From Nitratireductor indicus C115 (GTDB taxonomy: Bacteria; Pseudomonadota; Alphaproteobacteria; Rhizobiales; Rhizobiaceae), in the NCBI RefSeq assembly GCF_000300515.1, contig NZ_AMSI01000001.1:1-64000 (forward strand): 64,000 nt of DNA. Reading direction: 5' to 3'. Under the pieces are notes generated by a model. The model did not search any database, had not been told where the DNA came from, and saw only the letters and a program-made list of their open reading frames with translations. Shown in pieces: positions 1-64,000 of the stretch. The stretch's first letter is position 1. Every line of letters starts with the position of its first letter. A program made the translations under genes and the position numbers.

Positions 1-414
1 AAGTTCTTCAAGATGTATGGGCCAAGTGGTAATGTCGCCTATGCTGAAGGTGGAACCACCATTCTTTCTGCCACAGGGCTATCTGGCTCAGTTGGCGATG
101 TTTGGGAAATCCAAATCCGGGAAGCATATATTCAAACGAATCTTTCGCAAACTGGCGCCTCCACAAAGTTTGATATCGGCATATATTTCGATGGTGAATC
201 GTCACCGCGGTTTGTGCTGGTTGAAATCACTGGCACCTTCGATTCTCTCACCTCTGGTTCGGCGCGAGAAGACAGTTTTTATTATATCTCCGTGGACGAT
301 GTTGCGACACACACGATTAGCCTGAAGGCTCGGCGCTCATCCGGCGGACTCGCATCCGGCAGCCGCATTGCCCGCGCCACCATGAACATTCGCCGCCTGA
401 CGCCGTCGGCCTAA
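1..414 (+). CDS. Phage virion-associated protein, 5' truncated by the window
   Basis: The reading frame is open from base 1 and has an internal ATG at 13, so the true start probably lies upstream. The visible part is rich in Ser, Thr and Gly with alternating hydrophobic residues, as in beta-rich phage tail or appendage proteins. No catalytic motif or signal peptide is visible. It sits directly before the tail fibre gene and runs in the same direction, which suggests a structural role in the virion. I do not recognise a named family; the function is inferred from context. Confidence 0.6.
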   Translation, partial: KFFKMYGPSGNVAYAEGGTTILSATGLSGSVGDVWEIQIREAYIQTNLSQTGASTKFDIGIYFDGESSPRFVLVEITGTFDSLTSGSAREDSFYYISVDDVATHTISLKARRSSGGLASGSRIARATMNIRRLTPSA

Positions 415-502
415 ACCAAACCTGAAATCACCATCTGCAGAGCATCGCCGCGCTTTTCATCAGCGCGCGATAGCCCTTGCGCATATGTGAGGAAACCCAC
501 GC

Positions 503-2806
503 ATGCCGATCATCAAGCCCTCGACCGCGTTCAAGCAGAGTGCCGATTGGGTTTCGGCGGAAGTTCGCGCCTACATGAAAGATCAGGTCTCCACGCATGT
601 CGATACCGTGGCCGATGTGCGCGACAATGATTTCGAGCAGACGCGGTTTATCTTCGTCAAATCCAAAGCTGCGCTCTATCGCCTCGATCTGTCCAGCGGT
701 GCGGCTGACGATGGCGATACGGTCCTGCGTGACAATGTCGGCCGGCGATATGTTAAGGTGGCCGGCTCCACCATTTCCCTGCTTGGCATCCCGCAAGTTG
801 ATGACCTCACGGCTCGGGGAGATTATGACAATGAGGACCCTGGTTTTATGGTCCTCGTGTCCGATACGGGATCGGGCAGGGCCGCGATCTACACCATGAG
901 CGATGGCGGATCGGGTGATTGGAGCGATCCGGCTTATTTGACTGGCACTGAAGGGCCGCCCGGCACTCCCGGTCCCGCTGGCGAAGGCTTCAACCTCGCC
1001 GGGGAGTGGGACAACAGCACCAGTTACGATGCCAACGACACTGTTTGGTTCGGCAGCCGCACTTTCGCATCGAAGGTGGATGGGAATGTCGGGAACGAGC
1101 CTCCTAGCGCCGACGAGGATGACGAATACTGGCAATTCGTCCCGGCCGCACAGGGCGCGAAGGGCGAGAAAGGTGACAAGGGAGACAAGGGAGATCAGGG
1201 CGACACGGGTCCAGAGGGGCCTCAAGGCCCCGAAGGCCCTCAGGGTCTAAAAGGTGATAAGGGCGACAAGGGGGATACTGGACCTGCTTGGGACGGATGG
1301 CAGGGCGAGTGGGCAACATCGACCGCCTACGAAAAGTTAGATACCGTCGAGCGGGGCGGATCGTCCTATATCTGCACATCCGCCCACACATCAGGTTCGA
1401 CCACAGAGCCGGGGGTAGGGGCCGATTGGCAGACTGTCTGGGATCTTGTCGCGGCCAAGGGACAGGATGGCGCAGGCACAGGCGATGTTGTCGGGCCGCC
1501 CGGTGGCGTTGTCGACAATGAGATTCCTCTTTACAGCGGAACGACTGGAAAGCTTATCAAGGGTTCCGGCCTGAATGTTTCTCAGATTGCTTTGACGGCA
1601 TCTTTGGGTGATGCCGCTTTTCGAAATACTGCGACCAATTGGGCCGGTAACGCCACAGACGATAACGTTATTCCTCGTTTGGGTTATGTTGCAAATCTTG
1701 TTTTACAGGATTTTGGAGATTATTACACCGGGACTTCAGCGCTGAATATCGATACCGATTGCAATGCAGGATTCAAGGGCCTTGTTGCAGCCACTGGTAC
1801 GAATACTGGAACATTCCCGCCATATTCTCCCACTCAATCGTTTTGGCACATTCAGGTCGAAAATATCTACTCACAGGACTTATCGCTGCGCATCATAATG
1901 CGTGCAGTCACTTACCCGCCAACCACAACGGGCACCACTTCACCGGTCATTTATATTCGTCACAAGGGAAACGACACGAGTTGGGGCCCATGGACCCGGG
2001 TAATGACCGATGCGGGGGGTGAGTTCAAAAGCGGCATCAGCTTCGGTTCGCAGTGGGCGGCGGATGCCAGCAACCTCTCCAGACACATTGCCCTATACGG
2101 GTCAACGGTGGGCATAAATGCCTACAGCAACGGAATGAACCATGTCGTCGAAGACGGCTACACTTTTTCTTGGTATCAGGGTACCAGTCGTGCGGCTCTG
2201 ATCTCCGACTCGGGCCATTTCTATTCAAAAGGTAGTATGTATGTCGGTGGCGTTCGCTCCAGCAATGGCTCAGCGACCCTTGGCTTCAAGACTTTCGCCT
2301 CTGGCGTCTATGATACCGCAAGAATTGTTGCCACGGGTGGGACTAGCGGCGACACAGGTTCGGCCACCTTGGCCGCTAGTTGTTCCGCTTTCAGTGTCAA
2401 CGGGAATATCGTATGGGATGCTGGAAATTTCGACCCTGACGATTATGCTACGCTGACCGGCGCAGAAGTCATCTCCGCGAAGCGCATCATGCCTCGCGTG
2501 TTCATTTCGACAACCGCCGCATCGATAACCCCGGATCTCGATTCATACGATCAATATTCCCTGTCCGCCCAAGCGGCTGCCCTTACCATCAATGCGCCTA
2601 TCGGCACGCCGCAGGACGGCGAAAAACTTATGATCCGCCTCAAGGATAATGGGACATCTAGGGCGCTGACGTGGGGCGCTGGTTTCCGTGGCATCGTCGA
2701 CGCATTGCCGTCCGCAACCGTTCTCGGAAAGCAGATGTATTTCGGCTTTCTCTACAACAGCGGAGCTGCGAAATGGGATATGATCGCTTACGCTGTGGAG
2801 CCTTGA
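503..2806 (+). CDS. Phage tail fibre with collagen-like repeats and pyocin-knob-like domain
   Basis: This 767-residue protein reads as a host-recognition fibre. Residues 1-145 look like a tail-attachment region. Collagen-like Gly-X-Y runs occur at about 150-162 and 219-262, where GEKGDKGD-type triplets would form a trimeric shaft. Two Trp/Tyr-rich modules around 166-213 and 267-315 resemble carbohydrate-binding (ChtBD3/CBM5-12-like) repeats. About 405-505 resembles the pyocin-knob domain, ending in a DTSWGPWTRV stretch. The C-terminal 200 residues are likely the tip. The start is supported by a GAGGAAA Shine-Dalgarno sequence. The gene below begins 1 base after its stop. Family assignments come from memory of domain patterns; the tail-fibre call is secure, the binding target unknown. 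Confidence 0.9.
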   Translation: MPIIKPSTAFKQSADWVSAEVRAYMKDQVSTHVDTVADVRDNDFEQTRFIFVKSKAALYRLDLSSGAADDGDTVLRDNVGRRYVKVAGSTISLLGIPQVDDLTARGDYDNEDPGFMVLVSDTGSGRAAIYTMSDGGSGDWSDPAYLTGTEGPPGTPGPAGEGFNLAGEWDNSTSYDANDTVWFGSRTFASKVDGNVGNEPPSADEDDEYWQFVPAAQGAKGEKGDKGDKGDQGDTGPEGPQGPEGPQGLKGDKGDKGDTGPAWDGWQGEWATSTAYEKLDTVERGGSSYICTSAHTSGSTTEPGVGADWQTVWDLVAAKGQDGAGTGDVVGPPGGVVDNEIPLYSGTTGKLIKGSGLNVSQIALTASLGDAAFRNTATNWAGNATDDNVIPRLGYVANLVLQDFGDYYTGTSALNIDTDCNAGFKGLVAATGTNTGTFPPYSPTQSFWHIQVENIYSQDLSLRIIMRAVTYPPTTTGTTSPVIYIRHKGNDTSWGPWTRVMTDAGGEFKSGISFGSQWAADASNLSRHIALYGSTVGINAYSNGMNHVVEDGYTFSWYQGTSRAALISDSGHFYSKGSMYVGGVRSSNGSATLGFKTFASGVYDTARIVATGGTSGDTGSATLAASCSAFSVNGNIVWDAGNFDPDDYATLTGAEVISAKRIMPRVFISTTAASITPDLDSYDQYSLSAQAAALTINAPIGTPQDGEKLMIRLKDNGTSRALTWGAGFRGIVDALPSATVLGKQMYFGFLYNSGAAKWDMIAYAVEP

Positions 2807-2807
2807 T

Positions 2808-3227
2808 ATGAGTGACCGCATTTTCACCATTCTAGATCCTTGGCAGGATTGGGTGACGGCGTGCCGCGATGCTGATTCCAGCCGTGAAGGCTTCGACCCA
2901 GATGAGGGGAATTGTCAGATAACGACTTTTTCCCGATCTGTCGGAGAAGTCACGATTGAAGAAGCCTTGCGTTCTATGGAATCCATAGATGACGCCAGAA
3001 AGATTATGGCTCTTCGTTGGTCGATCATGAATATGTGGGGTGCGATGAGCCCTGCGCTTCAGGATTTGTTCCTTTGGTCTATTTCGTCAAGCCCGCAAAC
3101 GTGTGCCGCAATCTATTCGGCGCACGATGGAATGACGCCAGCGCACTATGGCGTCCTTTGGAATTCATTTAAGGACGTTATGACTGTTGTCGCAGCGCGC
3201 TTCGAGAAGGATCCGAAGCATGGTTGA
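2808..3227 (+). CDS. Hypothetical phage protein downstream of tail fibre
   Basis: A 139-residue soluble protein with many Trp and acidic residues and no membrane segment or signal peptide. It starts 1 base after the tail fibre stop, which implies translational coupling, and its 3' end overlaps the next gene by 8 bases. The position suggests a tail-fibre chaperone or small tail component, since fibre assembly proteins are often encoded there. That is inference; I see no diagnostic motif. Confidence 0.7.
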   Translation: MSDRIFTILDPWQDWVTACRDADSSREGFDPDEGNCQITTFSRSVGEVTIEEALRSMESIDDARKIMALRWSIMNMWGAMSPALQDLFLWSISSSPQTCAAIYSAHDGMTPAHYGVLWNSFKDVMTVVAARFEKDPKHG

Positions 3228-3780
3228 TACAGGTTGGAAAGCAATCAGCACTGTCGTTTCGGAAACGGTGAGCGGCGCAACAGTATGGACCAACTCAGGA
3301 GACGCTGGTGATGGCGTCTACTACGGAACATATTCGACCGCTGTAGACGTCGCCAAAGATGGCGGATTGACCGACCGTCTGAAGGCTACAGGTTTCGGCT
3401 TCTCTATACCGGATGGGTCAACGATACTCGGAGTTGAAGTTCGTTACAGATGGTGGGCGGAAGGCACTTCTGACGATGGCCCAAGAGATAATTCTGTCCG
3501 CCTTGTGGTAAGCGGCTCTCTGGCGGGCGATGACAAGGCTACAGGTACGCAGCTTGCATATGAGACAAATCAGTCTCGTACCTATGGCGGGGCCGCTGAT
3601 GTTTGGGGAAACTCTCTGACGACTGCCATCGTGAACGCTTCAAACTTCGGCGTTGCTCTCCAGATGCGCAATGACAACAGTCTCAACAATCGTGATATCC
3701 GCGTCTACACCATCGAAATTCGCGTCACATATGAGGAGCCAGAGGTAGGAAATACCGGAGCGTTCTTCTCGTTTTTCTGA
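3220..3780 (+). CDS. Phage appendage-type beta-sandwich protein
   Basis: A 186-residue protein starting at ATG 3220, inside the end of the previous gene; a TTG at 3187 in the same frame is less likely. The sequence alternates Thr/Ser/Gly turns with hydrophobic strands, and carries a GFSIPDGSTILGVEVRYRW-like stretch followed by repeated strand-turn patterns ending in an IEIRVTYE strand. This pattern is typical of jelly-roll receptor-binding or decorating proteins in phage tails. It closes the tail gene run; the DNA after it switches to genes on the other strand. Function is inferred. Confidence 0.7.
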   Translation: MVDTGWKAISTVVSETVSGATVWTNSGDAGDGVYYGTYSTAVDVAKDGGLTDRLKATGFGFSIPDGSTILGVEVRYRWWAEGTSDDGPRDNSVRLVVSGSLAGDDKATGTQLAYETNQSRTYGGAADVWGNSLTTAIVNASNFGVALQMRNDNSLNNRDIRVYTIEIRVTYEEPEVGNTGAFFSFF

Positions 3781-3935
3781 CTTCAACACCAACAGGAAAG
3801 ACAGAATTCACTCTCTGCTCGCTACCGCTTAAATGGCCTTGAACGGGATTCTGGAGTGAAGTCACCTCAGTGCGCTTCTCTCGCACATCCATTCCACAAT
3901 GAAAGGAAACTGGAGATACGTGGCGTCAGGCGCAT

Positions 3936-3957
3936 ACACAAAGCCCCGCACGGGGCG
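3936..3957 (-). terminator. Probable terminator of the toxin-antitoxin operon
   Basis: On the minus strand a 5-bp G/C hairpin (3943-3947 with 3952-3956, loop of four) is followed by CTTTGTGT. It lies about 30 bases beyond the antitoxin stop. The U-tract is short, so termination may be partial. Confidence 0.5.
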
Positions 3958-3986
3958 GGGCCAAGTAGTAGGTGTTTTGATATCTG

Positions 3987-4328
3987 CTACATGGCAGCGG
4001 CCATAGAGCCGTTGTCATCATCGTGGTTAGATTGCCTGATCTCCTCAAGCATCTTGCGAACAAGCTTGGGGTTCTTGGCGATCATCAGCAGGTATACGCG
4101 GGCATTGTCCAGCGGGCGGCTGCGTCCCTGTTCCCAATCGCGAATTTGCGAGATGGAAAAGAAAAACTCGGCCGCAAAATCCTCTTGCGACAGCCCAAGG
4201 GCCTTGCGAATAGCTTTGATATCGATCTCGGCAGGAACATGAAGCTTGCGCGGTTTGGCCGTGCCACGGGCGACGGCCAATGCCTCGTTCATGCCCTCCG
4301 CGATCTGGTCGAAAACCTTTTTGCTCAT
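3987..4328 (-). CDS. HigA-like XRE-family antitoxin
   Basis: A 113-residue protein with a helix-turn-helix at about residues 40-85 (ALGLSQEDFAAEF...ISQIRDWEQGRSRP), the XRE/Cro pattern seen in HigA and MqsA-type antitoxins. It follows the toxin gene on the same strand with a 4-base ATGA overlap, giving the toxin-first order usual for higBA. It should neutralise the toxin and repress the operon. The pair sits antisense inside the prophage late region, so it is expressed in the lysogen independently of the structural genes. The cognate operator was not resolved. Confidence 0.87.
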   Translation of the reverse strand: MSKKVFDQIAEGMNEALAVARGTAKPRKLHVPAEIDIKAIRKALGLSQEDFAAEFFFSISQIRDWEQGRSRPLDNARVYLLMIAKNPKLVRKMLEEIRQSNHDDDNGSMAAAM

Positions 4329-4699
4329 GTCCGTTCTCCAGAAGCGAGCGGCAATACACGCCGCCCATACTCATCAACAATCTGATCCGAAATCTTTTTC
4401 AGACCGTTACGTTCCGCTTTGGAAAGGGAAACCTTTTGGCTCTTGCCAAAGACGGTAAGCAGAAACACCGGCAGATCATCGCCCGAGAATAGGGTGATTG
4501 TACGAACGCCGCCGCTCTTGCCTTTATTATTGCCCCGAATGCGAAACCTGACTTTGCGACACCCGCCCGTACCGGGGATTTCATCCCCGGCATCAGGATT
4601 GTTCGCGAGGTACGCAATCAAATCCTGAATGTCCTCATCAGACATGCCCGCCTCTTCGGCAGCACGTCGAAAGCTATTGAGTTCAGCTACGGTTTGCAT
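4325..4699 (-). CDS. RelE-family toxin (HigB/RelE-like)
   Basis: A 124-residue protein whose central part (KVRFRIRGNNKGKSGGVRTI, then FLLTVFGKSQKVSLSKAERNGLKK) matches the RelE/HigB mRNA-interferase pattern: basic strands followed by a C-terminal Lys-rich helix. The first 40 residues form an acidic helical extension (AGMSDEDIQDLIAYLANNPDAG) as in the RelE-like subfamily represented by PF06296. It is the first gene of the pair with the XRE antitoxin. Likely role: plasmid-like stabilisation of the prophage, or superinfection immunity; that role is inference. Confidence 0.87.
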   Translation of the reverse strand: MQTVAELNSFRRAAEEAGMSDEDIQDLIAYLANNPDAGDEIPGTGGCRKVRFRIRGNNKGKSGGVRTITLFSGDDLPVFLLTVFGKSQKVSLSKAERNGLKKISDQIVDEYGRRVLPLASGERT

Positions 4700-4705
4700 G
4701 GCTCG

Positions 4706-4734
4706 TGATTACGGGAAATACGTAGTTCGGTCAA
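4706..4734 (-). promoter_or_regulatory. Sigma70-type promoter of the toxin-antitoxin pair
   Basis: Read on the minus strand, TTGACC (4729-4734) is followed after 17 bases by TAATCA (4706-4711), a few bases upstream of the toxin ATG at 4699. The -10 lies only about 6 bases from the start codon, so the toxin mRNA leader would be very short or absent. Confidence 0.5.
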
Positions 4735-4778
4735 GTTGAATTTCAATCCACCCAACACCATCAGAGAAGGAAACTGCA

Positions 4779-5555
4779 ATGGACCGCAATTTCGCGCGGG
4801 CGCTTCCGCTTGTCCTGAAACATGAGGGCGGATGGGCCGACAATCCGAAAGACCCTGGCGGCGCGACAATGAATGGGGTCACGCTGGCCACCTTCCGCCG
4901 CTATGTGAAGGCGGACGCCAGCAAGGCCGATCTGCGCGCTATCTCCGATGATCAGGTGGCAACCGTCTATTATCGACACTATTGGGCGGCGGTGAACGCG
5001 CAGGCGCTTCCGTCAGGCATCGATTATGCGGTGTTCGATTTTGCCGTGAATTCCGGGCCAGCCCGCGCGGCAAAGTATCTGCAATCCATCGCTGGCGTGT
5101 CTGTCGATGGGCGCGTTGGTCCGCAGACTATTGAAGCCGTATCGGCCATGGATGCTGCCAAGGTCATCAACAAGCTCTGCGACGCTCGCATGTCGTTCCT
5201 GCGCAAGCTGAAGCATTGGCCTACATTCGGGAATGGCTGGACGCGTCGTGTCGATGATGTGCGGCGTGATGCGCTTGCTATGGTTGGGCAACCGGCAGAC
5301 GTAAAGGAAGTCACTGTAACGAAGCCTGTTGTCCCTGAGGCCGTCGAAGAGAAGGTCAAGGAAAAGACCGGGCTCTGGCAGAAGCTCACGGGTTTCTTTG
5401 GTGCAGGTGGTGTCGGCGGCGGGCTCTTATGGGGTGTTGACTGGCAGACGCTCGCAGTGATCGCAGGGGCGGCAATTCTGGTGCTGCTTCTGATCGTTCT
5501 CTTGCGCCGGCAGATCGTCAACGCAGTGAAGGATATCCGGGAAGGGCTGGCGTGA
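4779..5555 (+). CDS. Phage endolysin, GH108-type lysozyme with C-terminal membrane segment
   Basis: A 258-residue endolysin. Residues 1-90 match the glycosyl hydrolase 108 (ZliS-like) muramidase, with the catalytic Glu in KHEGGWADNPKDPGG (Glu16). About 95-175 matches the peptidoglycan-binding PG_binding_3 region (GVSVDGRVGPQTIEAV). After a charged linker (VEEKVKEK) there is a strongly hydrophobic segment near residues 220-243 and a basic tail, which should tether the enzyme to the inner membrane. A leading AAGGA Shine-Dalgarno fits ATG 4779. It begins the lysis cassette and overlaps the spanin gene at TGATG. Confidence 0.9.
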   Translation: MDRNFARALPLVLKHEGGWADNPKDPGGATMNGVTLATFRRYVKADASKADLRAISDDQVATVYYRHYWAAVNAQALPSGIDYAVFDFAVNSGPARAAKYLQSIAGVSVDGRVGPQTIEAVSAMDAAKVINKLCDARMSFLRKLKHWPTFGNGWTRRVDDVRRDALAMVGQPADVKEVTVTKPVVPEAVEEKVKEKTGLWQKLTGFFGAGGVGGGLLWGVDWQTLAVIAGAAILVLLLIVLLRRQIVNAVKDIREGLA

Positions 5556-5806
5556 TGCTTGGCTTCATCCTCTCACCCATAGGGAAGGCCGTGGGCAGTG
5601 TTCTGACGGTCGCAGCTCTAGTGGTCGGCGTCTACGCCTATGGCTATCAGCGCGGTCGCACGGTCGAACAGGTAGCTTTCGCGCGAAAGATCAATCATGA
5701 AAACAAGGAGGCCGGCAATGCGGCTGAAGACTGGCGGGCTCGCTATCGCCGCTGCGCTGAGCGTGACGGGCTGTACGACTTCGAAACCGGTGCCTGCGAC
5801 GAGTGA
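5555..5806 (+). CDS. i-spanin (Rz-like inner membrane subunit)
   Basis: An 83-residue protein with an N-terminal membrane segment (VGSVLTVAALVVGVYAYGYQ) followed by a charged periplasmic helix. That is the architecture of Rz i-spanins, which span the periplasm together with an o-spanin to fuse the membranes at lysis. ATG 5555 overlaps the endolysin stop as TGATG; a GTG at 5552 is an alternative. The companion lipoprotein gene starts inside it in another frame, the classic overlapping spanin layout. The sequence itself is too diverged to assign by family. Confidence 0.75.
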   Translation: MLGFILSPIGKAVGSVLTVAALVVGVYAYGYQRGRTVEQVAFARKINHENKEAGNAAEDWRARYRRCAERDGLYDFETGACDE

Positions 5807-5963
5807 CGGCCTGCGCTCCGTGGTCGGAACGTCGCTGATCGGGGCGAAAGGGGCAACCTCGCGCGATCAAGGCAAGATTGATGAGACGGTTGCAGGTCTC
5901 TGCGGTGCATCGATCTGGACGCCATCGGAATGCGCCCGCCATGGGCGAGCGGTTTGGGAATAG
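5718..5963 (+). CDS. o-spanin lipoprotein (Rz1-like), nested start
   Basis: An 81-residue protein starting at ATG 5718, inside the i-spanin gene in another frame. It begins with a basic stretch and hydrophobic core ending in the lipobox LSVTGC, so the mature lipoprotein starts at Cys with TTSKPVPAT. o-Spanins are short outer-membrane lipoproteins of this kind, often Pro-rich. About 89 bases overlap the i-spanin and the rest extends beyond it. It ends 5 bases before the next gene. Lipoprotein status is read from sequence; partnership is inferred from layout. Confidence 0.75.
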   Translation: MRLKTGGLAIAAALSVTGCTTSKPVPATSDGLRSVVGTSLIGAKGATSRDQGKIDETVAGLCGASIWTPSECARHGRAVWE

Positions 5964-5968
5964 CGGGC

Positions 5969-6310
5969 ATGACTCAGGCAAGCGTGGAGCGCACCCTTGG
6001 GCAAATCCTGGGGGAGCTCAAGGGGATCGACGATCGGCTGAAGCGCGCCGATGACAGCCGCGCCGTGGTGCATCGCCGCCTCGATGAGGTGAGCGAACGC
6101 CTTTCGCATGTGGAAGGTGAGGTCGAGGCGACTAAGAAGACGGTCAACGACATGAAGCCGGTCACCGATGATATGGCGCAGTTGCGCACTCAGGCTGCCG
6201 GCGCCGGAACACTCGGGCGATGGCTCATTCGGATCGGCATCGGGGTGGTAACGCTCGCGAGCTGGATCGTTGCTGGGTACACGTGGCTGACGGGACGCCC
6301 GCCGCCGTGA
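5969..6310 (+). CDS. DUF1515-like coiled-coil membrane protein
   Basis: A 113-residue protein from ATG 5969. Residues 1-70 form a heptad-rich amphipathic helix (LGQILGELKGIDDRLKRAD then RLDEVSERLSHVEGEVEAT) and the C-terminus holds one membrane segment (LIRIGIGVVTLASWIVAGYTWL). This resembles the DUF1515 family found in rhizobial phages and gene transfer agent-like clusters. It is the last gene of the lysis cassette, so a holin-like or lysis-timing role is possible but not shown. An upstream ATG at 5930 would overlap the o-spanin. Confidence 0.7.
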   Translation: MTQASVERTLGQILGELKGIDDRLKRADDSRAVVHRRLDEVSERLSHVEGEVEATKKTVNDMKPVTDDMAQLRTQAAGAGTLGRWLIRIGIGVVTLASWIVAGYTWLTGRPPP

Positions 6311-6365
6311 TTTGTGCAACATGTGTCACATTTTCACCTGCAGGACGATAGGGCGGGGCATTGGC

Positions 6366-6940
6366 GCGGTGCGGTGCCGCGTCAAACAAAGGTTGTGGGC
6401 CCGAACCTTTACGGGGTGGCCGGAAGTAGGCAAGTTTTCCGGCTTAACCCGCTGATCCTGTTCGCTTGAGGGGTGGCCGGTTCATCCCCCAATGGGGGAA
6501 GTTCGATCACGCCCCGCCGTGCCATGCTTCGGCAGGTCCTTGGTTTCATGAGATGTTTCGACCAATTGCGGGAAAATCCCGTGTTTGGCCGATTCATCCG
6601 CCATTGGCGGAAGTCGTTGATTTCCAACGGCTCAAATCTGAGCGCCCCGCCGTGGGGCGAGTGAGCCGGTTGGTTTGCGCCAGCGTGGCGCGAACTGGAA
6701 ACGAGCCCAGATTTGGACCCATGGGTCCGGTTTGCGCTCCCCAGAAATGGGGGCCTCACTGCCGATCTTATAACGGTGATAAGATGCGTCCAGATTTGGA
6801 CACATCGGCAAGCGTTACCATCTGGGTAACGGACGTGCGCCACGGCGGCGCGGGTAGGAGGCTTATCCTTCGCGCCCTGACCTTTCCGCATCCTCCCCAA
6901 CTGCCCCGCTGGCCTCGCGCTGGCGGGGCTCTTTTTTGCG
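6366..6940 (+). ncRNA. Candidate structured RNA: hairpin array in prophage
   Basis: The 755 bases between 6311 and 7065 hold no convincing gene. Instead I find a dense series of short perfect stems with small loops: 6388-6394/6404-6410, 6419-6425/6437-6443, 6485-6490/6494-6499, 6569-6573/6577-6581, 6597-6602/6606-6611, 6630-6634/6639-6643, 6643-6648/6654-6659, 6673-6681/6687-6695 (one G-U pair), 6715-6720/6723-6728, 6739-6743/6748-6752 (GAAA tetraloop), 6765-6771/6779-6785, 6788-6792/6797-6801, 6813-6819/6825-6831 and 6837-6841/6847-6851. A terminator follows at 6903-6935 on the plus strand, so the transcript would run in the late direction. Stems differ in sequence, so this is not a repeat of one binding site. 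It could equally be a structured 3' UTR of the lysis operon. Class unknown. Confidence 0.45.
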
Positions 6941-6977
6941 TTTGGGGATGGCGGATGAGTATGACGCGGCACCGCAC
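6369..6977. repeat. 16-bp perfect inverted repeat bracketing the hairpin array
   Basis: GTGCGGTGCCGCGTCA at 6369-6384 is exactly complementary to 6962-6977, and two further pairs follow after one mismatch (6366-6367 with 6979-6980). The arms enclose almost the whole hairpin region including the terminator. They could be a closing stem of a large RNA that reads through the terminator, or the ends of a small mobile element. No target duplication is evident next to the arms. Confidence 0.7.
6901..6938 (+). terminator. Strong rho-independent terminator
   Basis: GCCCCGC (6903-6909) pairs with GCGGGGC (6923-6929), and is followed by CTCTTTTTTG. This is the natural end of the phage late transcript or of the hairpin RNA before it. 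Confidence 0.85.
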
Positions 6978-6985
6978 GGCGTCAA

Positions 6986-7002
6986 TGTCGGAAAATCCGA
7001 CA
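6986..7002. other. Isolated 7-bp hairpin beyond the terminator
   Basis: TGTCGGA (6986-6992) and TCCGACA (6996-7002) enclose an AAA triloop, sharing the GGAAAATCC core with the hairpin at 6569-6581. It lies after the terminator and outside the 16-bp repeat, so the hairpin series extends beyond both. Confidence 0.6.
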
Positions 7003-7065
7003 ATGAGATTGCAAACCGGACGTTGCCCATGGGCGACAAAGCAGACACAGGGGACGGACTTCAGG

Positions 7066-7353
7066 TCAATCCCAGGGCTTGATGATCACTCCACCGTTAG
7101 GGCGGAAGGTCAGGCGAAAGACGGCTTTGGGATAGACGCCTTCGCTCTCAGCCGGCCCGCAATACACCTTCGTGACGGTGCCGTAGGCATCCTCTCCTTT
7201 GGCGTAGGCCAGCTTCACCAAGGGGCAATTAAAACCTGCTTGCCGGATGCCCGCGGCTACGTCCCGAGCCATCACTGGTGTCACATCGATTTCGCTGCTG
7301 TTCGCTGGAACAACGGCTGCAGCTAGGGCCGCGCTCGCAATAAGAGCTTTCAA
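7066..7353 (-). CDS. Small secreted protein of unknown function
   Basis: A 95-residue protein with an N-terminal signal peptide (MKALIASAALAAAVVPANS, likely cleavage after Ala or Ser) and two cysteines about 23 residues apart (FNCPL and KVYCGP) that could form a disulfide in the periplasm. The C-terminus ends in FRLTFRPNGGVIIKPWD. It is the last gene before the broken comM and runs opposite to the lysis genes, a typical place for a lysogenic-conversion (moron) gene. No known family is recognised. Confidence 0.7.
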   Translation of the reverse strand: MKALIASAALAAAVVPANSSEIDVTPVMARDVAAGIRQAGFNCPLVKLAYAKGEDAYGTVTKVYCGPAESEGVYPKAVFRLTFRPNGGVIIKPWD

Positions 7354-7489
7354 GGTAGCCTCCCCAATAAAACGAGGCGAAGGTGCCGCAGGTGGGGCGG
7401 GCGGTCAATGCTGCCTTCGCGCCAGCGGTGAGCATTCAGTGAGCGAATATTCTAAAATCCCACAAGCTATTGTTTTACATGGGACAAAT

Positions 7490-7520
7490 AGAATTAGTGG
7501 CTGCCCTCTTTGGGCAGGTC
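7490..7520. other. Probable prophage attachment junction in comM
   Basis: The comM reading frame matches its family through PKEGSH and then hits a stop (TAA at 7494-7496 on the minus strand), where intact proteins continue YDLP. The shared core would therefore lie around GGCTGCCCTCTTTGGGCAG (7500-7518). The other junction and the integrase are outside the window. Confidence 0.6.
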
Positions 7521-7733
7521 CGCCGGCGCCAGATTTACGGTGACCTTCTTGGGCGGCATGGAAAGGCCGGACGCGTGAAGCGCTGCCTGCACGCGCTCGC
7601 GGCTTTCCGCCACCGCCTTGTCGGCAAGCCCCACGATCTGCATCCCCATTTTGCCGGGCGCCACCATCACCTGGACGTCGACAGGAATGGCTTCAATGCC
7701 CTGAAATGCAATCGTGCGAACCCGCGAAACCAT
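7494..7733 (-). pseudogene. comM: comM (yifB) N-terminal fragment, cut by prophage
   Basis: These 79 codons match the N-terminus of ComM/YifB, a hexameric AAA+ magnesium-chelatase-like helicase of about 510 residues that aids branch migration in transformation. Visible family features are MVSRVRTIAFQGIEA, the PGKMGMQIVGLADKAVAESRERV segment and PKKVTVNLAPADLPKEGSH. The frame then stops, so all the ATPase domains are missing. In related genomes comM lies beside gshB, as here, so this is the original locus. The remainder is predicted at the far end of the prophage. Confidence 0.88.
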
Positions 7734-7916
7734 ACCTGCCCCCGGAACACCACTCGGCTGTCAGCGGCAGTTGATGAAATGCACGCATAACAAGCATCTA
7801 ATGATTTAATACAACCATACAAAACCAGCTTTTTTCGATCAAATCAAGAACATTAAGAGAACAATTTTCCGCTTGGGTTGCAATAAGGTTGCAAGCGGTT
7901 GCTCCAGGAGAACAAA

Positions 7917-7941
7917 AAGCCCGGCCGTTTCCGGCCGGGCA
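7917..7941 (-). terminator. Terminator of gshB
   Basis: A 9-bp stem (7919-7927 with 7932-7940, loop of four) is followed on the minus strand by five T. It lies 29 bases beyond the gshB stop. The preceding bases 7740-7910 are AT-rich and hold no gene that I can support. Confidence 0.88.
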
Positions 7942-7968
7942 GGGTCTGAACATCCAGTGCGGATACGA

Positions 7969-8916
7969 TTATGCGGCTGCGCGGCGGGCTTCCACGGCAT
8001 CCCAGAAGAGAGCTGCGATATCGGGACCGCCAAACCGTTTCACTTCGCGCACGCCGGTGGGCGAGGTAACGTTGATTTCCGTCAGCCATCCGCCAATGAC
8101 ATCAATGCCGACCAGGGTGAAGCCGCGTTCGCGCAGGGAGGGGCCGATGCGAGCGCAGATTTCATGTTCGCGATTGGTCAGTTCGGAGGGCTCGGCCTTG
8201 CCGCCCACATGCATGTTCGAACGGGAATCGTGCTCTGCGGGCACGCGGTTGATCGCTCCGACGGGCTCGCCCTCGATCAGCAGGATGCGCTTGTCCCCGC
8301 CGCGCACCTCGCTGAGATAACGCTGGACGATGAAGGGTTCGCGAAACGCCTGCATGAACATTTCCAGAAGCGAGGCGAGGTTGCGGTCGCCCTCGCGCAG
8401 GTGAAAAATGCCTGCTCCCCCGTTTCCGTAAAGCGGCTTGACGATAATGTCGCCGTGCTGGCGACGGAAATCGTCGACCTCGCGCGGGTCGCGGGTGATC
8501 AGCGTTTCGGGCATCAGGTCGGCGAATTCGGTGACGAAGATCTTCTCGGGGCTGTTGCGCACCCAGGCCGGATCGTTGACCACGAGCGTCCTCGGGTGGA
8601 TACGCTCCAGAATATGCGTTGTGGTGATGTAGTTCATGTCGAAGGGCGGATCTTGACGCAGGAGAACCACATCCATCGTGGAAAGATCGAGCCGCTCCGG
8701 TTCACCGAGCGTGAAATGATCTCCCTTCACGTCGCGCACCGTGAGGCGTTCCGCCCAGGCAATGACCTTGCCGTTGGCCATGGACAGGCGGTCGGGCGTG
8801 TAGTGCCAGAGGGCGTGGCCGCGCGCCTGGGCTTCCAGCGCCATGGCGAAGCTTGTGTCGCCGGCGATCGAAATGGTGGAAACATGGTCCATCTGTATGG
8901 CGACTTTGAGCGACAT
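7969..8916 (-). CDS. gshB: Glutathione synthetase
   Basis: A 315-residue ATP-grasp ligase that joins gamma-glutamylcysteine and glycine to glutathione in the cytoplasm. Length and motifs match the family: N-terminal [39 protein letters not shown] for substrate binding, [16 protein letters not shown] as the ATP-grasp loop, [17 protein letters not shown], and the metal-binding [19 protein letters not shown] near the end. It stands alone with its own terminator. Its neighbour comM is the usual one in this group of bacteria. Confidence 0.97.
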
Positions 8917-9142
8917 GGGTGGGACTCCAGGCAGGGGCTCGAAGAGAGCTTGAGACGAGGGCTAGAGCATTCCGCGGCCAAAGGTAACTCACTGGCTTCG
9001 CACGAATGCGGCTGAGACCAACAGATAAGAGGGGCAGATGACGGCGCAAGCCCCCTTATGTCAAGCGACGTTACGGCATGCTTCCTTGAAAGAAAATCAA
9101 CCCGCCCAACGGTGCCCCGCATGAATGCGCAAAAGCAAAAAG

Positions 9143-9499
9143 CTAGCGCGCCTCGATGCATACCTTTGTGTGGCCGGCCTTGATGAAGCCGAGCCTCGAA
9201 GCGGCAGCCTTGGAGAGATCGAGAATGCGCCCGCGCACGAAGGGGCCGCGATCGTTGATCCGCACGACGACGCTACGGCCGTTGCGCTTGTTGACCACGC
9301 GCAGCTTCGTGCCGAAGGGCAGGGAGCGGTGGGCGGCAGTCATTGCAGCAGGGTTCATGCGTTCCCCGGAGGCGGTTTTTGAGGTCAGTGCATACCAGGA
9401 GGCGCTGCCGCACTGGGCGAAGGCAGGGGTAGCGAGTGTCCCGAGCAAAAGCACGGCAAGCGGCATCGCCACGCGGCGATGCATTCCATGATGCTTCAT
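9143..9499 (-). CDS. RlpA-like double-psi beta-barrel protein
   Basis: A 118-residue secreted protein with a signal peptide ending LLGTLATPAFA. The mature part matches the septal-ring RlpA family: CGSASWYALTSKTASGERMN, FGTKLRVVNKRNGRSVVVRINDRGPF and GRILDLSKAAASRLG, with the conserved His in AAHRSLPFG and Asp in NDRGPF used by lytic transglycosylase members. It lacks the SPOR domain of full-length RlpA, so it is a short single-domain version. Likely location is the periplasm. Confidence 0.9.
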   Translation of the reverse strand: MKHHGMHRRVAMPLAVLLLGTLATPAFAQCGSASWYALTSKTASGERMNPAAMTAAHRSLPFGTKLRVVNKRNGRSVVVRINDRGPFVRGRILDLSKAAASRLGFIKAGHTKVCIEAR

Positions 9500-9566
9500 G
9501 AAGTTTATCCTGATCCGAAATACTGCCGCGCCGATAAAGGCGAAATGCGGCGAGGAAACGGCAAGA

Positions 9567-10253
9567 TCAGTTGCGCACCTTGCGCATGAAGGCGCAGGCC
9601 GGCAAACCGTCTTTGTTGGTGAGTGTCAAAACGGGGTCGGCGATAGACTTCAGAATGTCGTGCGCGGGCCCGGTGGTGGGCCAGTCTATATCATCGAGAA
9701 CGACGATGCCGCCGACCTTGAGCTTCTTCGCATAAAGGACGACATCCTCGGCAGCGTTGAAGACGGAGTGGGCGCCGTCGATATGCAGGAAGTCGATCCT
9801 GTCGAAAAGCACATATGCCTCCCGCGAAGGACATTCGAGCACTCGGATTTGCCGGGTAAGGTCATGCTTCGCTATGAAGGCGAGGAAGTTGCGTTTGATG
9901 CCGGGGAAATCGACCTCTTTCCACCAGGCGTCATTTTCCTCGCTGGTGAAGTGTTCGGTGGCAACCGCCGGGCTCCATGTTTCGATACCATAGACCACGC
10001 CGCTACCGTTTTCCCGCAATGCCGCCGCACAGGGCACGATTGAGCGCCCGCCGAAAATTCCGATTTCAACGCAGATGTCGGGCTTTTCCTGCCTGATGAG
10101 ATCAACGAGCGCCGCAGCCTTTTCCCGGCTGCACCAGCCTTCGAGCTTCTCCTCGGCGAGACACAGGACTTCCCGCACGGAGCCGGGTTCTGCTGATTGG
10201 CCGCGCTTGCTGCTCAAGCTCGATGACAATTTTCTCATGGCACCATGTAACAT
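9567..10253 (-). CDS. Class I SAM-dependent methyltransferase (Methyltransf_24 type)
   Basis: About 228 residues from ATG 10253; ATG 10238 is an alternative. A longer frame to 10367 would overlap the upstream glycosyltransferase. The core has the Rossmann SAM-binding pattern CVEIGIFGGRSIVPCAAAL, an acidic second strand (VVYGIETWSP), and FLHIDGAHS followed by GGIVVLDDIDW, typical of O-methyltransferases acting on glycans or cell-surface precursors. It follows a glycosyltransferase on the same strand, which suggests a joint role in modifying a surface polysaccharide; substrate unknown. Confidence 0.8.
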   Translation of the reverse strand: MLHGAMRKLSSSLSSKRGQSAEPGSVREVLCLAEEKLEGWCSREKAAALVDLIRQEKPDICVEIGIFGGRSIVPCAAALRENGSGVVYGIETWSPAVATEHFTSEENDAWWKEVDFPGIKRNFLAFIAKHDLTRQIRVLECPSREAYVLFDRIDFLHIDGAHSVFNAAEDVVLYAKKLKVGGIVVLDDIDWPTTGPAHDILKSIADPVLTLTNKDGLPACAFMRKVRN

Positions 10254-10296
10254 ATCCTGCCCCCCAGTTGCCCAATGTCTTTGCGCTGCAGAGTGA

Positions 10297-11382
10297 TCAG
10301 GATCCGCCCAGACGTCCCAGAAGGCCTTCGGCCATCGCAGTCCAGCTATGATTTCCAGCGTAAGCAAGCGCGTTTTCAGCCAGCTGTTTCTGCAGGGTTT
10401 TATCTGTCGCCACTTTCTCGATTGCCTCGGCGAGGGCTTTGGGATCCTTCGGCGGCACCAGCTCGAAGCAGCCGGCCTCCTCCTGAATTTCGCGAAAGGT
10501 TATCGTGCGTGATGCAATGATCGGGCGTCCATGACATATGCCCCATGTCACAGCGCCCGAGCCTGCCGGTCCGTTCTCGTGATAAGGAGCCAGAACGATG
10601 TCCGTCCGCTCCATGATCGCGGGAATATCCTCTTCTTCCAGCCAGCCGGTTATCTCGATGCGCGGGTCCTGGGCTTCCTGCAGGCGGCGATACGTGTCGT
10701 CCAGCGTGTTTCCCGGGTGTTCTCCGCCGGCGATCAGAAGCCGGTATTTGCCGGGCAGCAGATCGAGAGCGGCCAGAATCTCATCATATCCCTTATATTT
10801 GGCAATAAAGCCGAAGATTGTCAGCGTGACATCGCCAGCGGAGGATTTCTTTTTCCTGATCTTGTGCGGTTCAGGGAGGGGGTGGCGGGTCGCCCAGATT
10901 GCTTGTTCCGACAATCCCGCTTCCAGATATTGCTGACGTGCCGTTTCACCATGCACCACGGTGAAAATGCGTGGGTTCTCGTTGATAAGGGTGCGAATGC
11001 GTTTCCAGTAGTGGCGTTTCTTGGAAAGGAAACGGCGCGAGGTTCTCGGTTCCGAATGAAAGATGATGGCGGTTGGCTTGTTTGCCGCAACCACGGATTT
11101 CATCACATGGGCAAAGACTTTCTGTGCGACGCCCGATGGAAAGCGCCCACCGAAAAGTCCGTATTCATGCTGGATGATGAGTGCATCGCAGCCGGCAAGC
11201 TTGGCTTCGAAGCTGTCGAAGCAGTATGGCAGCTGACGGGGGGAGAGCTTGCGGGCGGTGGCCACATCAACGGGATGGATATCGACCGAATGCCCCTTGT
11301 TCCGAATGGCGTGCACCAGCGCGTCATTATACGTCGCGATGCCGCAGCGTTCACCAAAGGTGGAAAGTGCCAGAATATGCAT
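10297..11382 (-). CDS. GT4-family glycosyltransferase
   Basis: A 361-residue GT-B enzyme starting at MHILALSTFGERCGIATYN; the frame extends upstream to 11445 but without family resemblance. Conserved features: an IIQHEYGLFGG acceptor-domain segment, nucleotide-sugar site FGFIAKYKGYDEIL...YRLLIAGG, ITGWLEEEDIPAIMERTDIVLAPYHENGPAGSGAVTWGICHGRPIIAS with the GT4 Glu-x7-Glu-like region. It probably adds a sugar to a surface glycan. It shares strand and proximity with the methyltransferase. Confidence 0.88.
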   Translation of the reverse strand: MHILALSTFGERCGIATYNDALVHAIRNKGHSVDIHPVDVATARKLSPRQLPYCFDSFEAKLAGCDALIIQHEYGLFGGRFPSGVAQKVFAHVMKSVVAANKPTAIIFHSEPRTSRRFLSKKRHYWKRIRTLINENPRIFTVVHGETARQQYLEAGLSEQAIWATRHPLPEPHKIRKKKSSAGDVTLTIFGFIAKYKGYDEILAALDLLPGKYRLLIAGGEHPGNTLDDTYRRLQEAQDPRIEITGWLEEEDIPAIMERTDIVLAPYHENGPAGSGAVTWGICHGRPIIASRTITFREIQEEAGCFELVPPKDPKALAEAIEKVATDKTLQKQLAENALAYAGNHSWTAMAEGLLGRLGGS

Positions 11383-11525
11383 ATGTATATTTATCTGAAC
11401 TGGGTGAGTGTAACAATGCCCGATCGGAAAGGAGTACTGAAGCACAAAGGCTGTGCGGGCTGTAGTTACGAAAGCCCAGCGTTATTGCAAAATAATCCAG
11501 AAGGCTTCCGGAGCGACGGAAGACC

Positions 11526-11915
11526 TCAAAGGGTTTGCATCGCCTCGCCCGGAAACATGAGCATAAAGGCGGCCATGCCGGTCAGATAGGCCACAGCCAC
11601 GATCCCGCCGAGAAACAGCGCGAGGGCCGCCAGGGCGTTAGGCCATTCTCGGGTCTGGAAGAGGTAGATGGCGAGTCCGGCCGGGACGAAAAGAAGCGTC
11701 ATTACCTTGCTGAGCGTGCTCCGTTCCTTGCCCAGAACAATCGCATCCTCTGCCTGCCACCAATAGGCGAGAAAGAGGATCCCGATCAGCTGGACGAAGT
11801 CGTTCCAAGTCATGCCGCTCGCGCCGTAAGGCCAGAAAATCACGTCGAGCACAACGCCGATGGAAATGAAGACGGCAAGGGCGAGATAGATCAGGTTACG
11901 TTTTCTCACCGGCAT
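11526..11915 (-). CDS. Small multi-pass membrane protein of unknown function
   Basis: About 129 residues from MPVRKRNLIYLALAVF, with four hydrophobic segments: LIYLALAVFISIGVVLDVIFW, VQLIGILFLAYWW, VMTLLFVPAGLAIYLF and LAALALFLGGIVAVAYLTGMAAFML. A longer frame reaches 11948 but the first 11 codons carry no membrane or family signal. No catalytic motif is seen. It lies between the glycosyltransferase and the tRNA gene. Confidence 0.7.
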   Translation of the reverse strand: MPVRKRNLIYLALAVFISIGVVLDVIFWPYGASGMTWNDFVQLIGILFLAYWWQAEDAIVLGKERSTLSKVMTLLFVPAGLAIYLFQTREWPNALAALALFLGGIVAVAYLTGMAAFMLMFPGEAMQTL

Positions 11916-12090
11916 CTCTCCGCCATTTCGCATTATTTCATGGAGCATAGGCTATCGCCCGAGGCAAGCCGAAGGCCGGGCTGTCTGAAGCCACCGCTAA
12001 GAACTGCAACGCCGTTTTGCGTCGAAGATGTTCAATTGTCTGGAAACACAAAGCGCGGATGAATTGGCAGGTGGTCACGCGCTGGAAAGA

Positions 12091-12175
12091 TGGTGCCCAG
12101 GAGAGGACTCGAACCTCCACGCCTCGCGGCACACGGACCTGAACCGTGCGCGTCTACCAATTCCGCCACCTGGGC
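12091..12175 (-). tRNA. tRNA-Leu (anticodon CAG)
   Basis: On the minus strand the sequence folds as a class II tRNA. The acceptor stem GCCCAGG pairs with CCTGGGC, followed by ACCA. The D arm carries GGTAGAC, the anticodon loop is TTCAGGT with CAG at 34-36, a long variable arm (GTGCCGCGAGGCG) is present, and the T loop is GGTTCGAGTCC. CCA is encoded. Confidence 0.97.
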
Positions 12176-12250
12176 AGGTGTGCGCTGCCGATGTAAGGGC
12201 CAAGCCCTGATATGTCAACGCGAATTCTCGATCCTGCGGTGGAATTTTAA

Positions 12251-12312
12251 AGCCGCCGGCGTGCGGCTCCGAAGATCGGCGTGCGAAGCCGGCTGGCCCG
12301 CTTCGCACGCCG
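12251..12312 (-). terminator. Double hairpin at the 3' end of gpmA
   Basis: A perfect 13-bp stem (12277-12289 with 12300-12312, loop of ten) lies 13 bases beyond the gpmA stop. A smaller stem (12251-12256 with 12263-12268) follows. No U-tract is present, so these may protect the mRNA 3' end rather than terminate strictly. Confidence 0.55.
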
Positions 12313-12324
12313 TATTCGCATGTC

Positions 12325-12945
12325 TCAGTCTTCCAGGATTTCCTTGGAAGCCACGGTGGAATCCGCGTTCAGCCTGTAGATGATGGGCACGCCCGTGCCG
12401 ATCTCCATCTTGACGATCTCATCGCCGCTCAGCCCGTCGAGCGCCATGACGAGCGAGCGCAACGAATTGCCGTGCGCCGCCACAAGAACCGTCTCGCCAC
12501 GCAGCACATGCGGCAGAATGTCGTGCAGGAAATAGGGCCACACGCGTGCACCCGTATCCTTCAGGCTCTCGCCTCCGGGCGGCGGCGTGTCATAGGAACG
12601 GCGCCATATGTGAACCTGTTCCTCGCCCCATTTCTCGCGCGCATCATCCTTGTTCAAACCAGAAAGGTCGCCATAGTCGCGTTCGTTGAGCGCCTGGTCG
12701 CGGATCGTCTTCAGCCCGTCCTGGCCGAGTTCATGGAGAATGTGATCGCAAGTCACCTGCGCCCGAGAAAGCGCGGAGGTGAAGGCGATGTCGGGCTTGA
12801 AGCCGAGCGCTTTCAGCTTGCGGCCGGCTTCCTTTGCCTCCTCATGACCCTTTTCGGTCAGGCCCGGGTCGCGCCAGCCCGTGAACAGGTTCTTGAGGTT
12901 CCATTCGCTCTGTCCGTGGCGGACGAGGATCAGGGTTCCGGACAT
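12325..12945 (-). CDS. gpmA: 2,3-bisphosphoglycerate-dependent phosphoglycerate mutase
   Basis: A 206-residue glycolytic enzyme that interconverts 3- and 2-phosphoglycerate through a phosphohistidine. The start at [17 protein letters not shown] places the catalytic RHG at residues 9-11; other motifs are [42 protein letters not shown] and [13 protein letters not shown] with the second catalytic His. An upstream extension to 13035 is the antisense tail of dapB. It lies 34 bases beyond dapB on the same strand. Confidence 0.96.
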
Positions 12946-12979
12946 GGATGCTTCCCTTGCAGTTTCGAAAAATGGACAA

Positions 12980-13795
12980 TCACGGATTGAGCCCGAGCAC
13001 GTCGAGCATGGAATAAAGGCCGGGCTTGCGCCCATGTGCCCACAGCGCCGCCTTCACAGCGCCCCGGGCGAAGATCGACCGGTCGTCGGCATGATGCGAA
13101 AGGGTTATCCGCTCGCCTGGGCCGGCCAGGATCACCGAATGCTCTCCCACCACGGAGCCGCCGCGCAGGGTGGCAAAGCCGATGCTCGAGGCTTCGCGCG
13201 GGCCGGTAATGCCGTCGCGTACGCGCACGCTGTGCTCTGCAAGCGAGATGGCGCGTCCCTCGGCTGCCGCCTGGCCCAGCAGATAGGCCGTGCCCGAAGG
13301 CGCATCCACCTTGTGGCGGTGGTGCATTTCCAACACCTCGATATCGAAGTCGTTGGCATCGAGCGCTCTGGCCGCCTGCTTCACCAGCACCGCGAGAAGG
13401 TTCACACCAAGGCTCATATTGCCCGACTTGACGATGGTCGCATGGTGAGCCGCGGCCTTGATCTTTTCGTCATGCTCGGCCTCGCAACCCGTGGTGCCGA
13501 TCACATGGACGATACGTGCCTGGGCGGCATATCCCGCAAATTCGACGCTTGCCGAAGGGCTCGTGAAATCCAGAACGCCATCGGCCTTGGCGAAGGCCGC
13601 CAGGGGATCGTCGGTAACAGGAACATCGATGACGCCGACGCCCGCGATTTCACCGGCGTCCTTTCCCACGAAGGGAGACCCCTTGCGCTCCACTGCGGCA
13701 GCGACGCGAACGCCCTCCATCCCCTGAATGGTCCGGATGAGTGTTTGCCCCATGCGGCCCGCGGCGCCGACGATCACCAGCCCCATTTCGCTCAT
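12980..13795 (-). CDS. dapB: 4-hydroxy-tetrahydrodipicolinate reductase
   Basis: A 271-residue NAD(P)H-dependent reductase of the lysine and diaminopimelate pathway. The N-terminus has the dinucleotide motif [11 protein letters not shown], and the catalytic region reads [18 protein letters not shown] with the expected His-His, Lys and SGT residues. Length is normal. It is followed by gpmA on the same strand, an arrangement seen in related alphaproteobacteria. Confidence 0.97.
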
Positions 13796-13809
13796 TGCCC
13801 ATCACCCAT

Positions 13810-15711
13810 TCACTTGGTCTCCTGTGCCGCAGGCTCGACCGGCGCCCCAGTGCTGGCTTCGGTGTTTGCCCCGATGCTGGCTCCGATGCCGGCCGTAGTG
13901 TTGGCAAGCAGATCCTCGCCCTTTTCGCTCTGCATCTTGTGGAAGCGTGCATAAATGCCGTGGGGTTTGCGCACAAGGGAGGCATGCGTGCCTTCCTCCA
14001 CCAGGTGACCCTCTTCCAGGACGATGATGCGGTCGGCGTTGACCACGGTCGAAAGGCGATGCGCGATCACCAGCGTTGTGCGCGTCTTCATGATCTGTTC
14101 GAGCGCTTCCTGCACGCGCGCCTCTGATTCATTGTCTAGCGCCGAAGTCGCTTCGTCGAGCAGGAGGATGGGCGCGTCGCGCACGATGGCGCGGGCAATG
14201 GAAAGACGCTGGCGCTGCCCGCCGGAAAGTGTTGCTCCGTTCTCGCCCACCAGCGTGTTGTAGCCTTCGGCCTGCTGGCGGATGAACTCGTCGGCATGGG
14301 CAAGCCGCGCTGCCTCTTCCACTTCCTGGTCGGTCGCATCGGGTCTGCCGTAGCGGATGTTGTCGCGGATCGTGCCCTCGAACAGGTAGGGTTGCTGCGA
14401 GACATAGGCGATGGCGCCGCGCAGGGAACTCTTGGTGACGTGCGAGATGTCCTGTTCATCGATCCTGATGCTGCCGTCATCGATATCGTAGAACCGCTGC
14501 AACAGCGCAAACAGCGTCGACTTGCCGGCGCCTGAAGGTCCCACGATAGCGGTCGTCTGGCCGGCCTGCGCCGTAAAGCTCACGCCGTGAAGCACCGACA
14601 GGTTTTCGCCATAGGAGAAGGCGACCTTGTCGAAGATAACATCGCCCTTCGTGACCTTGAGCGGCACGGAACCGTCGGCGTCGCGCTGCTTTGGTTCGAT
14701 GTCGAGGATTTCGTAGATCATGCGTGCGTTCACGAGCGCGCGCTCCAGATTGACCTGAACGCGGGCGAGCTTGCGCACGGGATCGTAGGCGAGCAACAAG
14801 GCCGTGATGAAGGCGAACACCGTGCCAGGCGGCTGCGAAGCGACGGAAGCGCGCCAGGCCGCGTAGCCGATAACGCCGGCAATGGCGAGACCGGCCAGAA
14901 GCTCGGTGATCGGCCCAAGCCGCTCCGAGACGCGGGCGATCTTGTTGGAACGCTCTTCCGCATAGGAGATGAGGCCGGTCATCTTCTGCGAAAGCTGTTC
15001 TTCCATCGTGAAGGCCTTGATGATCGCGATGCCCTGCACGGATTCCTGCATGGCGCCGAGCAGCCGGGAATTGACCTCCACCGCCTCGCGCGTGACGCGA
15101 CGCAGACGCCGCATCAGATAGTTGACCGAAATGATGAGTGGCGGACCGATGACGAGCGCGATGGCCGAGAGCAGCGGATCCTGCATCACCATCACCGCGA
15201 CGAGGCCGATCAGCGTCACGAGATCGCGCGCGATGGAAGCGACTGTCATGTTGAGAAGATCGCGGATACCGCCGACATTCTGGCTGATCTGCGCGGAAAG
15301 CTGGCCGGAGCGCGTGGCCGTGAAGAAGCCGATGTCGAGCCGCATCAGATGATCGAAGACGCGCTGCTGGTAGCGCGCAACGATGTTGTTTCCGATCTTG
15401 GCCAGCATGACCGATTGGCCGTAGGTGGCAAAGCCGCGAATGGCGAATGCGGCGACGATGGCTCCGCAGATCCATGCGACCAGATGCCATTGCTGGCGGT
15501 AGAAGACCTCGTCGATGATGTCGCGCATGATCCAGGCGCTGAACGCCGTGGTCGCGGCGATGGCGAGCATGCAGACGATCGCGATGGCATAATGGCCGAG
15601 ATACTCGCGGCCGTTCTCCGCGAAGATCCGGCGAATGACGGGGATCACCGCGCCTGAATCCGTCTTGGCTTTTCCGATCTTCAAATCATCCGTTCCTGTT
15701 CCGTCAGGCAC
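13810..15711 (-). CDS. MsbA-like ABC transporter, fused permease and ATPase
   Basis: A 633-residue half-transporter with six membrane helices in the first 310 residues and a nucleotide-binding domain (Walker A GPSGAGKST, signature LSGGQRQRLS, Walker B ILLLDEATS, His switch VIAHRLST). It resembles lipid and multidrug exporters such as MsbA, acting as a homodimer in the inner membrane. After the ATPase the C-terminus is a low-complexity Ala/Gly/Ser/Thr tail with repeated GAS/GAN/GAP units. Substrate not determined. Confidence 0.92.
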   Translation of the reverse strand: MPDGTGTDDLKIGKAKTDSGAVIPVIRRIFAENGREYLGHYAIAIVCMLAIAATTAFSAWIMRDIIDEVFYRQQWHLVAWICGAIVAAFAIRGFATYGQSVMLAKIGNNIVARYQQRVFDHLMRLDIGFFTATRSGQLSAQISQNVGGIRDLLNMTVASIARDLVTLIGLVAVMVMQDPLLSAIALVIGPPLIISVNYLMRRLRRVTREAVEVNSRLLGAMQESVQGIAIIKAFTMEEQLSQKMTGLISYAEERSNKIARVSERLGPITELLAGLAIAGVIGYAAWRASVASQPPGTVFAFITALLLAYDPVRKLARVQVNLERALVNARMIYEILDIEPKQRDADGSVPLKVTKGDVIFDKVAFSYGENLSVLHGVSFTAQAGQTTAIVGPSGAGKSTLFALLQRFYDIDDGSIRIDEQDISHVTKSSLRGAIAYVSQQPYLFEGTIRDNIRYGRPDATDQEVEEAARLAHADEFIRQQAEGYNTLVGENGATLSGGQRQRLSIARAIVRDAPILLLDEATSALDNESEARVQEALEQIMKTRTTLVIAHRLSTVVNADRIIVLEEGHLVEEGTHASLVRKPHGIYARFHKMQSEKGEDLLANTTAGIGASIGANTEASTGAPVEPAAQETK

Positions 15712-15779
15712 CCACCCTGAAAGACAGGCTATGCCTGTTCATGGCTTCTCATGCAACGGCGAATTGCCATCGGCCCGAT

Positions 15780-16547
15780 TCACAGAAGTCCCATCAGTCC
15801 GCGTCGCGCCAGGTCCAGCGCAAGCAGTGTAAGTCCGATCTTGAACCAGCGGCGGAAGGTCTCTTCCGGCATTTTTTCCAGGAGCTTGCTGCCGTAGATC
15901 GTGCCCATATAACCGGAGGCGATCATTACGGCGATGAGCGGCAGCCAGCGCCAGAAGGCAAAGCCGGCCACTGCGAAAACGATTACTTTCAGCGCATGCT
16001 GGATGGTCATGCCGGCGGCATGGGTGGCGATCAGCGCCTTGCGATCGTCGGGAATGATCTGCGCGAAGAAGGCTGAAAGCAGCGGCCCAGTGGCCCCCAC
16101 GAACATGCTGGCCAGCGCCAATACGGCGCTGCCGATTGCCAGTCCCGCATGGCCGAGCCTTGCGGCTCCCGGTATCTTTGCCCAGGTCACGACGATGACG
16201 AATATGCCGAGCACCAGCTTCAACAGCGCGTCGGGCAACTGCACCACGAAAAACGCGCCCGCGGTCGCCCCCACGAGGCTGCCGATGATGAAGGGCGTGG
16301 CAATCGAAAAGCGGATATGCGCACGCTGATGCCAGGCCCGGCCCGTATTGGAGCCGAGTTGCACGGCCCCATGCACGGGAATGAGCGCGGCCACGGGAAT
16401 GAAGAGACCGAGCAGGGCGAGCATGGCAAGCCCGCCGCCGACGCCGAAAACCGCCGTCAGCGCAGAGGTGAAGAAGCTTGCAACGATGAGCAGAAGCGCC
16501 GGCAACGCCCCGAGCGCTTCCGGCAGAAGCGTTTCCCAGCCGCCCAA
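15780..16547 (-). CDS. TauE/SafE (TSUP) family membrane permease
   Basis: About 255 residues and roughly eight membrane segments with the family pattern TAVFGVGGGLAMLALLGLF near the N-terminus and GATGPLLSAFFAQIIPDDRKALIATHA in the middle. Such proteins move sulfite, sulfonates or other small anions across the inner membrane. The frame is open far upstream into the next gene, but that part is shadow; TTG 16547 is the only reasonable start I see near the first helix, so the start is uncertain. It follows the NDUFA9-like gene by 11 bases. Confidence 0.87.
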   Translation of the reverse strand: MGGWETLLPEALGALPALLLIVASFFTSALTAVFGVGGGLAMLALLGLFIPVAALIPVHGAVQLGSNTGRAWHQRAHIRFSIATPFIIGSLVGATAGAFFVVQLPDALLKLVLGIFVIVVTWAKIPGAARLGHAGLAIGSAVLALASMFVGATGPLLSAFFAQIIPDDRKALIATHAAGMTIQHALKVIVFAVAGFAFWRWLPLIAVMIASGYMGTIYGSKLLEKMPEETFRRWFKIGLTLLALDLARRGLMGLL

Positions 16548-16558
16548 GGAAGCGGACC

Positions 16559-17533
16559 CTACTGGACTTGCTTGCGGGTGAACTGGCCGGCCGGGCGGAA
16601 ACGCCAGAGATACATCGGCAGGATCGCAGCCAGTGAATGGCCGGCGATGCCGAGACCCTGAAGCGTGCGCTTCTCCCGTGCGGCTTCTTCCGAAACCACA
16701 TTGTCCTTTTCGAGCAGTTTCACCTGGTCGAGCGTCAGAAGGGGGTTCGGCAGCAGGCCAAGTATACGCCCCTGCAGCCGGGCGATTGCCCAGGGCACCG
16801 AAACCAGCCAGCGCTTGCGGCAGGTAACGTCCAGCATCTGCTCCATGCACTGGCGGAAGGTCAGGACCTCGGGGCCGCCGAGTTCATAGATTTTGCCGCC
16901 TTCGAGATCGCCGTCGACCGAGCGGGCGAAGACTTCGGCGACATCGCCGACATAGACGGGCTGGAACTTCGTCTCGCCCCCGCCGATCAGGGGAATGAAG
17001 GGCGAAAAACGTGCCATATTGGCAAAACGGTTGAAGAACTTGTCTTCCGGGCCGAACACGATGGAGGGGCGGACGATCACCGCATCCTTGATCGTTTCGA
17101 GAACGGCCTGCTCGCCCAGCGCCTTGGTGCGGGCATAGTCGGAAGGCGAATTGGGATCGGCGCCGATGGCCGAACCATGGGTCAGTCTGGCACCGGCCGC
17201 ACGGGCGGCCTCGGCAACCGCGCGGGCGCCGAAATTCTGCAGGACGTTGAAGGACTGGCGCCCGGATTCATGCAGGATGCCAACAAGGTTGATGACGTGG
17301 TCGGAGCCCGCCACCGCGCGGTCGATCGAGGCGCGATTGCGCAGATTGGCCTGTACGGCATAAACCTGTCCGACATTGCCGAGCGGCAGAAGATGGATGG
17401 CGAGGTTGGGATTGCGGCACGCCACGCGCACCCGGTATCCACGCTTGGTGAGGGCCTGCACCAGATGGCGCCCGATGAAGCCAGTGCCGCCGAAAATGGT
17501 GATGAGCTTTGGTTTCTGGCTGATGGTGGCCAT
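16559..17533 (-). CDS. Complex I NDUFA9-like NAD(P)-binding protein
   Basis: A 324-residue atypical short-chain dehydrogenase with the N-terminal nucleotide motif ITIFGGTGFIGRHLVQAL. The substrate region has DYARTKALGEQAV in place of the classical YxxxK and is followed by VIVRPSIVFGPEDKFFNRFA. This matches the alphaproteobacterial relatives of mitochondrial NDUFA9, which support complex I assembly or ubiquinone-related functions. Precise function in bacteria is not settled. Confidence 0.92.
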   Translation of the reverse strand: MATISQKPKLITIFGGTGFIGRHLVQALTKRGYRVRVACRNPNLAIHLLPLGNVGQVYAVQANLRNRASIDRAVAGSDHVINLVGILHESGRQSFNVLQNFGARAVAEAARAAGARLTHGSAIGADPNSPSDYARTKALGEQAVLETIKDAVIVRPSIVFGPEDKFFNRFANMARFSPFIPLIGGGETKFQPVYVGDVAEVFARSVDGDLEGGKIYELGGPEVLTFRQCMEQMLDVTCRKRWLVSVPWAIARLQGRILGLLPNPLLTLDQVKLLEKDNVVSEEAAREKRTLQGLGIAGHSLAAILPMYLWRFRPAGQFTRKQVQ

Positions 17534-17684
17534 ATGCCCCGGTCTCCGCCTCGGTCTTGGATTGTGTAGAGGCTACATAATCGGTTTCTTGCCAAAGGCA
17601 AAGGGCCGCGGCCGACAGATTTCATCCCCAGGCGCGAATCGGCCCGAAACTTGGAAAAGGGGGCTGAAACCCCTATATCTTTAA

Positions 17685-20213
<2,529 letters not shown>

Positions 20214-20300
20214 AGCATTTTGCAGTCGGATGGGGTCATCTGACGTCCGCATAGATGCGGAAGCAAGGGGATGGAGCAGGGCAGCGTTTCCACGAGATGA
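20214..20300. repeat. Intergenic repeat copy A (full)
   Basis: Begins GAGCATTTTGCAGTCGGATG and shares its order of blocks with copy C (22228-22330): GCAGTC, TCA.CT.ACGTC.GCATA, ATGCGG and GTTTCC. Such elements are common between genes in Hyphomicrobiales. Confidence 0.7.
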
Positions 20301-20309
20301 TGGGCCGCT

Positions 20310-20822
20310 TTAGGGCTTCCTGTTGCCCGGTGTTGCTGCCGGGCGGTTTCCGAACCGTGGCTTCATACGTTCTGCAATGCCGTCGCGCCTGACGATATGG
20401 ATCAGCGCGGCGACGATGTGCGCAAATGCAAGCGTCAGCGTGACATTCCAGAGAAAGGCGTGAACAGGCGCCGCCTTGCCCGTCAGATAGGATGTGGCAA
20501 GACCGGTCGCTGCCTGTGCGAGCAGCGAGGCATAAAGCCCCCACTGCACGAGAAAGGCCGCCTGTTTCTGCCATGCGGCCAACCCTGCTGGCGGCTTCAC
20601 GGGCCGCATCAAGCGCAGGACGATCCGAAGCGCTACCAGAACCCCGATGACCATACCGCCGTAATTGTGCAGCGAATGCAGAAGCAGATCGGTCGAAGAA
20701 GGCGGGATCAGCGGATTGTGCGTCCGCGCTATCGAGTCCGAGGTCAGCCATTGCGCGATGATCAGCGCAACCACCATCCAGTGGAGCGCAATCTGCACGT
20801 TGCTATATCTGTTGTTGTGCAA
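20310..20822 (-). CDS. Cytochrome b561
   Basis: A 170-residue di-haem membrane protein with four helices, starting NRYSNVQIALHWMVVALIIAQW. Paired His ligands appear in ALHW, LLLHSLHN and FAHIVAALIHI. The family oxidises quinols or passes electrons to periplasmic superoxide or other acceptors. I place the start at TTG 20822 because a GAGGG Shine-Dalgarno lies about 7 bases upstream and the family pattern begins right there; the open frame continues to 21080 without any resemblance. Confidence 0.88.
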   Translation of the reverse strand: MHNNRYSNVQIALHWMVVALIIAQWLTSDSIARTHNPLIPPSSTDLLLHSLHNYGGMVIGVLVALRIVLRLMRPVKPPAGLAAWQKQAAFLVQWGLYASLLAQAATGLATSYLTGKAAPVHAFLWNVTLTLAFAHIVAALIHIVRRDGIAERMKPRFGNRPAATPGNRKP

Positions 20823-20976
20823 CGCGAAACCCTCGTTCTGGCTGGGCCGGAGCTTTTTGACGTCCGGCCTTGGCTGGCACTTGTCGAAATCTGCAACGGC
20901 GATCGTTAATGCCCGCTTTCCGATGCGATTGACCAACCGGCTAAATACATTTAGATGGTTTTCAGGGAGTCCCGCA

Positions 20977-21603
20977 ATGAATGGCTCAGTTGATGGCGCA
21001 TGGCCGGTTCCGTTCCGTTTCGGCGGAAGGCTTTGCCTCGACTTCGTGAACACGGTGAACAGTCGCTCGCGTCCCGCCACGCGCGACTATCTGCCCGATT
21101 GGGCAGCGCTGGCCGGCTGGTGCAGGCAGACCGCATTGTTCGAAGCCGACGTGATGGCACGCCTTGAGAAAACGGGTTTGCATGATGGCGAGGGAGCAAC
21201 CGCTGCTCATCGCGAGGCTGTCGCGTTTCGCGAGGCGCTCTACGGCCTTTTCAAGGCGTTGATCGATAATGAGGCTGTGCCGGGAGTTTCTTTGAGCGCT
21301 CTCAACGAAAGCCTGCGCGCAGCCCGAGACAGGCAGGTGCTTGCCGATGCAGGGCGCAGGTTCGACTGGCGATGGGATGCATCGCGGCTCGACCTTGCCG
21401 CGCCGGTTCACGCCGTTGCGCTTTCGGCCGGTGCAATGCTCTCGCAAGACGATCTCGGACGCCTGAAGGAATGCCCGGGCCCTGACGGCTGTGGGTGGTT
21501 GTTTTTCGACGAGACCAGAAACGGGTCTCGCCGATGGTGCAGCATGGATCATTGCGGAGGCGCGGCCAAGGCCCGGCGGTATGCCGCTCGCCACGCCGGC
21601 TAG
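20977..21603 (+). CDS. CGNR zinc-finger regulator with altered CGNR motif
   Basis: A 208-residue protein with an N-terminal ABATE domain (RFGGRLCLDFVNTVNSR) and a C-terminal treble-clef-type finger. Four Cys are kept (ECPGPDGCGWLFFDETRNGS then RRWCSMDHCGGAAKARR), but the name-giving CGNR reads CGGA. Family members are DNA-binding regulators often next to enzymes for aromatic or stress responses. Start at ATG 20977 is supported by AGGGAG; it is divergent from cytochrome b561. Confidence 0.88.
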   Translation: MNGSVDGAWPVPFRFGGRLCLDFVNTVNSRSRPATRDYLPDWAALAGWCRQTALFEADVMARLEKTGLHDGEGATAAHREAVAFREALYGLFKALIDNEAVPGVSLSALNESLRAARDRQVLADAGRRFDWRWDASRLDLAAPVHAVALSAGAMLSQDDLGRLKECPGPDGCGWLFFDETRNGSRRWCSMDHCGGAAKARRYAARHAG

Positions 21604-21636
21604 GGCATTTTGCAGTCAGGCAGCACAACCGACTGC
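21602..21636. repeat. Intergenic repeat copy B (short)
   Basis: TAGGGCATTTTGCAGTCAGG overlaps the stop of the CGNR gene and matches the first 20 bases of copies A and C; the rest of the element is absent. Confidence 0.6.
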
Positions 21637-21660
21637 GCCGCTTCAGGACGGAGGATTGCA

Positions 21661-22167
21661 ATGCAAATACTCTCTCTTAAATCCATCGTCGCCGGAGGGC
21701 TGGCGTTGTGCGTGGTTTTGTTCGCCATCGGCTGGTACACGCGCGACAACCCGGCCAACGCCCCCTATCTGAAGATTCTGGGCGGCGGCTTCATGTTCAA
21801 CTATCGTGAGGGTGAGGTGTTCTACGGCTTCACCGCTCTCGTGGTCCGGCCCCTGGCAAGCGGGTCGATTATCGAGGCAAGCTTTGAAAATCCCGCTGGC
21901 GGAGCGCCGCTGGTCGTTGCCGAGCGGGTCAGCACCATGACGAACCGCTATGCCTTGCGAACCCCACCGCTTCGGGGCGTCGAAGCCAAGAAGCCATATC
22001 ATGTCGCGATCAAGGTCTATGACCGGGAAAAGAAGGCACTCCTCTGGGCGGAGGAGCACAGCTATTCGAGCCAGATCAGCGATACTGTCGTTCCCGAAAA
22101 GCCGCTGACCATAGGCCCCGGCTATCATTTGAACCCGGATAACCCCGAGAACCGACGACCGGGTTGA
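21661..22167 (+). CDS. Membrane-anchored protein of unknown function
   Basis: A 168-residue protein starting at ATG 21661 behind a GGAGG Shine-Dalgarno. It has one N-terminal membrane anchor (SIVAGGLALCVVLFAIGWYT) and a predicted periplasmic domain rich in beta strands (FMFNYREGEVFYGFTALVVRPL, IIEASFENPAGGAPLVV). No cysteine motif or catalytic site is seen. It might share a transcript with the preceding regulator. Confidence 0.75.
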   Translation: MQILSLKSIVAGGLALCVVLFAIGWYTRDNPANAPYLKILGGGFMFNYREGEVFYGFTALVVRPLASGSIIEASFENPAGGAPLVVAERVSTMTNRYALRTPPLRGVEAKKPYHVAIKVYDREKKALLWAEEHSYSSQISDTVVPEKPLTIGPGYHLNPDNPENRRPG

Positions 22168-22227
22168 TCCTGCCCATCCCGATGGGGGATGGCGACAGGT
22201 CACGTAGAGGGTGAGGCGGAAGCGCTT

Positions 22228-22330
22228 AGAGTATTTTGCAGTCAGGTGGAATCACCTTACGTCTGCATACATGCGGAAAAACAAAGAGATAGATCGGTTC
22301 AGAGTTTCCGTGAAACGGTGAACCGATCTA
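22228..22330. repeat. Intergenic repeat copy C (full)
   Basis: Starts GAGTATTTTGCAGTCAGGTG, contains the small palindromes GTGGAATCAC and GCATACATGC, and ends in GGTTCAGAG...GTGAACC. It overlaps the lepA stop codon by 3 bases and may form its 3' end. Confidence 0.7.
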
Positions 22331-24136
22331 GTCGCTCATCTTCAGCGCCTGGATGAAGGCTTCCTGTGGAATCTCCACCTTGCCGAACTGGCGCATGCGC
22401 TTCTTGCCCTCTTTCTGCTTCTCCAGCAGCTTGCGCTTGCGGGTCACGTCGCCGCCATAGCACTTCGCAGTCACGTCCTTGCGCAGGGCGGAGAGCGTTT
22501 CGCGCGCGATCACCTTGCCGCCGATGGCGGCCTGGATCGGAATCTTGAACATGTGCCGGGGGATGAGTTCCTTGAGCTTCTCGCACATGGCGCGACCGCG
22601 CTTTTCCGCCGCCTGCCGGTGCACCAGCATGGAAAGCGCGTCCACCGGCTCTTCATTGACGAGTACCTGCATTTTCACCAGATCGCCTTCGCGATAGCCG
22701 GTGAGCTGGTAATCGAAGCTGGCATAGCCCTTGGAAATGGATTTGAGCCGGTCGTAGAAGTCGAACACCACCTCGTTGAGCGGCAGCTCGTAAGTCACGA
22801 GCGCGCGCTTGCCGACATAGGAAAGGTCGGTCTGGATGCCGCGCCGGTCCTGGCAGAGTTTCAGGATGGAACCGAGATATTCATCCGGCGTCATGATCGT
22901 CGCCTTGATCCACGGTTCCTCGATGGAGGCGATGCGCACCACGTCGGGCATGTCTGCCGGATTGTGCAGTTCCAGCATCTCGCCCGAAGTCAGGTTCATG
23001 CGATAGACCACGGAGGGCGCGGTGGCGATCAGGTCGAGGTTGAACTCGCGCTCCAGCCGTTCCTGGATGATTTCGAGATGCAGAAGCCCGAGGAAGCCGC
23101 AGCGGAAGCCGAAACCCAGCGCCGCCGAAGTCTCCATCTCGAACGAGAAGCTGGCATCGTTGAGGCGCAGCTTGCCCATGGCGGTGCGCAGATCCTCGAA
23201 ATCGGCGGCATCGATCGGGAACAGGCCGCAAAAGACCACCGGCTGCGCCGGCTTGAAGCCGGGAAGCGCTTTCGCCGTGGGCCGGCGATCCTCGGTGATC
23301 GTATCGCCAACGCGGGTATCGGCCACTTCCTTGATCGAAGCGGTGATAAAGCCGATCTCACCGGGGCCGAGATCCTCGACCATCAGCATTTTCGGCGTGA
23401 TGACGCCGACCCGGTCGACCGGGTATTTCGCTCCGGTGCCCATCATGCGGATGGTCTGCCCCTTCTTCAGGCGCCCGTCGATGATGCGCACAAGCACGAT
23501 GACGCCGAGATAGGCGTCGTACCAGCTATCGACCAGCAGCGCCTTCAATGGTGCGTCCGGGTCGCCTTCCTTGGGGGCCGGCAGGCGATGCACAATGGCT
23601 TCCAGGACGTCGTCGATGCCGACGCCTGTCTTGGCCGAGATGGGGATCGCGTCGGAAGCATCGAGACCGATCACTTCCTCGATCTGCTCCTTCACGCGCT
23701 CCGTGTCGGCGGCCGGCAGGTCCACCTTGTTGAGCACGGTCACGATTTCGTGATTGTTGTCGATTGCCTGATAGACATTGGCCAGCGTCTGCGCCTCCAC
23801 GCCCTGTGAGGCATCCACCACCAGCAGCGAGCCCTCGCAGGCCGAGAGCGAGCGCGAGACTTCATAGGCGAAGTCCACATGGCCGGGTGTGTCGATCAGA
23901 TTGAGCACATAATGCTCGCCATTGCGGGCATCGTATTCAAGGCGCACGGTCTGTGCCTTGATCGTAATGCCTCGCTCGCGCTCGATGTCCATGGAATCGA
24001 GCACCTGCTCCTTCATCTCGCGGTCTTCCAGCGAGCCGGTCATCTGGATCAGCCGGTCGGCGAGCGTCGACTTGCCATGGTCGATATGCGCGACAATGGA
24101 AAAATTGCGGATATGGGAAAGCGGCGTTTTCGTCAT
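22328..24136 (-). CDS. lepA: Elongation factor 4 (back-translocating GTPase)
   Basis: A 602-residue ribosomal GTPase. G1 appears as [14 protein letters not shown] at residues 16-29, G2 [12 protein letters not shown]3 [11 protein letters not shown] and G4 VLNKVDLP; the EF4-specific C-terminal domain ends with [22 protein letters not shown]. Length is normal. It is divergent from the marR operon and followed by an intergenic repeat. Confidence 0.98.
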
Positions 24137-24247
24137 GTCGCAGGCTCTAGCAGGCGGCCATGCCTTCTACAAGCAGATAGCGCGGTAGCAGCGGCGTTCG
24201 GAGCGCGGAAAGCACACGGCATAATAGCTATTTGCGCTATTGATTAG

Positions 24248-24263
24248 TAAGCATGCTTATAAT
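24248..24263 (+). promoter_or_regulatory. MarR operator overlapping a consensus -10
   Basis: The perfect 12-bp palindrome TAAGCATGCTTA (24248-24259) overlaps TATAAT (24258-24263), 3 bases short of the MarR start codon at 24266. Repression by occlusion of RNA polymerase is the obvious reading. No good -35 is seen. Confidence 0.7.
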
Positions 24264-24265
24264 AT

Positions 24266-24757
24266 ATGACGCTCATGAAAAACGCGAATGTCGAGAAACT
24301 CGGCTTTCTGATCCATGACACGGCGCGCCTGATGCGCAAGCGTTTCCAGGAAAAGAGCAGCGAGTACGGTCTTTCAGCCGCCCAATGGCGGCTTTTGTTT
24401 CGCCTCTTCAAGGAAGAGGGCGTGCCGCAGGCGCGTCTGGCGGAGCTTCTGGAAATCGAGCCCATCAGCGTGTCGCGCCTGATTGACCGCATGGCCGAAG
24501 GCGGATGGGTGGAGCGCCGGCAGGGCACGACCGATCGCCGGGTGCGCATGGTCTATGCAACCGCGAAGGCGCGCTCGCTTTTCGGCGATGTGAAGCAGGT
24601 TGCCACGGTCGTCTATGACGAGGCGCTGGCAGGAATGAGCGAACACGAGCAGCTGGAGCTTGTCCGGTTGCTGAAACAGATGGCTGACAATCTGGGCGCG
24701 CCGGTTGGCGAATGCCCCGTCAGCGGCAGGTCGGGACAAGAGGGTTGGACGAAATGA
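24266..24757 (+). CDS. MarR-family transcriptional regulator
   Basis: A 163-residue winged-helix repressor. The recognition helix region reads SAAQWRLLFRLFKEEGVPQARLAELLEIEPISVSRLIDRM, followed by a wing with GTTDRRVRMVYAT. The first gene of a three-gene efflux operon; its stop overlaps the next ATG by 4 bases. The palindrome in its promoter suggests autorepression released by a substrate of the pump. Confidence 0.93.
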   Translation: MTLMKNANVEKLGFLIHDTARLMRKRFQEKSSEYGLSAAQWRLLFRLFKEEGVPQARLAELLEIEPISVSRLIDRMAEGGWVERRQGTTDRRVRMVYATAKARSLFGDVKQVATVVYDEALAGMSEHEQLELVRLLKQMADNLGAPVGECPVSGRSGQEGWTK

Positions 24758-25863
24758 ACGCCAAGGCCGAAATTTCCGGTGAAGCAAAGCCGGTCGAACT
24801 TGCTGAAAAGGCTCCGGCGAAGAGGCGCAGGGGTCTGCGTCTCGGGTTGATGCTGGCCCTGCCGCTCGCGCTCGTCGTGGGCGGCGGTTACGTGTGGATC
24901 ACGGGCGGTCGCTTTCAGGAGACCGAAAACGCCTATCTTCAGCAGGCCAAGGTTACGATAGCGTCCGAGGCTTCAGGCCGTGTGATCGAATCCGACGTCG
25001 AGAACAATGTGCATGTGAAGCGCGGTGACGTGCTCTTCCGCATCGACCCCGAGCCTTACCGCATTGCTCTGGCGCAGGCCGATGCCTCGCTGGCGGCGGC
25101 ACGTCTGACCGTTGAGCAGCTGCGCACCAGTTACAGCCAGGCGGTCGCGCAGCAGCGTTCGGCCGAAAGCGAGGTATCCTATCTGGATACCCAGCTTTCC
25201 CGGCAGAAAGACCTTTCCACCAAGGGCATAAGTTCCAAATCGGCTCTCGACGAGGCCGAGCGTGATTTGCGCCGCGCCCGCGAAAGCCAGATTGCCGCCG
25301 AGCAGGCGGCCGCTGGAGCGCTTGCCGCGCTGGGCGGCGACGCCAAGATCGAGACGGACAAGCATCCGAGTGTGCTTGCAGCGCTCGCCGCGCGTGACAA
25401 GGCTGCCTACACGCTCAATCAGGCGACTGTGCGCGCGCCGGCCGATGGCATCATCTCGCAGGCTGCCTCCTTCAAGACCGGTCAGTTCGTCACCGCCGGC
25501 AGTTCGCTGTTCTCACTGGTCGAGACCGGCGAGACCTGGGTCGAGGCGAATTTCAAGGAGACGCAGCTCACCAATATGCGCCCCGGCCAGACGGCTGAGA
25601 TCATCTTTGATACCTATCCGGATCGTCCGGTCGAGGCGACGGTTGAAAGCATCGGTGCGGGCACCGGCGCGGAATTCTCCCTGCTTCCTGCGCAGAATGC
25701 CACGGGCAACTGGGTCAAGGTCACGCAGCGCATTCCCGTGCGTTTGAAGCTCGATGGGCGTGAGGCGGATCTCCTGCGCACCGGCATGAGCGCGACGGTC
25801 ACCGTCGACACCAAGGTCGCACGCGGGTTGAATTTTCTCGGCACGGCAAAGGCCGCCGAATAG
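24754..25863 (+). CDS. EmrA-like HlyD-family membrane fusion protein
   Basis: A 369-residue periplasmic adaptor: short cytoplasmic tail, one membrane anchor (LGLMLALPLALVVGGGYVWIT), a split biotinyl-lipoyl domain (VTIASEASGRVIESDVENN and ATVRAPADGIISQAASF), a long hairpin of heptads between, and a C-terminal beta-barrel. It works with the MFS transporter below and an outer-membrane channel encoded elsewhere. Start at ATG 24754, in the ATGA overlap with marR. Confidence 0.93.
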   Translation: MNAKAEISGEAKPVELAEKAPAKRRRGLRLGLMLALPLALVVGGGYVWITGGRFQETENAYLQQAKVTIASEASGRVIESDVENNVHVKRGDVLFRIDPEPYRIALAQADASLAAARLTVEQLRTSYSQAVAQQRSAESEVSYLDTQLSRQKDLSTKGISSKSALDEAERDLRRARESQIAAEQAAAGALAALGGDAKIETDKHPSVLAALAARDKAAYTLNQATVRAPADGIISQAASFKTGQFVTAGSSLFSLVETGETWVEANFKETQLTNMRPGQTAEIIFDTYPDRPVEATVESIGAGTGAEFSLLPAQNATGNWVKVTQRIPVRLKLDGREADLLRTGMSATVTVDTKVARGLNFLGTAKAAE

Positions 25864-25927
25864 AGCATTGCGCGCACAGACAAGGAAATGGTGCAGGGCG
25901 CAGCATTTCCTTGAAACGGTGAATTGC
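25862..25927. repeat. Degenerate intergenic repeat copy D
   Basis: TAGAGCATTGCGCGCACAGA starts at the emrA stop and shares the GAGCATT opening and the later TTTCCTTGAAACGGTGAAT block with copy C. It sits inside the efflux operon between emrA and emrB. Confidence 0.55.
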
Positions 25928-25972
25928 TCCGGGCCGGGCTTTCGAAGCAGGAAACAGAACGGGTAAAGAACC

Positions 25973-27508
25973 ATGTCGGCAGCCGCCGCGTCCTCGCACG
26001 AGGCCGTTCCTCATCGTGGGCTGATCACACTTTCGATCATGCTTGCCACCATCATGCAGGTGCTCGACACGACGATCGCCAATGTCGCGCTGCCCGCCAT
26101 GACGGGAGATCTCGGCGCTTCGCCTGACACGATCAACTGGGTTCTCACCTCCTACATCGTTGCTGCGGCCATCATGACCCCGATGACGGGGTGGCTGTCG
26201 GACCGTTTCGGCAGGCGCGAGTTCTTTCTGGCAAGCGTCGTCGGCTTTACGGTTTTCTCCATGCTCTGTGGCCTGTCCTGGAGCCTGGAATCCATGGTGA
26301 TGTTTCGCCTGTTCCAGGGCATTTTCGGCGCGGCCATCGTGCCGCTTTCCCAGACGTTCCTGCTCGACATCAATCCCAAGGAAAACCATGGTTCGGCCAT
26401 GGCCATGTGGGGCGCCGGCATCATGGTCGGGCCGATCATCGGCCCGACGCTGGGCGGCTGGCTCACGGAAACGATGAACTGGCGCTGGGTGTTCTTCATC
26501 AACCTTCCGGTCGGCATTCTTTCCTTCCTGGGGTGTGCGGCCTACCTGCCCAACATTGCAAGACGCTTGCGCGGCTTCGATTTCTTCGGCTTCGCCATGC
26601 TTTCGCTCGGCGTTGGCGCGCTCCAGCTCATGCTCGATCGCGGTGCTGAGGTCGATTGGTTCTCGGCAGCCGAAATCTGGATCGAGCTGGGCCTGTGCCT
26701 GATCGGCTTCTGGGTGTTCACCATCCACCTGATGACCGGCAAGGACACCTTTATCGACGCGCATATTTTCCGCGACCGCAACTTCGTCACCGGCCTGGTG
26801 TTCATCTTCATCGTCGGCATCATCCTGCTTGCAAGCCTGGCGCTGCTGCCGCCCATGTTGTCGCGGCTGTTCGGCCATTCGACCATTCTCACCGGCCTGG
26901 TGATGGCCCCGCGCGGTGTCGGCTCTCTGGTGTCCATGATCCTTGTCGGCCGTCTGGTCCGCTTCATCGATGCGCGCGTGCTGGTCGTCGTCGGGCTATC
27001 GCTCACGGCATGGTCGCTGCACATCATGACCGGCTTCACGCCTCAGATGGACGATCACCTGATCATCCTGTCGGGCGTCGTTCAGGGGCTGGGTCTTGGG
27101 CTGGTCTTCGTTCCATTGTCGACGGTCGCGTTCGCGACCCTTGATCCGAAATATCGAACCGATGGCACCAGCCTGTTCAGCCTCACGCGCAACATCGGTT
27201 CGAGCATCGGCATTTCGGTGGTCACGGTGCTGCTCACCCGCAACACCCAGATCAACCATGCCGAGCTCTCGACGCATATCAATCCGTTCAATCCCGCGCT
27301 GCAGGCCATTCCAGGTGCCGCACAGGGCAATCCGACCGGGCTTTCCATTGCCGAGCAGCTGGTCAATCAGCAGGCGTTGATGATTTCCTACATCGATGAT
27401 TTCAAGCTGATGATGATCGTCACGCTGGCCGCCATGCCGCTGGTGCTCCTTCTGCGCATGCCCAAGCGGGCGCCTGCGGGCGATGCCGTTGCGGCTGCGA
27501 TGGAATGA
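25973..27508 (+). CDS. EmrB-like DHA2-family drug:H+ antiporter
   Basis: A 511-residue MFS transporter with 14 predicted membrane segments. Motif A reads GWLSDRFGRREFFL after helix 2, and motif C is represented by MWGAGIMVGPIIGPTLGGWL. The N-terminus is LDTTIANVALPAMTGDLG, diagnostic for DHA2 pumps. It should export drugs or amphipathic compounds using the proton gradient, together with the upstream EmrA-like adaptor. Confidence 0.94.
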   Translation: MSAAAASSHEAVPHRGLITLSIMLATIMQVLDTTIANVALPAMTGDLGASPDTINWVLTSYIVAAAIMTPMTGWLSDRFGRREFFLASVVGFTVFSMLCGLSWSLESMVMFRLFQGIFGAAIVPLSQTFLLDINPKENHGSAMAMWGAGIMVGPIIGPTLGGWLTETMNWRWVFFINLPVGILSFLGCAAYLPNIARRLRGFDFFGFAMLSLGVGALQLMLDRGAEVDWFSAAEIWIELGLCLIGFWVFTIHLMTGKDTFIDAHIFRDRNFVTGLVFIFIVGIILLASLALLPPMLSRLFGHSTILTGLVMAPRGVGSLVSMILVGRLVRFIDARVLVVVGLSLTAWSLHIMTGFTPQMDDHLIILSGVVQGLGLGLVFVPLSTVAFATLDPKYRTDGTSLFSLTRNIGSSIGISVVTVLLTRNTQINHAELSTHINPFNPALQAIPGAAQGNPTGLSIAEQLVNQQALMISYIDDFKLMMIVTLAAMPLVLLLRMPKRAPAGDAVAAAME

Positions 27509-27527
27509 CGGCCCATCTATCTTACAG

Positions 27528-28748
27528 TCAGGTGGAACCGCTCTGGCGGGGGAAGAAGACCCGCTGCGCAAAGGGCGCGCTCGCGCCGTGCAGGATCACC
27601 GAAAGCAGGATCGCGAAGACGGCGATGTTCGTCACGTCGCCGGCGACATCGAAGCCGGACTGATCGACGACGAGGATCAGATAAAGCACTGAGGCAAGGC
27701 CGCGTGGACCGAACCAGCCGACGAAGAGGCGTGCCTTCATGCTGGTGTCGGTGCCCAGCATGGCGATGAAAACAGGAACCATCCGCACGAGCGTGAGGCT
27801 GAGGACGGCATAGAAAAGTGCAAGTCCGACCTCTCCGTCGAAGGCGCGCGGCAACATGACGGCTCCGAAGATCAGAAAGGTGAGATTGGTCAGGATCGAA
27901 CCTTCCGTCATCGCGAAATTGCTTGCGTCCCGCACCGTCTCGGCGGGTAGCCGCCAGCCGAATGCAAGACCGGCGGTGAAGGCGGCAAGGAAGCCGTTGC
28001 CGCCCAGAAGCTCGGCCGCCAGATAAGCGAAACCCGCCAGAGCCACCATGATGGGCGTGCGCCCTGCCGGATAGGACACACGGTCTCGGAAGGCGCGCAA
28101 TGCAGCAGCAGCCCCGGCATATCCAACGGCCAGTCCCGTGATCGGCCCGAACACGACCTGCCGCGCGAAGAAGGTGGCATGGCCTGCCATGCCTTCCCCG
28201 CTTCCTGTATCGGCAGCAAGGGCGAGCGCGATCAGAAGAAGCGGCAGGCAGAGCCCGTCATTGAGGCCGCTTTCCACGTCGAGCGCCTCCCGTTCGATCT
28301 CGGGCAGACCGTCATTGCCGAAGACGGGTTGCGCCAGTGCCGCATCCGTTGGGGTCAGCACGATGGCGAGCACCAGTGCGCCGAACAGGCCGAGAGCTGG
28401 AAAGAGCGCCAGCCCCGCCAATGTTCCCGCAAGGATGGTCAGGGGAATTCCGAGAAACAGAAGCCGGGCCGAAAGAACCGCGGTTGCCTGCCTGGCGATA
28501 ACGCTGGGGATACGGATATTGGCCGCATCGCGAAACAGGATGATGGCGAGCGTCGAGGTGGCCAGAAATTTCACCACCGAGTTGTTGAGTGGTGAAATCA
28601 GGCCTGCGTCGATGCTGAGAAAGCCATAGCCGATGGCGGTGAAGAGCATGGGGCCTGAAAGGATGGAGGCTTCCAGCCGCCGGGCCACCAGCGAATAGAC
28701 GACAAAAAAGAAGAAGAGCAGCGTCAAGGCGACGTGGAGCTCCATCAA
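27528..28748 (-). CDS. Cation:proton antiporter (CPA1/NhaP-like)
   Basis: A 406-residue protein of about 12 membrane segments. The transport core has ALVLAIVLTPTDAALAQPVF, then EREALDVESGLNDGLCLPLL, the paired acidic pattern of Na+(K+)/H+ antiporters of the CPA1 group. There is no long cytoplasmic C-terminal domain. Its ATG overlaps the stop of the upstream hydrolase gene by 4 bases, so the two are translated together. Ion preference is unknown. Confidence 0.88.
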   Translation of the reverse strand: MMELHVALTLLFFFFVVYSLVARRLEASILSGPMLFTAIGYGFLSIDAGLISPLNNSVVKFLATSTLAIILFRDAANIRIPSVIARQATAVLSARLLFLGIPLTILAGTLAGLALFPALGLFGALVLAIVLTPTDAALAQPVFGNDGLPEIEREALDVESGLNDGLCLPLLLIALALAADTGSGEGMAGHATFFARQVVFGPITGLAVGYAGAAAALRAFRDRVSYPAGRTPIMVALAGFAYLAAELLGGNGFLAAFTAGLAFGWRLPAETVRDASNFAMTEGSILTNLTFLIFGAVMLPRAFDGEVGLALFYAVLSLTLVRMVPVFIAMLGTDTSMKARLFVGWFGPRGLASVLYLILVVDQSGFDVAGDVTNIAVFAILLSVILHGASAPFAQRVFFPRQSGST

Positions 28749-29584
28749 CCGGTCTCCTTCGGCGCTTCTGCGGTTGTTTCCCCGGGGCCGGTTTCCTGTG
28801 TTTGGTCGGGTTCATGGGCCCAGACGAGCCGCTTGTAGTCGAAGCCGTAGACGAGCGTCGGCTTCACGATCTCGAAATAGGGCGAGAGGTCGAAGTCGCG
28901 CGGTGTGTAAAGGGTGTGGTGACGAATATGCAGAATCTCGCGCCGAGAATAACTGGAATGTGCCGCGGTGCGGCCCGGCGCATCGGTGATTTCCGGCAGG
29001 ATCGGATAGCGCACCTTCTGGAAGGCCTCGGCGATCAGCGAGGAGCAGATGGCGCGCGTCGGGTCGCCCGATCCCAGGGCGATCATGCGCCGCCGCCAGC
29101 GCACGGGCACCGGTGGCGTCGGCATGAAATAGCGCAGAAGATCGAATATATTGCGCATGTCGTAGCGCGACCCGATCTTGCTGATCATGAAATTGACGAT
29201 GACCTCGCGGTCATCCGGGGTCAGGCCGCTCGCCCGGCAGATGCGGGTATTGTAGGTGCGGTATTTGGAGAGCGGCACGCCAATGCAGCCTTCGCCGAGA
29301 TTGACCTCGATCAGCCGCGGGCGATCCGAACCGTCCTCCGGTTCCGGCAGAGCGTCTCCCACATAGAGCGCGGCATGGCTCCAGGTGGACTGGGTCAGAT
29401 ATTTGATCGCCGCCGAAATCCGCTGGTTACCCTCGATGAGCAGGATGTCGCCGGGATGCAGTGTCCGGTGCAGGATTTGCGGGTCGGATGGCGTGTAGGG
29501 CTGATAGCCGGAAGATTCGCTTTGTAGCCGCCGCGCCAGAAATCGGCCGAGCCGGTCGAGCATGGTGCTGGTCTGTTCGCTCAT
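28745..29584 (-). CDS. Permuted papain-like (YiiX/YebB-type) cysteine hydrolase
   Basis: A 279-residue protein from MSEQTSTMLDRL; the frame opens 11 codons earlier. The papain-like motifs occur in permuted order: LHPGDILLIEGNQRIS, the His box STWSHAALYVGDALP at about residues 70-85, and the nucleophile in AICSSLIAEAF near residue 180. Such enzymes are thought to hydrolyse amide bonds in lipids or peptides. Translational coupling with a cation antiporter is its most unusual feature. Confidence 0.8.
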   Translation of the reverse strand: MSEQTSTMLDRLGRFLARRLQSESSGYQPYTPSDPQILHRTLHPGDILLIEGNQRISAAIKYLTQSTWSHAALYVGDALPEPEDGSDRPRLIEVNLGEGCIGVPLSKYRTYNTRICRASGLTPDDREVIVNFMISKIGSRYDMRNIFDLLRYFMPTPPVPVRWRRRMIALGSGDPTRAICSSLIAEAFQKVRYPILPEITDAPGRTAAHSSYSRREILHIRHHTLYTPRDFDLSPYFEIVKPTLVYGFDYKRLVWAHEPDQTQETGPGETTAEAPKETG

Positions 29585-29685
29585 CGGCCTCACCGCATGC
29601 GTGTTTAGATAAAACACGGGGGAACTTAATGCATTTTACCGCCCGCCGGAAACCGCAGCGGAGAGCTTTTTGAAAAAGGCTGCCG

Positions 29686-29712
29686 TTGACTTTAGTCAAT
29701 CGATTGATTAAA
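29686..29712 (+). promoter_or_regulatory. Promoter with TetR-type operator palindrome
   Basis: TTGACT (29686-29691) is followed by TTAGTCAATCGATTGATTAA (29692-29711), which contains the perfect palindrome TCAATCGATTGA. It lies about 10 bases before the TetR start, so the regulator most likely represses its own operon here. Confidence 0.75.
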
Positions 29713-29720
29713 CGGCAATT

Positions 29721-30422
29721 ATGACGACGATCGAGAATCTTTTGAACCCTGGCAGGAAGAGGCTGACATCGGCAGAGCACACGCGGCTCGCGCTCGTTCT
29801 GGCTTCGCTCAAGCTGTTCGGCGAAAAAGGGTTCGAGGGCACGACCACACGCGAGATCGCGGCGGCGGCGAAAGCCAATATCGGCTCGATTTCCTATCAT
29901 TTCGGCGGCAAGGACGGCCTGCGGGTCGCCTGTGCGGATCATATTATCGCGCTGATAAGCCAGATTGCCGGCCCGGTACTCGATCTCGATGGTGAAGCCA
30001 TCGAGCCGGCCACGCCCCAGGAGGCGCGGGCAACGCTCATGCGCGTTGTCGAGACGATGACTGAATTTGTGGCTGCCCAGCCCGAAGCCGGTCTCATCGT
30101 GAATTTCCTGCTGCGGGAATTGACCAATCCGACGGTTGCTCTCGACCGCATCTATGAGGGGCTGTTCGAGCCCATGCACAAGCGGCTTTGCCGGGTGTGG
30201 GAGGCTGCAACCGGTGAACCGGCCGAAAGCGAAACCACACGGCTTACCGTTTTCACCATGATAGGGCAGGTGGTCTATTTCCGCATTGGCGCGGAAGCCG
30301 TCCGCCGGCGCATGGGATGGGCGGAGATAACCCGTCGCGAAGCCTCGATGCTCTCCTCTGTCGCAACCGATAATCTGCACGCCATTCTCGACCGGCATCT
30401 TTCCGGAAAGGAAAAGAAATGA
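29721..30422 (+). CDS. CecR-like TetR-family regulator
   Basis: A 233-residue regulator. The helix-turn-helix reads TTREIAAAAKANIGSISYHFGGKDGL at about residues 45-70, and the C-terminal part (VNFLLRELTNPTVALDRIYEGLFEPMHKRL) matches the DUF1956 domain found in CecR (YbiH). In enterobacteria CecR controls the ybhGFSR export genes; the same gene types follow here. It overlaps the next ATG by 4 bases. Confidence 0.92.
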   Translation: MTTIENLLNPGRKRLTSAEHTRLALVLASLKLFGEKGFEGTTTREIAAAAKANIGSISYHFGGKDGLRVACADHIIALISQIAGPVLDLDGEAIEPATPQEARATLMRVVETMTEFVAAQPEAGLIVNFLLRELTNPTVALDRIYEGLFEPMHKRLCRVWEAATGEPAESETTRLTVFTMIGQVVYFRIGAEAVRRRMGWAEITRREASMLSSVATDNLHAILDRHLSGKEKK

Positions 30423-31384
30423 GCTTCGTCTGCGCCATTCCCTTCATCGCCGGCTTTTTCAATGCCTGTGCTCCGGCAGCGCCGCTTGCGGTCGGATATG
30501 TGGAAGGCGACTATGTGTTGCTTGCCCCGACCGAGGTCGGCCAGCTTGCCGCCGTGGCGGTCAGTCGCGGTGCCCGCGTCGAGGCGGGGGAGACGGTGGC
30601 GCTGATGGATCCGACAGGGGCAGAGATCGCCGTTACCCAAGCCGAAGCCGCCCTTGCCGAGGCTGAAGCCCAACTTGCCGATCTCAAGGAATCCAAGCGG
30701 CCGGAGGAAATCGCGGTCCTGGAAGCGACGCTCGTATCCGCCGATGCCGAAAAGGTTGAGGCGGGCAGGGTTCTTGCCCGTACGCAGGATCTCTTCAAGC
30801 GCGGCATTGCCACCCAGGCCGAGCTCGATAAGGCGCAGACCTCGAAGGATCTCGCCGACGCCCGTGTCGGCCAGGCCAAGGCCAATCTCGCGGTGGCGCG
30901 CCTTCCCGCCCGCGCAGAGGCGATCAACGCCGCTGCCAAGCGGCGCGATCAGATGCAGGCCGCACTGGAACAGGCGCGCTGGCGTCTCTCCGAGCGTACG
31001 ATCAAGGCCCCTGCGGCCGGTCGCATAGATGACATCATCCGCAATGGCGGCGACATTGCAGGCCCCTCCGCGCCCGTTGTTTCGCTCCTGCCCGACGGTG
31101 CGGTGAAACTGAAGGTCTATGTACCGGAGGAACAGTTTTCGAGCGTCGAGACCGGCATGCGCCTCAGCGTCAATTGTGACGGTTGCCGCGAAGGGCTGAC
31201 GGCGCGCATTTCATATGTTTCTCCCGATCCCGAGTTCACGCCCCCGGTCATCTATTCGCTCGAGACCCGCCAGAAGCTCGTCTATCTCGTCGAGGCGCGT
31301 CCTGAGGACATGAATTCCGGCCTCCAGCCCGGTCAGATCGTCGATGTTCATATCGACCGCGAAGGGGCCGACAACGGCAGCTGA
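30419..31384 (+). CDS. YbhG-like HlyD-family adaptor
   Basis: A 321-residue periplasmic adaptor with an N-terminal hydrophobic signal/anchor (CAIPFIAGFFNACAPAAPLAV, including a Cys that could be lipidated), lipoyl half-motifs VEGDYVLLAPTEVGQLAAVAV and IKAPAAGRIDDIIRNGGDI, and a long Ala/Glu-rich coiled coil between. It should link the downstream ABC-2 permease to an outer-membrane channel. Confidence 0.9.
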   Translation: MSFVCAIPFIAGFFNACAPAAPLAVGYVEGDYVLLAPTEVGQLAAVAVSRGARVEAGETVALMDPTGAEIAVTQAEAALAEAEAQLADLKESKRPEEIAVLEATLVSADAEKVEAGRVLARTQDLFKRGIATQAELDKAQTSKDLADARVGQAKANLAVARLPARAEAINAAAKRRDQMQAALEQARWRLSERTIKAPAAGRIDDIIRNGGDIAGPSAPVVSLLPDGAVKLKVYVPEEQFSSVETGMRLSVNCDGCREGLTARISYVSPDPEFTPPVIYSLETRQKLVYLVEARPEDMNSGLQPGQIVDVHIDREGADNGS

Positions 31385-31419
31385 ACCATCATCTCCGGCA
31401 GCCGCCGAAAGGAGCCGAA

Positions 31420-32337
31420 ATGAACGCCATCGACGTCCACGGCCTCGTCAAGCGCTACGGCGACAAGACGGTCGTCAACGATGTCTCCATGACGGTGCGC
31501 AAGGGAGAGATCGTCGGCTTTCTCGGTCCCAACGGGTCAGGAAAGACAACCACCATCCGCATCATGTGCGGCCTTCTGACCCCGGACGAGGGGCATGGCA
31601 CGGTGCTTGGCTACGATCTGCGTCGTGAAGGTCTGCTCATCAAGCGCGAGGTGGGGTACATGACCCAGCGCTTCTCTTTTTACGAAGACCTGACCATCGC
31701 CGAAAACCTGGCCTTCGTGGCGCGCCTCTACAAGCTCAGCCCGGTCAAGGACTATGTGGATCGCACGCTTGCCGATCTTGGCCTGTCCTCGCGGCGCAAC
31801 CAGCTTGCCGGCACGCTTTCGGGAGGCTGGAAGCAGCGCCTCGCCCTTGCGGCCTGCATCATGCACAAGCCCAAGCTCCTGATGCTCGACGAGCCGACCG
31901 CCGGCGTCGATCCGAAGGCGCGCCGCGATTTCTGGGATGAGATTCATTATCTCGCGGGCGACGGCCTGACTGTGCTCGTTTCCACCCATTACATGGACGA
32001 AGCCGAGCGCTGCCATCGCATTTCCTACATTTCCTACGGAACCATGCTCGCCACGGGAACGGTCGACGAGGTGGTCCGGGATGCGGGCCTGACCACCTAT
32101 CTCGTCGACGGGCCGAAGCTGGAGCGGCTCGCCAAGGAACTGCGCGACAGGCCGGGTGTCGAGCAGGTAGCGCCGTTCGGTGCGAGCCTGCACGTGGTTG
32201 GTTCCGACGAGGCGTTGCTTAAATCTTCCCTGGCCGATCTTTCCACCCGTGAGGGCGTTTCGGTTCGCCGTGGCGAAACGAGCCTGGAGGATGTGTTCAT
32301 CCAGTTCATGGCCAAGTCGAAGGACAATATGCAATGA
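31420..32337 (+). CDS. ABC transporter ATPase (YbhF-like, single domain)
   Basis: A 305-residue nucleotide-binding protein with one ATPase domain: Walker A GPNGSGKTTT, signature LSGGWKQRLALA, Walker B LLMLDEPTAGVDP and the His of STHYMDEAERC. E. coli YbhF carries two such domains; here only one is present, and it is paired with a single permease gene. It overlaps the permease gene by 4 bases. Confidence 0.93.
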   Translation: MNAIDVHGLVKRYGDKTVVNDVSMTVRKGEIVGFLGPNGSGKTTTIRIMCGLLTPDEGHGTVLGYDLRREGLLIKREVGYMTQRFSFYEDLTIAENLAFVARLYKLSPVKDYVDRTLADLGLSSRRNQLAGTLSGGWKQRLALAACIMHKPKLLMLDEPTAGVDPKARRDFWDEIHYLAGDGLTVLVSTHYMDEAERCHRISYISYGTMLATGTVDEVVRDAGLTTYLVDGPKLERLAKELRDRPGVEQVAPFGASLHVVGSDEALLKSSLADLSTREGVSVRRGETSLEDVFIQFMAKSKDNMQ

Positions 32338-33467
32338 GCCGCATCCTCGATTTCGGCCGGCTTTCCGCGCTTCTGGTCAAGGAATTCATCCAGATGCGGC
32401 GCGACCGCATCACCTTCGGCATGATGCTCGGCGTGCCGCTGATGCAATTGGTTCTGTTCGGCTTCGCCATCAACAACGATCCCAAGGCCCTGCCGGCAGC
32501 GCTTCTCGCGCTCAGCCAGGACCATTACAGCCGGGCGGTCGTTTCGGCTCTCGAGAACACCGGTTATTACCGCTTCGATCACATCGTGCGCACGGCCGGC
32601 GAGGCGGAAGCGCTCATGGCGAGCGGCGAGGTGGTTTTCGTCGTCACCATTCCGTCTGATTTCGCGCGCCGCGTGGATCGCGGCCAGAACCCCGAAATCC
32701 TGATCGAGGCCGATGCGACCGATCCTTCGGTCGCTTCCGGCGCCATCTCCACGCTTGGCACCGTGGCCTCCCAGGCGCTTGTGCGCGAGAGGGGAACCTC
32801 TCCCGATGCGGCGGAACAAGCCGCCCAGCTCCAGGTCGTCGTGCATCGCCGCTACAATCCCGAAGGCATCTCCCAATACAACATCGTTCCGGGCCTTCTC
32901 GGGGTCATTCTCCAGATGACCATGGTCATGATGACCTCCATTGCGCTGACGCGTGAGCGCGAACGGGGCACGATGGAAAATCTTCTCGCCATGCCGGCTA
33001 CGCCGCTTGAAATCATGCTTGGCAAGGTGCTGCCTTATCTGGTTGTCGGCGCGGTGCAGGTCGCGGTTATCCTAGGGGCGTCGAAGGCCCTGTTCGGCAT
33101 CCCTTTCGTAGGCAGCGTCATCCTGCTCCTGTTTGCCGTGCTCATCTTCGTGTCGGCGCTCGTGCTCCTGGGCTACAGCTTCTCCACCTTCGCCCGCACG
33201 CAGATGCAGGCCCTCCAGCTCACCGTTTTCTTCTTTCTGCCGTCCATCCTTCTTTCCGGTTTCATGTTTCCTTTCCGCGGCATGCCGGACTGGGCCCAGT
33301 GGATCGGCGAAACCTTCCCGCTCACCCATTTCCTGCGGGTGATTCGTGCCGTCATGCTGAAGGGTGCGGCACTGCCGGAGGTCGCCTTCGAGATGGGCAT
33401 CCTTGCTCTGTTTATCCTCATTTATGCGGGCATCGCGCTCCTGCGATTCCGTCGCACCCTCGATTGA
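32334..33467 (+). CDS. ABC-2 type permease (YbhS/YbhR-like)
   Basis: A 377-residue membrane subunit: one N-terminal helix, a large extracytoplasmic domain with DATDPSVASG, then five helices and the family signature LTRERERGTMENLLAMPATPLEIMLGKVLPYL. It forms the transport channel, probably as a homodimer because no second permease is seen. Substrates of relatives include drugs and cations; here unknown. Confidence 0.92.
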   Translation: MSRILDFGRLSALLVKEFIQMRRDRITFGMMLGVPLMQLVLFGFAINNDPKALPAALLALSQDHYSRAVVSALENTGYYRFDHIVRTAGEAEALMASGEVVFVVTIPSDFARRVDRGQNPEILIEADATDPSVASGAISTLGTVASQALVRERGTSPDAAEQAAQLQVVVHRRYNPEGISQYNIVPGLLGVILQMTMVMMTSIALTRERERGTMENLLAMPATPLEIMLGKVLPYLVVGAVQVAVILGASKALFGIPFVGSVILLLFAVLIFVSALVLLGYSFSTFARTQMQALQLTVFFFLPSILLSGFMFPFRGMPDWAQWIGETFPLTHFLRVIRAVMLKGAALPEVAFEMGILALFILIYAGIALLRFRRTLD

Positions 33468-33504
33468 TCGATGCGACCTTGACGGAGGGGGAGGTAGTCC
33501 ATAA

Positions 33505-33521
33505 TTTAGAATTATTCTAAA
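33505..33521 (+). promoter_or_regulatory. Irr iron-control element (ICE box) of mbfA
   Basis: TTTAGAATTATTCTAAA is an exact match to the TTTAGAA-N3-TTCTAAA operator used by the iron regulator Irr in rhizobia and their relatives. It sits 15 bases upstream of the mbfA start, fit for repression when iron is scarce. Confidence 0.9.
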
Positions 33522-33536
33522 AACTGGATTGCCTCG

Positions 33537-34520
33537 ATGTTTTCACGTTTCTTTGGCGCCAATCGACGCCCGTTCTCGTCCTTGAGCGAGCAGGAAGTCC
33601 TCGCGCTTGCCATTTCCTCGGAAGAGGACGACGCCCGCATTTATCGCGCTTATGCCGACGGCCTGCGTGACGAGTTCCCCCATTCCGCGAGCATTTTCGA
33701 TGAGATGGCGGAAGAGGAGGATGGGCACCGCGCTGCCCTCATCGCTCTTCATCAGCAGCGTTTCGGCGATCGCATTCCGCTGATCCGCCGGGAGCATGTG
33801 AGCGGCTATTACAACCGTAAGCCCGATTGGCTGGTGCGGCCGCTCGGCCTCGAAAAGGTGCGTGCCCAGGCCGAGACGATGGAGGAGCAGGCGCATCGCT
33901 TCTATGTGGAGGCGGCCAAGCGAACGCAGGATGCCGGCACGCGCAAATTGCTGGGTGACCTCGCTGCGGCCGAAAAGGGGCATGAGTCGCTTGCCCATCG
34001 GCTGACGGAAAAACATCTTGGCCCCGACGAGCGTGCGGAGGAAGACGACACTGCACACAAGCAGTTCGTGCTGACCTATGTTCAGCCCGGCCTCGCGGGC
34101 CTGATGGATGGCTCCGTCTCGACGCTGGCTCCGATCTTTGCTGCCGCCTTTGCCACCGGTGATACCTGGCAGACCTTCCTGGTCGGCCTCGCCGCTTCCA
34201 TCGGCGCGGGCATTTCCATGGGCTTCACGGAAGTTGCATCCGACGATGGCGTGATTTCAGGGCGCGGCTCTCCCATCAAGCGTGGTGTGACCACCGGTCT
34301 GATGACGACATTGGGCGGCCTCGGCCACGCGCTTCCCTATCTCATCCCGCATTTCTGGACCGCGACCGTCATTGCCTTCATTATCGTGTTCCTGGAGCTC
34401 TGGGCCATCGCCTGGGTGCAGAAGCGCTACATGGATACACCATGGAGCCGGGCGATCTTCCAGGTGGTGCTCGGTGGCGCCCTTGTCTTCGGCGCGGGCA
34501 TGCTGATCGGCAACGCCTGA
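33537..34520 (+). CDS. mbfA: Membrane-bound ferritin MbfA (ferritin-VIT1 fusion)
   Basis: A 327-residue protein combining a ferritin-like four-helix domain (residues about 15-165; EEDDARIYRAYADGLR, EMAEEEDGHRAALI, MEEQAHRFYVEAAK, AEKGHESLAHRL) with a C-terminal VIT1 membrane domain (LAGLMDGSVSTLAPIFAAAF, GISMGFTEVASDDG). MbfA exports iron from the cytoplasm and protects against iron and peroxide stress. The ICE box upstream indicates Irr control. It stands alone. Confidence 0.95.
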   Translation: MFSRFFGANRRPFSSLSEQEVLALAISSEEDDARIYRAYADGLRDEFPHSASIFDEMAEEEDGHRAALIALHQQRFGDRIPLIRREHVSGYYNRKPDWLVRPLGLEKVRAQAETMEEQAHRFYVEAAKRTQDAGTRKLLGDLAAAEKGHESLAHRLTEKHLGPDERAEEDDTAHKQFVLTYVQPGLAGLMDGSVSTLAPIFAAAFATGDTWQTFLVGLAASIGAGISMGFTEVASDDGVISGRGSPIKRGVTTGLMTTLGGLGHALPYLIPHFWTATVIAFIIVFLELWAIAWVQKRYMDTPWSRAIFQVVLGGALVFGAGMLIGNA

Positions 34521-34525
34521 CGATC

Positions 34526-34873
34526 CTACGCGCCATGCGCCGTGCGGCTGTCGCGCGGCGCTTCACCGCGTTCGTGCATGCCGTAGTCGCGCACCACATG
34601 CGCGATCCGAAGTCTATAGCCGGAAAATATACCGCCCCGCCCCGCATGCTGTGCCTGCCGGTGTTCCTCCGTGTTGCGCCATGCCTTTACCGCTTCCTCG
34701 TCTTTCCAGAAGGAGAGAGACAGGATCCTGTTCGGGTCGGCCAGGCTCTGGAAGCGCTCGATGGATATGAAGCCATCTATTTCATCGAGCAAGGGCCTGA
34801 GCCTCGCAGCGATATCGAGATATGCGTCGCGGTTTCCCTCGGCGGGCTCCACCTCGAAGATGACGGCAATCAT
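34526..34873 (-). CDS. Antibiotic biosynthesis monooxygenase-type (ABM) protein
   Basis: A 115-residue dimeric alpha/beta ferredoxin-fold protein. It begins MIAVIFEVEPAEGNRDAYLDIA and contains FISIERFQSLADPNRILSLSFW and DEEAVKAWRNTEEHRQAQHAGR, the hallmark of the ABM family whose members act on aromatics, haem or quinones without cofactors. It follows the NIPSNAP gene with a 4-base overlap. Substrate unknown. Confidence 0.88.
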   Translation of the reverse strand: MIAVIFEVEPAEGNRDAYLDIAARLRPLLDEIDGFISIERFQSLADPNRILSLSFWKDEEAVKAWRNTEEHRQAQHAGRGGIFSGYRLRIAHVVRDYGMHERGEAPRDSRTAHGA

Positions 34874-35202
34874 GACTCGTTCCCTGAAGCGGGCGGTGTC
34901 GATACAAGTTTCAGGAAAAGCCGGTCCTCCTTCAGGATAAACCGCTCACGTTTTGCGAAGGCATAATTCTCGCGCCCTTCCGGGCTTGTAGCGAGCCTTG
35001 CACGATAGGCCTCGTAGGCGGCAAGGTTGTCGACGGTATAGACGCCATAAGCAGTGGTGGCCGAGCCTTCGTGGGGCGCGAAATAGCCTATCAGGTCCGC
35101 ACCCGCGGCCGGTATCGCGTGGCCCCAGGCCTGGGCATAGGCCTCGAAGGCCTCGCGCTTGAACGGGTCGATTTCATATCGGATGAAACAGGTAATTCCC
35201 AT
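34870..35202 (-). CDS. NIPSNAP-family protein
   Basis: A 110-residue protein starting MGITCFIRYEIDPFKREAFEAYA, followed by IGYFAPHEGSATTAYGVYTVDNLAAYEAYRARL and FILKEDRLFLKLV. That is the ferredoxin-like NIPSNAP fold. It is the middle gene of a three-gene operon with DUF1127 and ABM proteins, and the open frame upstream of 35202 covers the DUF1127 gene in a different frame. Confidence 0.88.
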   Translation of the reverse strand: MGITCFIRYEIDPFKREAFEAYAQAWGHAIPAAGADLIGYFAPHEGSATTAYGVYTVDNLAAYEAYRARLATSPEGRENYAFAKRERFILKEDRLFLKLVSTPPASGNES

Positions 35203-35269
35203 GCGTGTTTCCTTTCGGTGTTGTAGTTCATGCTTCGCTGAGCATGGAAGTATGCGGCACGATCTTCGG

Positions 35270-35485
35270 TTAGACTTCCCAGAACGGTCTTGCACATTCG
35301 CGGTCCACATCGCGGCGGGTAAGCCCGATATCGGCAAGCTGGTCGGCATCGAGTTCGGCCAGATGCCGCCGCTGGCGGTAGCGCTCGCAGGCGTGTGCAA
35401 AGCGCCTGACAAGACCGCGGCACCCCGGCAAGGCCCAGGGCGCGCGCTTGGTGGCAGAACCGGCAATGGAGATGAAACGGCGCAT
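35270..35485 (-). CDS. DUF1127 small protein
   Basis: A 71-residue basic protein ending in RRHLAELDADQLADIGLTRRDVDRE, the YjiS-like DUF1127 motif. The start at 35485 follows a good AGGAGG. Some rhizobial DUF1127 proteins influence phosphate and carbon metabolism and bind RNA; the role here is unknown. First gene of the operon divergent from the ArsR-type regulator. Confidence 0.9.
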   Translation of the reverse strand: MRRFISIAGSATKRAPWALPGCRGLVRRFAHACERYRQRRHLAELDADQLADIGLTRRDVDRECARPFWEV

Positions 35486-35532
35486 GGCTGGCCTCCTTTC
35501 GACGGGAAGAGAATAGCCATTGCTGCGCATCA

Positions 35533-35556
35533 ATAGTTTGGTTAGGATCGAACTAT
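35533..35556. promoter_or_regulatory. Inverted repeat between the ArsR-type regulator and DUF1127
   Basis: ATAGTT (35533-35538) and AACTAT (35551-35556) form 6-bp arms separated by 12 bases, with the second arm running into the regulator start codon. It is in the right place for an operator controlling both divergent genes. Confidence 0.5.
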
Positions 35557-36235
35557 GAAAGCAGGAACGGACCTCGCTCAGATCGCAAGCCTTGTGGGCG
35601 ATCCCGCCCGCGCGAACATGCTTGCTGCGCTGATGGGGGGAACGGCCCTGACCGCGAGCGAACTGGCGCTTGAGGCGGGAGTCACCCTGCCGACAGCGAG
35701 CGCGCATCTTTCCAAGCTGACCGAAGGGGGCCTGCTCCGCGTGACGCGTCAGGGACGTCATCGCTATTACGCTCTGGCTGGCCATCATGTGGCGGGGATG
35801 CTGGAATCCATCATGGGCGTGGCTGCGACGCTCGGGCCGAGGAAGGTTCTGCCAGGCCCGCGCGACAATGCCATGCGGCAGGCGCGGGTTTGCTACGATC
35901 ATCTCGCCGGTGAGGCCGGGGTCGCCATGTTCGATGCCTTTGGCGGGCATGGTTTTCTGAAGGTCGATGACGAGGCGGTCACCCTTGCGGCGAAGGGGGA
36001 GCGCTTCTTCGAGGATTTCGGCCTCGATCTCACGGCGATGCGCAGCAAGCGCAGGCCGTTGTGCCGTGCCTGCTTGGACTGGAGCGTGCGCCGCTCGCAT
36101 CTGGCCGGTAGCATTGGCGCGGCCATGCTCGACCGCATTGTCGAGATGAAATGGATCCGCCGCGAGAAGGATAGCCGCATCCTTCGCTTCTCGCCCACGG
36201 GGCGGCAGTCTTTCGAACGGATGCTGCGCGGCTGA
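35555..36235 (+). CDS. ArsR-type winged-helix regulator
   Basis: A 226-residue protein with an N-terminal ArsR helix-turn-helix (DPARANMLAALMGG, TASELALEAGVTLPTASAHLSKLTEGGLL, RQGRHRYYAL) and a conserved C-terminal part (KRRPLCRACLDWSVRRSHLAGSIGAAML). It probably regulates the divergent DUF1127-NIPSNAP-ABM operon. A CxxC pair (CRAC) may sense metal or redox state, which is inference. Confidence 0.9.
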   Translation: MKAGTDLAQIASLVGDPARANMLAALMGGTALTASELALEAGVTLPTASAHLSKLTEGGLLRVTRQGRHRYYALAGHHVAGMLESIMGVAATLGPRKVLPGPRDNAMRQARVCYDHLAGEAGVAMFDAFGGHGFLKVDDEAVTLAAKGERFFEDFGLDLTAMRSKRRPLCRACLDWSVRRSHLAGSIGAAMLDRIVEMKWIRREKDSRILRFSPTGRQSFERMLRG

Positions 36236-36439
36236 GCTGCTGCCTTTCTGTGGCGCTTTGGCAACAGACCGGCGCAACCCGCCTCTTGCCTCAGCTTTGC
36301 CCGGATTCCCTCACGTTTCGGCCATCCCGGCGGGCTTCAACAGCAACGTGCATTCACGGAGTATTCATTCCGCTTATGTACACTTAACCCGAGACTGAAA
36401 CCGGTGGCACTGGAGGAGCCGCCAACCACGAGAAAGATC

Positions 36440-36580
36440 ATGGGACTGTTGGCACAGTTAATGCGTATTGCGAGCAGCATTCGGGAGTTCATCTCTCCCC
36501 GTTACCACCCCGAGCGTCATTATATGCGTGGCCCTGGCCCCGCTTGCCAGAAGCGTGGCGAGCATTCGGCTCACGCCTGA
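36440..36580 (+). CDS. Possible small basic protein (46 residues)
   Basis: An ATG at 36440 opens 46 codons ending TGA at 36580. The product begins MGLLAQLMRIASSIREFISP and ends rich in His and Arg. A GAGAAAG lies 4 bases upstream. The 370-base gap between the regulator and the DUF1850 gene otherwise holds nothing I can name. No family match is known to me, so it may be chance. Confidence 0.35.
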   Translation: MGLLAQLMRIASSIREFISPRYHPERHYMRGPGPACQKRGEHSAHA

Positions 36581-36605
36581 CAGCGTTTTGCGGGTGAAGT
36601 GAAGC

Positions 36606-36974
36606 TCAACCACAGGGCTTGAGAATGACCGGCGCCTCTTTTTGGGCGCCGAGCGTCATGCATTGGTTCTCAGCGCCCCCAACACAAAGCAGCCAGCCCT
36701 CGCCGGTCGCGCCCGAAGCGGCGAGATTGAGCTCCGGCAACGGCCCGAGCAGGGGCTTGTAGGACCACCATCCGTTATTGAATCTTGCTTCGGGTGGAGG
36801 CTCCATTCCAGCGCCCGACCCCTGTACGCGCGCTTCAATGATTTCAAGACCGGCGGGCGTTACCCGCCAATCTTCCTCCCAGCGGATTTTCTCCACCGAA
36901 TGTGTCCAGGACAGCGTGAACAGCGTGGCGGCGATCGCCGCCACCTTGCCGCCGGCCAGGACGCACAGGCTCAT
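36606..36974 (-). CDS. DUF1850 protein of TAXI-TRAP operon
   Basis: A 122-residue protein with a likely N-terminal signal (KVAAIAATLFTLSWTHSVEK) and the DUF1850 pattern: THSVEKIRWEEDWRV, IEARVQGSGAGMEPPPEARFNNGWWSY. It overlaps the TRAP permease stop by 4 bases. DUF1850 proteins consistently accompany TAXI-type TRAP permeases, but their role is unknown. Confidence 0.9.
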   Translation of the reverse strand: MSLCVLAGGKVAAIAATLFTLSWTHSVEKIRWEEDWRVTPAGLEIIEARVQGSGAGMEPPPEARFNNGWWSYKPLLGPLPELNLAASGATGEGWLLCVGGAENQCMTLGAQKEAPVILKPCG

Positions 36975-39061
36975 TGATTTGCCGGCTTCTGTTCGGTCAC
37001 CCCGCGCGTGCGATACCAGTGCAGGCCGAGGAACAGGACGGCCAGCGCGAAGCCAAGCTCATCGGTGATCGGGAGCGAGGCCACCAGCGTGAATGCCGCC
37101 ACGGCTGCCAGAAGCCTTTCCCAGATAACGAGCCGTGTCCGCAGGAAGCCGATGACGGCGGCCCCCCATAACATGATCGCGAGCAGGGCCTTGAACACGA
37201 TATAGGCCACGGCGGGATAATAGCCGATAGCCTCGGCGAGCGGTCCGCCATCCTGCAGCATCAGCGCTGGTGTGTAGACAGCCATGAACGGAATGACGAA
37301 GCCGGCCGCCGCGACCTTGATCGCTTCCATTGAGATTTTCAGCCCGCTCTCCTTGGCGATGGGACCTGCCGCGAAGCAGGCAAGCGCCACGGGTGGCGTC
37401 AGGTCGGCAAGAATGCCGAAATAGAAGACGAACATGTGGCTGACGATCAGGGGCACGCCAAGCGCCAGAAGGGCGGGGCCCGCAATCGACGAGGTGATGA
37501 TGTAGTTGGGAATGGTCGGAATGCCCATGCCCAGGATGATGCAGGTAATCATCGTCAGGATCAGGGACAGGAACAGGCTCTTCTGCCCCACTGAAACGAT
37601 GAACTGGCCGAATGTATTGGCAACGCCCGTCAGTGTCATCGTGCCGATGATGATGCCGACCACCGCACAGGCCACGCCCACCGGAAGCGCCGTCTTTGCG
37701 CCCTCGGCGAGCGCGTCGCGGCACACGATCAGCGTCTTGCGCCCACCCTCCATGAAGACATTGGCGACAATAAGCAGCGCTGCCGCAACAAGGATCATGT
37801 TGATGCCGTAGCGGAAGAAGCTGGCAGCCACGATGCCGAGGCCGATCCAGAAGATGAACCGCAGAACCTGCGAGGGCAGGCCAAGCGCCACGGACCCGCC
37901 GAGGATCAGGAGAACGGTCATTGACAGACCGACCGTGCCGGCGAAAAGCGGCGTGTAGCCGGAAAACAGAAGATAGACGAGCACGGCGAGCGGCAGGATC
38001 AGGAACCAGCCCTTTTTCAGGGCGGCGGCGGCGGATGGCAACTCGGCGCGTGGCAGGCCGTAAAGCCCGTATTTTCCAGCTTCCAGATGCACCATCCAGA
38101 AGGCGGAGATGAAGTAGAGGACGGCGGGAATGATCGCCGCCTTGACCACCTCGTAATATTCGATGCCCAGCGTCTCCGCCATGATGAAAGCCACTGCGCC
38201 CATGACTGGCGGCATGATCTGGCCACCCATCGAAGCGGTCGACTCCACGCCGCCGGCGAAGGCTGCGCGATAACCGAAGCGCTTCATAAGCGGGATGGTG
38301 AACTGGCCGGTGGTCACCACATTGGCGACACCTGAGCCGGAAATCGTGCCCATCAGGCCCGACGAGATGACCGACACCTTGGCTGCACCACCGCGCGCAT
38401 GCCCGACAAGACCGAGCGATACATCGGTGAAGAGCTTGATCATCCCGGCGCGCTCCAGGAAGGAGCCGAACAGGATGAACAGGAAGATGTAGGTCGCAGA
38501 GACGTAGATCGGAATGCCGTAAATGCCCTCGGTGCCATAGGCCATATGGTCGATGACCTGGCTGAAGTCATATCCGCGATGGTTCAGCGGCGAGGGAAGA
38601 TATTGCCCGAGCAGGCAATAGGCGAGGAAAGCGCCTGAAATGATCGGCAGGGCGGGCCCCATCAGGACGAAGGCTGCCGCGAAGACGGTGACGAGTGCGA
38701 TCACCCCGAAGACGATATCGATCGTCAGCGGATCGCCGGCCCGCAGGAGCAGTGGCTTGTACTCGATATACTGGTAGAGCGCCACGGCCACGCCGGCCAG
38801 CGCCAGCAACCATGCGAGCGCCTTGAACAAAGGCTTTGCATCGCGCGCCTGCGCGATGAACGGAAACACCAGAAGCATCAGAAAACCCACATGGAAGGCG
38901 CGCAGGACCTGGCTGGGCAGATTGACGATGTGCGCTGCCGTGGCGATCTGGTACAGCGAGAACAGGACAGCCACCCAGAACAGGAAGCGGCCGATCCTGT
39001 CTGTGCCGAATTCGCCATGGCTGTGTTCAAGCTGTTCGGCCGAGGGGGCGGTGGCGGTCAT
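36971..39061 (-). CDS. Fused TRAP transporter permease (TAXI-type)
   Basis: A 696-residue membrane protein in which the small (DctQ-like, first 180 residues) and large (DctM-like) permease subunits are fused. The large part shows GMIKLFTDVSLGLVGHARGGAAKVSVISSGLMGTISGSG and QIMPPVMGAVAFIMAE, plus MGIPTIPNYI in the second half. It imports an organic acid or similar solute with Na+ or H+, delivered by the TAXI protein. Confidence 0.93.
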   Translation of the reverse strand: MTATAPSAEQLEHSHGEFGTDRIGRFLFWVAVLFSLYQIATAAHIVNLPSQVLRAFHVGFLMLLVFPFIAQARDAKPLFKALAWLLALAGVAVALYQYIEYKPLLLRAGDPLTIDIVFGVIALVTVFAAAFVLMGPALPIISGAFLAYCLLGQYLPSPLNHRGYDFSQVIDHMAYGTEGIYGIPIYVSATYIFLFILFGSFLERAGMIKLFTDVSLGLVGHARGGAAKVSVISSGLMGTISGSGVANVVTTGQFTIPLMKRFGYRAAFAGGVESTASMGGQIMPPVMGAVAFIMAETLGIEYYEVVKAAIIPAVLYFISAFWMVHLEAGKYGLYGLPRAELPSAAAALKKGWFLILPLAVLVYLLFSGYTPLFAGTVGLSMTVLLILGGSVALGLPSQVLRFIFWIGLGIVAASFFRYGINMILVAAALLIVANVFMEGGRKTLIVCRDALAEGAKTALPVGVACAVVGIIIGTMTLTGVANTFGQFIVSVGQKSLFLSLILTMITCIILGMGIPTIPNYIITSSIAGPALLALGVPLIVSHMFVFYFGILADLTPPVALACFAAGPIAKESGLKISMEAIKVAAAGFVIPFMAVYTPALMLQDGGPLAEAIGYYPAVAYIVFKALLAIMLWGAAVIGFLRTRLVIWERLLAAVAAFTLVASLPITDELGFALAVLFLGLHWYRTRGVTEQKPANQ

Positions 39062-39166
39062 GAGACGCTCCGGAGAAGAATCTGGATTTTGATCGGTAAG
39101 GAAGAGGATGGATGCCCACCCGCATCCATCCTTGGCAGAAATCCTTGATCCACAGCTGAAAGCATA

Positions 39167-39225
39167 CGCCGCCCCTCACCCGGCACGGCCCTGCATAGAG
39201 GGTTGCAAGCGGGGTGGAGGCGGCG
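39167..39225 (-). promoter_or_regulatory. Intercistronic hairpin in the TRAP operon
   Basis: CGCCGCC (39167-39173) pairs with GGCGGCG (39219-39225), extended by imperfect pairing of the following CCTCACCC with GGGTGGAG. It lies in the 199-base gap between the binding-protein gene and the permease gene, and could keep the upstream message more abundant. No U-tract. Confidence 0.5.
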
Positions 39226-39260
39226 GATTCCAGTGGCGGTCAAGGACCTGCCTTGCGGGC

Positions 39261-40217
39261 TTAGAGTATGCCCTTTTCCTTGTAGTAGCGTTCAGCGCCG
39301 GGATGCAGCGGAATCGGCAGACCCTTAGCGCCGTTCTCGAGGGAAATTGCCTTTGCAGCGGCATGAGCGGCCACCATGTCGGGCAGGTTCTCGAAGAGCT
39401 GTTTGGTCATCTGATAGGCCGTCTCGTCGGAAACGTCGGAATGCGTGACCAGGATATTGGTGATGGCAAGCGTCGGTACATCTTCCGTCTGGCCTTCATA
39501 GGTCCCGGCGGGAATTGTCGCGGCCAGGAACGGCGCACCGAGCTTTTCGGCAACCGAAGCCGGAACGGAGACCACGGTCACCGGCAGAGAGAGCGCCAGA
39601 TCCTTGATCGAAGCAACGCCAAGGCCAGCGGACTGCAGGGTGGCGTCGAGCTGACGGTTCTTGATGAGTTCCACCGATTCGCCGAAAGGCAGATACTCGG
39701 TCTGGCCGAGATCGTCATAGCTCATGCCCATGGCGTCGAAGATGCGCCGTGCATTGAGCTCTGTGCCCGATTTCGGTGCGCCGACTGAAAGCCCTTTGCC
39801 CTTCAGGTCCGCGAAATCCTTCACGCCCGAATCCTTGGACGCCACGATCTGGATATAGTTCGGGTAGATTGCTGCGATACCGCGCAGCTTGTCGAGCTTG
39901 GAATTGAAGCCGGCTTCCGCATCGCCTTCCCAGGCCGATTTCACGGAATCGCCGAGCGCGAAGCCGATCTCGCCCTTGCCCTGCTGAAGCAGGTTCAGGT
40001 TTTCAACCGACGCCTTGGTGGACTGCACCTGTGTCCGCGCGCCTTCGATCTTCTCGCCATAGATTTTGGCGAGCTGCGCGCCAAGCGGATAATAGACGCC
40101 CGAAGTACCGCCCGTCAGGACGTTGATGAATTCGTCCGCCTTTGCAGCGTTCGACGCCATGCCGAGCGAAAGCGCCATGGCGCCGGCGGCTAAGAAAGTT
40201 TTGCCTGCGTGAAACAT
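39261..40217 (-). CDS. TAXI-family TRAP solute-binding protein
   Basis: A 318-residue periplasmic protein with a signal peptide ending AMALSLGMASNAAKA. The mature start INVLTGGTSGVYYPLGAQLA and the central VGAPKSGTELNARRIFDAMG match the TAXI class of TRAP receptors. ATG 40217 is preceded by GGAGG at the right spacing. It is first in the operon binding protein, permease, DUF1850. Ligand unknown (relatives bind glutamate or other carboxylates). Confidence 0.93.
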   Translation of the reverse strand: MFHAGKTFLAAGAMALSLGMASNAAKADEFINVLTGGTSGVYYPLGAQLAKIYGEKIEGARTQVQSTKASVENLNLLQQGKGEIGFALGDSVKSAWEGDAEAGFNSKLDKLRGIAAIYPNYIQIVASKDSGVKDFADLKGKGLSVGAPKSGTELNARRIFDAMGMSYDDLGQTEYLPFGESVELIKNRQLDATLQSAGLGVASIKDLALSLPVTVVSVPASVAEKLGAPFLAATIPAGTYEGQTEDVPTLAITNILVTHSDVSDETAYQMTKQLFENLPDMVAAHAAAKAISLENGAKGLPIPLHPGAERYYKEKGIL

Positions 40218-40451
40218 CGTTGTCTCCTCCACTGTCCAACTTTGCTGACAGGCCCCAGGGCCCAGCCATGGGGTGAACTGTAGACCACAGCGCGGGCTTG
40301 CCAACAGGAAAGCGGCAAATAAGGGCCGGCAGAGGTTATTTCAACGCGAAAATACGCGCTGCAAACCTGCCGCAAACCCTTCAAATGCAGGGTCTGCGCC
40401 ATTTCTTTATACGAAAGTATGATGCATTCGTGCAGGCTCTATGCCCTTCGC

Positions 40452-40937
40452 TCAGGCGGTTCCGGTCGATCCGAAGCCGCCGCTGCCGCGCTGTGTATCG
40501 CCGGCATGGCTGCGTTCTTCCACCTGCGCCCGGCACACCGGGGCGATGAGAAGCTGGGCAATGCGCAGGCCGCGTGTGACGGCGAAATCGTCCTCGCCAT
40601 GGTTCACCAGCAGCACCTGCACTTCGCCGCGATAGTCGGCATCGATGGTGCCCGGTGCATTGAGGCAGGTAATGCCGTGCTTGAGCGCCAGCCCCGAGCG
40701 AGGCCGGACCTGCCCTTCGAAGCCTTCCGGAATCTCGAGAATGAAACCGGTTGGTACGAGCACGCGGCGACCCGGCAGAAGGACGATGCGCCGGTCCTCG
40801 GGCACCGCGGCGCGCAGGTCCATGCCAGCCGCCCCCGATGTCTCATAGGCAGGCAGAGGCAGACCCTCGCCGTGGGGCAGGCGCACGACACCGAGGGTGG
40901 TTCCGATGACGGGCATGGAAGAAGAGAAACTGGGCAT
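40452..40937 (-). CDS. dut: dUTP diphosphatase
   Basis: A 161-residue trimeric dUTPase that keeps uracil out of DNA. The five motifs are present in order: [44 protein letters not shown] and the C-terminal glycine-rich [10 protein letters not shown]. Length is normal. No terminator is evident between it and the TAXI operon. Confidence 0.96.
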
Positions 40938-41120
40938 GGCAGCGATCCTGTTCCGGGCAGCAGGGTGGCGACCTTTTCCGTCTCGCCTTTTTCTTAGGCG
41001 AATTCAACCGCTCACGATGCAGCTTGGCAGGCTACGCACTACAAACTCGAAGCACTTTCCGTTCGACAGGCGGCGAGCTGCTTGGTACAAGCGCCGGGCT
41101 TCAAACACAATCAGATCGTG

Positions 41121-42710
<1,590 letters not shown>

Positions 42711-42897
42711 GCAGCCGGTTTTCGCAAGACCGGGCTTTCAGAGAGCTATTTTTCTGCCATAACTCTCTTTTGGGAATGAAATTCCAGGCAACCGCGGCAA
42801 TTTGCGCCTAGATGAAGGTAAGCCGCGCATGCTTGGCTTCATCCTGCTGCGCCAGCATTGTCAATTGCGTTTTATCTCACCCAAGGAGGAGAGAACG

Positions 42898-43557
42898 ATG
42901 AGCCTTCGCATCAACGATACGGCCCCTGATTTTACCGCCGAGACCACCCAGGGTCAGCTCAGCTTTCACGAGTGGATCGGCGATGGCTGGGCGGTTCTGT
43001 TCAGCCACCCCAAGGATTTTACGCCCGTTTGCACCACCGAGCTTGGCACCATGGCTGGCCTTGAAGGCGAGTTCGAGAAGCGCAACACCAAGATCATCGG
43101 CATTTCCGTCGATCCGGTCGAGGACCACGTGCGCTGGAAGGCCGATATCGCCAAAGCGACCGGTCATAATGTCGATTATCCGATGATCGGCGACAAGGAT
43201 CTCAAGGTCGCAAAACTCTACGACATGCTGCCGGCCGAGACTGGCGGTTCTTCAGAAGGCCGCACGGCCGCCGACAACCAGACCGTGCGTTCTGTCTATG
43301 TGATCGGCCCGGACAAGAAGATCAAGCTCGTGCTCACCTACCCGATGACGACGGGCCGCAACTTTAGTGAAATCCTGCGTGCCATCGATTCCATCCAGCT
43401 GACGGCGAAGTACCAGGTTGCCACACCGGCCAACTGGCAGCAGGGCGATGACGTTATCATCACGCCCGCCGTTTCCAATGAGGACGCGGAAAAGCGTTTC
43501 GGTTCCTTCGAGACGATCCTGCCTTATCTGCGCAAGACCAAGCAGCCCTCCGCCTGA
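42898..43557 (+). CDS. 1-Cys peroxiredoxin (Prx6 type)
   Basis: A 219-residue peroxidase with the active site HPKDFTPVCTTELG (peroxidatic Cys45) and no resolving cysteine, and the Prx6 C-terminal pattern RSVYVIGPDKKIKLVLTYP and GRNFSEILRAIDSIQ. ATG 42898 follows a strong GGAGGAG. It detoxifies peroxides in the cytoplasm. It has its own terminator. Confidence 0.94.
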   Translation: MSLRINDTAPDFTAETTQGQLSFHEWIGDGWAVLFSHPKDFTPVCTTELGTMAGLEGEFEKRNTKIIGISVDPVEDHVRWKADIAKATGHNVDYPMIGDKDLKVAKLYDMLPAETGGSSEGRTAADNQTVRSVYVIGPDKKIKLVLTYPMTTGRNFSEILRAIDSIQLTAKYQVATPANWQQGDDVIITPAVSNEDAEKRFGSFETILPYLRKTKQPSA

Positions 43558-43620
43558 TCGGGGCGGTTTGCAGCGCCCTGTTGTTTGCTTCCGCTGATGG
43601 GTGGAAGTTTTCGATGCCAG

Positions 43621-43651
43621 AACCCCGGAGGTTTCTGCCTCCGGGGTTTTG
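43621..43651 (+). terminator. Terminator of the peroxiredoxin gene
   Basis: An 11-bp perfect stem (43621-43631 with 43638-43648, six-base loop) ends in GTTTTGTTT. Confidence 0.88.
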
Positions 43652-43764
43652 TTTCGGTGTATTCTAAAATTTTTCAGCTCTGCGGCCCTTGCGGGACCTG
43701 GTTGTCTTGAAATGGACAAGCTGGAGGGCGAATCTCGCTCGACAGGATCAGGAGGGAAAATCCA

Positions 43765-44112
43765 ATGCGTGGCTTTGCAGCAATAACCGTCTCCGTTTTG
43801 GCTGGCAGCGTGTCGACGGTTCAAGCCGATGTGCTCCAGATCGAGCTTCCCGGAGCCGTCGAGCAGGTCGAAGCCGTCTATCGCTGCCCGGACACGGAGA
43901 TTTCAGCCACCTATTACAATGCGGAGAGCAACGCGCTTGCCGTTCTGCGTTTTGGCGATCAGACCCTCGTGATGACCAATGTCCTCGCCGCTTCGGGCGC
44001 AAAATATGCCGGCGGTCCCTATGTCTGGTGGACCAAGGGTGAAACCGCTGATCTTTACGACCTGATGAAGGGCGAGGATGCCGCTCCCGTGTCCTGCACC
44101 GAAGTGAAATAG
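43765..44112 (+). CDS. MliC-family lysozyme inhibitor-like protein
   Basis: A 115-residue secreted protein with signal peptide MRGFAAITVSVLAGSVSTVQA. Two Cys (VYRCPDTEI and PVSCTEVK) and the strand pattern SATYYNAESNALAVLRF, ASGAKYAGGPYVWWTKGETADL match the MliC/PliC domain of periplasmic C-type lysozyme inhibitors. It probably protects peptidoglycan against host or competitor lysozymes. Confidence 0.88.
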   Translation: MRGFAAITVSVLAGSVSTVQADVLQIELPGAVEQVEAVYRCPDTEISATYYNAESNALAVLRFGDQTLVMTNVLAASGAKYAGGPYVWWTKGETADLYDLMKGEDAAPVSCTEVK

Positions 44113-44144
44113 CAAAGCGCGCTCCGGAAAAGTAAACCGAACGG

Positions 44145-44173
44145 TTGACAGTTTGCTTTGCAAGCTGTAATTA
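44145..44173 (+). promoter_or_regulatory. Consensus promoter with near-zero leader
   Basis: TTGACA (44145-44150), a 17-base spacer and TAATTA (44168-44173) end 6 bases before the ATG at 44180. The expected transcription start therefore falls on or next to the start codon. Confidence 0.75.
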
Positions 44174-44179
44174 AATCAT

Positions 44180-44533
44180 ATGGTTGAATATCAGTCGCCC
44201 TTTCTTGATGCTGTTTTTCACGCGCTTTCGGACCCGACACGGCGCGCTATGCTGCACCGGCTTGCCTCAGGGGAGCAAAGTGTGAGCGATCTCGCGCGCC
44301 CTTTCGAGATGTCGCTGGCGGGTGCCTCGAAACATGTGAAAGTGCTCGAAGCTGCAGGCCTCGTCCATCGCCGCGTGTCCGGCCGCACCCATTATTGCCG
44401 TCTGGAGGCCCGGCGCCTTGCCGAGGCCCAGGCATGGCTCCGTTACTACGAGCGATTCTGGAGTGATCGTCTCGACCGCCTGGAAGATCTGCTCAACACG
44501 GAAGACGAAGCATCCGGCAAGGTCGCGAAGTGA
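44180..44533 (+). CDS. ArsR-family regulator paired with an SRPBCC protein
   Basis: A 117-residue repressor: LDAVFHALSDPTRRAMLHRL, then VSDLARPFEMSLAGASKHVKVLEAAGLVHRR with wing and RTHYCRL. It belongs to the ArsR subgroup that lies next to START/SRPBCC proteins. It is followed by such a gene. No Shine-Dalgarno is seen, in keeping with a leaderless mRNA. Confidence 0.93.
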   Translation: MVEYQSPFLDAVFHALSDPTRRAMLHRLASGEQSVSDLARPFEMSLAGASKHVKVLEAAGLVHRRVSGRTHYCRLEARRLAEAQAWLRYYERFWSDRLDRLEDLLNTEDEASGKVAK

Positions 44534-44598
44534 TCTTTGGCTATGCCGGCGGATTCATATCCGGCGAATTTCTATCTGAACGACTGGAGGATAAGGTC

Positions 44599-45147
44599 AT
44601 GAATGTCATCGACACGGATGCCTACGGAATTGCCACTGCACCTGACACGGTTCGCTTCGAGCGCGTGCTGCCGGGGCCTGTGGAGCGGGTCTGGGCCTAT
44701 CTCACCGAGGCGGACAAGCGCCGTCAGTGGCTTGCCGGTGGCGCCATGGAATTGCAGCCCGGAGGGGCTGCCCCACTTGAATTCCGCCATGCCGATTTTT
44801 CCGATGAGACGCCGCCTGAACGCTATCGCGATGTGAATGAAAAGGGCTTCGTCCTGCGGAGCCGGGTTCTCGAATGCGACCCGCCGCGCCTGCTCGCCAT
44901 AAGCTGGCCGGGAGAAAAGACGGAAAGCGAAGTGGTTTTCGAGCTTTTTCCGGAGGGCTCCGAGGTCATGCTTGTGGTCACCCACAAGCGGTTGCCCGGT
45001 CGTGACGAGATGCTCAATGTCTCGAGCGGTTGGCATGCGCATCTGGGGATATTGCAAGCTGTTCTTGCAGAAACCGCAATGCCGCCCTTCTGGGCGCGCA
45101 TAGAGAAACTCGAGACTGAATACCGCGAGCGCTATTCAGGCGTTTGA
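44599..45147 (+). CDS. SRPBCC (AHSA1-like) ligand-binding protein
   Basis: A 182-residue protein of the START-like fold: FERVLPGPVERVWAYLTEADKRRQWLAGG near the N-terminus and PPRLLAISWPGEKTESEVVFELFPEG in the middle, the Aha1-domain pattern. ATG 44599 is preceded by GGAGG about 9 bases away. It forms a two-gene unit with the ArsR-type regulator; its ligand is unknown. Confidence 0.9.
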   Translation: MNVIDTDAYGIATAPDTVRFERVLPGPVERVWAYLTEADKRRQWLAGGAMELQPGGAAPLEFRHADFSDETPPERYRDVNEKGFVLRSRVLECDPPRLLAISWPGEKTESEVVFELFPEGSEVMLVVTHKRLPGRDEMLNVSSGWHAHLGILQAVLAETAMPPFWARIEKLETEYRERYSGV

Positions 45148-45242
45148 GGCTACCGCTGTTTCAGCGGGTCGAGAATGCCTCTCTATATAAAGAGTGATAA
45201 CTCTGGCGGGTGTTCGGGCGGCAGGTGCCGCCCGAAGCCACT

Positions 45243-46160
45243 TTATTTGCCTGCCTTTTCCCGGATGAAGGTGCCGGCATTCAGTTCATTGAAGGCCTGA
45301 ACCAGCTCTTCGCGTGTGTTCATGACGATGGGGCCGTGCCAGGCGACGGGTTCCTGGATGGGGCGCCCGGAAACGAGCAGGAAGCGAATGCCTCTTTCGC
45401 CGGCCTGCACCACCACCTCGTCACCCGTGTCGAACACGACGAGCGTACGGTCGCCGCTCATGTCGCGCAGATGCACCTCCTCGCCGTTGAGCTCTTTCTC
45501 AAGCAGTACGCCGAACGGCTTCGAGGCATCCCGGAACGTGCCCGAGCCCTCGAAAATATAGGCGAAGGCACTGCGATAGGTATCGACCGGCAGGACCTTG
45601 CGTTTACCGGGCGGCACCCAGATGTCGAGATATTGCGGATCGGCGGCGATACCGTCGACCGGTCCGCGCTTGCCCCAGAATTCACCGACAACGACGCGCA
45701 CGCGCGTGCCGTCATCATCGACGATCTCGGGAATGTCGCCCGCCTTCACGTCCTGATAGCGTGGTGTCGTCATCTTCTTGTCGGAAGGCAGGTTGGCCCA
45801 GAGCTGGAAACCGTGCATCCGGCCATTGGGATCGCCCTTCGGCATCTCCTGATGCAGGATGCCGCTGCCTGCGGTCATCCATTGCACATCGCCCGCCCCC
45901 AATGAGCCTGCATTGCCGAGACTGTCGGCATGGTCGACCGAGCCGGCGAGCACATAGGTGATCGTCTCGATGCCGCGATGCGGATGCCAGGGAAAACCGG
46001 CGCGATAGTTCTCGGGACGGTCGTTGCGGAAATCGTCAAACAGCAGGAATGGGTCGGCAAGCTTCGGATCACCGAAACCGAAGGCGCGATCAAGCCTGAC
46101 GCCTGCGCCCTCCATGGTGGGTTGCGCGTTTGATATCTGCTTTACGGGACGAATGGACAT
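45243..46160 (-). CDS. Pirin-family protein
   Basis: A 305-residue bicupin from MSIRPVKQI. The metal-binding cupin motif shows HPHRGIETITYVLAGSVDHADSLGN with the two early His and a later His, followed by AGSGILHQEMP with His and Glu. Pirins include quercetinases and redox sensors. The C-terminal cupin carries YIFEGSGTFRDASKPFG. It stands alone. Confidence 0.93.
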   Translation of the reverse strand: MSIRPVKQISNAQPTMEGAGVRLDRAFGFGDPKLADPFLLFDDFRNDRPENYRAGFPWHPHRGIETITYVLAGSVDHADSLGNAGSLGAGDVQWMTAGSGILHQEMPKGDPNGRMHGFQLWANLPSDKKMTTPRYQDVKAGDIPEIVDDDGTRVRVVVGEFWGKRGPVDGIAADPQYLDIWVPPGKRKVLPVDTYRSAFAYIFEGSGTFRDASKPFGVLLEKELNGEEVHLRDMSGDRTLVVFDTGDEVVVQAGERGIRFLLVSGRPIQEPVAWHGPIVMNTREELVQAFNELNAGTFIREKAGK

Positions 46161-46303
46161 GGGAATGTCTCCATCTGTTGCTTGCAGCAAAGATAGGCCT
46201 TGTGCGGCTGCATGGCATCGCCATTCGCCGAAACGCGCTGTTCACTTTTATGAAACAGTGAGGAGAGGTTTCAGTCAGATGGAAACATCGGACCGTATCA
46301 TCG

Positions 46304-46828
46304 TCAGTTGCGCTGAAAAACGAAGGTTGGGCGGTTCTTGTATTCAGTCAGCGCCTTCTCTTTGAAACCCAGGCGCGCCGCGAGTTTCAGCGAGGGGGTG
46401 TTCTCCCTGTCGATGATGCAGGTGATGGCCATGTCGGGATGCGTCGCATCGCACCATGCAAACACCGCTTCCATACTTTCCCTGGCATAGCCCTTGCCGT
46501 GCGCTTCGGGCAGGAAGGTCCAGCCGGCTTCCATGCTGCCTTCAAGCGTCGGCGTGATGTCGCGGCGGCACTCCTGAACGCCGGCCGCACCGATATAGGT
46601 GCCGGTCGCCTTTTCCCGGATCGCGAAATAGCCGAAACCCATCAGCGACCACATTCCGCGATGCATCGCCAGACGTCTCCAGGCATCTTCGCGCGAAAGA
46701 AGAGCGCCAGAGGTGAAGCGGGTGACCTCCGGTGAGTTCCACAACTGCGCAAAACCATCGAAATCATCGATGGAATGCACTTTCAGCGTCAGGCGTTCCG
46801 TTTCGAGAACAGGAAGTTTCGAAGTCAT
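46304..46828 (-). CDS. GNAT-family acetyltransferase (RimJ/RimL type)
   Basis: A 174-residue N-acetyltransferase with ETERLTLKVHSIDDFDGFA at the N-terminus, acetyl-CoA motif AGWTFLPEAHGKGYARESMEAVFAWC and the C-terminal IDRENTPSLKLAARLGFKEK. It probably acetylates an amine on a protein or small molecule. Its ATG overlaps the coaBC stop by 4 bases. Confidence 0.92.
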   Translation of the reverse strand: MTSKLPVLETERLTLKVHSIDDFDGFAQLWNSPEVTRFTSGALLSREDAWRRLAMHRGMWSLMGFGYFAIREKATGTYIGAAGVQECRRDITPTLEGSMEAGWTFLPEAHGKGYARESMEAVFAWCDATHPDMAITCIIDRENTPSLKLAARLGFKEKALTEYKNRPTFVFQRN

Positions 46829-48069
46829 TCTGCCTTTCCCAGGCGATCGGCGATCAATTGCGCGAGGCGGCTGGCCACATCGTCCTTGCTCATTTCGGGC
46901 CATTCATCATGCCCTTCGCGGCTGACGATGACGACGCTGTTGCGTTCGCCGCCCATCACGCCGCCAGGTCCCACACCGCTGTCGTGCGACACGTCGTTGG
47001 CGACGATCAGATCCGCCCCCTTCTTGTTGAGCTTGGCGCGGGCATTCTTGAAGAGGTCCTGCGTCTCGGCCGCAAATCCGATGACCAGGGTCGGGCGCTT
47101 TTCATGATGCCCGATGCCAGCAAGGATATCGGGGTTCTCGGTCAGGGCGAGCGGGGGCGGCCCTTCTCCGGCCTTCTTCTTGATCTTCTCCGCAGTTTCC
47201 GTTGCCGGGCGCCAGTCGGCGACCGCGGCGACGAATATACCGGCATCCGCCGGCAGCAGCGCCTCGACGGCGGCCCGCATCTGACGGGCACTTTCGACAT
47301 GAGTGGTGGCGACGCCGAGCGGATCGGGTATCGAGACGGGCCCCGACACCAGATGCACCTTCGCTCCAAGCCGGGCGAGCGCGGCGGCGATGGCGTGGCC
47401 CTGCTTGCCGGAGGAACGGTTGGCGATGTAGCGCACCGGGTCGATCACTTCATGGGTGGGGCCTGACGTGACGATGATCTTGCGGCCGGCGAGCGGCTTT
47501 TCCTTGCCGTCGAGCATCGTCTCGATGGCGTGCGCGATCTCGATCGGCTCGGCCATACGGCCTTCGCCCGCTTCGCCGCTTTCGGCCATCTCCCCCTTGT
47601 TGGGGCCAACGAATGCGATCCCGTCCGCTTCAAGCGTGTCGCGATTGCGCCGCGTTGCCTTGTGCTGCCACATGCGCGGGTTCATGGCTGGGGCCATGAG
47701 AACCGGCTTGTCGGTGGCCAGCAACACGGTCGATGCCAGATCGTTTGCAAGGCCGGTGGCGAGCTTGGCCATCAGGTCGGCGGTGGCCGGCGCGACAACG
47801 ATGAGATCGGCTTCGCGCGAAAGGCGGATGTGGCCGATATCGTGCTCGTCCTGCCGGTCGAAGAGATCGGTGAAGACGTGATCCGCCGAAAGTGCCCCGA
47901 CCGACAGCGGTGTAATGAACTCCTGCGCAGCTTTCGTCATCACGCAGCGAACGACGATGCCGCGTTCGCGCAGGCGGCGAATGAGATCGAGACATTTATA
48001 GGCGGCAATACCGCCGCCGATCACGAGCAGGATACGCGCTCCGTTCTGATCTGCTTTCTTTTGAGACAT
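46825..48069 (-). CDS. coaBC: Bifunctional phosphopantothenoylcysteine decarboxylase/synthase
   Basis: A 414-residue coenzyme A enzyme. The N-terminal flavin decarboxylase (CoaC) has ILLVIGGGIAAYKCLDLIRRL, the His of SADHVFTDLFDRQDEHDIGHI and PAMNPRMW; the C-terminal synthase (CoaB) has VTSGPTHEVIDPVRYIANRSSGKQG and ADLIVANDVS. Length is normal. A small toxin-antitoxin pair lies upstream on the same strand. Confidence 0.97.
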   Translation of the reverse strand: MSQKKADQNGARILLVIGGGIAAYKCLDLIRRLRERGIVVRCVMTKAAQEFITPLSVGALSADHVFTDLFDRQDEHDIGHIRLSREADLIVVAPATADLMAKLATGLANDLASTVLLATDKPVLMAPAMNPRMWQHKATRRNRDTLEADGIAFVGPNKGEMAESGEAGEGRMAEPIEIAHAIETMLDGKEKPLAGRKIIVTSGPTHEVIDPVRYIANRSSGKQGHAIAAALARLGAKVHLVSGPVSIPDPLGVATTHVESARQMRAAVEALLPADAGIFVAAVADWRPATETAEKIKKKAGEGPPPLALTENPDILAGIGHHEKRPTLVIGFAAETQDLFKNARAKLNKKGADLIVANDVSHDSGVGPGGVMGGERNSVVIVSREGHDEWPEMSKDDVASRLAQLIADRLGKAE

Positions 48070-48081
48070 GAGCGCCTTTCC

Positions 48082-48507
48082 TCAGGCCGGTGTCAGGGCG
48101 GGAACGATATCGGTGTGAACGAAGTCGTCACCCTTGAAAAGAAGCGGCATGTTACGGCTCTTGGCAAGAGCGTAGGCAAAACAGTCGCCGATATTGAGCG
48201 ATGCGGGGTGCCCGGTATTACGCCCGTAAAGTGCGTAGGCGCTACGGGCGATTGTCAACTGTTCTTCATCGAACTCGACGGTTTCAGGCGCGATTTCGAG
48301 GAGTAGCGTGCTGAGCCTTGCATTACCGTCTACGAGAGCCGGGTGTTTGGCTACATAGTGTGCTTCGAAGATGGTGGCCGGGCTGATGAGGATCGTGCCG
48401 GCGGTCACGAAGGCCTGCCGGAAGAACTCGGCATCGGGCTCGTCGTTCAGCACCGAGATCAGCGCCGAGGTGTCGACGACAAAGGATGGATCAGAGGGTA
48501 CGCGCAT
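48082..48507 (-). CDS. PIN-domain toxin (FitB/VapC-like)
   Basis: A 141-residue ribonuclease of the PIN family. Acidic residues fall in FVVDTSALISVLNDEPDAE (Asp), PATIFEAHYV (Glu), LNIGDCFAYALAKSRNMPLLFKGDDF (two Asp), as expected for the active site. ATG 48507 overlaps the antitoxin stop by 17 bases. Ends 12 bases before coaBC on the same strand. Confidence 0.9.
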   Translation of the reverse strand: MRVPSDPSFVVDTSALISVLNDEPDAEFFRQAFVTAGTILISPATIFEAHYVAKHPALVDGNARLSTLLLEIAPETVEFDEEQLTIARSAYALYGRNTGHPASLNIGDCFAYALAKSRNMPLLFKGDDFVHTDIVPALTPA

Positions 48508-48748
48508 TCCAGATATCATCGCTGATCGCCTTGAGGTCGAACGTGTCGACCGGGTTGGCGCCGACCTTGCGCAGCGCGTCGAGCCGGCGGCGGCGTTTTT
48601 CCTGGCGGGCATTTTCCTCCGATGGGCCGACGCTGCGGGCGAGAATACGCCGGACCTCTTCTTCCATCGAGACGTCGTTTTCGGCGGCGCGCTTGCGCAG
48701 CGCCTTGCGCACCTTTTCATCGACATTGCGAATTGTGAGTGTTGCCAT
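48491..48748 (-). CDS. FitA-like ribbon-helix-helix antitoxin
   Basis: An 85-residue protein with an N-terminal ribbon-helix-helix (MATLTIRNVDEKVRKALRKRAAENDVSMEEEVRRILARSV) and a C-terminal arm (DTFDLKAISDDIWNARTL) that would insert into the PIN toxin. This is the FitA pattern. It is the first gene of the pair and should repress its own promoter in the gap upstream. Confidence 0.9.
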   Translation of the reverse strand: MATLTIRNVDEKVRKALRKRAAENDVSMEEEVRRILARSVGPSEENARQEKRRRRLDALRKVGANPVDTFDLKAISDDIWNARTL

Positions 48749-49191
48749 CTCAGTCCTCCGGGCCGGATTGCCGGCCGCATGACCGCACTGAAAGCAATGC
48801 CTGTGCGGCCCATTGCAGCACAGGCGTCAGTGCATGCAGGCTTGTGCGCAGCGATGACGGCATTGCTTGCGGGTGCAGTTCCGGAGATGCCAGCAGTGCT
48901 TTCATGAGCCTATTTCTGCGACGTCATGCTCTTAAAAAAATTAAAGGCGCTTCGAATTCCGATTAGGAAAAGCTACGCGCTTATACAGTTTGCCGTCATT
49001 GCTGTCATTATCAGCAACGCTTCAGGCCAAATTGTCCAAAACAAAAAAATGCAATAAATTTTAATAACTTGAGTACGGTTTGCTAGCAACGCTGTCATTG
49101 CAGGCTAGCGCTGGATTCGCTGATTGTTGAATTAGCTTGCAGGCACGCTGTCATTGCCGAAACTGAAAGCCCGGCAATGCGGTCGATGCTG
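48749..49191. other. AT-rich spacer with repeated CGCTGTCATTGC-like words
   Basis: A 443-base gap without a supported gene. From 48930 to 49100 it is clearly richer in A and T than its surroundings, with poly-A runs. The word GCTGTCATT occurs at 49000, 49091 and 49147, the last two as GCTGTCATTGC. It contains the promoter region of the FitAB pair and the 3' end region of ubiB. No further structure is recognised. Confidence 0.5.
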
Positions 49192-50766
49192 TCAGGAAAG
49201 TTGCCAGGCTATTGCTGCAAGTGCGAGGGCGATGACCCACAGGGCGATCCTGCCGCTCCGCGTGTGGCGCGCCTCGGCACGTCCGATCGCCTCGGCGGTC
49301 TCCGGGTCGAAGCGCAGGCCGCGTTCGGCCATGACATCGAGTTCCCGCGAGAGACGTTCGCCCCTTGCCGCCAGCTCCGGTGCTTGCTTTGCTAGCGCCA
49401 GCAGGGCGGACACCCCTTGGCGTGCTTCGGACAGCATGGCCCGAGGGCCGAGATTGCCTGCGATCCACTCCGAGACCACCGGCTCGGCCGCCTTCCACAT
49501 GTTGAAGTGAGGGTCGAGCGTGCGAGCCACGCCCTCCACGACCACCATGGTCTTCTGCAGCATCAGCAATTCGGGGCGGGTCTGCATGTCGAAGAGCTCG
49601 GTCACCTCGAACAGGAGGGTCAGCAGCCTGGCCATGGAGATGGTTTCGGCCGACTGGCCGTGGATCGGTTCGCCTATGGCGCGCAGGGCCTGGGCGAAGG
49701 CAGCCACATCATGATGTGCGGGTACATAGCCGGCCTCGAAATGGACTTCGGCCACCCGGCGGAAGTCACGCGTAATGAAACCGTATAGGATTTCGGCGAG
49801 GAAATGCCTCTCCTTGCGCCCGATACGTCCCATGATCCCGAAGTCTACGGCAACGATGGTTCCGTCACCCTCGACGAACAGGTTGCCGGGATGCATGTCG
49901 GCATGGAAAAAGCCGTCCCGCAGCGTGTGCCGCAGGAAGGATTGAATGAGCGTGCGCGCGAGCGCTTCGAGGTCGTGGCCCGCCTCGCGCAGGGCTTCGA
50001 CGTTTGACATCTTCGTGCCGTCGATCCACTCGAGCGTGACGACGTCGCGCCCGGTGCGCTGCCAGTCCACTGTCGGAACGCGGAACCCCGGGTCCCGTGC
50101 CGTATTCTCGTGCATCTCCGAAATGGCTGCGGCCTCCAGCCGCAAATCCATTTCGATCTTCGTCACCTGCGCCAGCGTCTCCGCCACCTTCACGGGCTTG
50201 AGCCGTCGTGTGGCCGGCATCAGCCGCTCCTGCAGATGCGCCGCGAGGAAGAAGCTTTCCAGATCGTTGTTGAAGCGCCGGCGCACGCCGGGCCGTATGA
50301 CCTTCACCGCAACCCGTTCGTTGCCGGTAGCGGTCGCCACTTGCGCATCGTGAACCTGTGCGATGGAAGCGGCCGCCACGGGCTCGCCGAAGGAGATGTA
50401 AAGCTCTTCCACGGGCAGGCCGAGGGATCCTTCGACAGCTGCACGCGAAAGCGCGGACGGGAAGGTGTCCATACGGTCTTGCAGACTTGCCAGATCGCGG
50501 GCGAGGTCGTGGCCGACGACATCGGGGCGTGTTGCAAGAAATTGTCCGAGCTTCACATAGGACGGGCCGAGGCGATTGACGGCCTGCGCCAGGCGTTCGG
50601 GCCGGTCGCGCCGTGCCGAGCGCCGCCGCGAAAAGAGCTTGGCCACGCGCCAGCCAAAACGAGGCATACCGTCGAGCTGGTCGCCCGGCAGTGCCGCCAC
50701 CACGCCCTCACGCACGAGAATCCAGCCCGCACGGGCAAGGCGAAAATATGCGCCGACCACACTCAT
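49192..50766 (-). CDS. ubiB: UbiB-family atypical kinase for ubiquinone synthesis
   Basis: A 524-residue membrane-associated protein. UbiB features: KLGQFLATRPDVVG (KxGQ motif), AAASIAQVHDA (Ala-rich loop), VAVKVIRPG (Lys of the ATP site), DMHPGNLFVEGDGTIVAVDFGIMGRIG (catalytic and metal loops), and a C-terminal membrane segment (IALWVIALALAAIAWQLS). It supports ubiquinone biosynthesis, with UbiE encoded directly upstream. Confidence 0.96.
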   Translation of the reverse strand: MSVVGAYFRLARAGWILVREGVVAALPGDQLDGMPRFGWRVAKLFSRRRSARRDRPERLAQAVNRLGPSYVKLGQFLATRPDVVGHDLARDLASLQDRMDTFPSALSRAAVEGSLGLPVEELYISFGEPVAAASIAQVHDAQVATATGNERVAVKVIRPGVRRRFNNDLESFFLAAHLQERLMPATRRLKPVKVAETLAQVTKIEMDLRLEAAAISEMHENTARDPGFRVPTVDWQRTGRDVVTLEWIDGTKMSNVEALREAGHDLEALARTLIQSFLRHTLRDGFFHADMHPGNLFVEGDGTIVAVDFGIMGRIGRKERHFLAEILYGFITRDFRRVAEVHFEAGYVPAHHDVAAFAQALRAIGEPIHGQSAETISMARLLTLLFEVTELFDMQTRPELLMLQKTMVVVEGVARTLDPHFNMWKAAEPVVSEWIAGNLGPRAMLSEARQGVSALLALAKQAPELAARGERLSRELDVMAERGLRFDPETAEAIGRAEARHTRSGRIALWVIALALAAIAWQLS

Positions 50767-50776
50767 TGCCAGCCCG

Positions 50777-51553
50777 TCAAATCTTCCAGCCCGAGTGCAC
50801 CGTCGCGATGCCGCCCGAATAGTTGCGCCAGGTCACGCGTGAAAAGCCGGCATCGCGGATCATGGCGGCGAAATTCTCCTGATTGGGGAATTTGCGGATC
50901 GATTCCACCAGATAGCGATAGGGCTCACCGTCGCCGGTCACCGCCTGTCCGATGCGCGGAATGGCGTGGAACGACCAGGCTTCATACACCTTGTCGAGAA
51001 TGGGCATCTCGACTTCGGAGAATTCGAGGCAGAGGAAGCGTCCGCCGGGCTTCAGTACACGGAAAGCCTCACTCAAGGCCCTGTTGATGCGCGGCACATT
51101 GCGGATGCCGAAGGCGATCGTGTAGGCGTCGAAGGAATTGTCCTCGAAGGGCAGCTCTTCTGCATTGGCTTCAACGAAAGCCAGGTTGTCGGAAAGCCCG
51201 AGCTTGCCCGCCCTTTCCGCGCCCACCTGCAGCATGGAGCCGTTGATATCCAGAACGGTCACATGCGCGTTGCGGCGTGAGGCCTCCACGATGCGGAAGG
51301 CGATGTCGCCGGTGCCGCCTGCCACGTCCAACGTCCGGTAGCCCGGCCGCTTTGCAGGAGAGAGCCATGAAACCATGGCGTCCTTCCACAGTCGGTGCAG
51401 GCCGGCGGACATGAGGTCGTTCATCACGTCGTAGCGTTCGGCCACCCGGTGGAACACCGTATTGACCAGTTCCTGCTTCTCGCCCTTGGCGACTTCGCGG
51501 AAACCGTAGGCCGTCTCCATGCCGCCATCGGCTGTGGTACGCTGTTCCGACAT
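50777..51553 (-). CDS. ubiE: Ubiquinone/menaquinone C-methyltransferase
   Basis: A 258-residue SAM-dependent methyltransferase. SAM site [12 protein letters not shown], family signatures [17 protein letters not shown] at the N-terminus and [18 protein letters not shown] followed by [17 protein letters not shown]. The start MSEQRT is at 51553; the frame is open upstream with no resemblance. It precedes ubiB by 10 bases, a usual pair. Confidence 0.96.
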
Positions 51554-51747
51554 TTTTACCCTTCTTGAAAAACGCCGGGACCATAGCCCATTGACCGGCA
51601 GGGCGCCATCGGCAAAAGCGCGGTGAAGAGCCGCGCCATCGGGGTGGGTGGGTGTGCACAAAATTGTGGCTGGCCGCGCGTTGCGGTATGCCGCCCGGCC
51701 CTGAGCCGTTAAGATCGCCGGCAAAGCACGCTTTTGGAGTGAAGCAC

Positions 51748-52377
51748 ATGCAGGGCGTAACCGTTGTCGATCATCCGCTTGTCCAGCACAAACTCACCAT
51801 CATGCGTGACAAGGAAACATCCACGGCGGGCTTTCGCCGGCTCCTGCGCGAGATTTCGCTGCTGCTTTGCTACGAGGTCACGCGCGATCTGGAATTGACG
51901 ACGCGCCGCATCGAGACGCCGCTTCAGACCATCGATGCTCCTACGCTCGAAGGCAAGAAGCTGGTCTTCGCCTCCGTGCTGCGGGCCGGCAACGGCTTGC
52001 TCGATGGCATGCTCGATCTGGTGCCGGCCGCCCGCGTTGCCCATGTGGGCCTTTATCGCGATCATGAAACGCTGCAAGCGGTCGAGTATTTCTTCAAGGC
52101 GCCGAGCGATCTCGAAAACCGTCTCGTGATCGTGGTCGATCCGATGCTGGCAACCGCCAACTCGGCAATCGCGGCGATCGACAAGCTCAAGGAGCGAGGG
52201 GCAACGAATCTTCGCTTCCTTTGCCTTCTGGCGGCTCCTGAGGGAATACAGCGTTTTCGCTCCGCTCACCCCGACGTTCCGGTCTTCACCGCTTCCATCG
52301 ACGAAAAGCTCAACGAAAAGGGTTACATCGTTCCGGGCCTTGGCGATGCGGGCGACCGTATGTACGGCACGAAATAA
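51748..52377 (+). CDS. upp: Uracil phosphoribosyltransferase
   Basis: A 209-residue salvage enzyme making UMP from uracil and PRPP. It shows [44 protein letters not shown], the PRPP loop [12 protein letters not shown] and the uracil site [18 protein letters not shown]. Start ATG 51748 fits the family. Divergent from ubiE. Confidence 0.96.
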
Positions 52378-52476
52378 CCTTCGCTTAACCACCTCGCGGA
52401 TTGCTGCACTGCGTTAAGGCAATTGTTGTCCGCCATTGCTAACCTGCCCATGAAAACGAGCTTTGGGTGGGCGGAC

Positions 52477-53049
52477 ATGGTTCGCAAATTGATTTTTCTG
52501 GCAGCGCTTGTGGGGACGGCAGCTTCGGTCCCCATGATTTATCAGAGTTCTCCGGAGACATATCAGGAACTGGTGGCGTCCTTCTTTCGCGACGAGGAGC
52601 CGGCGGCGGTTGCATCCACACCGTCCGGTGCCCGCTTGAGCCGCCTCGAGGTAAGCGGTGAAACAGCCGTCCTGGCGGGCAAGAAGGTTTCCATCACACC
52701 GGATGCGCGCGGTCATTTCATGGGTCAGTTCAAGATGAACGGACGCGAGATCACGGCGCTGATCGATACGGGCGCGACGTATATCGCCATGAACAAGGCG
52801 ACCGCCTCGCGCATCGGCATCCGTCTTTCTCCAAGTGACTTCAAATATACGGTCAGCACCGCCAACGGTCAGACCAAGGCTGCAAGCGCCCGCATCGACA
52901 CCGTTCAGATCGGCCGCATCTATCTTGATAATGTCGAGGCCGTGGTGCTTTCTGACAGCGCGCTCGACGGCGTCCTTGTGGGAATGAGTTTCATGAAGCG
53001 CCTTGGCCGTTTCCAGGTTCAGAACGGAGCCCTTGTGCTCGAACAATAA
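52477..53049 (+). CDS. Retropepsin-like aspartic protease (TIGR02281 type)
   Basis: About 190 residues from MVRKLIFLAALVGTAASVP, a membrane anchor; ATG 52450 is an alternative start. The single-chain retropepsin domain has the active site ALIDTGATYIAMNKATASRIG and the flap-like SALDGVLVGMSFMKRLG. Such clan AA proteases act as dimers in the periplasm of alphaproteobacteria, with unknown substrates. Located between upp and the convergent deoA. Confidence 0.9.
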   Translation: MVRKLIFLAALVGTAASVPMIYQSSPETYQELVASFFRDEEPAAVASTPSGARLSRLEVSGETAVLAGKKVSITPDARGHFMGQFKMNGREITALIDTGATYIAMNKATASRIGIRLSPSDFKYTVSTANGQTKAASARIDTVQIGRIYLDNVEAVVLSDSALDGVLVGMSFMKRLGRFQVQNGALVLEQ

Positions 53050-53091
53050 TGTCGGGCCAGAAGGCGGGCGGTGGCATCTTGCAATACTGCC

Positions 53092-54408
53092 TCATGCGCC
53101 GGCGAGGCGGCGAAGAACCGTCTTTCGTGCGCGCGGCTTTTCCTCGGTGAAGCCATAGGCGGCAAGAACCGTCGCGGTCGCGGCTTCGGCCTGGGCAGCC
53201 GTTCGTGCATGCACCATCGCCAGGGGCTCGCCGCGGATTGTCTGCGCACCAACCGGCAGGCAGTCCGTCAGACCGACCGAATGATCGATCGTGTCTTCCG
53301 GTTTGCGCCGACCCCCGCCCAGCTCGATCACGGCAATCCCGATGGCGCGGGCGTCGATGTCGTGGACAAAGCCATTGCGCGGCGCTTTCACCGGTTGGAC
53401 GATCTCCGCTTCCGGCAGATAGGCGCGGGCCTTCTCCACGAAATCGCCCGGTCCGCCCAGAAGGCTGATCATCCGCCCGAAGCGCTCGGCTGCCTCGCCG
53501 CTGTCGAGAGCATGCATGGCCCGGTCGAATGCTTCCCGCGGGCTCGGTGCAATGCCGGAGGCAAGAAGCATCTCCGCCGCCAGGGCCATCGTCACGTCTT
53601 CCAGGCGCCTGTCGCGTCGGCGCCCGGTGAGGAAGTCGACGGCGTTCAGCACCTCCACGGCATTTCCGGAGGCCGAGGCGAGCGGCTCGTTCATATCGGT
53701 GATGAGTGCGGTTGCCGACAGCCCCGCGCCGCCCGCAACCGCAATGAGGTTCTCGGCAAGCTGCCGTGCCGCGCGCGTCTCGGTCATGAAGGCGCCGTTG
53801 CCGGATTTGACGTCGAGAACCAGCGAGGAGAGGCCGGCGGCGAGCTTCTTGGAAAGAATGGAAGCGGTGATCAGAGGAACCGATTCCACAGTGCCGGTTA
53901 CGTCGCGCACCGCGTAGAAGCGTTTGTCGGCGGGAGCAAGGTCCGCTGTCTGGCCGATGATGGCGCACCCTGTTTCCCGCACGGTGCGGGCGAAGAGCCT
54001 GCCTCCTGGCTGGCTTTTGTAGCCGGGGATGGAATCCATCTTGTCCAGCGTCCCACCGGTATGCCCCAGCCCGCGGCCCGAGATCATCGGCACGAAGGCG
54101 CCGCAGGCCGCCACAATGGGCGCGAGCATCAGCGAGACATTGTCGCCCACTCCGCCCGTCGAATGTTTGTCGGTCACCGGTCCCGGTAGGTCCGACCAGT
54201 CGATGACCGAACCTGAATCGCGCATGGCAAGGGTCAGCGCCGTGCCTTCCTCCGGGCTCATGCCGTTCAGGAAAATGGCCATGGCGAGCGCAGCGATCTG
54301 GCCTTCGCTCCATGTTCCCCGGGTGAGGCCACTCACGAAATCCGCGATCTCATCGAGGCTAAGCTCCCCGGCATCGCGCTTTTTACGGATGATCTCCTGC
54401 GGCAGCAT
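53092..54408 (-). CDS. deoA: Thymidine phosphorylase
   Basis: A 438-residue enzyme that splits thymidine to thymine and deoxyribose-1-phosphate. Signatures: LSLDEIADFVSGL, VTDKHSTGGVGDNVSLMLAP (substrate site), MISGRGLGHTGGTLDKMDSIPGY and SKKLAAGLSSLVLDVKSGNGAFM. It is the last gene of the nucleoside cluster, 4 bases after the purine phosphorylase. Confidence 0.96.
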   Translation of the reverse strand: MLPQEIIRKKRDAGELSLDEIADFVSGLTRGTWSEGQIAALAMAIFLNGMSPEEGTALTLAMRDSGSVIDWSDLPGPVTDKHSTGGVGDNVSLMLAPIVAACGAFVPMISGRGLGHTGGTLDKMDSIPGYKSQPGGRLFARTVRETGCAIIGQTADLAPADKRFYAVRDVTGTVESVPLITASILSKKLAAGLSSLVLDVKSGNGAFMTETRAARQLAENLIAVAGGAGLSATALITDMNEPLASASGNAVEVLNAVDFLTGRRRDRRLEDVTMALAAEMLLASGIAPSPREAFDRAMHALDSGEAAERFGRMISLLGGPGDFVEKARAYLPEAEIVQPVKAPRNGFVHDIDARAIGIAVIELGGGRRKPEDTIDHSVGLTDCLPVGAQTIRGEPLAMVHARTAAQAEAATATVLAAYGFTEEKPRARKTVLRRLAGA

Positions 54409-54412
54409 CGCG

Positions 54413-55219
54413 TCAGCCTTCAGGCAGGCCGTCGGCGCACAGCCGTGTCAGGATGCGGGAGAGCTTCTCGCCGCCGACAGGCGCCATGTCCTTGGTCTCC
54501 TGGTGCGACAGTTCGCCGGCGCTCATGCCGGCACCCAGATTTGTGATCACCGAGCAGGCGGCGACGCGCAGGCCGAGATAGCGGGCGATGATGACTTCCG
54601 GAACGGTGGACATGCCCACCGCATCGCCGCCAAGCAGCCGCGCCATGCGAATTTCCGCCGGCGTCTCGAAGGTCGGTCCCGAGAACCACATATAGACCCC
54701 GCGATGCAGGTCCACGCCGCTTTCGCGCGCGGCTTTCGAAATCGCGCTGCGCATTCCTGCGTCATAGGCCTCGGTCATGCCGACGAAGCGGCGGTCGCTT
54801 CCCTCGCCGATCATCGGGTTGGCGCCTGAGAAATTGATGTGGTCCTCGATCATCATCACCGAGCCGGGCGGCATGTCCTTGCGCAGCGACCCCGCCGCAT
54901 TGGTCAGGATCAGTTGTTTCACGCCAGCGCCCCATAAGGTCTCAAGCGCCGGGCGCATGGCGGCCGGGTTGCCATGCTCGTAGTAATGCGCGCGTCCGGC
55001 AAGCATGATGACGGGCAGGCCCGAAAGATAGCCGGCCACGATCTCGCCCGCATGCCCCGTCACGCCGCTGCGTGGAAAGCCGGGCAGTTCGGAATAGGGC
55101 AGGCGCACCGGCTCCTCCACCACATCGACGAGCCCGCCCAGCCCCGAGCCGAGCACCAGGCCAAGCTGCGGGGCGAGGCCGTTCAGCTTCTCGATCAAGA
55201 GATCGGCAGCTTCTCTCAT
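54413..55219 (-). CDS. punA: Purine-nucleoside phosphorylase (trimeric type)
   Basis: A 268-residue enzyme of the trimeric NP-II class: LGLVLGSGLGGLVDVVE (phosphate site), AGRAHYYEHGNPAAMRPALETLW, LILTNAAGSLRKDMPPGSVMMIEDHIN and GPTFETPAEIRMAR. It releases hypoxanthine or guanine from nucleosides. ATG 55219 overlaps the cdd stop by 4 bases, marking a translationally coupled operon. Confidence 0.94.
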   Translation of the reverse strand: MREAADLLIEKLNGLAPQLGLVLGSGLGGLVDVVEEPVRLPYSELPGFPRSGVTGHAGEIVAGYLSGLPVIMLAGRAHYYEHGNPAAMRPALETLWGAGVKQLILTNAAGSLRKDMPPGSVMMIEDHINFSGANPMIGEGSDRRFVGMTEAYDAGMRSAISKAARESGVDLHRGVYMWFSGPTFETPAEIRMARLLGGDAVGMSTVPEVIIARYLGLRVAACSVITNLGAGMSAGELSHQETKDMAPVGGEKLSRILTRLCADGLPEG

Positions 55220-55611
55220 TTGCCATCCTCGAAGGTGAAGCCGAGCGGGAACACGGCTGAAAAGGGAACCGTCTCGACCACCCCGTCGAGGTCGCAAAGA
55301 TGCAGCACCGCATCGTCGGCGACGAATTCAGACAGCCGCTGCCGGCAGCCGCCGCAGGGCATGATGCGGGGCATTTTCTCGGCCACCACGGCGATTTCCT
55401 TCACCTTGCCGCCGCCCGCCATGACCAAGTGGGACAGCGCGCTGGTCTCCGCGCACCAGCCTTCGGGAAAGGAGGCGTTCTCGATGTTGCAGCCCGCATG
55501 GATGGCGCCGGTCTCGGTTTTCAGCGCCGCGCCGACGGGAAAGCGGGAATAGGGCGCATAGGCCCGGTCCATCGCGTTCCTCGCCGCGGAAAACAGGGGG
55601 GTCACGCTCAT
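55216..55611 (-). CDS. cdd: Cytidine deaminase
   Basis: A 131-residue zinc enzyme converting cytidine to uridine. Zinc ligands and catalytic Glu appear in HAGCNIENASFPEGWCAETSAL and MPCGGCRQRLSEF. Its start codon overlaps the stop of the permease gene by 1 base. Part of the nucleoside salvage operon. Confidence 0.96.
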   Translation of the reverse strand: MSVTPLFSAARNAMDRAYAPYSRFPVGAALKTETGAIHAGCNIENASFPEGWCAETSALSHLVMAGGGKVKEIAVVAEKMPRIMPCGGCRQRLSEFVADDAVLHLCDLDGVVETVPFSAVFPLGFTFEDGK

Positions 55612-56582
55612 CAGCGTTCCTTTACATAGGGCACGCCGCCGGCGCGCGGAGGAATGGCCTTGCCGATGAAGCCGGCAAGCAGCACCACGGTCAGGATATA
55701 GGGCAGCGCCTGCATGAACTGCACCGGCACCTGGCCGATGAGCGGCAGCGGCGTACCCTGTACGCGGATGGCGAAGGCATCGAGAAAGCCGAACAGGAGG
55801 CAGGCGAACATCACCGGGACCGGACGCCATTTGGCGAAGATCAGCGCGGCAAGCGCGATGAAGCCGCGCCCCGCCGTCATGTCTTTCACGAAGCCGGCAT
55901 TCTGCGCCAGCGCCAGATAGGTGCCGGCAAGGCCGGTCAATATGCCGGTGCACATCACCGCCCGATAGCGCAGCCAGGCGACGGAAATACCGGCGGTGTC
56001 GACGGCGGCGGGATTCTCGCCCACCGCTCTCAGCCTGAGGCCGAAACGGGTGCGAAACAGCACCCACCAGGTGAAGGGCACCAGCAGGAAGGCGGCGTAG
56101 ACGATCAGCGAATGGCCCGAGATCAGCTCGGAATAGATGGGGCCGAGCACCGGCACGTCGCGCACGGCGTCGGCGAAGGGGAGCTCGATTGCGCCGAAGC
56201 GCGCCGTACCCGGCAGCGAGGGCGTGCGCCCGCCTTGCCGGAACCACGCCTGGCCCAGAATGATGGTGGAGCCGGCGGCGATGAAGTTGATCGCTACGCC
56301 CGAGACGATCTGGTTGCCGCGATGGGTGATGGAGGCGAAGCCGTGCACCAGCGCGAAGAACACCGAGACGACAATGGCCCCGCCGAGCCCCGCCCAGGCC
56401 GAGCCGGTGACCGCCGCCATCGCCCCGGCAGCGAAGGCGCCGGCCAGCATCTTGCCTTCGAGCCCGATGTCGAAGACGCCCGAACGCTCCGAATAAAGCC
56501 CGGCAAGCGCGGCCAGAAGCAGCGGCACGGAAAGCCGCACGGTGGAATCCAGAAGCAGGATGAGTGTTGTGAAGAAATCCAT
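55611..56582 (-). CDS. Nucleoside ABC transporter permease 2 (BMP type, NupQ-like)
   Basis: A 323-residue permease of the branched type (about eight to nine helices) with YSERSGVFDIGLEGKMLAGAFAAGA near the N-terminus and RAVGENPAAVDTAGISVAWLRYRAVM in the middle, the pattern of BMP-associated nucleoside importers. It is coupled to cdd downstream, which fits transport and breakdown of nucleosides as one unit. Confidence 0.92.
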   Translation of the reverse strand: MDFFTTLILLLDSTVRLSVPLLLAALAGLYSERSGVFDIGLEGKMLAGAFAAGAMAAVTGSAWAGLGGAIVVSVFFALVHGFASITHRGNQIVSGVAINFIAAGSTIILGQAWFRQGGRTPSLPGTARFGAIELPFADAVRDVPVLGPIYSELISGHSLIVYAAFLLVPFTWWVLFRTRFGLRLRAVGENPAAVDTAGISVAWLRYRAVMCTGILTGLAGTYLALAQNAGFVKDMTAGRGFIALAALIFAKWRPVPVMFACLLFGFLDAFAIRVQGTPLPLIGQVPVQFMQALPYILTVVLLAGFIGKAIPPRAGGVPYVKER

Positions 56583-56583
56583 C

Positions 56584-57723
56584 CTAGCTCCCCTTTCCCG
56601 CTTCCGCCTCGATCCCCGCCGAACGGGGGCTCAGGCTTGCAAACAGGGTCTGGATGGTCGGGCGGAACATGTGCTCCAGCGCGCCGGCGAAGAGAATGAC
56701 GAGACCCTGGATGATGACGATCATGTCGCGCGAGATATTGGGCATCTCGAAGGCGAGTTCGGCCCCGCCCTGATAGAGCATGCCGAACAGGATCGCCGCC
56801 GGCACGATGCCCGCCGGATGCGAGCGCCCCATCAGCGCCACGGCGATGCCCACGAAACCGGCGCCGGTGACGAAATCCATCTGCAGCCGGTTCTGGTCGC
56901 CCATCACCGGGTTCAGCGCCATCATGCCGGCGAGCGCACCGGAGATCAGCATGGCGATGATGACGATCCTGGTTTCGCTGACCCCGGCATAGCGCGCCGC
57001 GCGCGGGCTGAAGCCGCGCATGCGGATTTCATAGCCGAGCCGGGTGCGCCAGATCAGCACCCATACGAGGAATGCGGCAAGGAGCGCCAGAAGGAAGGAG
57101 AGGTTGAACGGCGCCGAGCGCACCGAAAGGCCGAACGCCTCAAGCAGGAAGTTGAGTTTGGGTAACTGTCCGCCCTCCACAAAGGTGCGGGTCTGCGGAG
57201 CCTGGCTGCCGGCGGGCTTCAGCACATTGACGAGCAGATAGACCATCAGGCTCGCCGCGATGAAGTTGAACATGATTGTGGTGATGACGATGTGCGAGCC
57301 GCGTTTGGCCTGGAAATAGGCGGGAATGAAGGCCCAGGCCGCGCCGAACACGGCGGCCCCCGCCACCGCCAGCGGAAACACCAGCCACCAGGGCAGCACG
57401 CTGTCGAAGGCGAGGCACACCAGCGCCACGCCGAGCCCGCCCACATAGGCCTGTCCCTCGCCGCCGATGTTGAACAGGCTGCAATGGAAGGCGACGGCCA
57501 CGGCAAGCCCGGTGAAGATGAAGCTGGTGGCGTAATAGAGCGTGTAGGCGATGTTCTGCCCGCGCCCCAGCGCCCCCTCGATGAGGATGGCCGCCGCGCG
57601 GATGGGGTTTTCCCCCACCAGCATCACCACCAGCCCCGCCACGAGGAAGGCGACCGCCAGGTTGACGAGCGGGATCAGCCCGTAATCGGCCCAGGCGGGC
57701 AGTTTGGCATAGGGCGCGCTCAT
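56584..57723 (-). CDS. Nucleoside ABC transporter permease 1 (BMP type, NupP-like)
   Basis: A 379-residue permease: FHCSLFNIGGEGQAYVGGLGVAL near the N-terminus, IRMRGFSPRAARYAGVSETRIVIIAML and MDFVTGAGFVGIAVALMGRSHPAGIVPAAILFG in the second half, the large partner of the heterodimeric channel. One base separates it from permease 2; 4 bases overlap with the ATPase gene upstream. Confidence 0.92.
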   Translation of the reverse strand: MSAPYAKLPAWADYGLIPLVNLAVAFLVAGLVVMLVGENPIRAAAILIEGALGRGQNIAYTLYYATSFIFTGLAVAVAFHCSLFNIGGEGQAYVGGLGVALVCLAFDSVLPWWLVFPLAVAGAAVFGAAWAFIPAYFQAKRGSHIVITTIMFNFIAASLMVYLLVNVLKPAGSQAPQTRTFVEGGQLPKLNFLLEAFGLSVRSAPFNLSFLLALLAAFLVWVLIWRTRLGYEIRMRGFSPRAARYAGVSETRIVIIAMLISGALAGMMALNPVMGDQNRLQMDFVTGAGFVGIAVALMGRSHPAGIVPAAILFGMLYQGGAELAFEMPNISRDMIVIIQGLVILFAGALEHMFRPTIQTLFASLSPRSAGIEAEAGKGS

Positions 57724-59261
57724 TCCGCCGCCTCCTTCTTGTCGACGCCGGCCATGAGCAGGCCGAGCTCGCCCTCGCTGGTTTCAGGCCCGCGCTCGCC
57801 CACCACCCGGCCGGCGAACATGACGAGGATGCGGTCCGAGAGCGAGCGGATCTCGTCCAGCTCCACGGAGACGAGCAGCACCGCCTTGCCCTGGTCGCGC
57901 ATGTCGATGAGCCGCTTGTGGATGAACTCGATGGCGCCCACGTCCACGCCGCGCGTCGGCTGGCCGACGATCAGCACCTTGGGGTCCTGCTCCATCTCAC
58001 GTGCCAGCACGATCTTCTGCTGGTTGCCGCCGGAGAAATTGGCCGTCTTCAGCCGGCAGTCGGCGGGACGGATGTCGTATTTCTCGATCTTCTCGCGCGC
58101 ATCCGCGCGGATCGCCTCGATGTCGAGCAACGGCCCCTTGAGATATTTGTCCTGCCAGTGATAGCCCATGATGGCGTTCTCGTTCTCCTCGAAGGGCAGG
58201 ACGAGGCCCACATGGTGCCGGTCCTCCGGCACATGCGCCATGCCGCGGCGACGCAGGTCGATGGGGTCCGCCTCGCCGGTCAGTTCCACCGGAGTGCCGT
58301 CCAGCGTCACCGTGCCGGAGACAGCCTTGCGCACCCCGGTCACTGCCTCCAGGAGCTGTGACTGGCCGTTGCCGGCCACGCCGGCAATGCCCACGATCTC
58401 GCCCGCCCGCACGTCCAGCGAGACAGTGTCGACCACGGTCACGCCGCGCGCGTCCTTCACGGTCAGGTTCTTCACCGAAAGCATCACGGGGCCGGGCTTC
58501 GCCTCGCCCTTTTCCACGCGCAGCAGGACATGCCGCCCCACCATCAGCTCGGCCAGCTCCTCCACCGTGGTCTCGGCGGTGTGGCGGGTGGCCACCATGG
58601 CGCCCTGCCGCATCACCGAGACATTGTCGGTGATGGCCATGATCTCGCGCAGCTTGTGGGTGATGAGGATGATGGTCTTCCCCTCGTCCTTGAGCTGCCG
58701 GAGAATGCGGAACAGATGGTCCGCCTCCGCCGGTGTCAAAACGCCGGTCGGCTCGTCGAGGATCAGGATTTCGGCGCCCCGGTACAGCGCCTTGAGGATT
58801 TCCACCCGCTGCTGCAGCCCGACCGGCAGGTCCTCGATGACCGCGTCGGGGTTCACCTCCAGCCCGTAGTCGCGCTCCAGCCGCTTCAATTCGGCGCGCG
58901 CCTTGCCGATGGAGCTGTTGAGCACGGCCTCGCCCTCCGCGCCCAGCATCACGTTTTCGAGCACGGTGAAGTTCTCCACCAGCATGAAGTGCTGGTGCAC
59001 CATGCCGATGCCGAGCGCGATGGCGTCGCTGGGGGTCTTGATGGCGGCGGGCCTGCCGGCAACGGAAATGCGCCCGCTGTCGGCCTGGTAGAAGCCGTAG
59101 AGGATCGACATCAGGGTCGATTTGCCGGCCCCGTTCTCGCCGATGATGCCGTGGATCGTGCCGGCGGCGATCTTGAGGTCGATGTTGCGGTTGGCGCGCA
59201 CGGCGCCGAAGCTCTTGCTGATCCCGTTGAGCTCGATGGCCGTCTGAGACATCGGCGGCAC
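57720..59261 (-). CDS. Nucleoside ABC transporter ATPase (BMP type, two ATPase domains)
   Basis: A 513-residue duplicated ATPase. The first domain has Walker A GENGAGKSTLMSILYG, LPVGLQQRVEILKAL in place of the usual LSGGQ signature, and Walker B ILILDEPTGVLTP; the second has IAGVAGNGQSQLLEAVTG (degenerate Walker A), signature SGGNQQKIVLAREM and VLIVGQPTRGVDVGAIE. This is typical of sugar/nucleoside (RbsA/YufO-like) ATPases. GTG 59261 fits an AGGGGAAG ribosome site; ATG 59252 is possible. Confidence 0.92.
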   Translation of the reverse strand: MPPMSQTAIELNGISKSFGAVRANRNIDLKIAAGTIHGIIGENGAGKSTLMSILYGFYQADSGRISVAGRPAAIKTPSDAIALGIGMVHQHFMLVENFTVLENVMLGAEGEAVLNSSIGKARAELKRLERDYGLEVNPDAVIEDLPVGLQQRVEILKALYRGAEILILDEPTGVLTPAEADHLFRILRQLKDEGKTIILITHKLREIMAITDNVSVMRQGAMVATRHTAETTVEELAELMVGRHVLLRVEKGEAKPGPVMLSVKNLTVKDARGVTVVDTVSLDVRAGEIVGIAGVAGNGQSQLLEAVTGVRKAVSGTVTLDGTPVELTGEADPIDLRRRGMAHVPEDRHHVGLVLPFEENENAIMGYHWQDKYLKGPLLDIEAIRADAREKIEKYDIRPADCRLKTANFSGGNQQKIVLAREMEQDPKVLIVGQPTRGVDVGAIEFIHKRLIDMRDQGKAVLLVSVELDEIRSLSDRILVMFAGRVVGERGPETSEGELGLLMAGVDKKEAAE

Positions 59262-59278
59262 GCTTCCCCTTACGCTTT

Positions 59279-59293
59279 TTACCTTTTGGTCAA
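59279..59293. promoter_or_regulatory. Possible operator upstream of the nucleoside transporter
   Basis: TTACCTTTTGGTCAA is an imperfect palindrome with arms TTGACC and GGTAA on the minus strand, 18 bases upstream of the ATPase start. The TTGACC arm could alternatively be a -35. The rest of the 248-base gap holds nothing I recognise. Confidence 0.35.
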
Positions 59294-59509
59294 TGCACTA
59301 CCACGCCCCCCGTTTCGTGCCAACGCTCCGAAGGTTCAAAGCCGGACAAGCGGCGGGCCGGAGAGGCTGCGAAACGGCTGCGCGGGGCCGGGCGCGCAAG
59401 GGGCGCTGCCACCGCCATGGACACTCTCGACAAAAGCGGGTGCGCTTGTCAATTTTTCACGTATGTATCGTGGAGAGAATGCGAAACGGGATGAGCGGGA
59501 GCGCGCGCG

Positions 59510-59713
59510 ATGAGCGAAGACAGGATGACGCGGCTTGAGGTGCTGGCTGCCGAGCAGGAGCGCACGATAGAGGAGCTTTCCGCCGAACTGACGCGCCAGT
59601 GGCGCGAGATGGAAACGCTGCGTCAGAAGCTCGACCGCCTGACCGACCGGTTTCTGGCGCTGGAAGAACAGACCGCCCCGGACGTGCCGGTGACCAAGCC
59701 GCCGCATTGGTGA
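59510..59713 (+). CDS. slyX: SlyX-family small coiled-coil protein
   Basis: A 67-residue protein: heptad-rich helix (MTRLEVLAAEQERTIEELSAELTRQWREMETLRQKLDRLTDRFLALEE) and the characteristic C-terminal KPPHW. SlyX function is unknown. It is divergent from the nucleoside transporter operon and upstream of the reverse transcriptase gene. Confidence 0.92.
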   Translation: MSEDRMTRLEVLAAEQERTIEELSAELTRQWREMETLRQKLDRLTDRFLALEEQTAPDVPVTKPPHW

Positions 59714-60071
59714 GGGGCTTTCCGACGGTTTGGTCTCGGGTAGCGAATGAATCAACTGCCATGGAGCGCGGACCGATCTTCATAACCGCTTCCGACCCCA
59801 AGTCAGTCCTTCACGATGAGATGCGGAGCACCCGGAACCTACCGTTCATTCAGCACCTGCTTTTGGCTTAAGCTGGGCCGGAGTGAGACTGCCTGGTTTT
59901 GGATTCATATCGACGAACGCGGCATCGCGCATTTCACTCCTTATCAGCGGGTCCCATTGCGACGATTGGTACGCGTCGCCTGCGACCCGCCATAACGTCA
60001 TTACGATAAGTCGTTGATAGCAAATCCCCGCTATGTAATTCCTTCCTTCGGGCCAAGCGGACGGGGAAGTA
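59714..60071 (+). other. Structured leader region of the reverse transcriptase
   Basis: These 358 bases between slyX and the reverse transcriptase gene have no supported gene. They contain a nested hairpin, outer GCGGGTC/GACCCGC (59947-59953 with 59984-59990) and inner GCGACG/CGTCGC (59959-59964 with 59974-59979), and a smaller hairpin ATAGC/GCTAT (60017-60021 with 60030-60034). In several antiphage reverse transcriptase systems the template RNA lies at this position. Whether this one is transcribed separately is unknown. Confidence 0.4.
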
Positions 60072-61748
60072 ATGTCCAAAAGCGAACGACTGAAAGCTCT
60101 ATTGTCGGCTGGGTACTTCCCAGAGGAGTTGCCGCCGGCATTCACGACTGCAGATTTCGCAAAATATCGCCGTGCCATTGGTGATGCGTGGGCAGCACTC
60201 CCAAATTATCCGCAGTATCCGAGGACAAATCCGGAGCGATTTAGCATCCCAAAGGTAACTGATTGGCGACGGGAATTAGCGATCGTCAATCCGATCGCGC
60301 AGTACCATGTGGCGAAGCTCATTGCCGATGATTGGCAACAAATTCGTAAGCACCTTACTTCGTGTAGCTTTGGCGTCGAAGAGGTTGAGATAAAATTCGA
60401 TCGAGATAGGGCCGTCCCGACGCCAGACTTCCGACTTGTTTCCTTGAGGCACTCGGAAATCTCGGCGATCCACAATCATGCGCTCGTCGCAGATATCTCT
60501 CGATTCTACAGCACACTCTATACTCATGCCATTCCGTGGGGGTTGCATACCAAGGCATGGGCTAAGGCCAACTTGAACAACGCCGCTGTTTATGACCCCT
60601 CACTGGGAGCTCGTTTGGATAAGGCTGTTCGCAAGGGGCAGGACAACCAGACTATCGGCATTCCCGTCGGGCCCGACACCTCCCGCATTATCGCGGAAAT
60701 TGTAGCGGTGTCCATTGATGCCAGAGTGCAAGCCGAGTTGAAATTGGCGGTCGAAAGCATCGTTCGGAACGTGGACGATTGGTACATCGGCTTTGACAAT
60801 GCTGGGCAGGCCGAAGAGGCGATAGCCGTGCTCGCAGCGGCTGCCCGTGATTACGAGTTGGAGATACATCCTGAGAAGACAAAGGTAGTGAACTCGGCCA
60901 ACGAGGTACAGGCTGTTTGGCCGACTGCACTACGCCAAAGTCCCATTTCCTCTGACTTTTCCGAGCAATCTAAGACTATCGACCACTATTTCGCTCAAGC
61001 TTTCCAATTCGCCGCCGAATATAAACGGTCGAATGTCCTGCGCTTCGCCGTCAACCTTCTCCGAAGCGTCGATATTCTGAAGGTGAACTGGCCTCAGTTC
61101 GAGACCTACTTATTGAAGGCGGCTCGGGCGAACGCGACCACCATACCGATGGTGGTGCATCTTTTGGCGCTATACAATGCAAAGGGCTTTCCGGTTAAGA
61201 AGGACCGGATTGCAAAATTCATCAAAGATACCATCGCGAAGTGTGGGCCATCGGCCGCCCACTACGAAATTGCGTGGGCCTTGTTCCTAGCCAAAATGCT
61301 GAGGATCACCCTTCCAGCGGATTGGGTGCAGCCAGTGACGAAATTGGAGAGCTCGGCTTGCGCTTTGGTCTTGCTCGACCTGCGCCAGATGGGCCTCATT
61401 GACGGGGCGATTGATGTGTCGCTGTGGACCCAAGCGATGACCGTAAAGGGTCTTGAGTCCAATCTGTGGCTCGTAGCCTACGAAGCGGACCTGAAAGGCT
61501 GGTTGACGCCTCCCACTGCTGGCTTCGTTCAAAACCACCTCTACTTTGCCGAACTCCGACGGCGGAACGTGTCGTTTTACGATAAGGAACGGCGTCTCAA
61601 GAATGTTCGACGCAGCAAGCCTAAGAAGCCATCGGATGCCTTCGTGCGCCATATGGCTGCGCTTCGGAGCTGGAAAATGGAAGAAATAGACGCCCAGGAT
61701 TTGCTCGAGGAATGGGAACTCCCCGGCGACGATTACGGGGGCTATTAG
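60072..61748 (+). CDS. Abi/UG-type reverse transcriptase (probable antiphage defence)
   Basis: A 558-residue protein. Reverse transcriptase motifs in the first half: VADISRFYSTLYTHAIPW (catalytic Asp141), GIPVGPDTSRIIAEIVAVSIDARV (196-219), VRNVDDWYIGFD (Asp235 and Asp236) and LEIHPEKTKVVNS (263-275). From about residue 290 the protein is helical with repeat-like Leu/Ala segments, like the C-terminal region of Abi and DRT proteins. It lacks the NAxxH and VTG motifs of retron enzymes and any maturase or endonuclease domain. The gene is visibly less GC-rich than its neighbours and stands alone between slyX and rpsA, as acquired defence genes do. Exact DRT class not assigned. Confidence 0.87.
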   Translation: MSKSERLKALLSAGYFPEELPPAFTTADFAKYRRAIGDAWAALPNYPQYPRTNPERFSIPKVTDWRRELAIVNPIAQYHVAKLIADDWQQIRKHLTSCSFGVEEVEIKFDRDRAVPTPDFRLVSLRHSEISAIHNHALVADISRFYSTLYTHAIPWGLHTKAWAKANLNNAAVYDPSLGARLDKAVRKGQDNQTIGIPVGPDTSRIIAEIVAVSIDARVQAELKLAVESIVRNVDDWYIGFDNAGQAEEAIAVLAAAARDYELEIHPEKTKVVNSANEVQAVWPTALRQSPISSDFSEQSKTIDHYFAQAFQFAAEYKRSNVLRFAVNLLRSVDILKVNWPQFETYLLKAARANATTIPMVVHLLALYNAKGFPVKKDRIAKFIKDTIAKCGPSAAHYEIAWALFLAKMLRITLPADWVQPVTKLESSACALVLLDLRQMGLIDGAIDVSLWTQAMTVKGLESNLWLVAYEADLKGWLTPPTAGFVQNHLYFAELRRRNVSFYDKERRLKNVRRSKPKKPSDAFVRHMAALRSWKMEEIDAQDLLEEWELPGDDYGGY

Positions 61749-62030
61749 GTGGAAGTGGGGTGCGCAGCCGATTGGTTTTGTCCGCTTTCAGGCAGTTGCT
61801 CTCGTAGATTGGATGACCCAAATCAGGGCGCGTTGCCGTCGAAGTGCGGCGGCTACCTGAACGGCCGCCATCCCAGCTTCGCCGCCCAGAAGCCGTCAGG
61901 CAGCAATCCACCCCAAGCTGGACTTTGTGCTCGCATACCCAGAACCGCAGCTTTTAGGGATGTTCCGTCCAGCCTGAACGCCCGGATTGGTGGTGCAAAA
62001 CCGCTGCCGCTCTTCCACCTCTCCCCCCAT
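61749..62030. other. Spacer between reverse transcriptase and rpsA terminator
   Basis: About 280 bases without a supported gene. The base composition returns to that of the core genome after about 61,830. Short frames here lack a ribosome site and family resemblance. It may mark the right edge of the insertion carrying the reverse transcriptase. Confidence 0.5.
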
Positions 62031-62033
62031 CAA

Positions 62034-62066
62034 AAACCCCGCCGGATCGCTCCGGCGGGGTTCTTC
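62034..62066 (-). terminator. Terminator of rpsA
   Basis: An 11-bp perfect stem (62037-62047 with 62054-62064, six-base loop) is followed by TTTTT on the minus strand. It could also stop plus-strand transcripts from the reverse transcriptase. Confidence 0.9.
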
Positions 62067-62092
62067 ATTTCGGCAAAAGCCTGAGGCGGCGA

Positions 62093-63796
62093 TCAGTCGT
62101 CGGTGCCCTGCTTCTTCAGAGCCGCGCCGAGAATGTCGCCGAGCGAGGCGCCGGAGTCGGTCGAGCCGTACTGGGCAACCGCTTCCTTCTCCTCGGCGAT
62201 TTCCAGCGCCTTGATCGAAACGTTGATCTTGCGCGTCTTCTTGTCGAAGAGCGTGACGCGGGCATCCACCTTCTGGCCGACGGAGAAACGCTCGGGGCGC
62301 TGCTCGTCGCGGTCGCGCGACAGGTCGGAACGCTTGATGAAGGCGTCGACATCGTGGTCGACCAGCTTCACCTCGACGCCGCCGTCCTTCACGCCGGTCA
62401 CTTCGCAGGTCACCACAGCGCCCTTGCGCAGGTCGCCGGAAGCGGCGGCCTCGCCCACGGCGTCATGGCCGAGCTGCTTGATGCCGAGCGAGATGCGCTC
62501 CTTCTCGACGTCCACGTCGAGAACCTGAGCCTTCACCATCTCGCCGCGCTTGTACTCCTCGATCACCTGCTCGCCGGGGCGGTTCCAGTCGAGGTCGGAC
62601 AGGTGGACCATGCCGTCCACTTCGCCTTCCAGACCGATGAACAGACCGAACTCGGTCTTGTTCTTGACCTCGCCCTCGACGACGGAGCCGACCGGGTGGT
62701 TGCGCTCGAACACTTCCCACGGATTCTCCAGCGTCTGCTTGAGACCGAGCGAGATGCGACGCTTGACCGGATCGACCTCGAGAACCACGACCTCGACTTC
62801 CTGCGTCGTCGACAGGATCTTGCCGGGGTGCACGTTCTTCTTCGTCCAGGACATTTCCGAAACGTGGATCAGGCCCTCGATGCCCGGCTCCAGCTCCACG
62901 AAGGCGCCGTAGTCGGTGATGTTGGTGACGCGGCCCATAACCTTCTTGCCGAGCGGGTACTTGCCGCCGATGCCGTCCCACGGATCGGCTTCGAGCTGCT
63001 TCATGCCCAGCGAGATGCGGTGCGTTTCCTGGTTGATGCGGATGATCTGCACCTTGACCGTCTGACCGATGTTGAGGATCTCGGTCGGATGGTTGACGCG
63101 GCGCCATGCCATGTCGGTGACGTGCAGCAGGCCGTCGATGCCGCCCAGGTCAACGAACGCACCGTAATCGGTGATGTTCTTGACCACGCCTTCGACCACC
63201 TGGCCCTCTTCGAGGTTCTGGACGATCTCGGAGCGCTGCTCGGCGCGGCTCTCTTCGAGAACCGTGCGGCGCGAAACGACGATGTTGCCGCGGCGCTTGT
63301 CCATCTTGAGGATTTCGAAGGGCTGCGGGGTGTGCATCAGCGGGGTGACGTCGCGGATCGGACGGATGTCGACCTGCGAACGCGGCAGGAAGGCCACGGC
63401 GCCGTCCAGATCGACGGTGAAGCCGCCCTTGACCTGGTTGAAGATGAAGCCCTCGACGCGCTCGCCCTTGGCGAACTTCTCTTCGAGCTTGACCCAGCTT
63501 TCCTCGCGGCGCGCCTTCTCGCGCGACAGCATGGCCTCGCCCAGCGCGTTTTCGATGCGCTCGACATAGACCTCGACCTTGTCGCCGACCTTGAGTTCGC
63601 TTTCCTTGCCCTTCGCGCCGAATTCCTTCAGCGGCACGCGACCCTCGACCTTCAGGCCGACGTCGATGATGGCCATGTCCTTTTCGATGGCCGTGACCAC
63701 GCCCTGGACAACGGCGCCTTCAGCGGCGTCGCGTTCGGTGAAGGATTCTTCGAGAAGGCTCGCGAAATCTTCGCGAGACGGATTGAGTTCTGACAT
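62093..63796 (-). CDS. rpsA: 30S ribosomal protein S1
   Basis: A 567-residue protein of six S1 (OB-fold) repeats. Repeats 3-6 show the pattern seen in KVMGRVTNITDYGAFVELEPGIEGLIHVSEMSW, and the N-terminal part (LEESFTERDAAEGAVVQGVVTAIEKD) anchors it to the ribosome. It binds mRNA leaders for translation initiation. It ends with ALKKQGTDD. The upstream neighbour on the same strand appears to be cmk, the usual arrangement. Confidence 0.98.
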   Translation of the reverse strand: MSELNPSREDFASLLEESFTERDAAEGAVVQGVVTAIEKDMAIIDVGLKVEGRVPLKEFGAKGKESELKVGDKVEVYVERIENALGEAMLSREKARREESWVKLEEKFAKGERVEGFIFNQVKGGFTVDLDGAVAFLPRSQVDIRPIRDVTPLMHTPQPFEILKMDKRRGNIVVSRRTVLEESRAEQRSEIVQNLEEGQVVEGVVKNITDYGAFVDLGGIDGLLHVTDMAWRRVNHPTEILNIGQTVKVQIIRINQETHRISLGMKQLEADPWDGIGGKYPLGKKVMGRVTNITDYGAFVELEPGIEGLIHVSEMSWTKKNVHPGKILSTTQEVEVVVLEVDPVKRRISLGLKQTLENPWEVFERNHPVGSVVEGEVKNKTEFGLFIGLEGEVDGMVHLSDLDWNRPGEQVIEEYKRGEMVKAQVLDVDVEKERISLGIKQLGHDAVGEAAASGDLRKGAVVTCEVTGVKDGGVEVKLVDHDVDAFIKRSDLSRDRDEQRPERFSVGQKVDARVTLFDKKTRKINVSIKALEIAEEKEAVAQYGSTDSGASLGDILGAALKKQGTDD

Positions 63797-63939
63797 TGAT
63801 GCTCCTGAAATGCCCCCTTGTCGCGGGGCTGGCGCCGGTGGTTTGCGTTGCGTTCTGCCTTCCCCGGCATCCGAGCTGTTGGCTCAAGGGCCGCTTTCGC
63901 GGCCGATCCGGCGCATGAGAATGCGGGTTCAGGCGGTTT

Positions 63940-64000
63940 TCACTCTGCGTTTGCGCGGCTGGCAAGCCTCTCGTCGATGATGGCTTTTGCCGCACGAAAC
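63940..64000 (-). CDS. cmk: Probable cytidylate kinase, C-terminal tip only
   Basis: On the minus strand an open frame enters from the window edge and ends TGA at 63940-63942, reading RAAKAIIDERLASRANAE. This resembles the C-terminus of cytidylate kinase, and cmk commonly precedes rpsA. Only 19 codons are visible, so the call rests mainly on position. Confidence 0.5.
   Translation of the reverse strand, partial: FRAAKAIIDERLASRANAE

Follow-up and report, generated by a model that had tools for sequence, protein, structure and literature searches.

The right end of the prophage

The window analysed here (the whole stretch of DNA under study) is the first 64 kb of a 544-kb contig, from a genome of 4.99 Mb. 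It opens within a prophage that is truncated at the contig start, and only the right end of this prophage lies in the window. That end carries a tail-fibre-like gene, a toxin gene with its neighbour, and a lysis region, followed by the subject of this work—a dense row of short hairpins, hereafter the array—and then by a terminator, the last prophage gene, and the remnant of a host gene (Table 1). The remnant, which we take to be comM, is a ChlI-like gene of which only 79 codons remain where the prophage meets it. In all 10 other genomes of the genus sample, similarity begins exactly at position 7495 of the window, and the junction between prophage and host is therefore placed there. An earlier note on this DNA had put the array after the lysis genes and before the end of the prophage, which agrees with a junction at about 7495.

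Table 1. Features at the right end of the prophage, with positions in the window.
Feature	Position	Strand	Remarks
Tail-fibre-like protein	503-2806		Collagen repeat
RelE-like toxin and adjoining HTH protein	3987-4699	-	Between prophage tail and lysis genes
GH108 endolysin	4779-5555		
Two small proteins in the position of Rz and Rz1	5552-5963		First protein: weak Rz-like matches
DUF1515 protein	5930-6310	+	Pfam PF07439, E=4.2e-14; last gene of the lysis region, array directly 3′
Left arm of 29-base inverted repeat	6359-6387	+	Contains a 5-bp stem with 7-base loop
Hairpin array	6365-6851	.	15 perfect stems of 5-7 bp
Duplicated hairpin unit, copy 1 (29 bases)	6474-6502	.	86% identity to 6586-6614
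Duplicated hairpin unit, copy 2	6586-6614	.	
Inherited phage segment	6868-6960	+	Terminal part of a different phage gene, then the intrinsic terminator (stem 6903-6929) and its downstream flank
Right arm of inverted repeat	6959-6987	-	Past the terminator
Post-terminator hairpin	6986-7002	.	7-bp stem, 3-base loop
95-aa protein, last gene of the prophage	7066-7353	-	Signal-like start by eye
Truncated gene, presumably comM (Mg-chelatase ChlI-like)	7494-7733	-	Pfam ChlI, E=2.3e-20, 60/121 profile positions

The 95-aa protein occurs in 2 of 395 genomes of the family, its own included, and in one viral contig; its relative in genome G054 (L118:1000-1776) adjoins a frame that looks integrase-like by eye. 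A possible tRNA, also seen by eye in L118, was not confirmed by ARAGORN, which finds none there, and the sole tRNA detected in the window lies at 12091. The host genome holds three DUF1515 genes (G000:C1:5930, G000:C2:318688, and G000:C10:3), of which the copies on C2 and C10 are 94% and 96% identical to that of the window, the C10 copy running off its contig end.

Stem density and folding

Stems were scanned for as perfect Watson–Crick pairings, 5 bp or longer, that enclose loops of 2-12 bases. The 15 stems found in the array have loops of 2-11 bases and follow one another at about one per 32 bases; two further stems, at 6962-6984 and 6986-7002, lie 3′ of the terminator, where the earlier note had counted one. 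Of the stem lengths that it gave, 5-9 bp, the lower part stands as perfect stems of 5-7 bp; longer stems, of 9-11 pairs, are seen solely in folds that allow G-U pairs. Its GAAA tetraloop is present in the scan, closed by the stem CCCCA-GAAA-TGGGG at 6739-6752, as are its AAA and AAT triloops, together with ATT triloops.

Between 6388 and 6900 there are 14 stems with 83 paired bp; in 200 dinucleotide shuffles the stems averaged 4.6 ± 1.8 and never exceeded 10, and the paired bp averaged 24.8 ± 9.7 and never exceeded 50. The minimum free energy of 6311-6945 on the plus strand is -290.7, compared with -257.5 ± 7.9 for 20 shuffles (z -4.2), with a z of -3.6 on the minus strand. When folding is kept local (pairs at most 60 bases apart), 6388-6867 reaches z -4.9 on the plus strand and -5.6 on the minus strand, and none of 200 shuffles folds as low; the signal peaks at about 6560-6860. 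The claim of a dense row of about 15 short hairpins is thus confirmed both by stem count and by folding beyond every shuffle, and the shuffle check that had been proposed for it places the array outside the control distribution.

As a background, about 464 kb of host DNA was cut into overlapping 513-base segments, drawn from twenty self-chosen 20-kb stretches and the rest of the window. The array segment, with 88 bp in 15 stems, ranks first against 9,048 others (mean 29.0 ± 10.6 bp). One other stretch, at 44951-45463, approaches it with 14 stems and 83 bp, mostly within open frames of 205 and 315 aa; it holds five stems of at least 6 bp where the array holds nine, and its folding z is -3.3/-3.9. 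In the gap between its two frames lies an 11-bp stem (45213-45236). Folding at z <= -4 was met in 4 of 150 segments taken from the twenty stretches, a noisy estimate with 15 shuffles each. From these two comparisons it follows that the stem density of the array is extreme for the host genome, while its folding energy alone is only high.

Coding potential

The array appears to be non-coding. In every phase its codon-position GC content stays within 0.56-0.64, against 0.68/0.51/0.76 in the adjoining DUF1515 gene. Searches with six frames spanning the region found nothing in PHROG better than E 0.016, three array frames gave no Pfam match at E <= 1, and the longest plus-strand frame gave none by tblastn against 50,697 phage records at E <= 1. 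A hidden protein gene, whose codons happen to form hairpins, would have to use a frame of 286 aa on the plus strand or 187 aa on the minus strand, and both are indeed open over most of the array; the missing codon-position bias and the empty searches nevertheless make such a gene very improbable, and the plus-strand frame continues through the terminator and then runs antisense to the 95-aa gene. The earlier statement that no coding frame explains the array holds on both counts, flat codon-position GC and searches without a family match.

Repeats in and around the array

The stems had been described as all unlike one another. Most of them do differ; the description fails for a 29-base unit that stands twice in the array with 86% identity and for a 29-base inverted repeat that flanks the array and the terminator together. 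The arms of the latter are complementary at 26 of 29 positions (self-BLAST E=1.3e-5), and each contains a stem of its own. Searched with up to 3 mismatches, a 24-base core of the arm is found only in these two arms among the 11 genomes of the genus, the host's included, and a 22-base core is absent, as an exact match, from the viral contigs. Read by eye, the stem of the duplicated unit shows one compensated change (C-G to G-C), the inverted-repeat arms show two broken pairs and one change from wobble to pair, and the repeat pair 6676/6836 has lost one pair. Since kept and broken pairs occur side by side among the copies, the duplicates offer no clear hint of selection on pairing.

Repeats of at least 14 bases amount to three two-copy families only, with spacings of 112, 83, and 160, and near-identical, regularly spaced direct repeats of the CRISPR kind are absent. 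The duplicated motif has two exact sites in the host genome, neither of them outside the array; with one mismatch, 3 sites lie elsewhere, compared with 2 for a control pattern. All other matches of the array in its own genome at E <= 10 are at chance level (22 pieces of 15-32 bases, best E 0.17). Tested by repeat families and by own-genome matches, the array is therefore neither a CRISPR nor a REP array, as had been said. For k of 4-7, its commonest k-mer is no more frequent than the top k-mer of 500 shuffles, an argument against the array offering one ligand many sites.

A variable slot and an inherited terminator

By blastn, the region matches 5 of the 11 genomes of the genus, its own included, and in the others the match is confined to 6868-6945. 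In two of the matching loci (L005 and L006) the shared piece consists of the 3′ end of a different phage gene, whose 108-aa frame closes with GGFAP, and the terminator after it. The terminator or its flank is also common to L002, L007, and L047. Similarity to L002, the C13 copy in the host's own genome, whose contig holds just about 160 bases before the terminator, stops at about 6960. In L047, the stop codon of a DUF1515 gene 88% identical to that of the window stands about a dozen bases from a terminator of the same kind, and no array lies between them. Because this relative passes directly from DUF1515 to terminator, the array is taken to be an insert or replacement between the DUF1515 gene and an older terminator. 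The strong terminator had been taken as a sign of a dedicated RNA; it predates the array and occurs in relatives that lack one, and so it is weak evidence for that purpose.

What relatives carry at this place was followed through six downstream proteins from five viral loci. In L050 the slot holds a dCTP-deaminase of the PADLOC defence set (E=8.5e-165), in L048 an AAA protein, in L047 an ion channel, and in L054 a protein weakly similar to both a defence candidate and an AAA domain; L054 also encodes a small protein that matches the toxin BrnT. Two slot proteins of L046 had no match (one against both libraries, the other against PADLOC only). With other cargo at the same place in relatives, the array is best read as cargo in a variable prophage slot, and the presence of a dCTP-deaminase defence gene among that cargo makes a carried function plausible here. 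None of the other loci scanned reaches the density of the array, the best being L034 and L106 with 68 paired bp each; L034, hairpin-dense at the same place, was rejected as a second array, its open frames indicating coding on the other strand. One 20.9-kb viral contig matches twice (L092 and L093), 10.4 kb apart, as if it held a doubled 10.4-kb sequence.

Searches for relatives of the array

The genus, family, and order samples comprised one genome per species and were each drawn from a larger group. Positions 6300-7100, searched by blastn, matched one of 50,697 phage records and one of 72,556 plasmid records, in both cases in the terminator part only. Among 297 family genomes there were 7 with matches, the host included, and besides the host these were to the terminator part and one 25-base piece; among 397 order genomes there were 3, again with the host, showing two short pieces that read as chance matches. 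The viral contigs, scanned five times for exact motifs, gave 3, 3, 0, 0, and 0 loci, the six loci having no array when read, and an exact motif scan of the genome contigs gave none. No Rfam family of 4,227 matched 6250-7100 at E <= 5, in keeping with the earlier view that the array belongs to no known family.

A covariance model of 6556-6700, built from a single sequence given twice, was run against the 297 family genomes under strict filters and matched 4 of them at E <= 0.1, the host among them (best other E=0.025); these other matches (L112-L114) have ordinary stem density. Run over 42 sources, the model matched the window alone. No second array was thus found in the phage and plasmid records, the 11 genus, 297 family, and 397 order genomes, the motif scans, Rfam, or the covariance search. 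The array had been proposed as a possible new class of phage RNA; a class needs at least two members, and with one locus the proposal is not supported. Searches of the literature for hairpin arrays in phages or for RNA decoys and sponges found no matching paper, and those for noncoding content of prophages or morons found nothing on point by title.

One hairpin of the array, at 6782-6808, recurs nearly exactly over 25-27 bases in a viral contig (L068:370-396) and in genome G085 (L012:1501-1525). The L068 copy lies behind genes that were read as a lysis region, and looser matches fall under an anti-repressor gene in three Vibrio phage records. This recurrence is probably a coincidence of palindrome and codons.

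Comparison with known systems

In architecture, the array resembles CsrB and RsmZ, which are likewise a string of short hairpins with a terminator, here an inherited one. It has 2.9 stems per 100 bases, compared with 2.2 in E. coli csrB and 1.6 in rnpB, and sense/antisense z values of -5.2/-5.1, compared with -4.9/-5.6 for csrB and -1.9/-1.5 for rnpB; in both density and z values it is thus nearer csrB than rnpB. It departs from CsrB and RsmZ in having no GGA in the loop of a perfect stem, in a host where no CsrA was found, and in its prophage location.

GOLLD and ROOL are described as large RNAs of phages and prophages, often near tRNA islands, GOLLD being of unknown function and ROOL having no known protein partner and a predicted fold with several pseudoknots (PMC12286853). 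The array differs in its local stems, in its lack of an Rfam match, and in that the window's one detected tRNA lies at 12091. REP/REPIN elements and the mitochondrial double-hairpin or RHE elements resemble it as short palindromes in intergenic DNA; they are, however, families of repeated sequence, whereas the stems here mostly differ and own-genome matches are at chance level. Cargo hotspots are reported for P2-like phages and P4-like satellites (PMC9122126). The array shares with prophage defence-cargo spots its place 3′ of the lysis genes and the changing content of that place, but its own content is non-coding. The array is real, dense, and apparently non-coding, and by the tests applied it does not belong with CsrA sponges, Rfam families, CRISPRs, or REP-like repeats.

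Proposed RNA and competing explanations

The best reading, held tentatively and at somewhat less than even confidence, is that the array is a structured 3′ cargo RNA on the lysis transcript, likely a multivalent decoy. It lies on the same strand as the lysis genes with the terminator on its 3′ side, and the lysis operon would read into it; no sigma-70-like promoter is predicted on the plus strand between 5900 and 7500. (On the minus strand there is one weak promoter-like site, at 6985-6958, against 0.6 expected for the region.) We infer that the late lysis transcript includes the array as its 3′ portion, that this portion folds in the cell during synthesis into a row of some 15 short hairpins, and that it ends at the phage's ordinary terminator. 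The product would be a compact RNA tail or released fragment, stable through resistance to nucleases, and its multivalent, CsrB-like architecture might bind or occupy a target such as a host or rival-phage factor that binds or cuts RNA; sponge and decoy roles, which the earlier note had already raised, are speculative. Counting against an RNA are the observations that folding at z <= -4 is not rare in the genome and that stems continue beyond the terminator. An apparent strand asymmetry, with 10 GT against 2 AC next to stems, was discarded when it disappeared in comparison with controls (P=0.27): base composition predicts both the surplus of G-T relative to A-C and the lower energy of the plus strand.

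The chief competitor is palindrome-rich DNA with no RNA role, raised by duplication and hairpin-templated repair at a phage-mosaic exchange point and now a neutral or slowly decaying spacer. Taken by itself this is possible but doubtful, although a DNA-level origin is nearly as likely as a structured RNA. It would account for the equal folding of both strands relative to composition, for duplicated and inverted copies in and around the array, for stems on either side of the older terminator, and for the lack of a homologue, of an outstanding k-mer, and of a plus-strand promoter; the site is moreover a recombination joint, whose right edge bears the end of another phage's gene. Fifteen mostly unlike stems would, however, be hard to reach by templated mutation, and csrB, a true RNA, is just as strand-symmetric, so that symmetry does not exclude an RNA. 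The 29-base inverted repeat could instead bound a small element, mobile or invertible, whose body is the hairpins, as the good complementarity of its arms and the stem within each might suggest. An older phage terminator lies inside the arms, which therefore do not outline a single insertion; with no further arm cores in the genus genomes or viral contigs, and no transposase or invertase among the scanned frames, such an element is quite improbable.

Two functional alternatives fare worse. Palindromes beside lysis genes and near a phage end would suit a packaging or replication site, but relatives with similar lysis genes have no such array at that place, which disfavours an essential site; the packaging role suggested earlier is thus held to be very unlikely, and the array is probably not a packaging site. 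A strict CsrA/RsmA sponge would match the layout of hairpins with a terminator, and the array has nine GGA triplets, yet none of these nine (in 480 bases) lies in the loop of a perfect stem. The CsrA profile PF02599 finds no match in the host genome at E <= 0.001, while the same search is positive in 3 of 14 controls, including E. coli, and this explanation can be practically discounted.

If the structured cargo RNA is indeed transcribed, it would be a protein-less RNA in a slot where a relative carries an anti-phage gene, and searches for protein-coding defence genes would miss it. That it is also the first observed representative of a prophage cargo RNA class—mostly unlike hairpins acting as RNA-only decoys or triggers in phage-phage conflict, placed where a relative carries a defence gene—is unlikely. 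If it is only DNA, the array would be a striking example of palindromes accumulating where phage sequences have recombined.

Elsewhere in the window, 53 kb away from the array, lies a gene for a defence-associated reverse transcriptase (60072-61748, plus strand), which matches PADLOC Drt6 (E=4e-170) and Drt4 (3e-147) as well as Pfam RVT_1.
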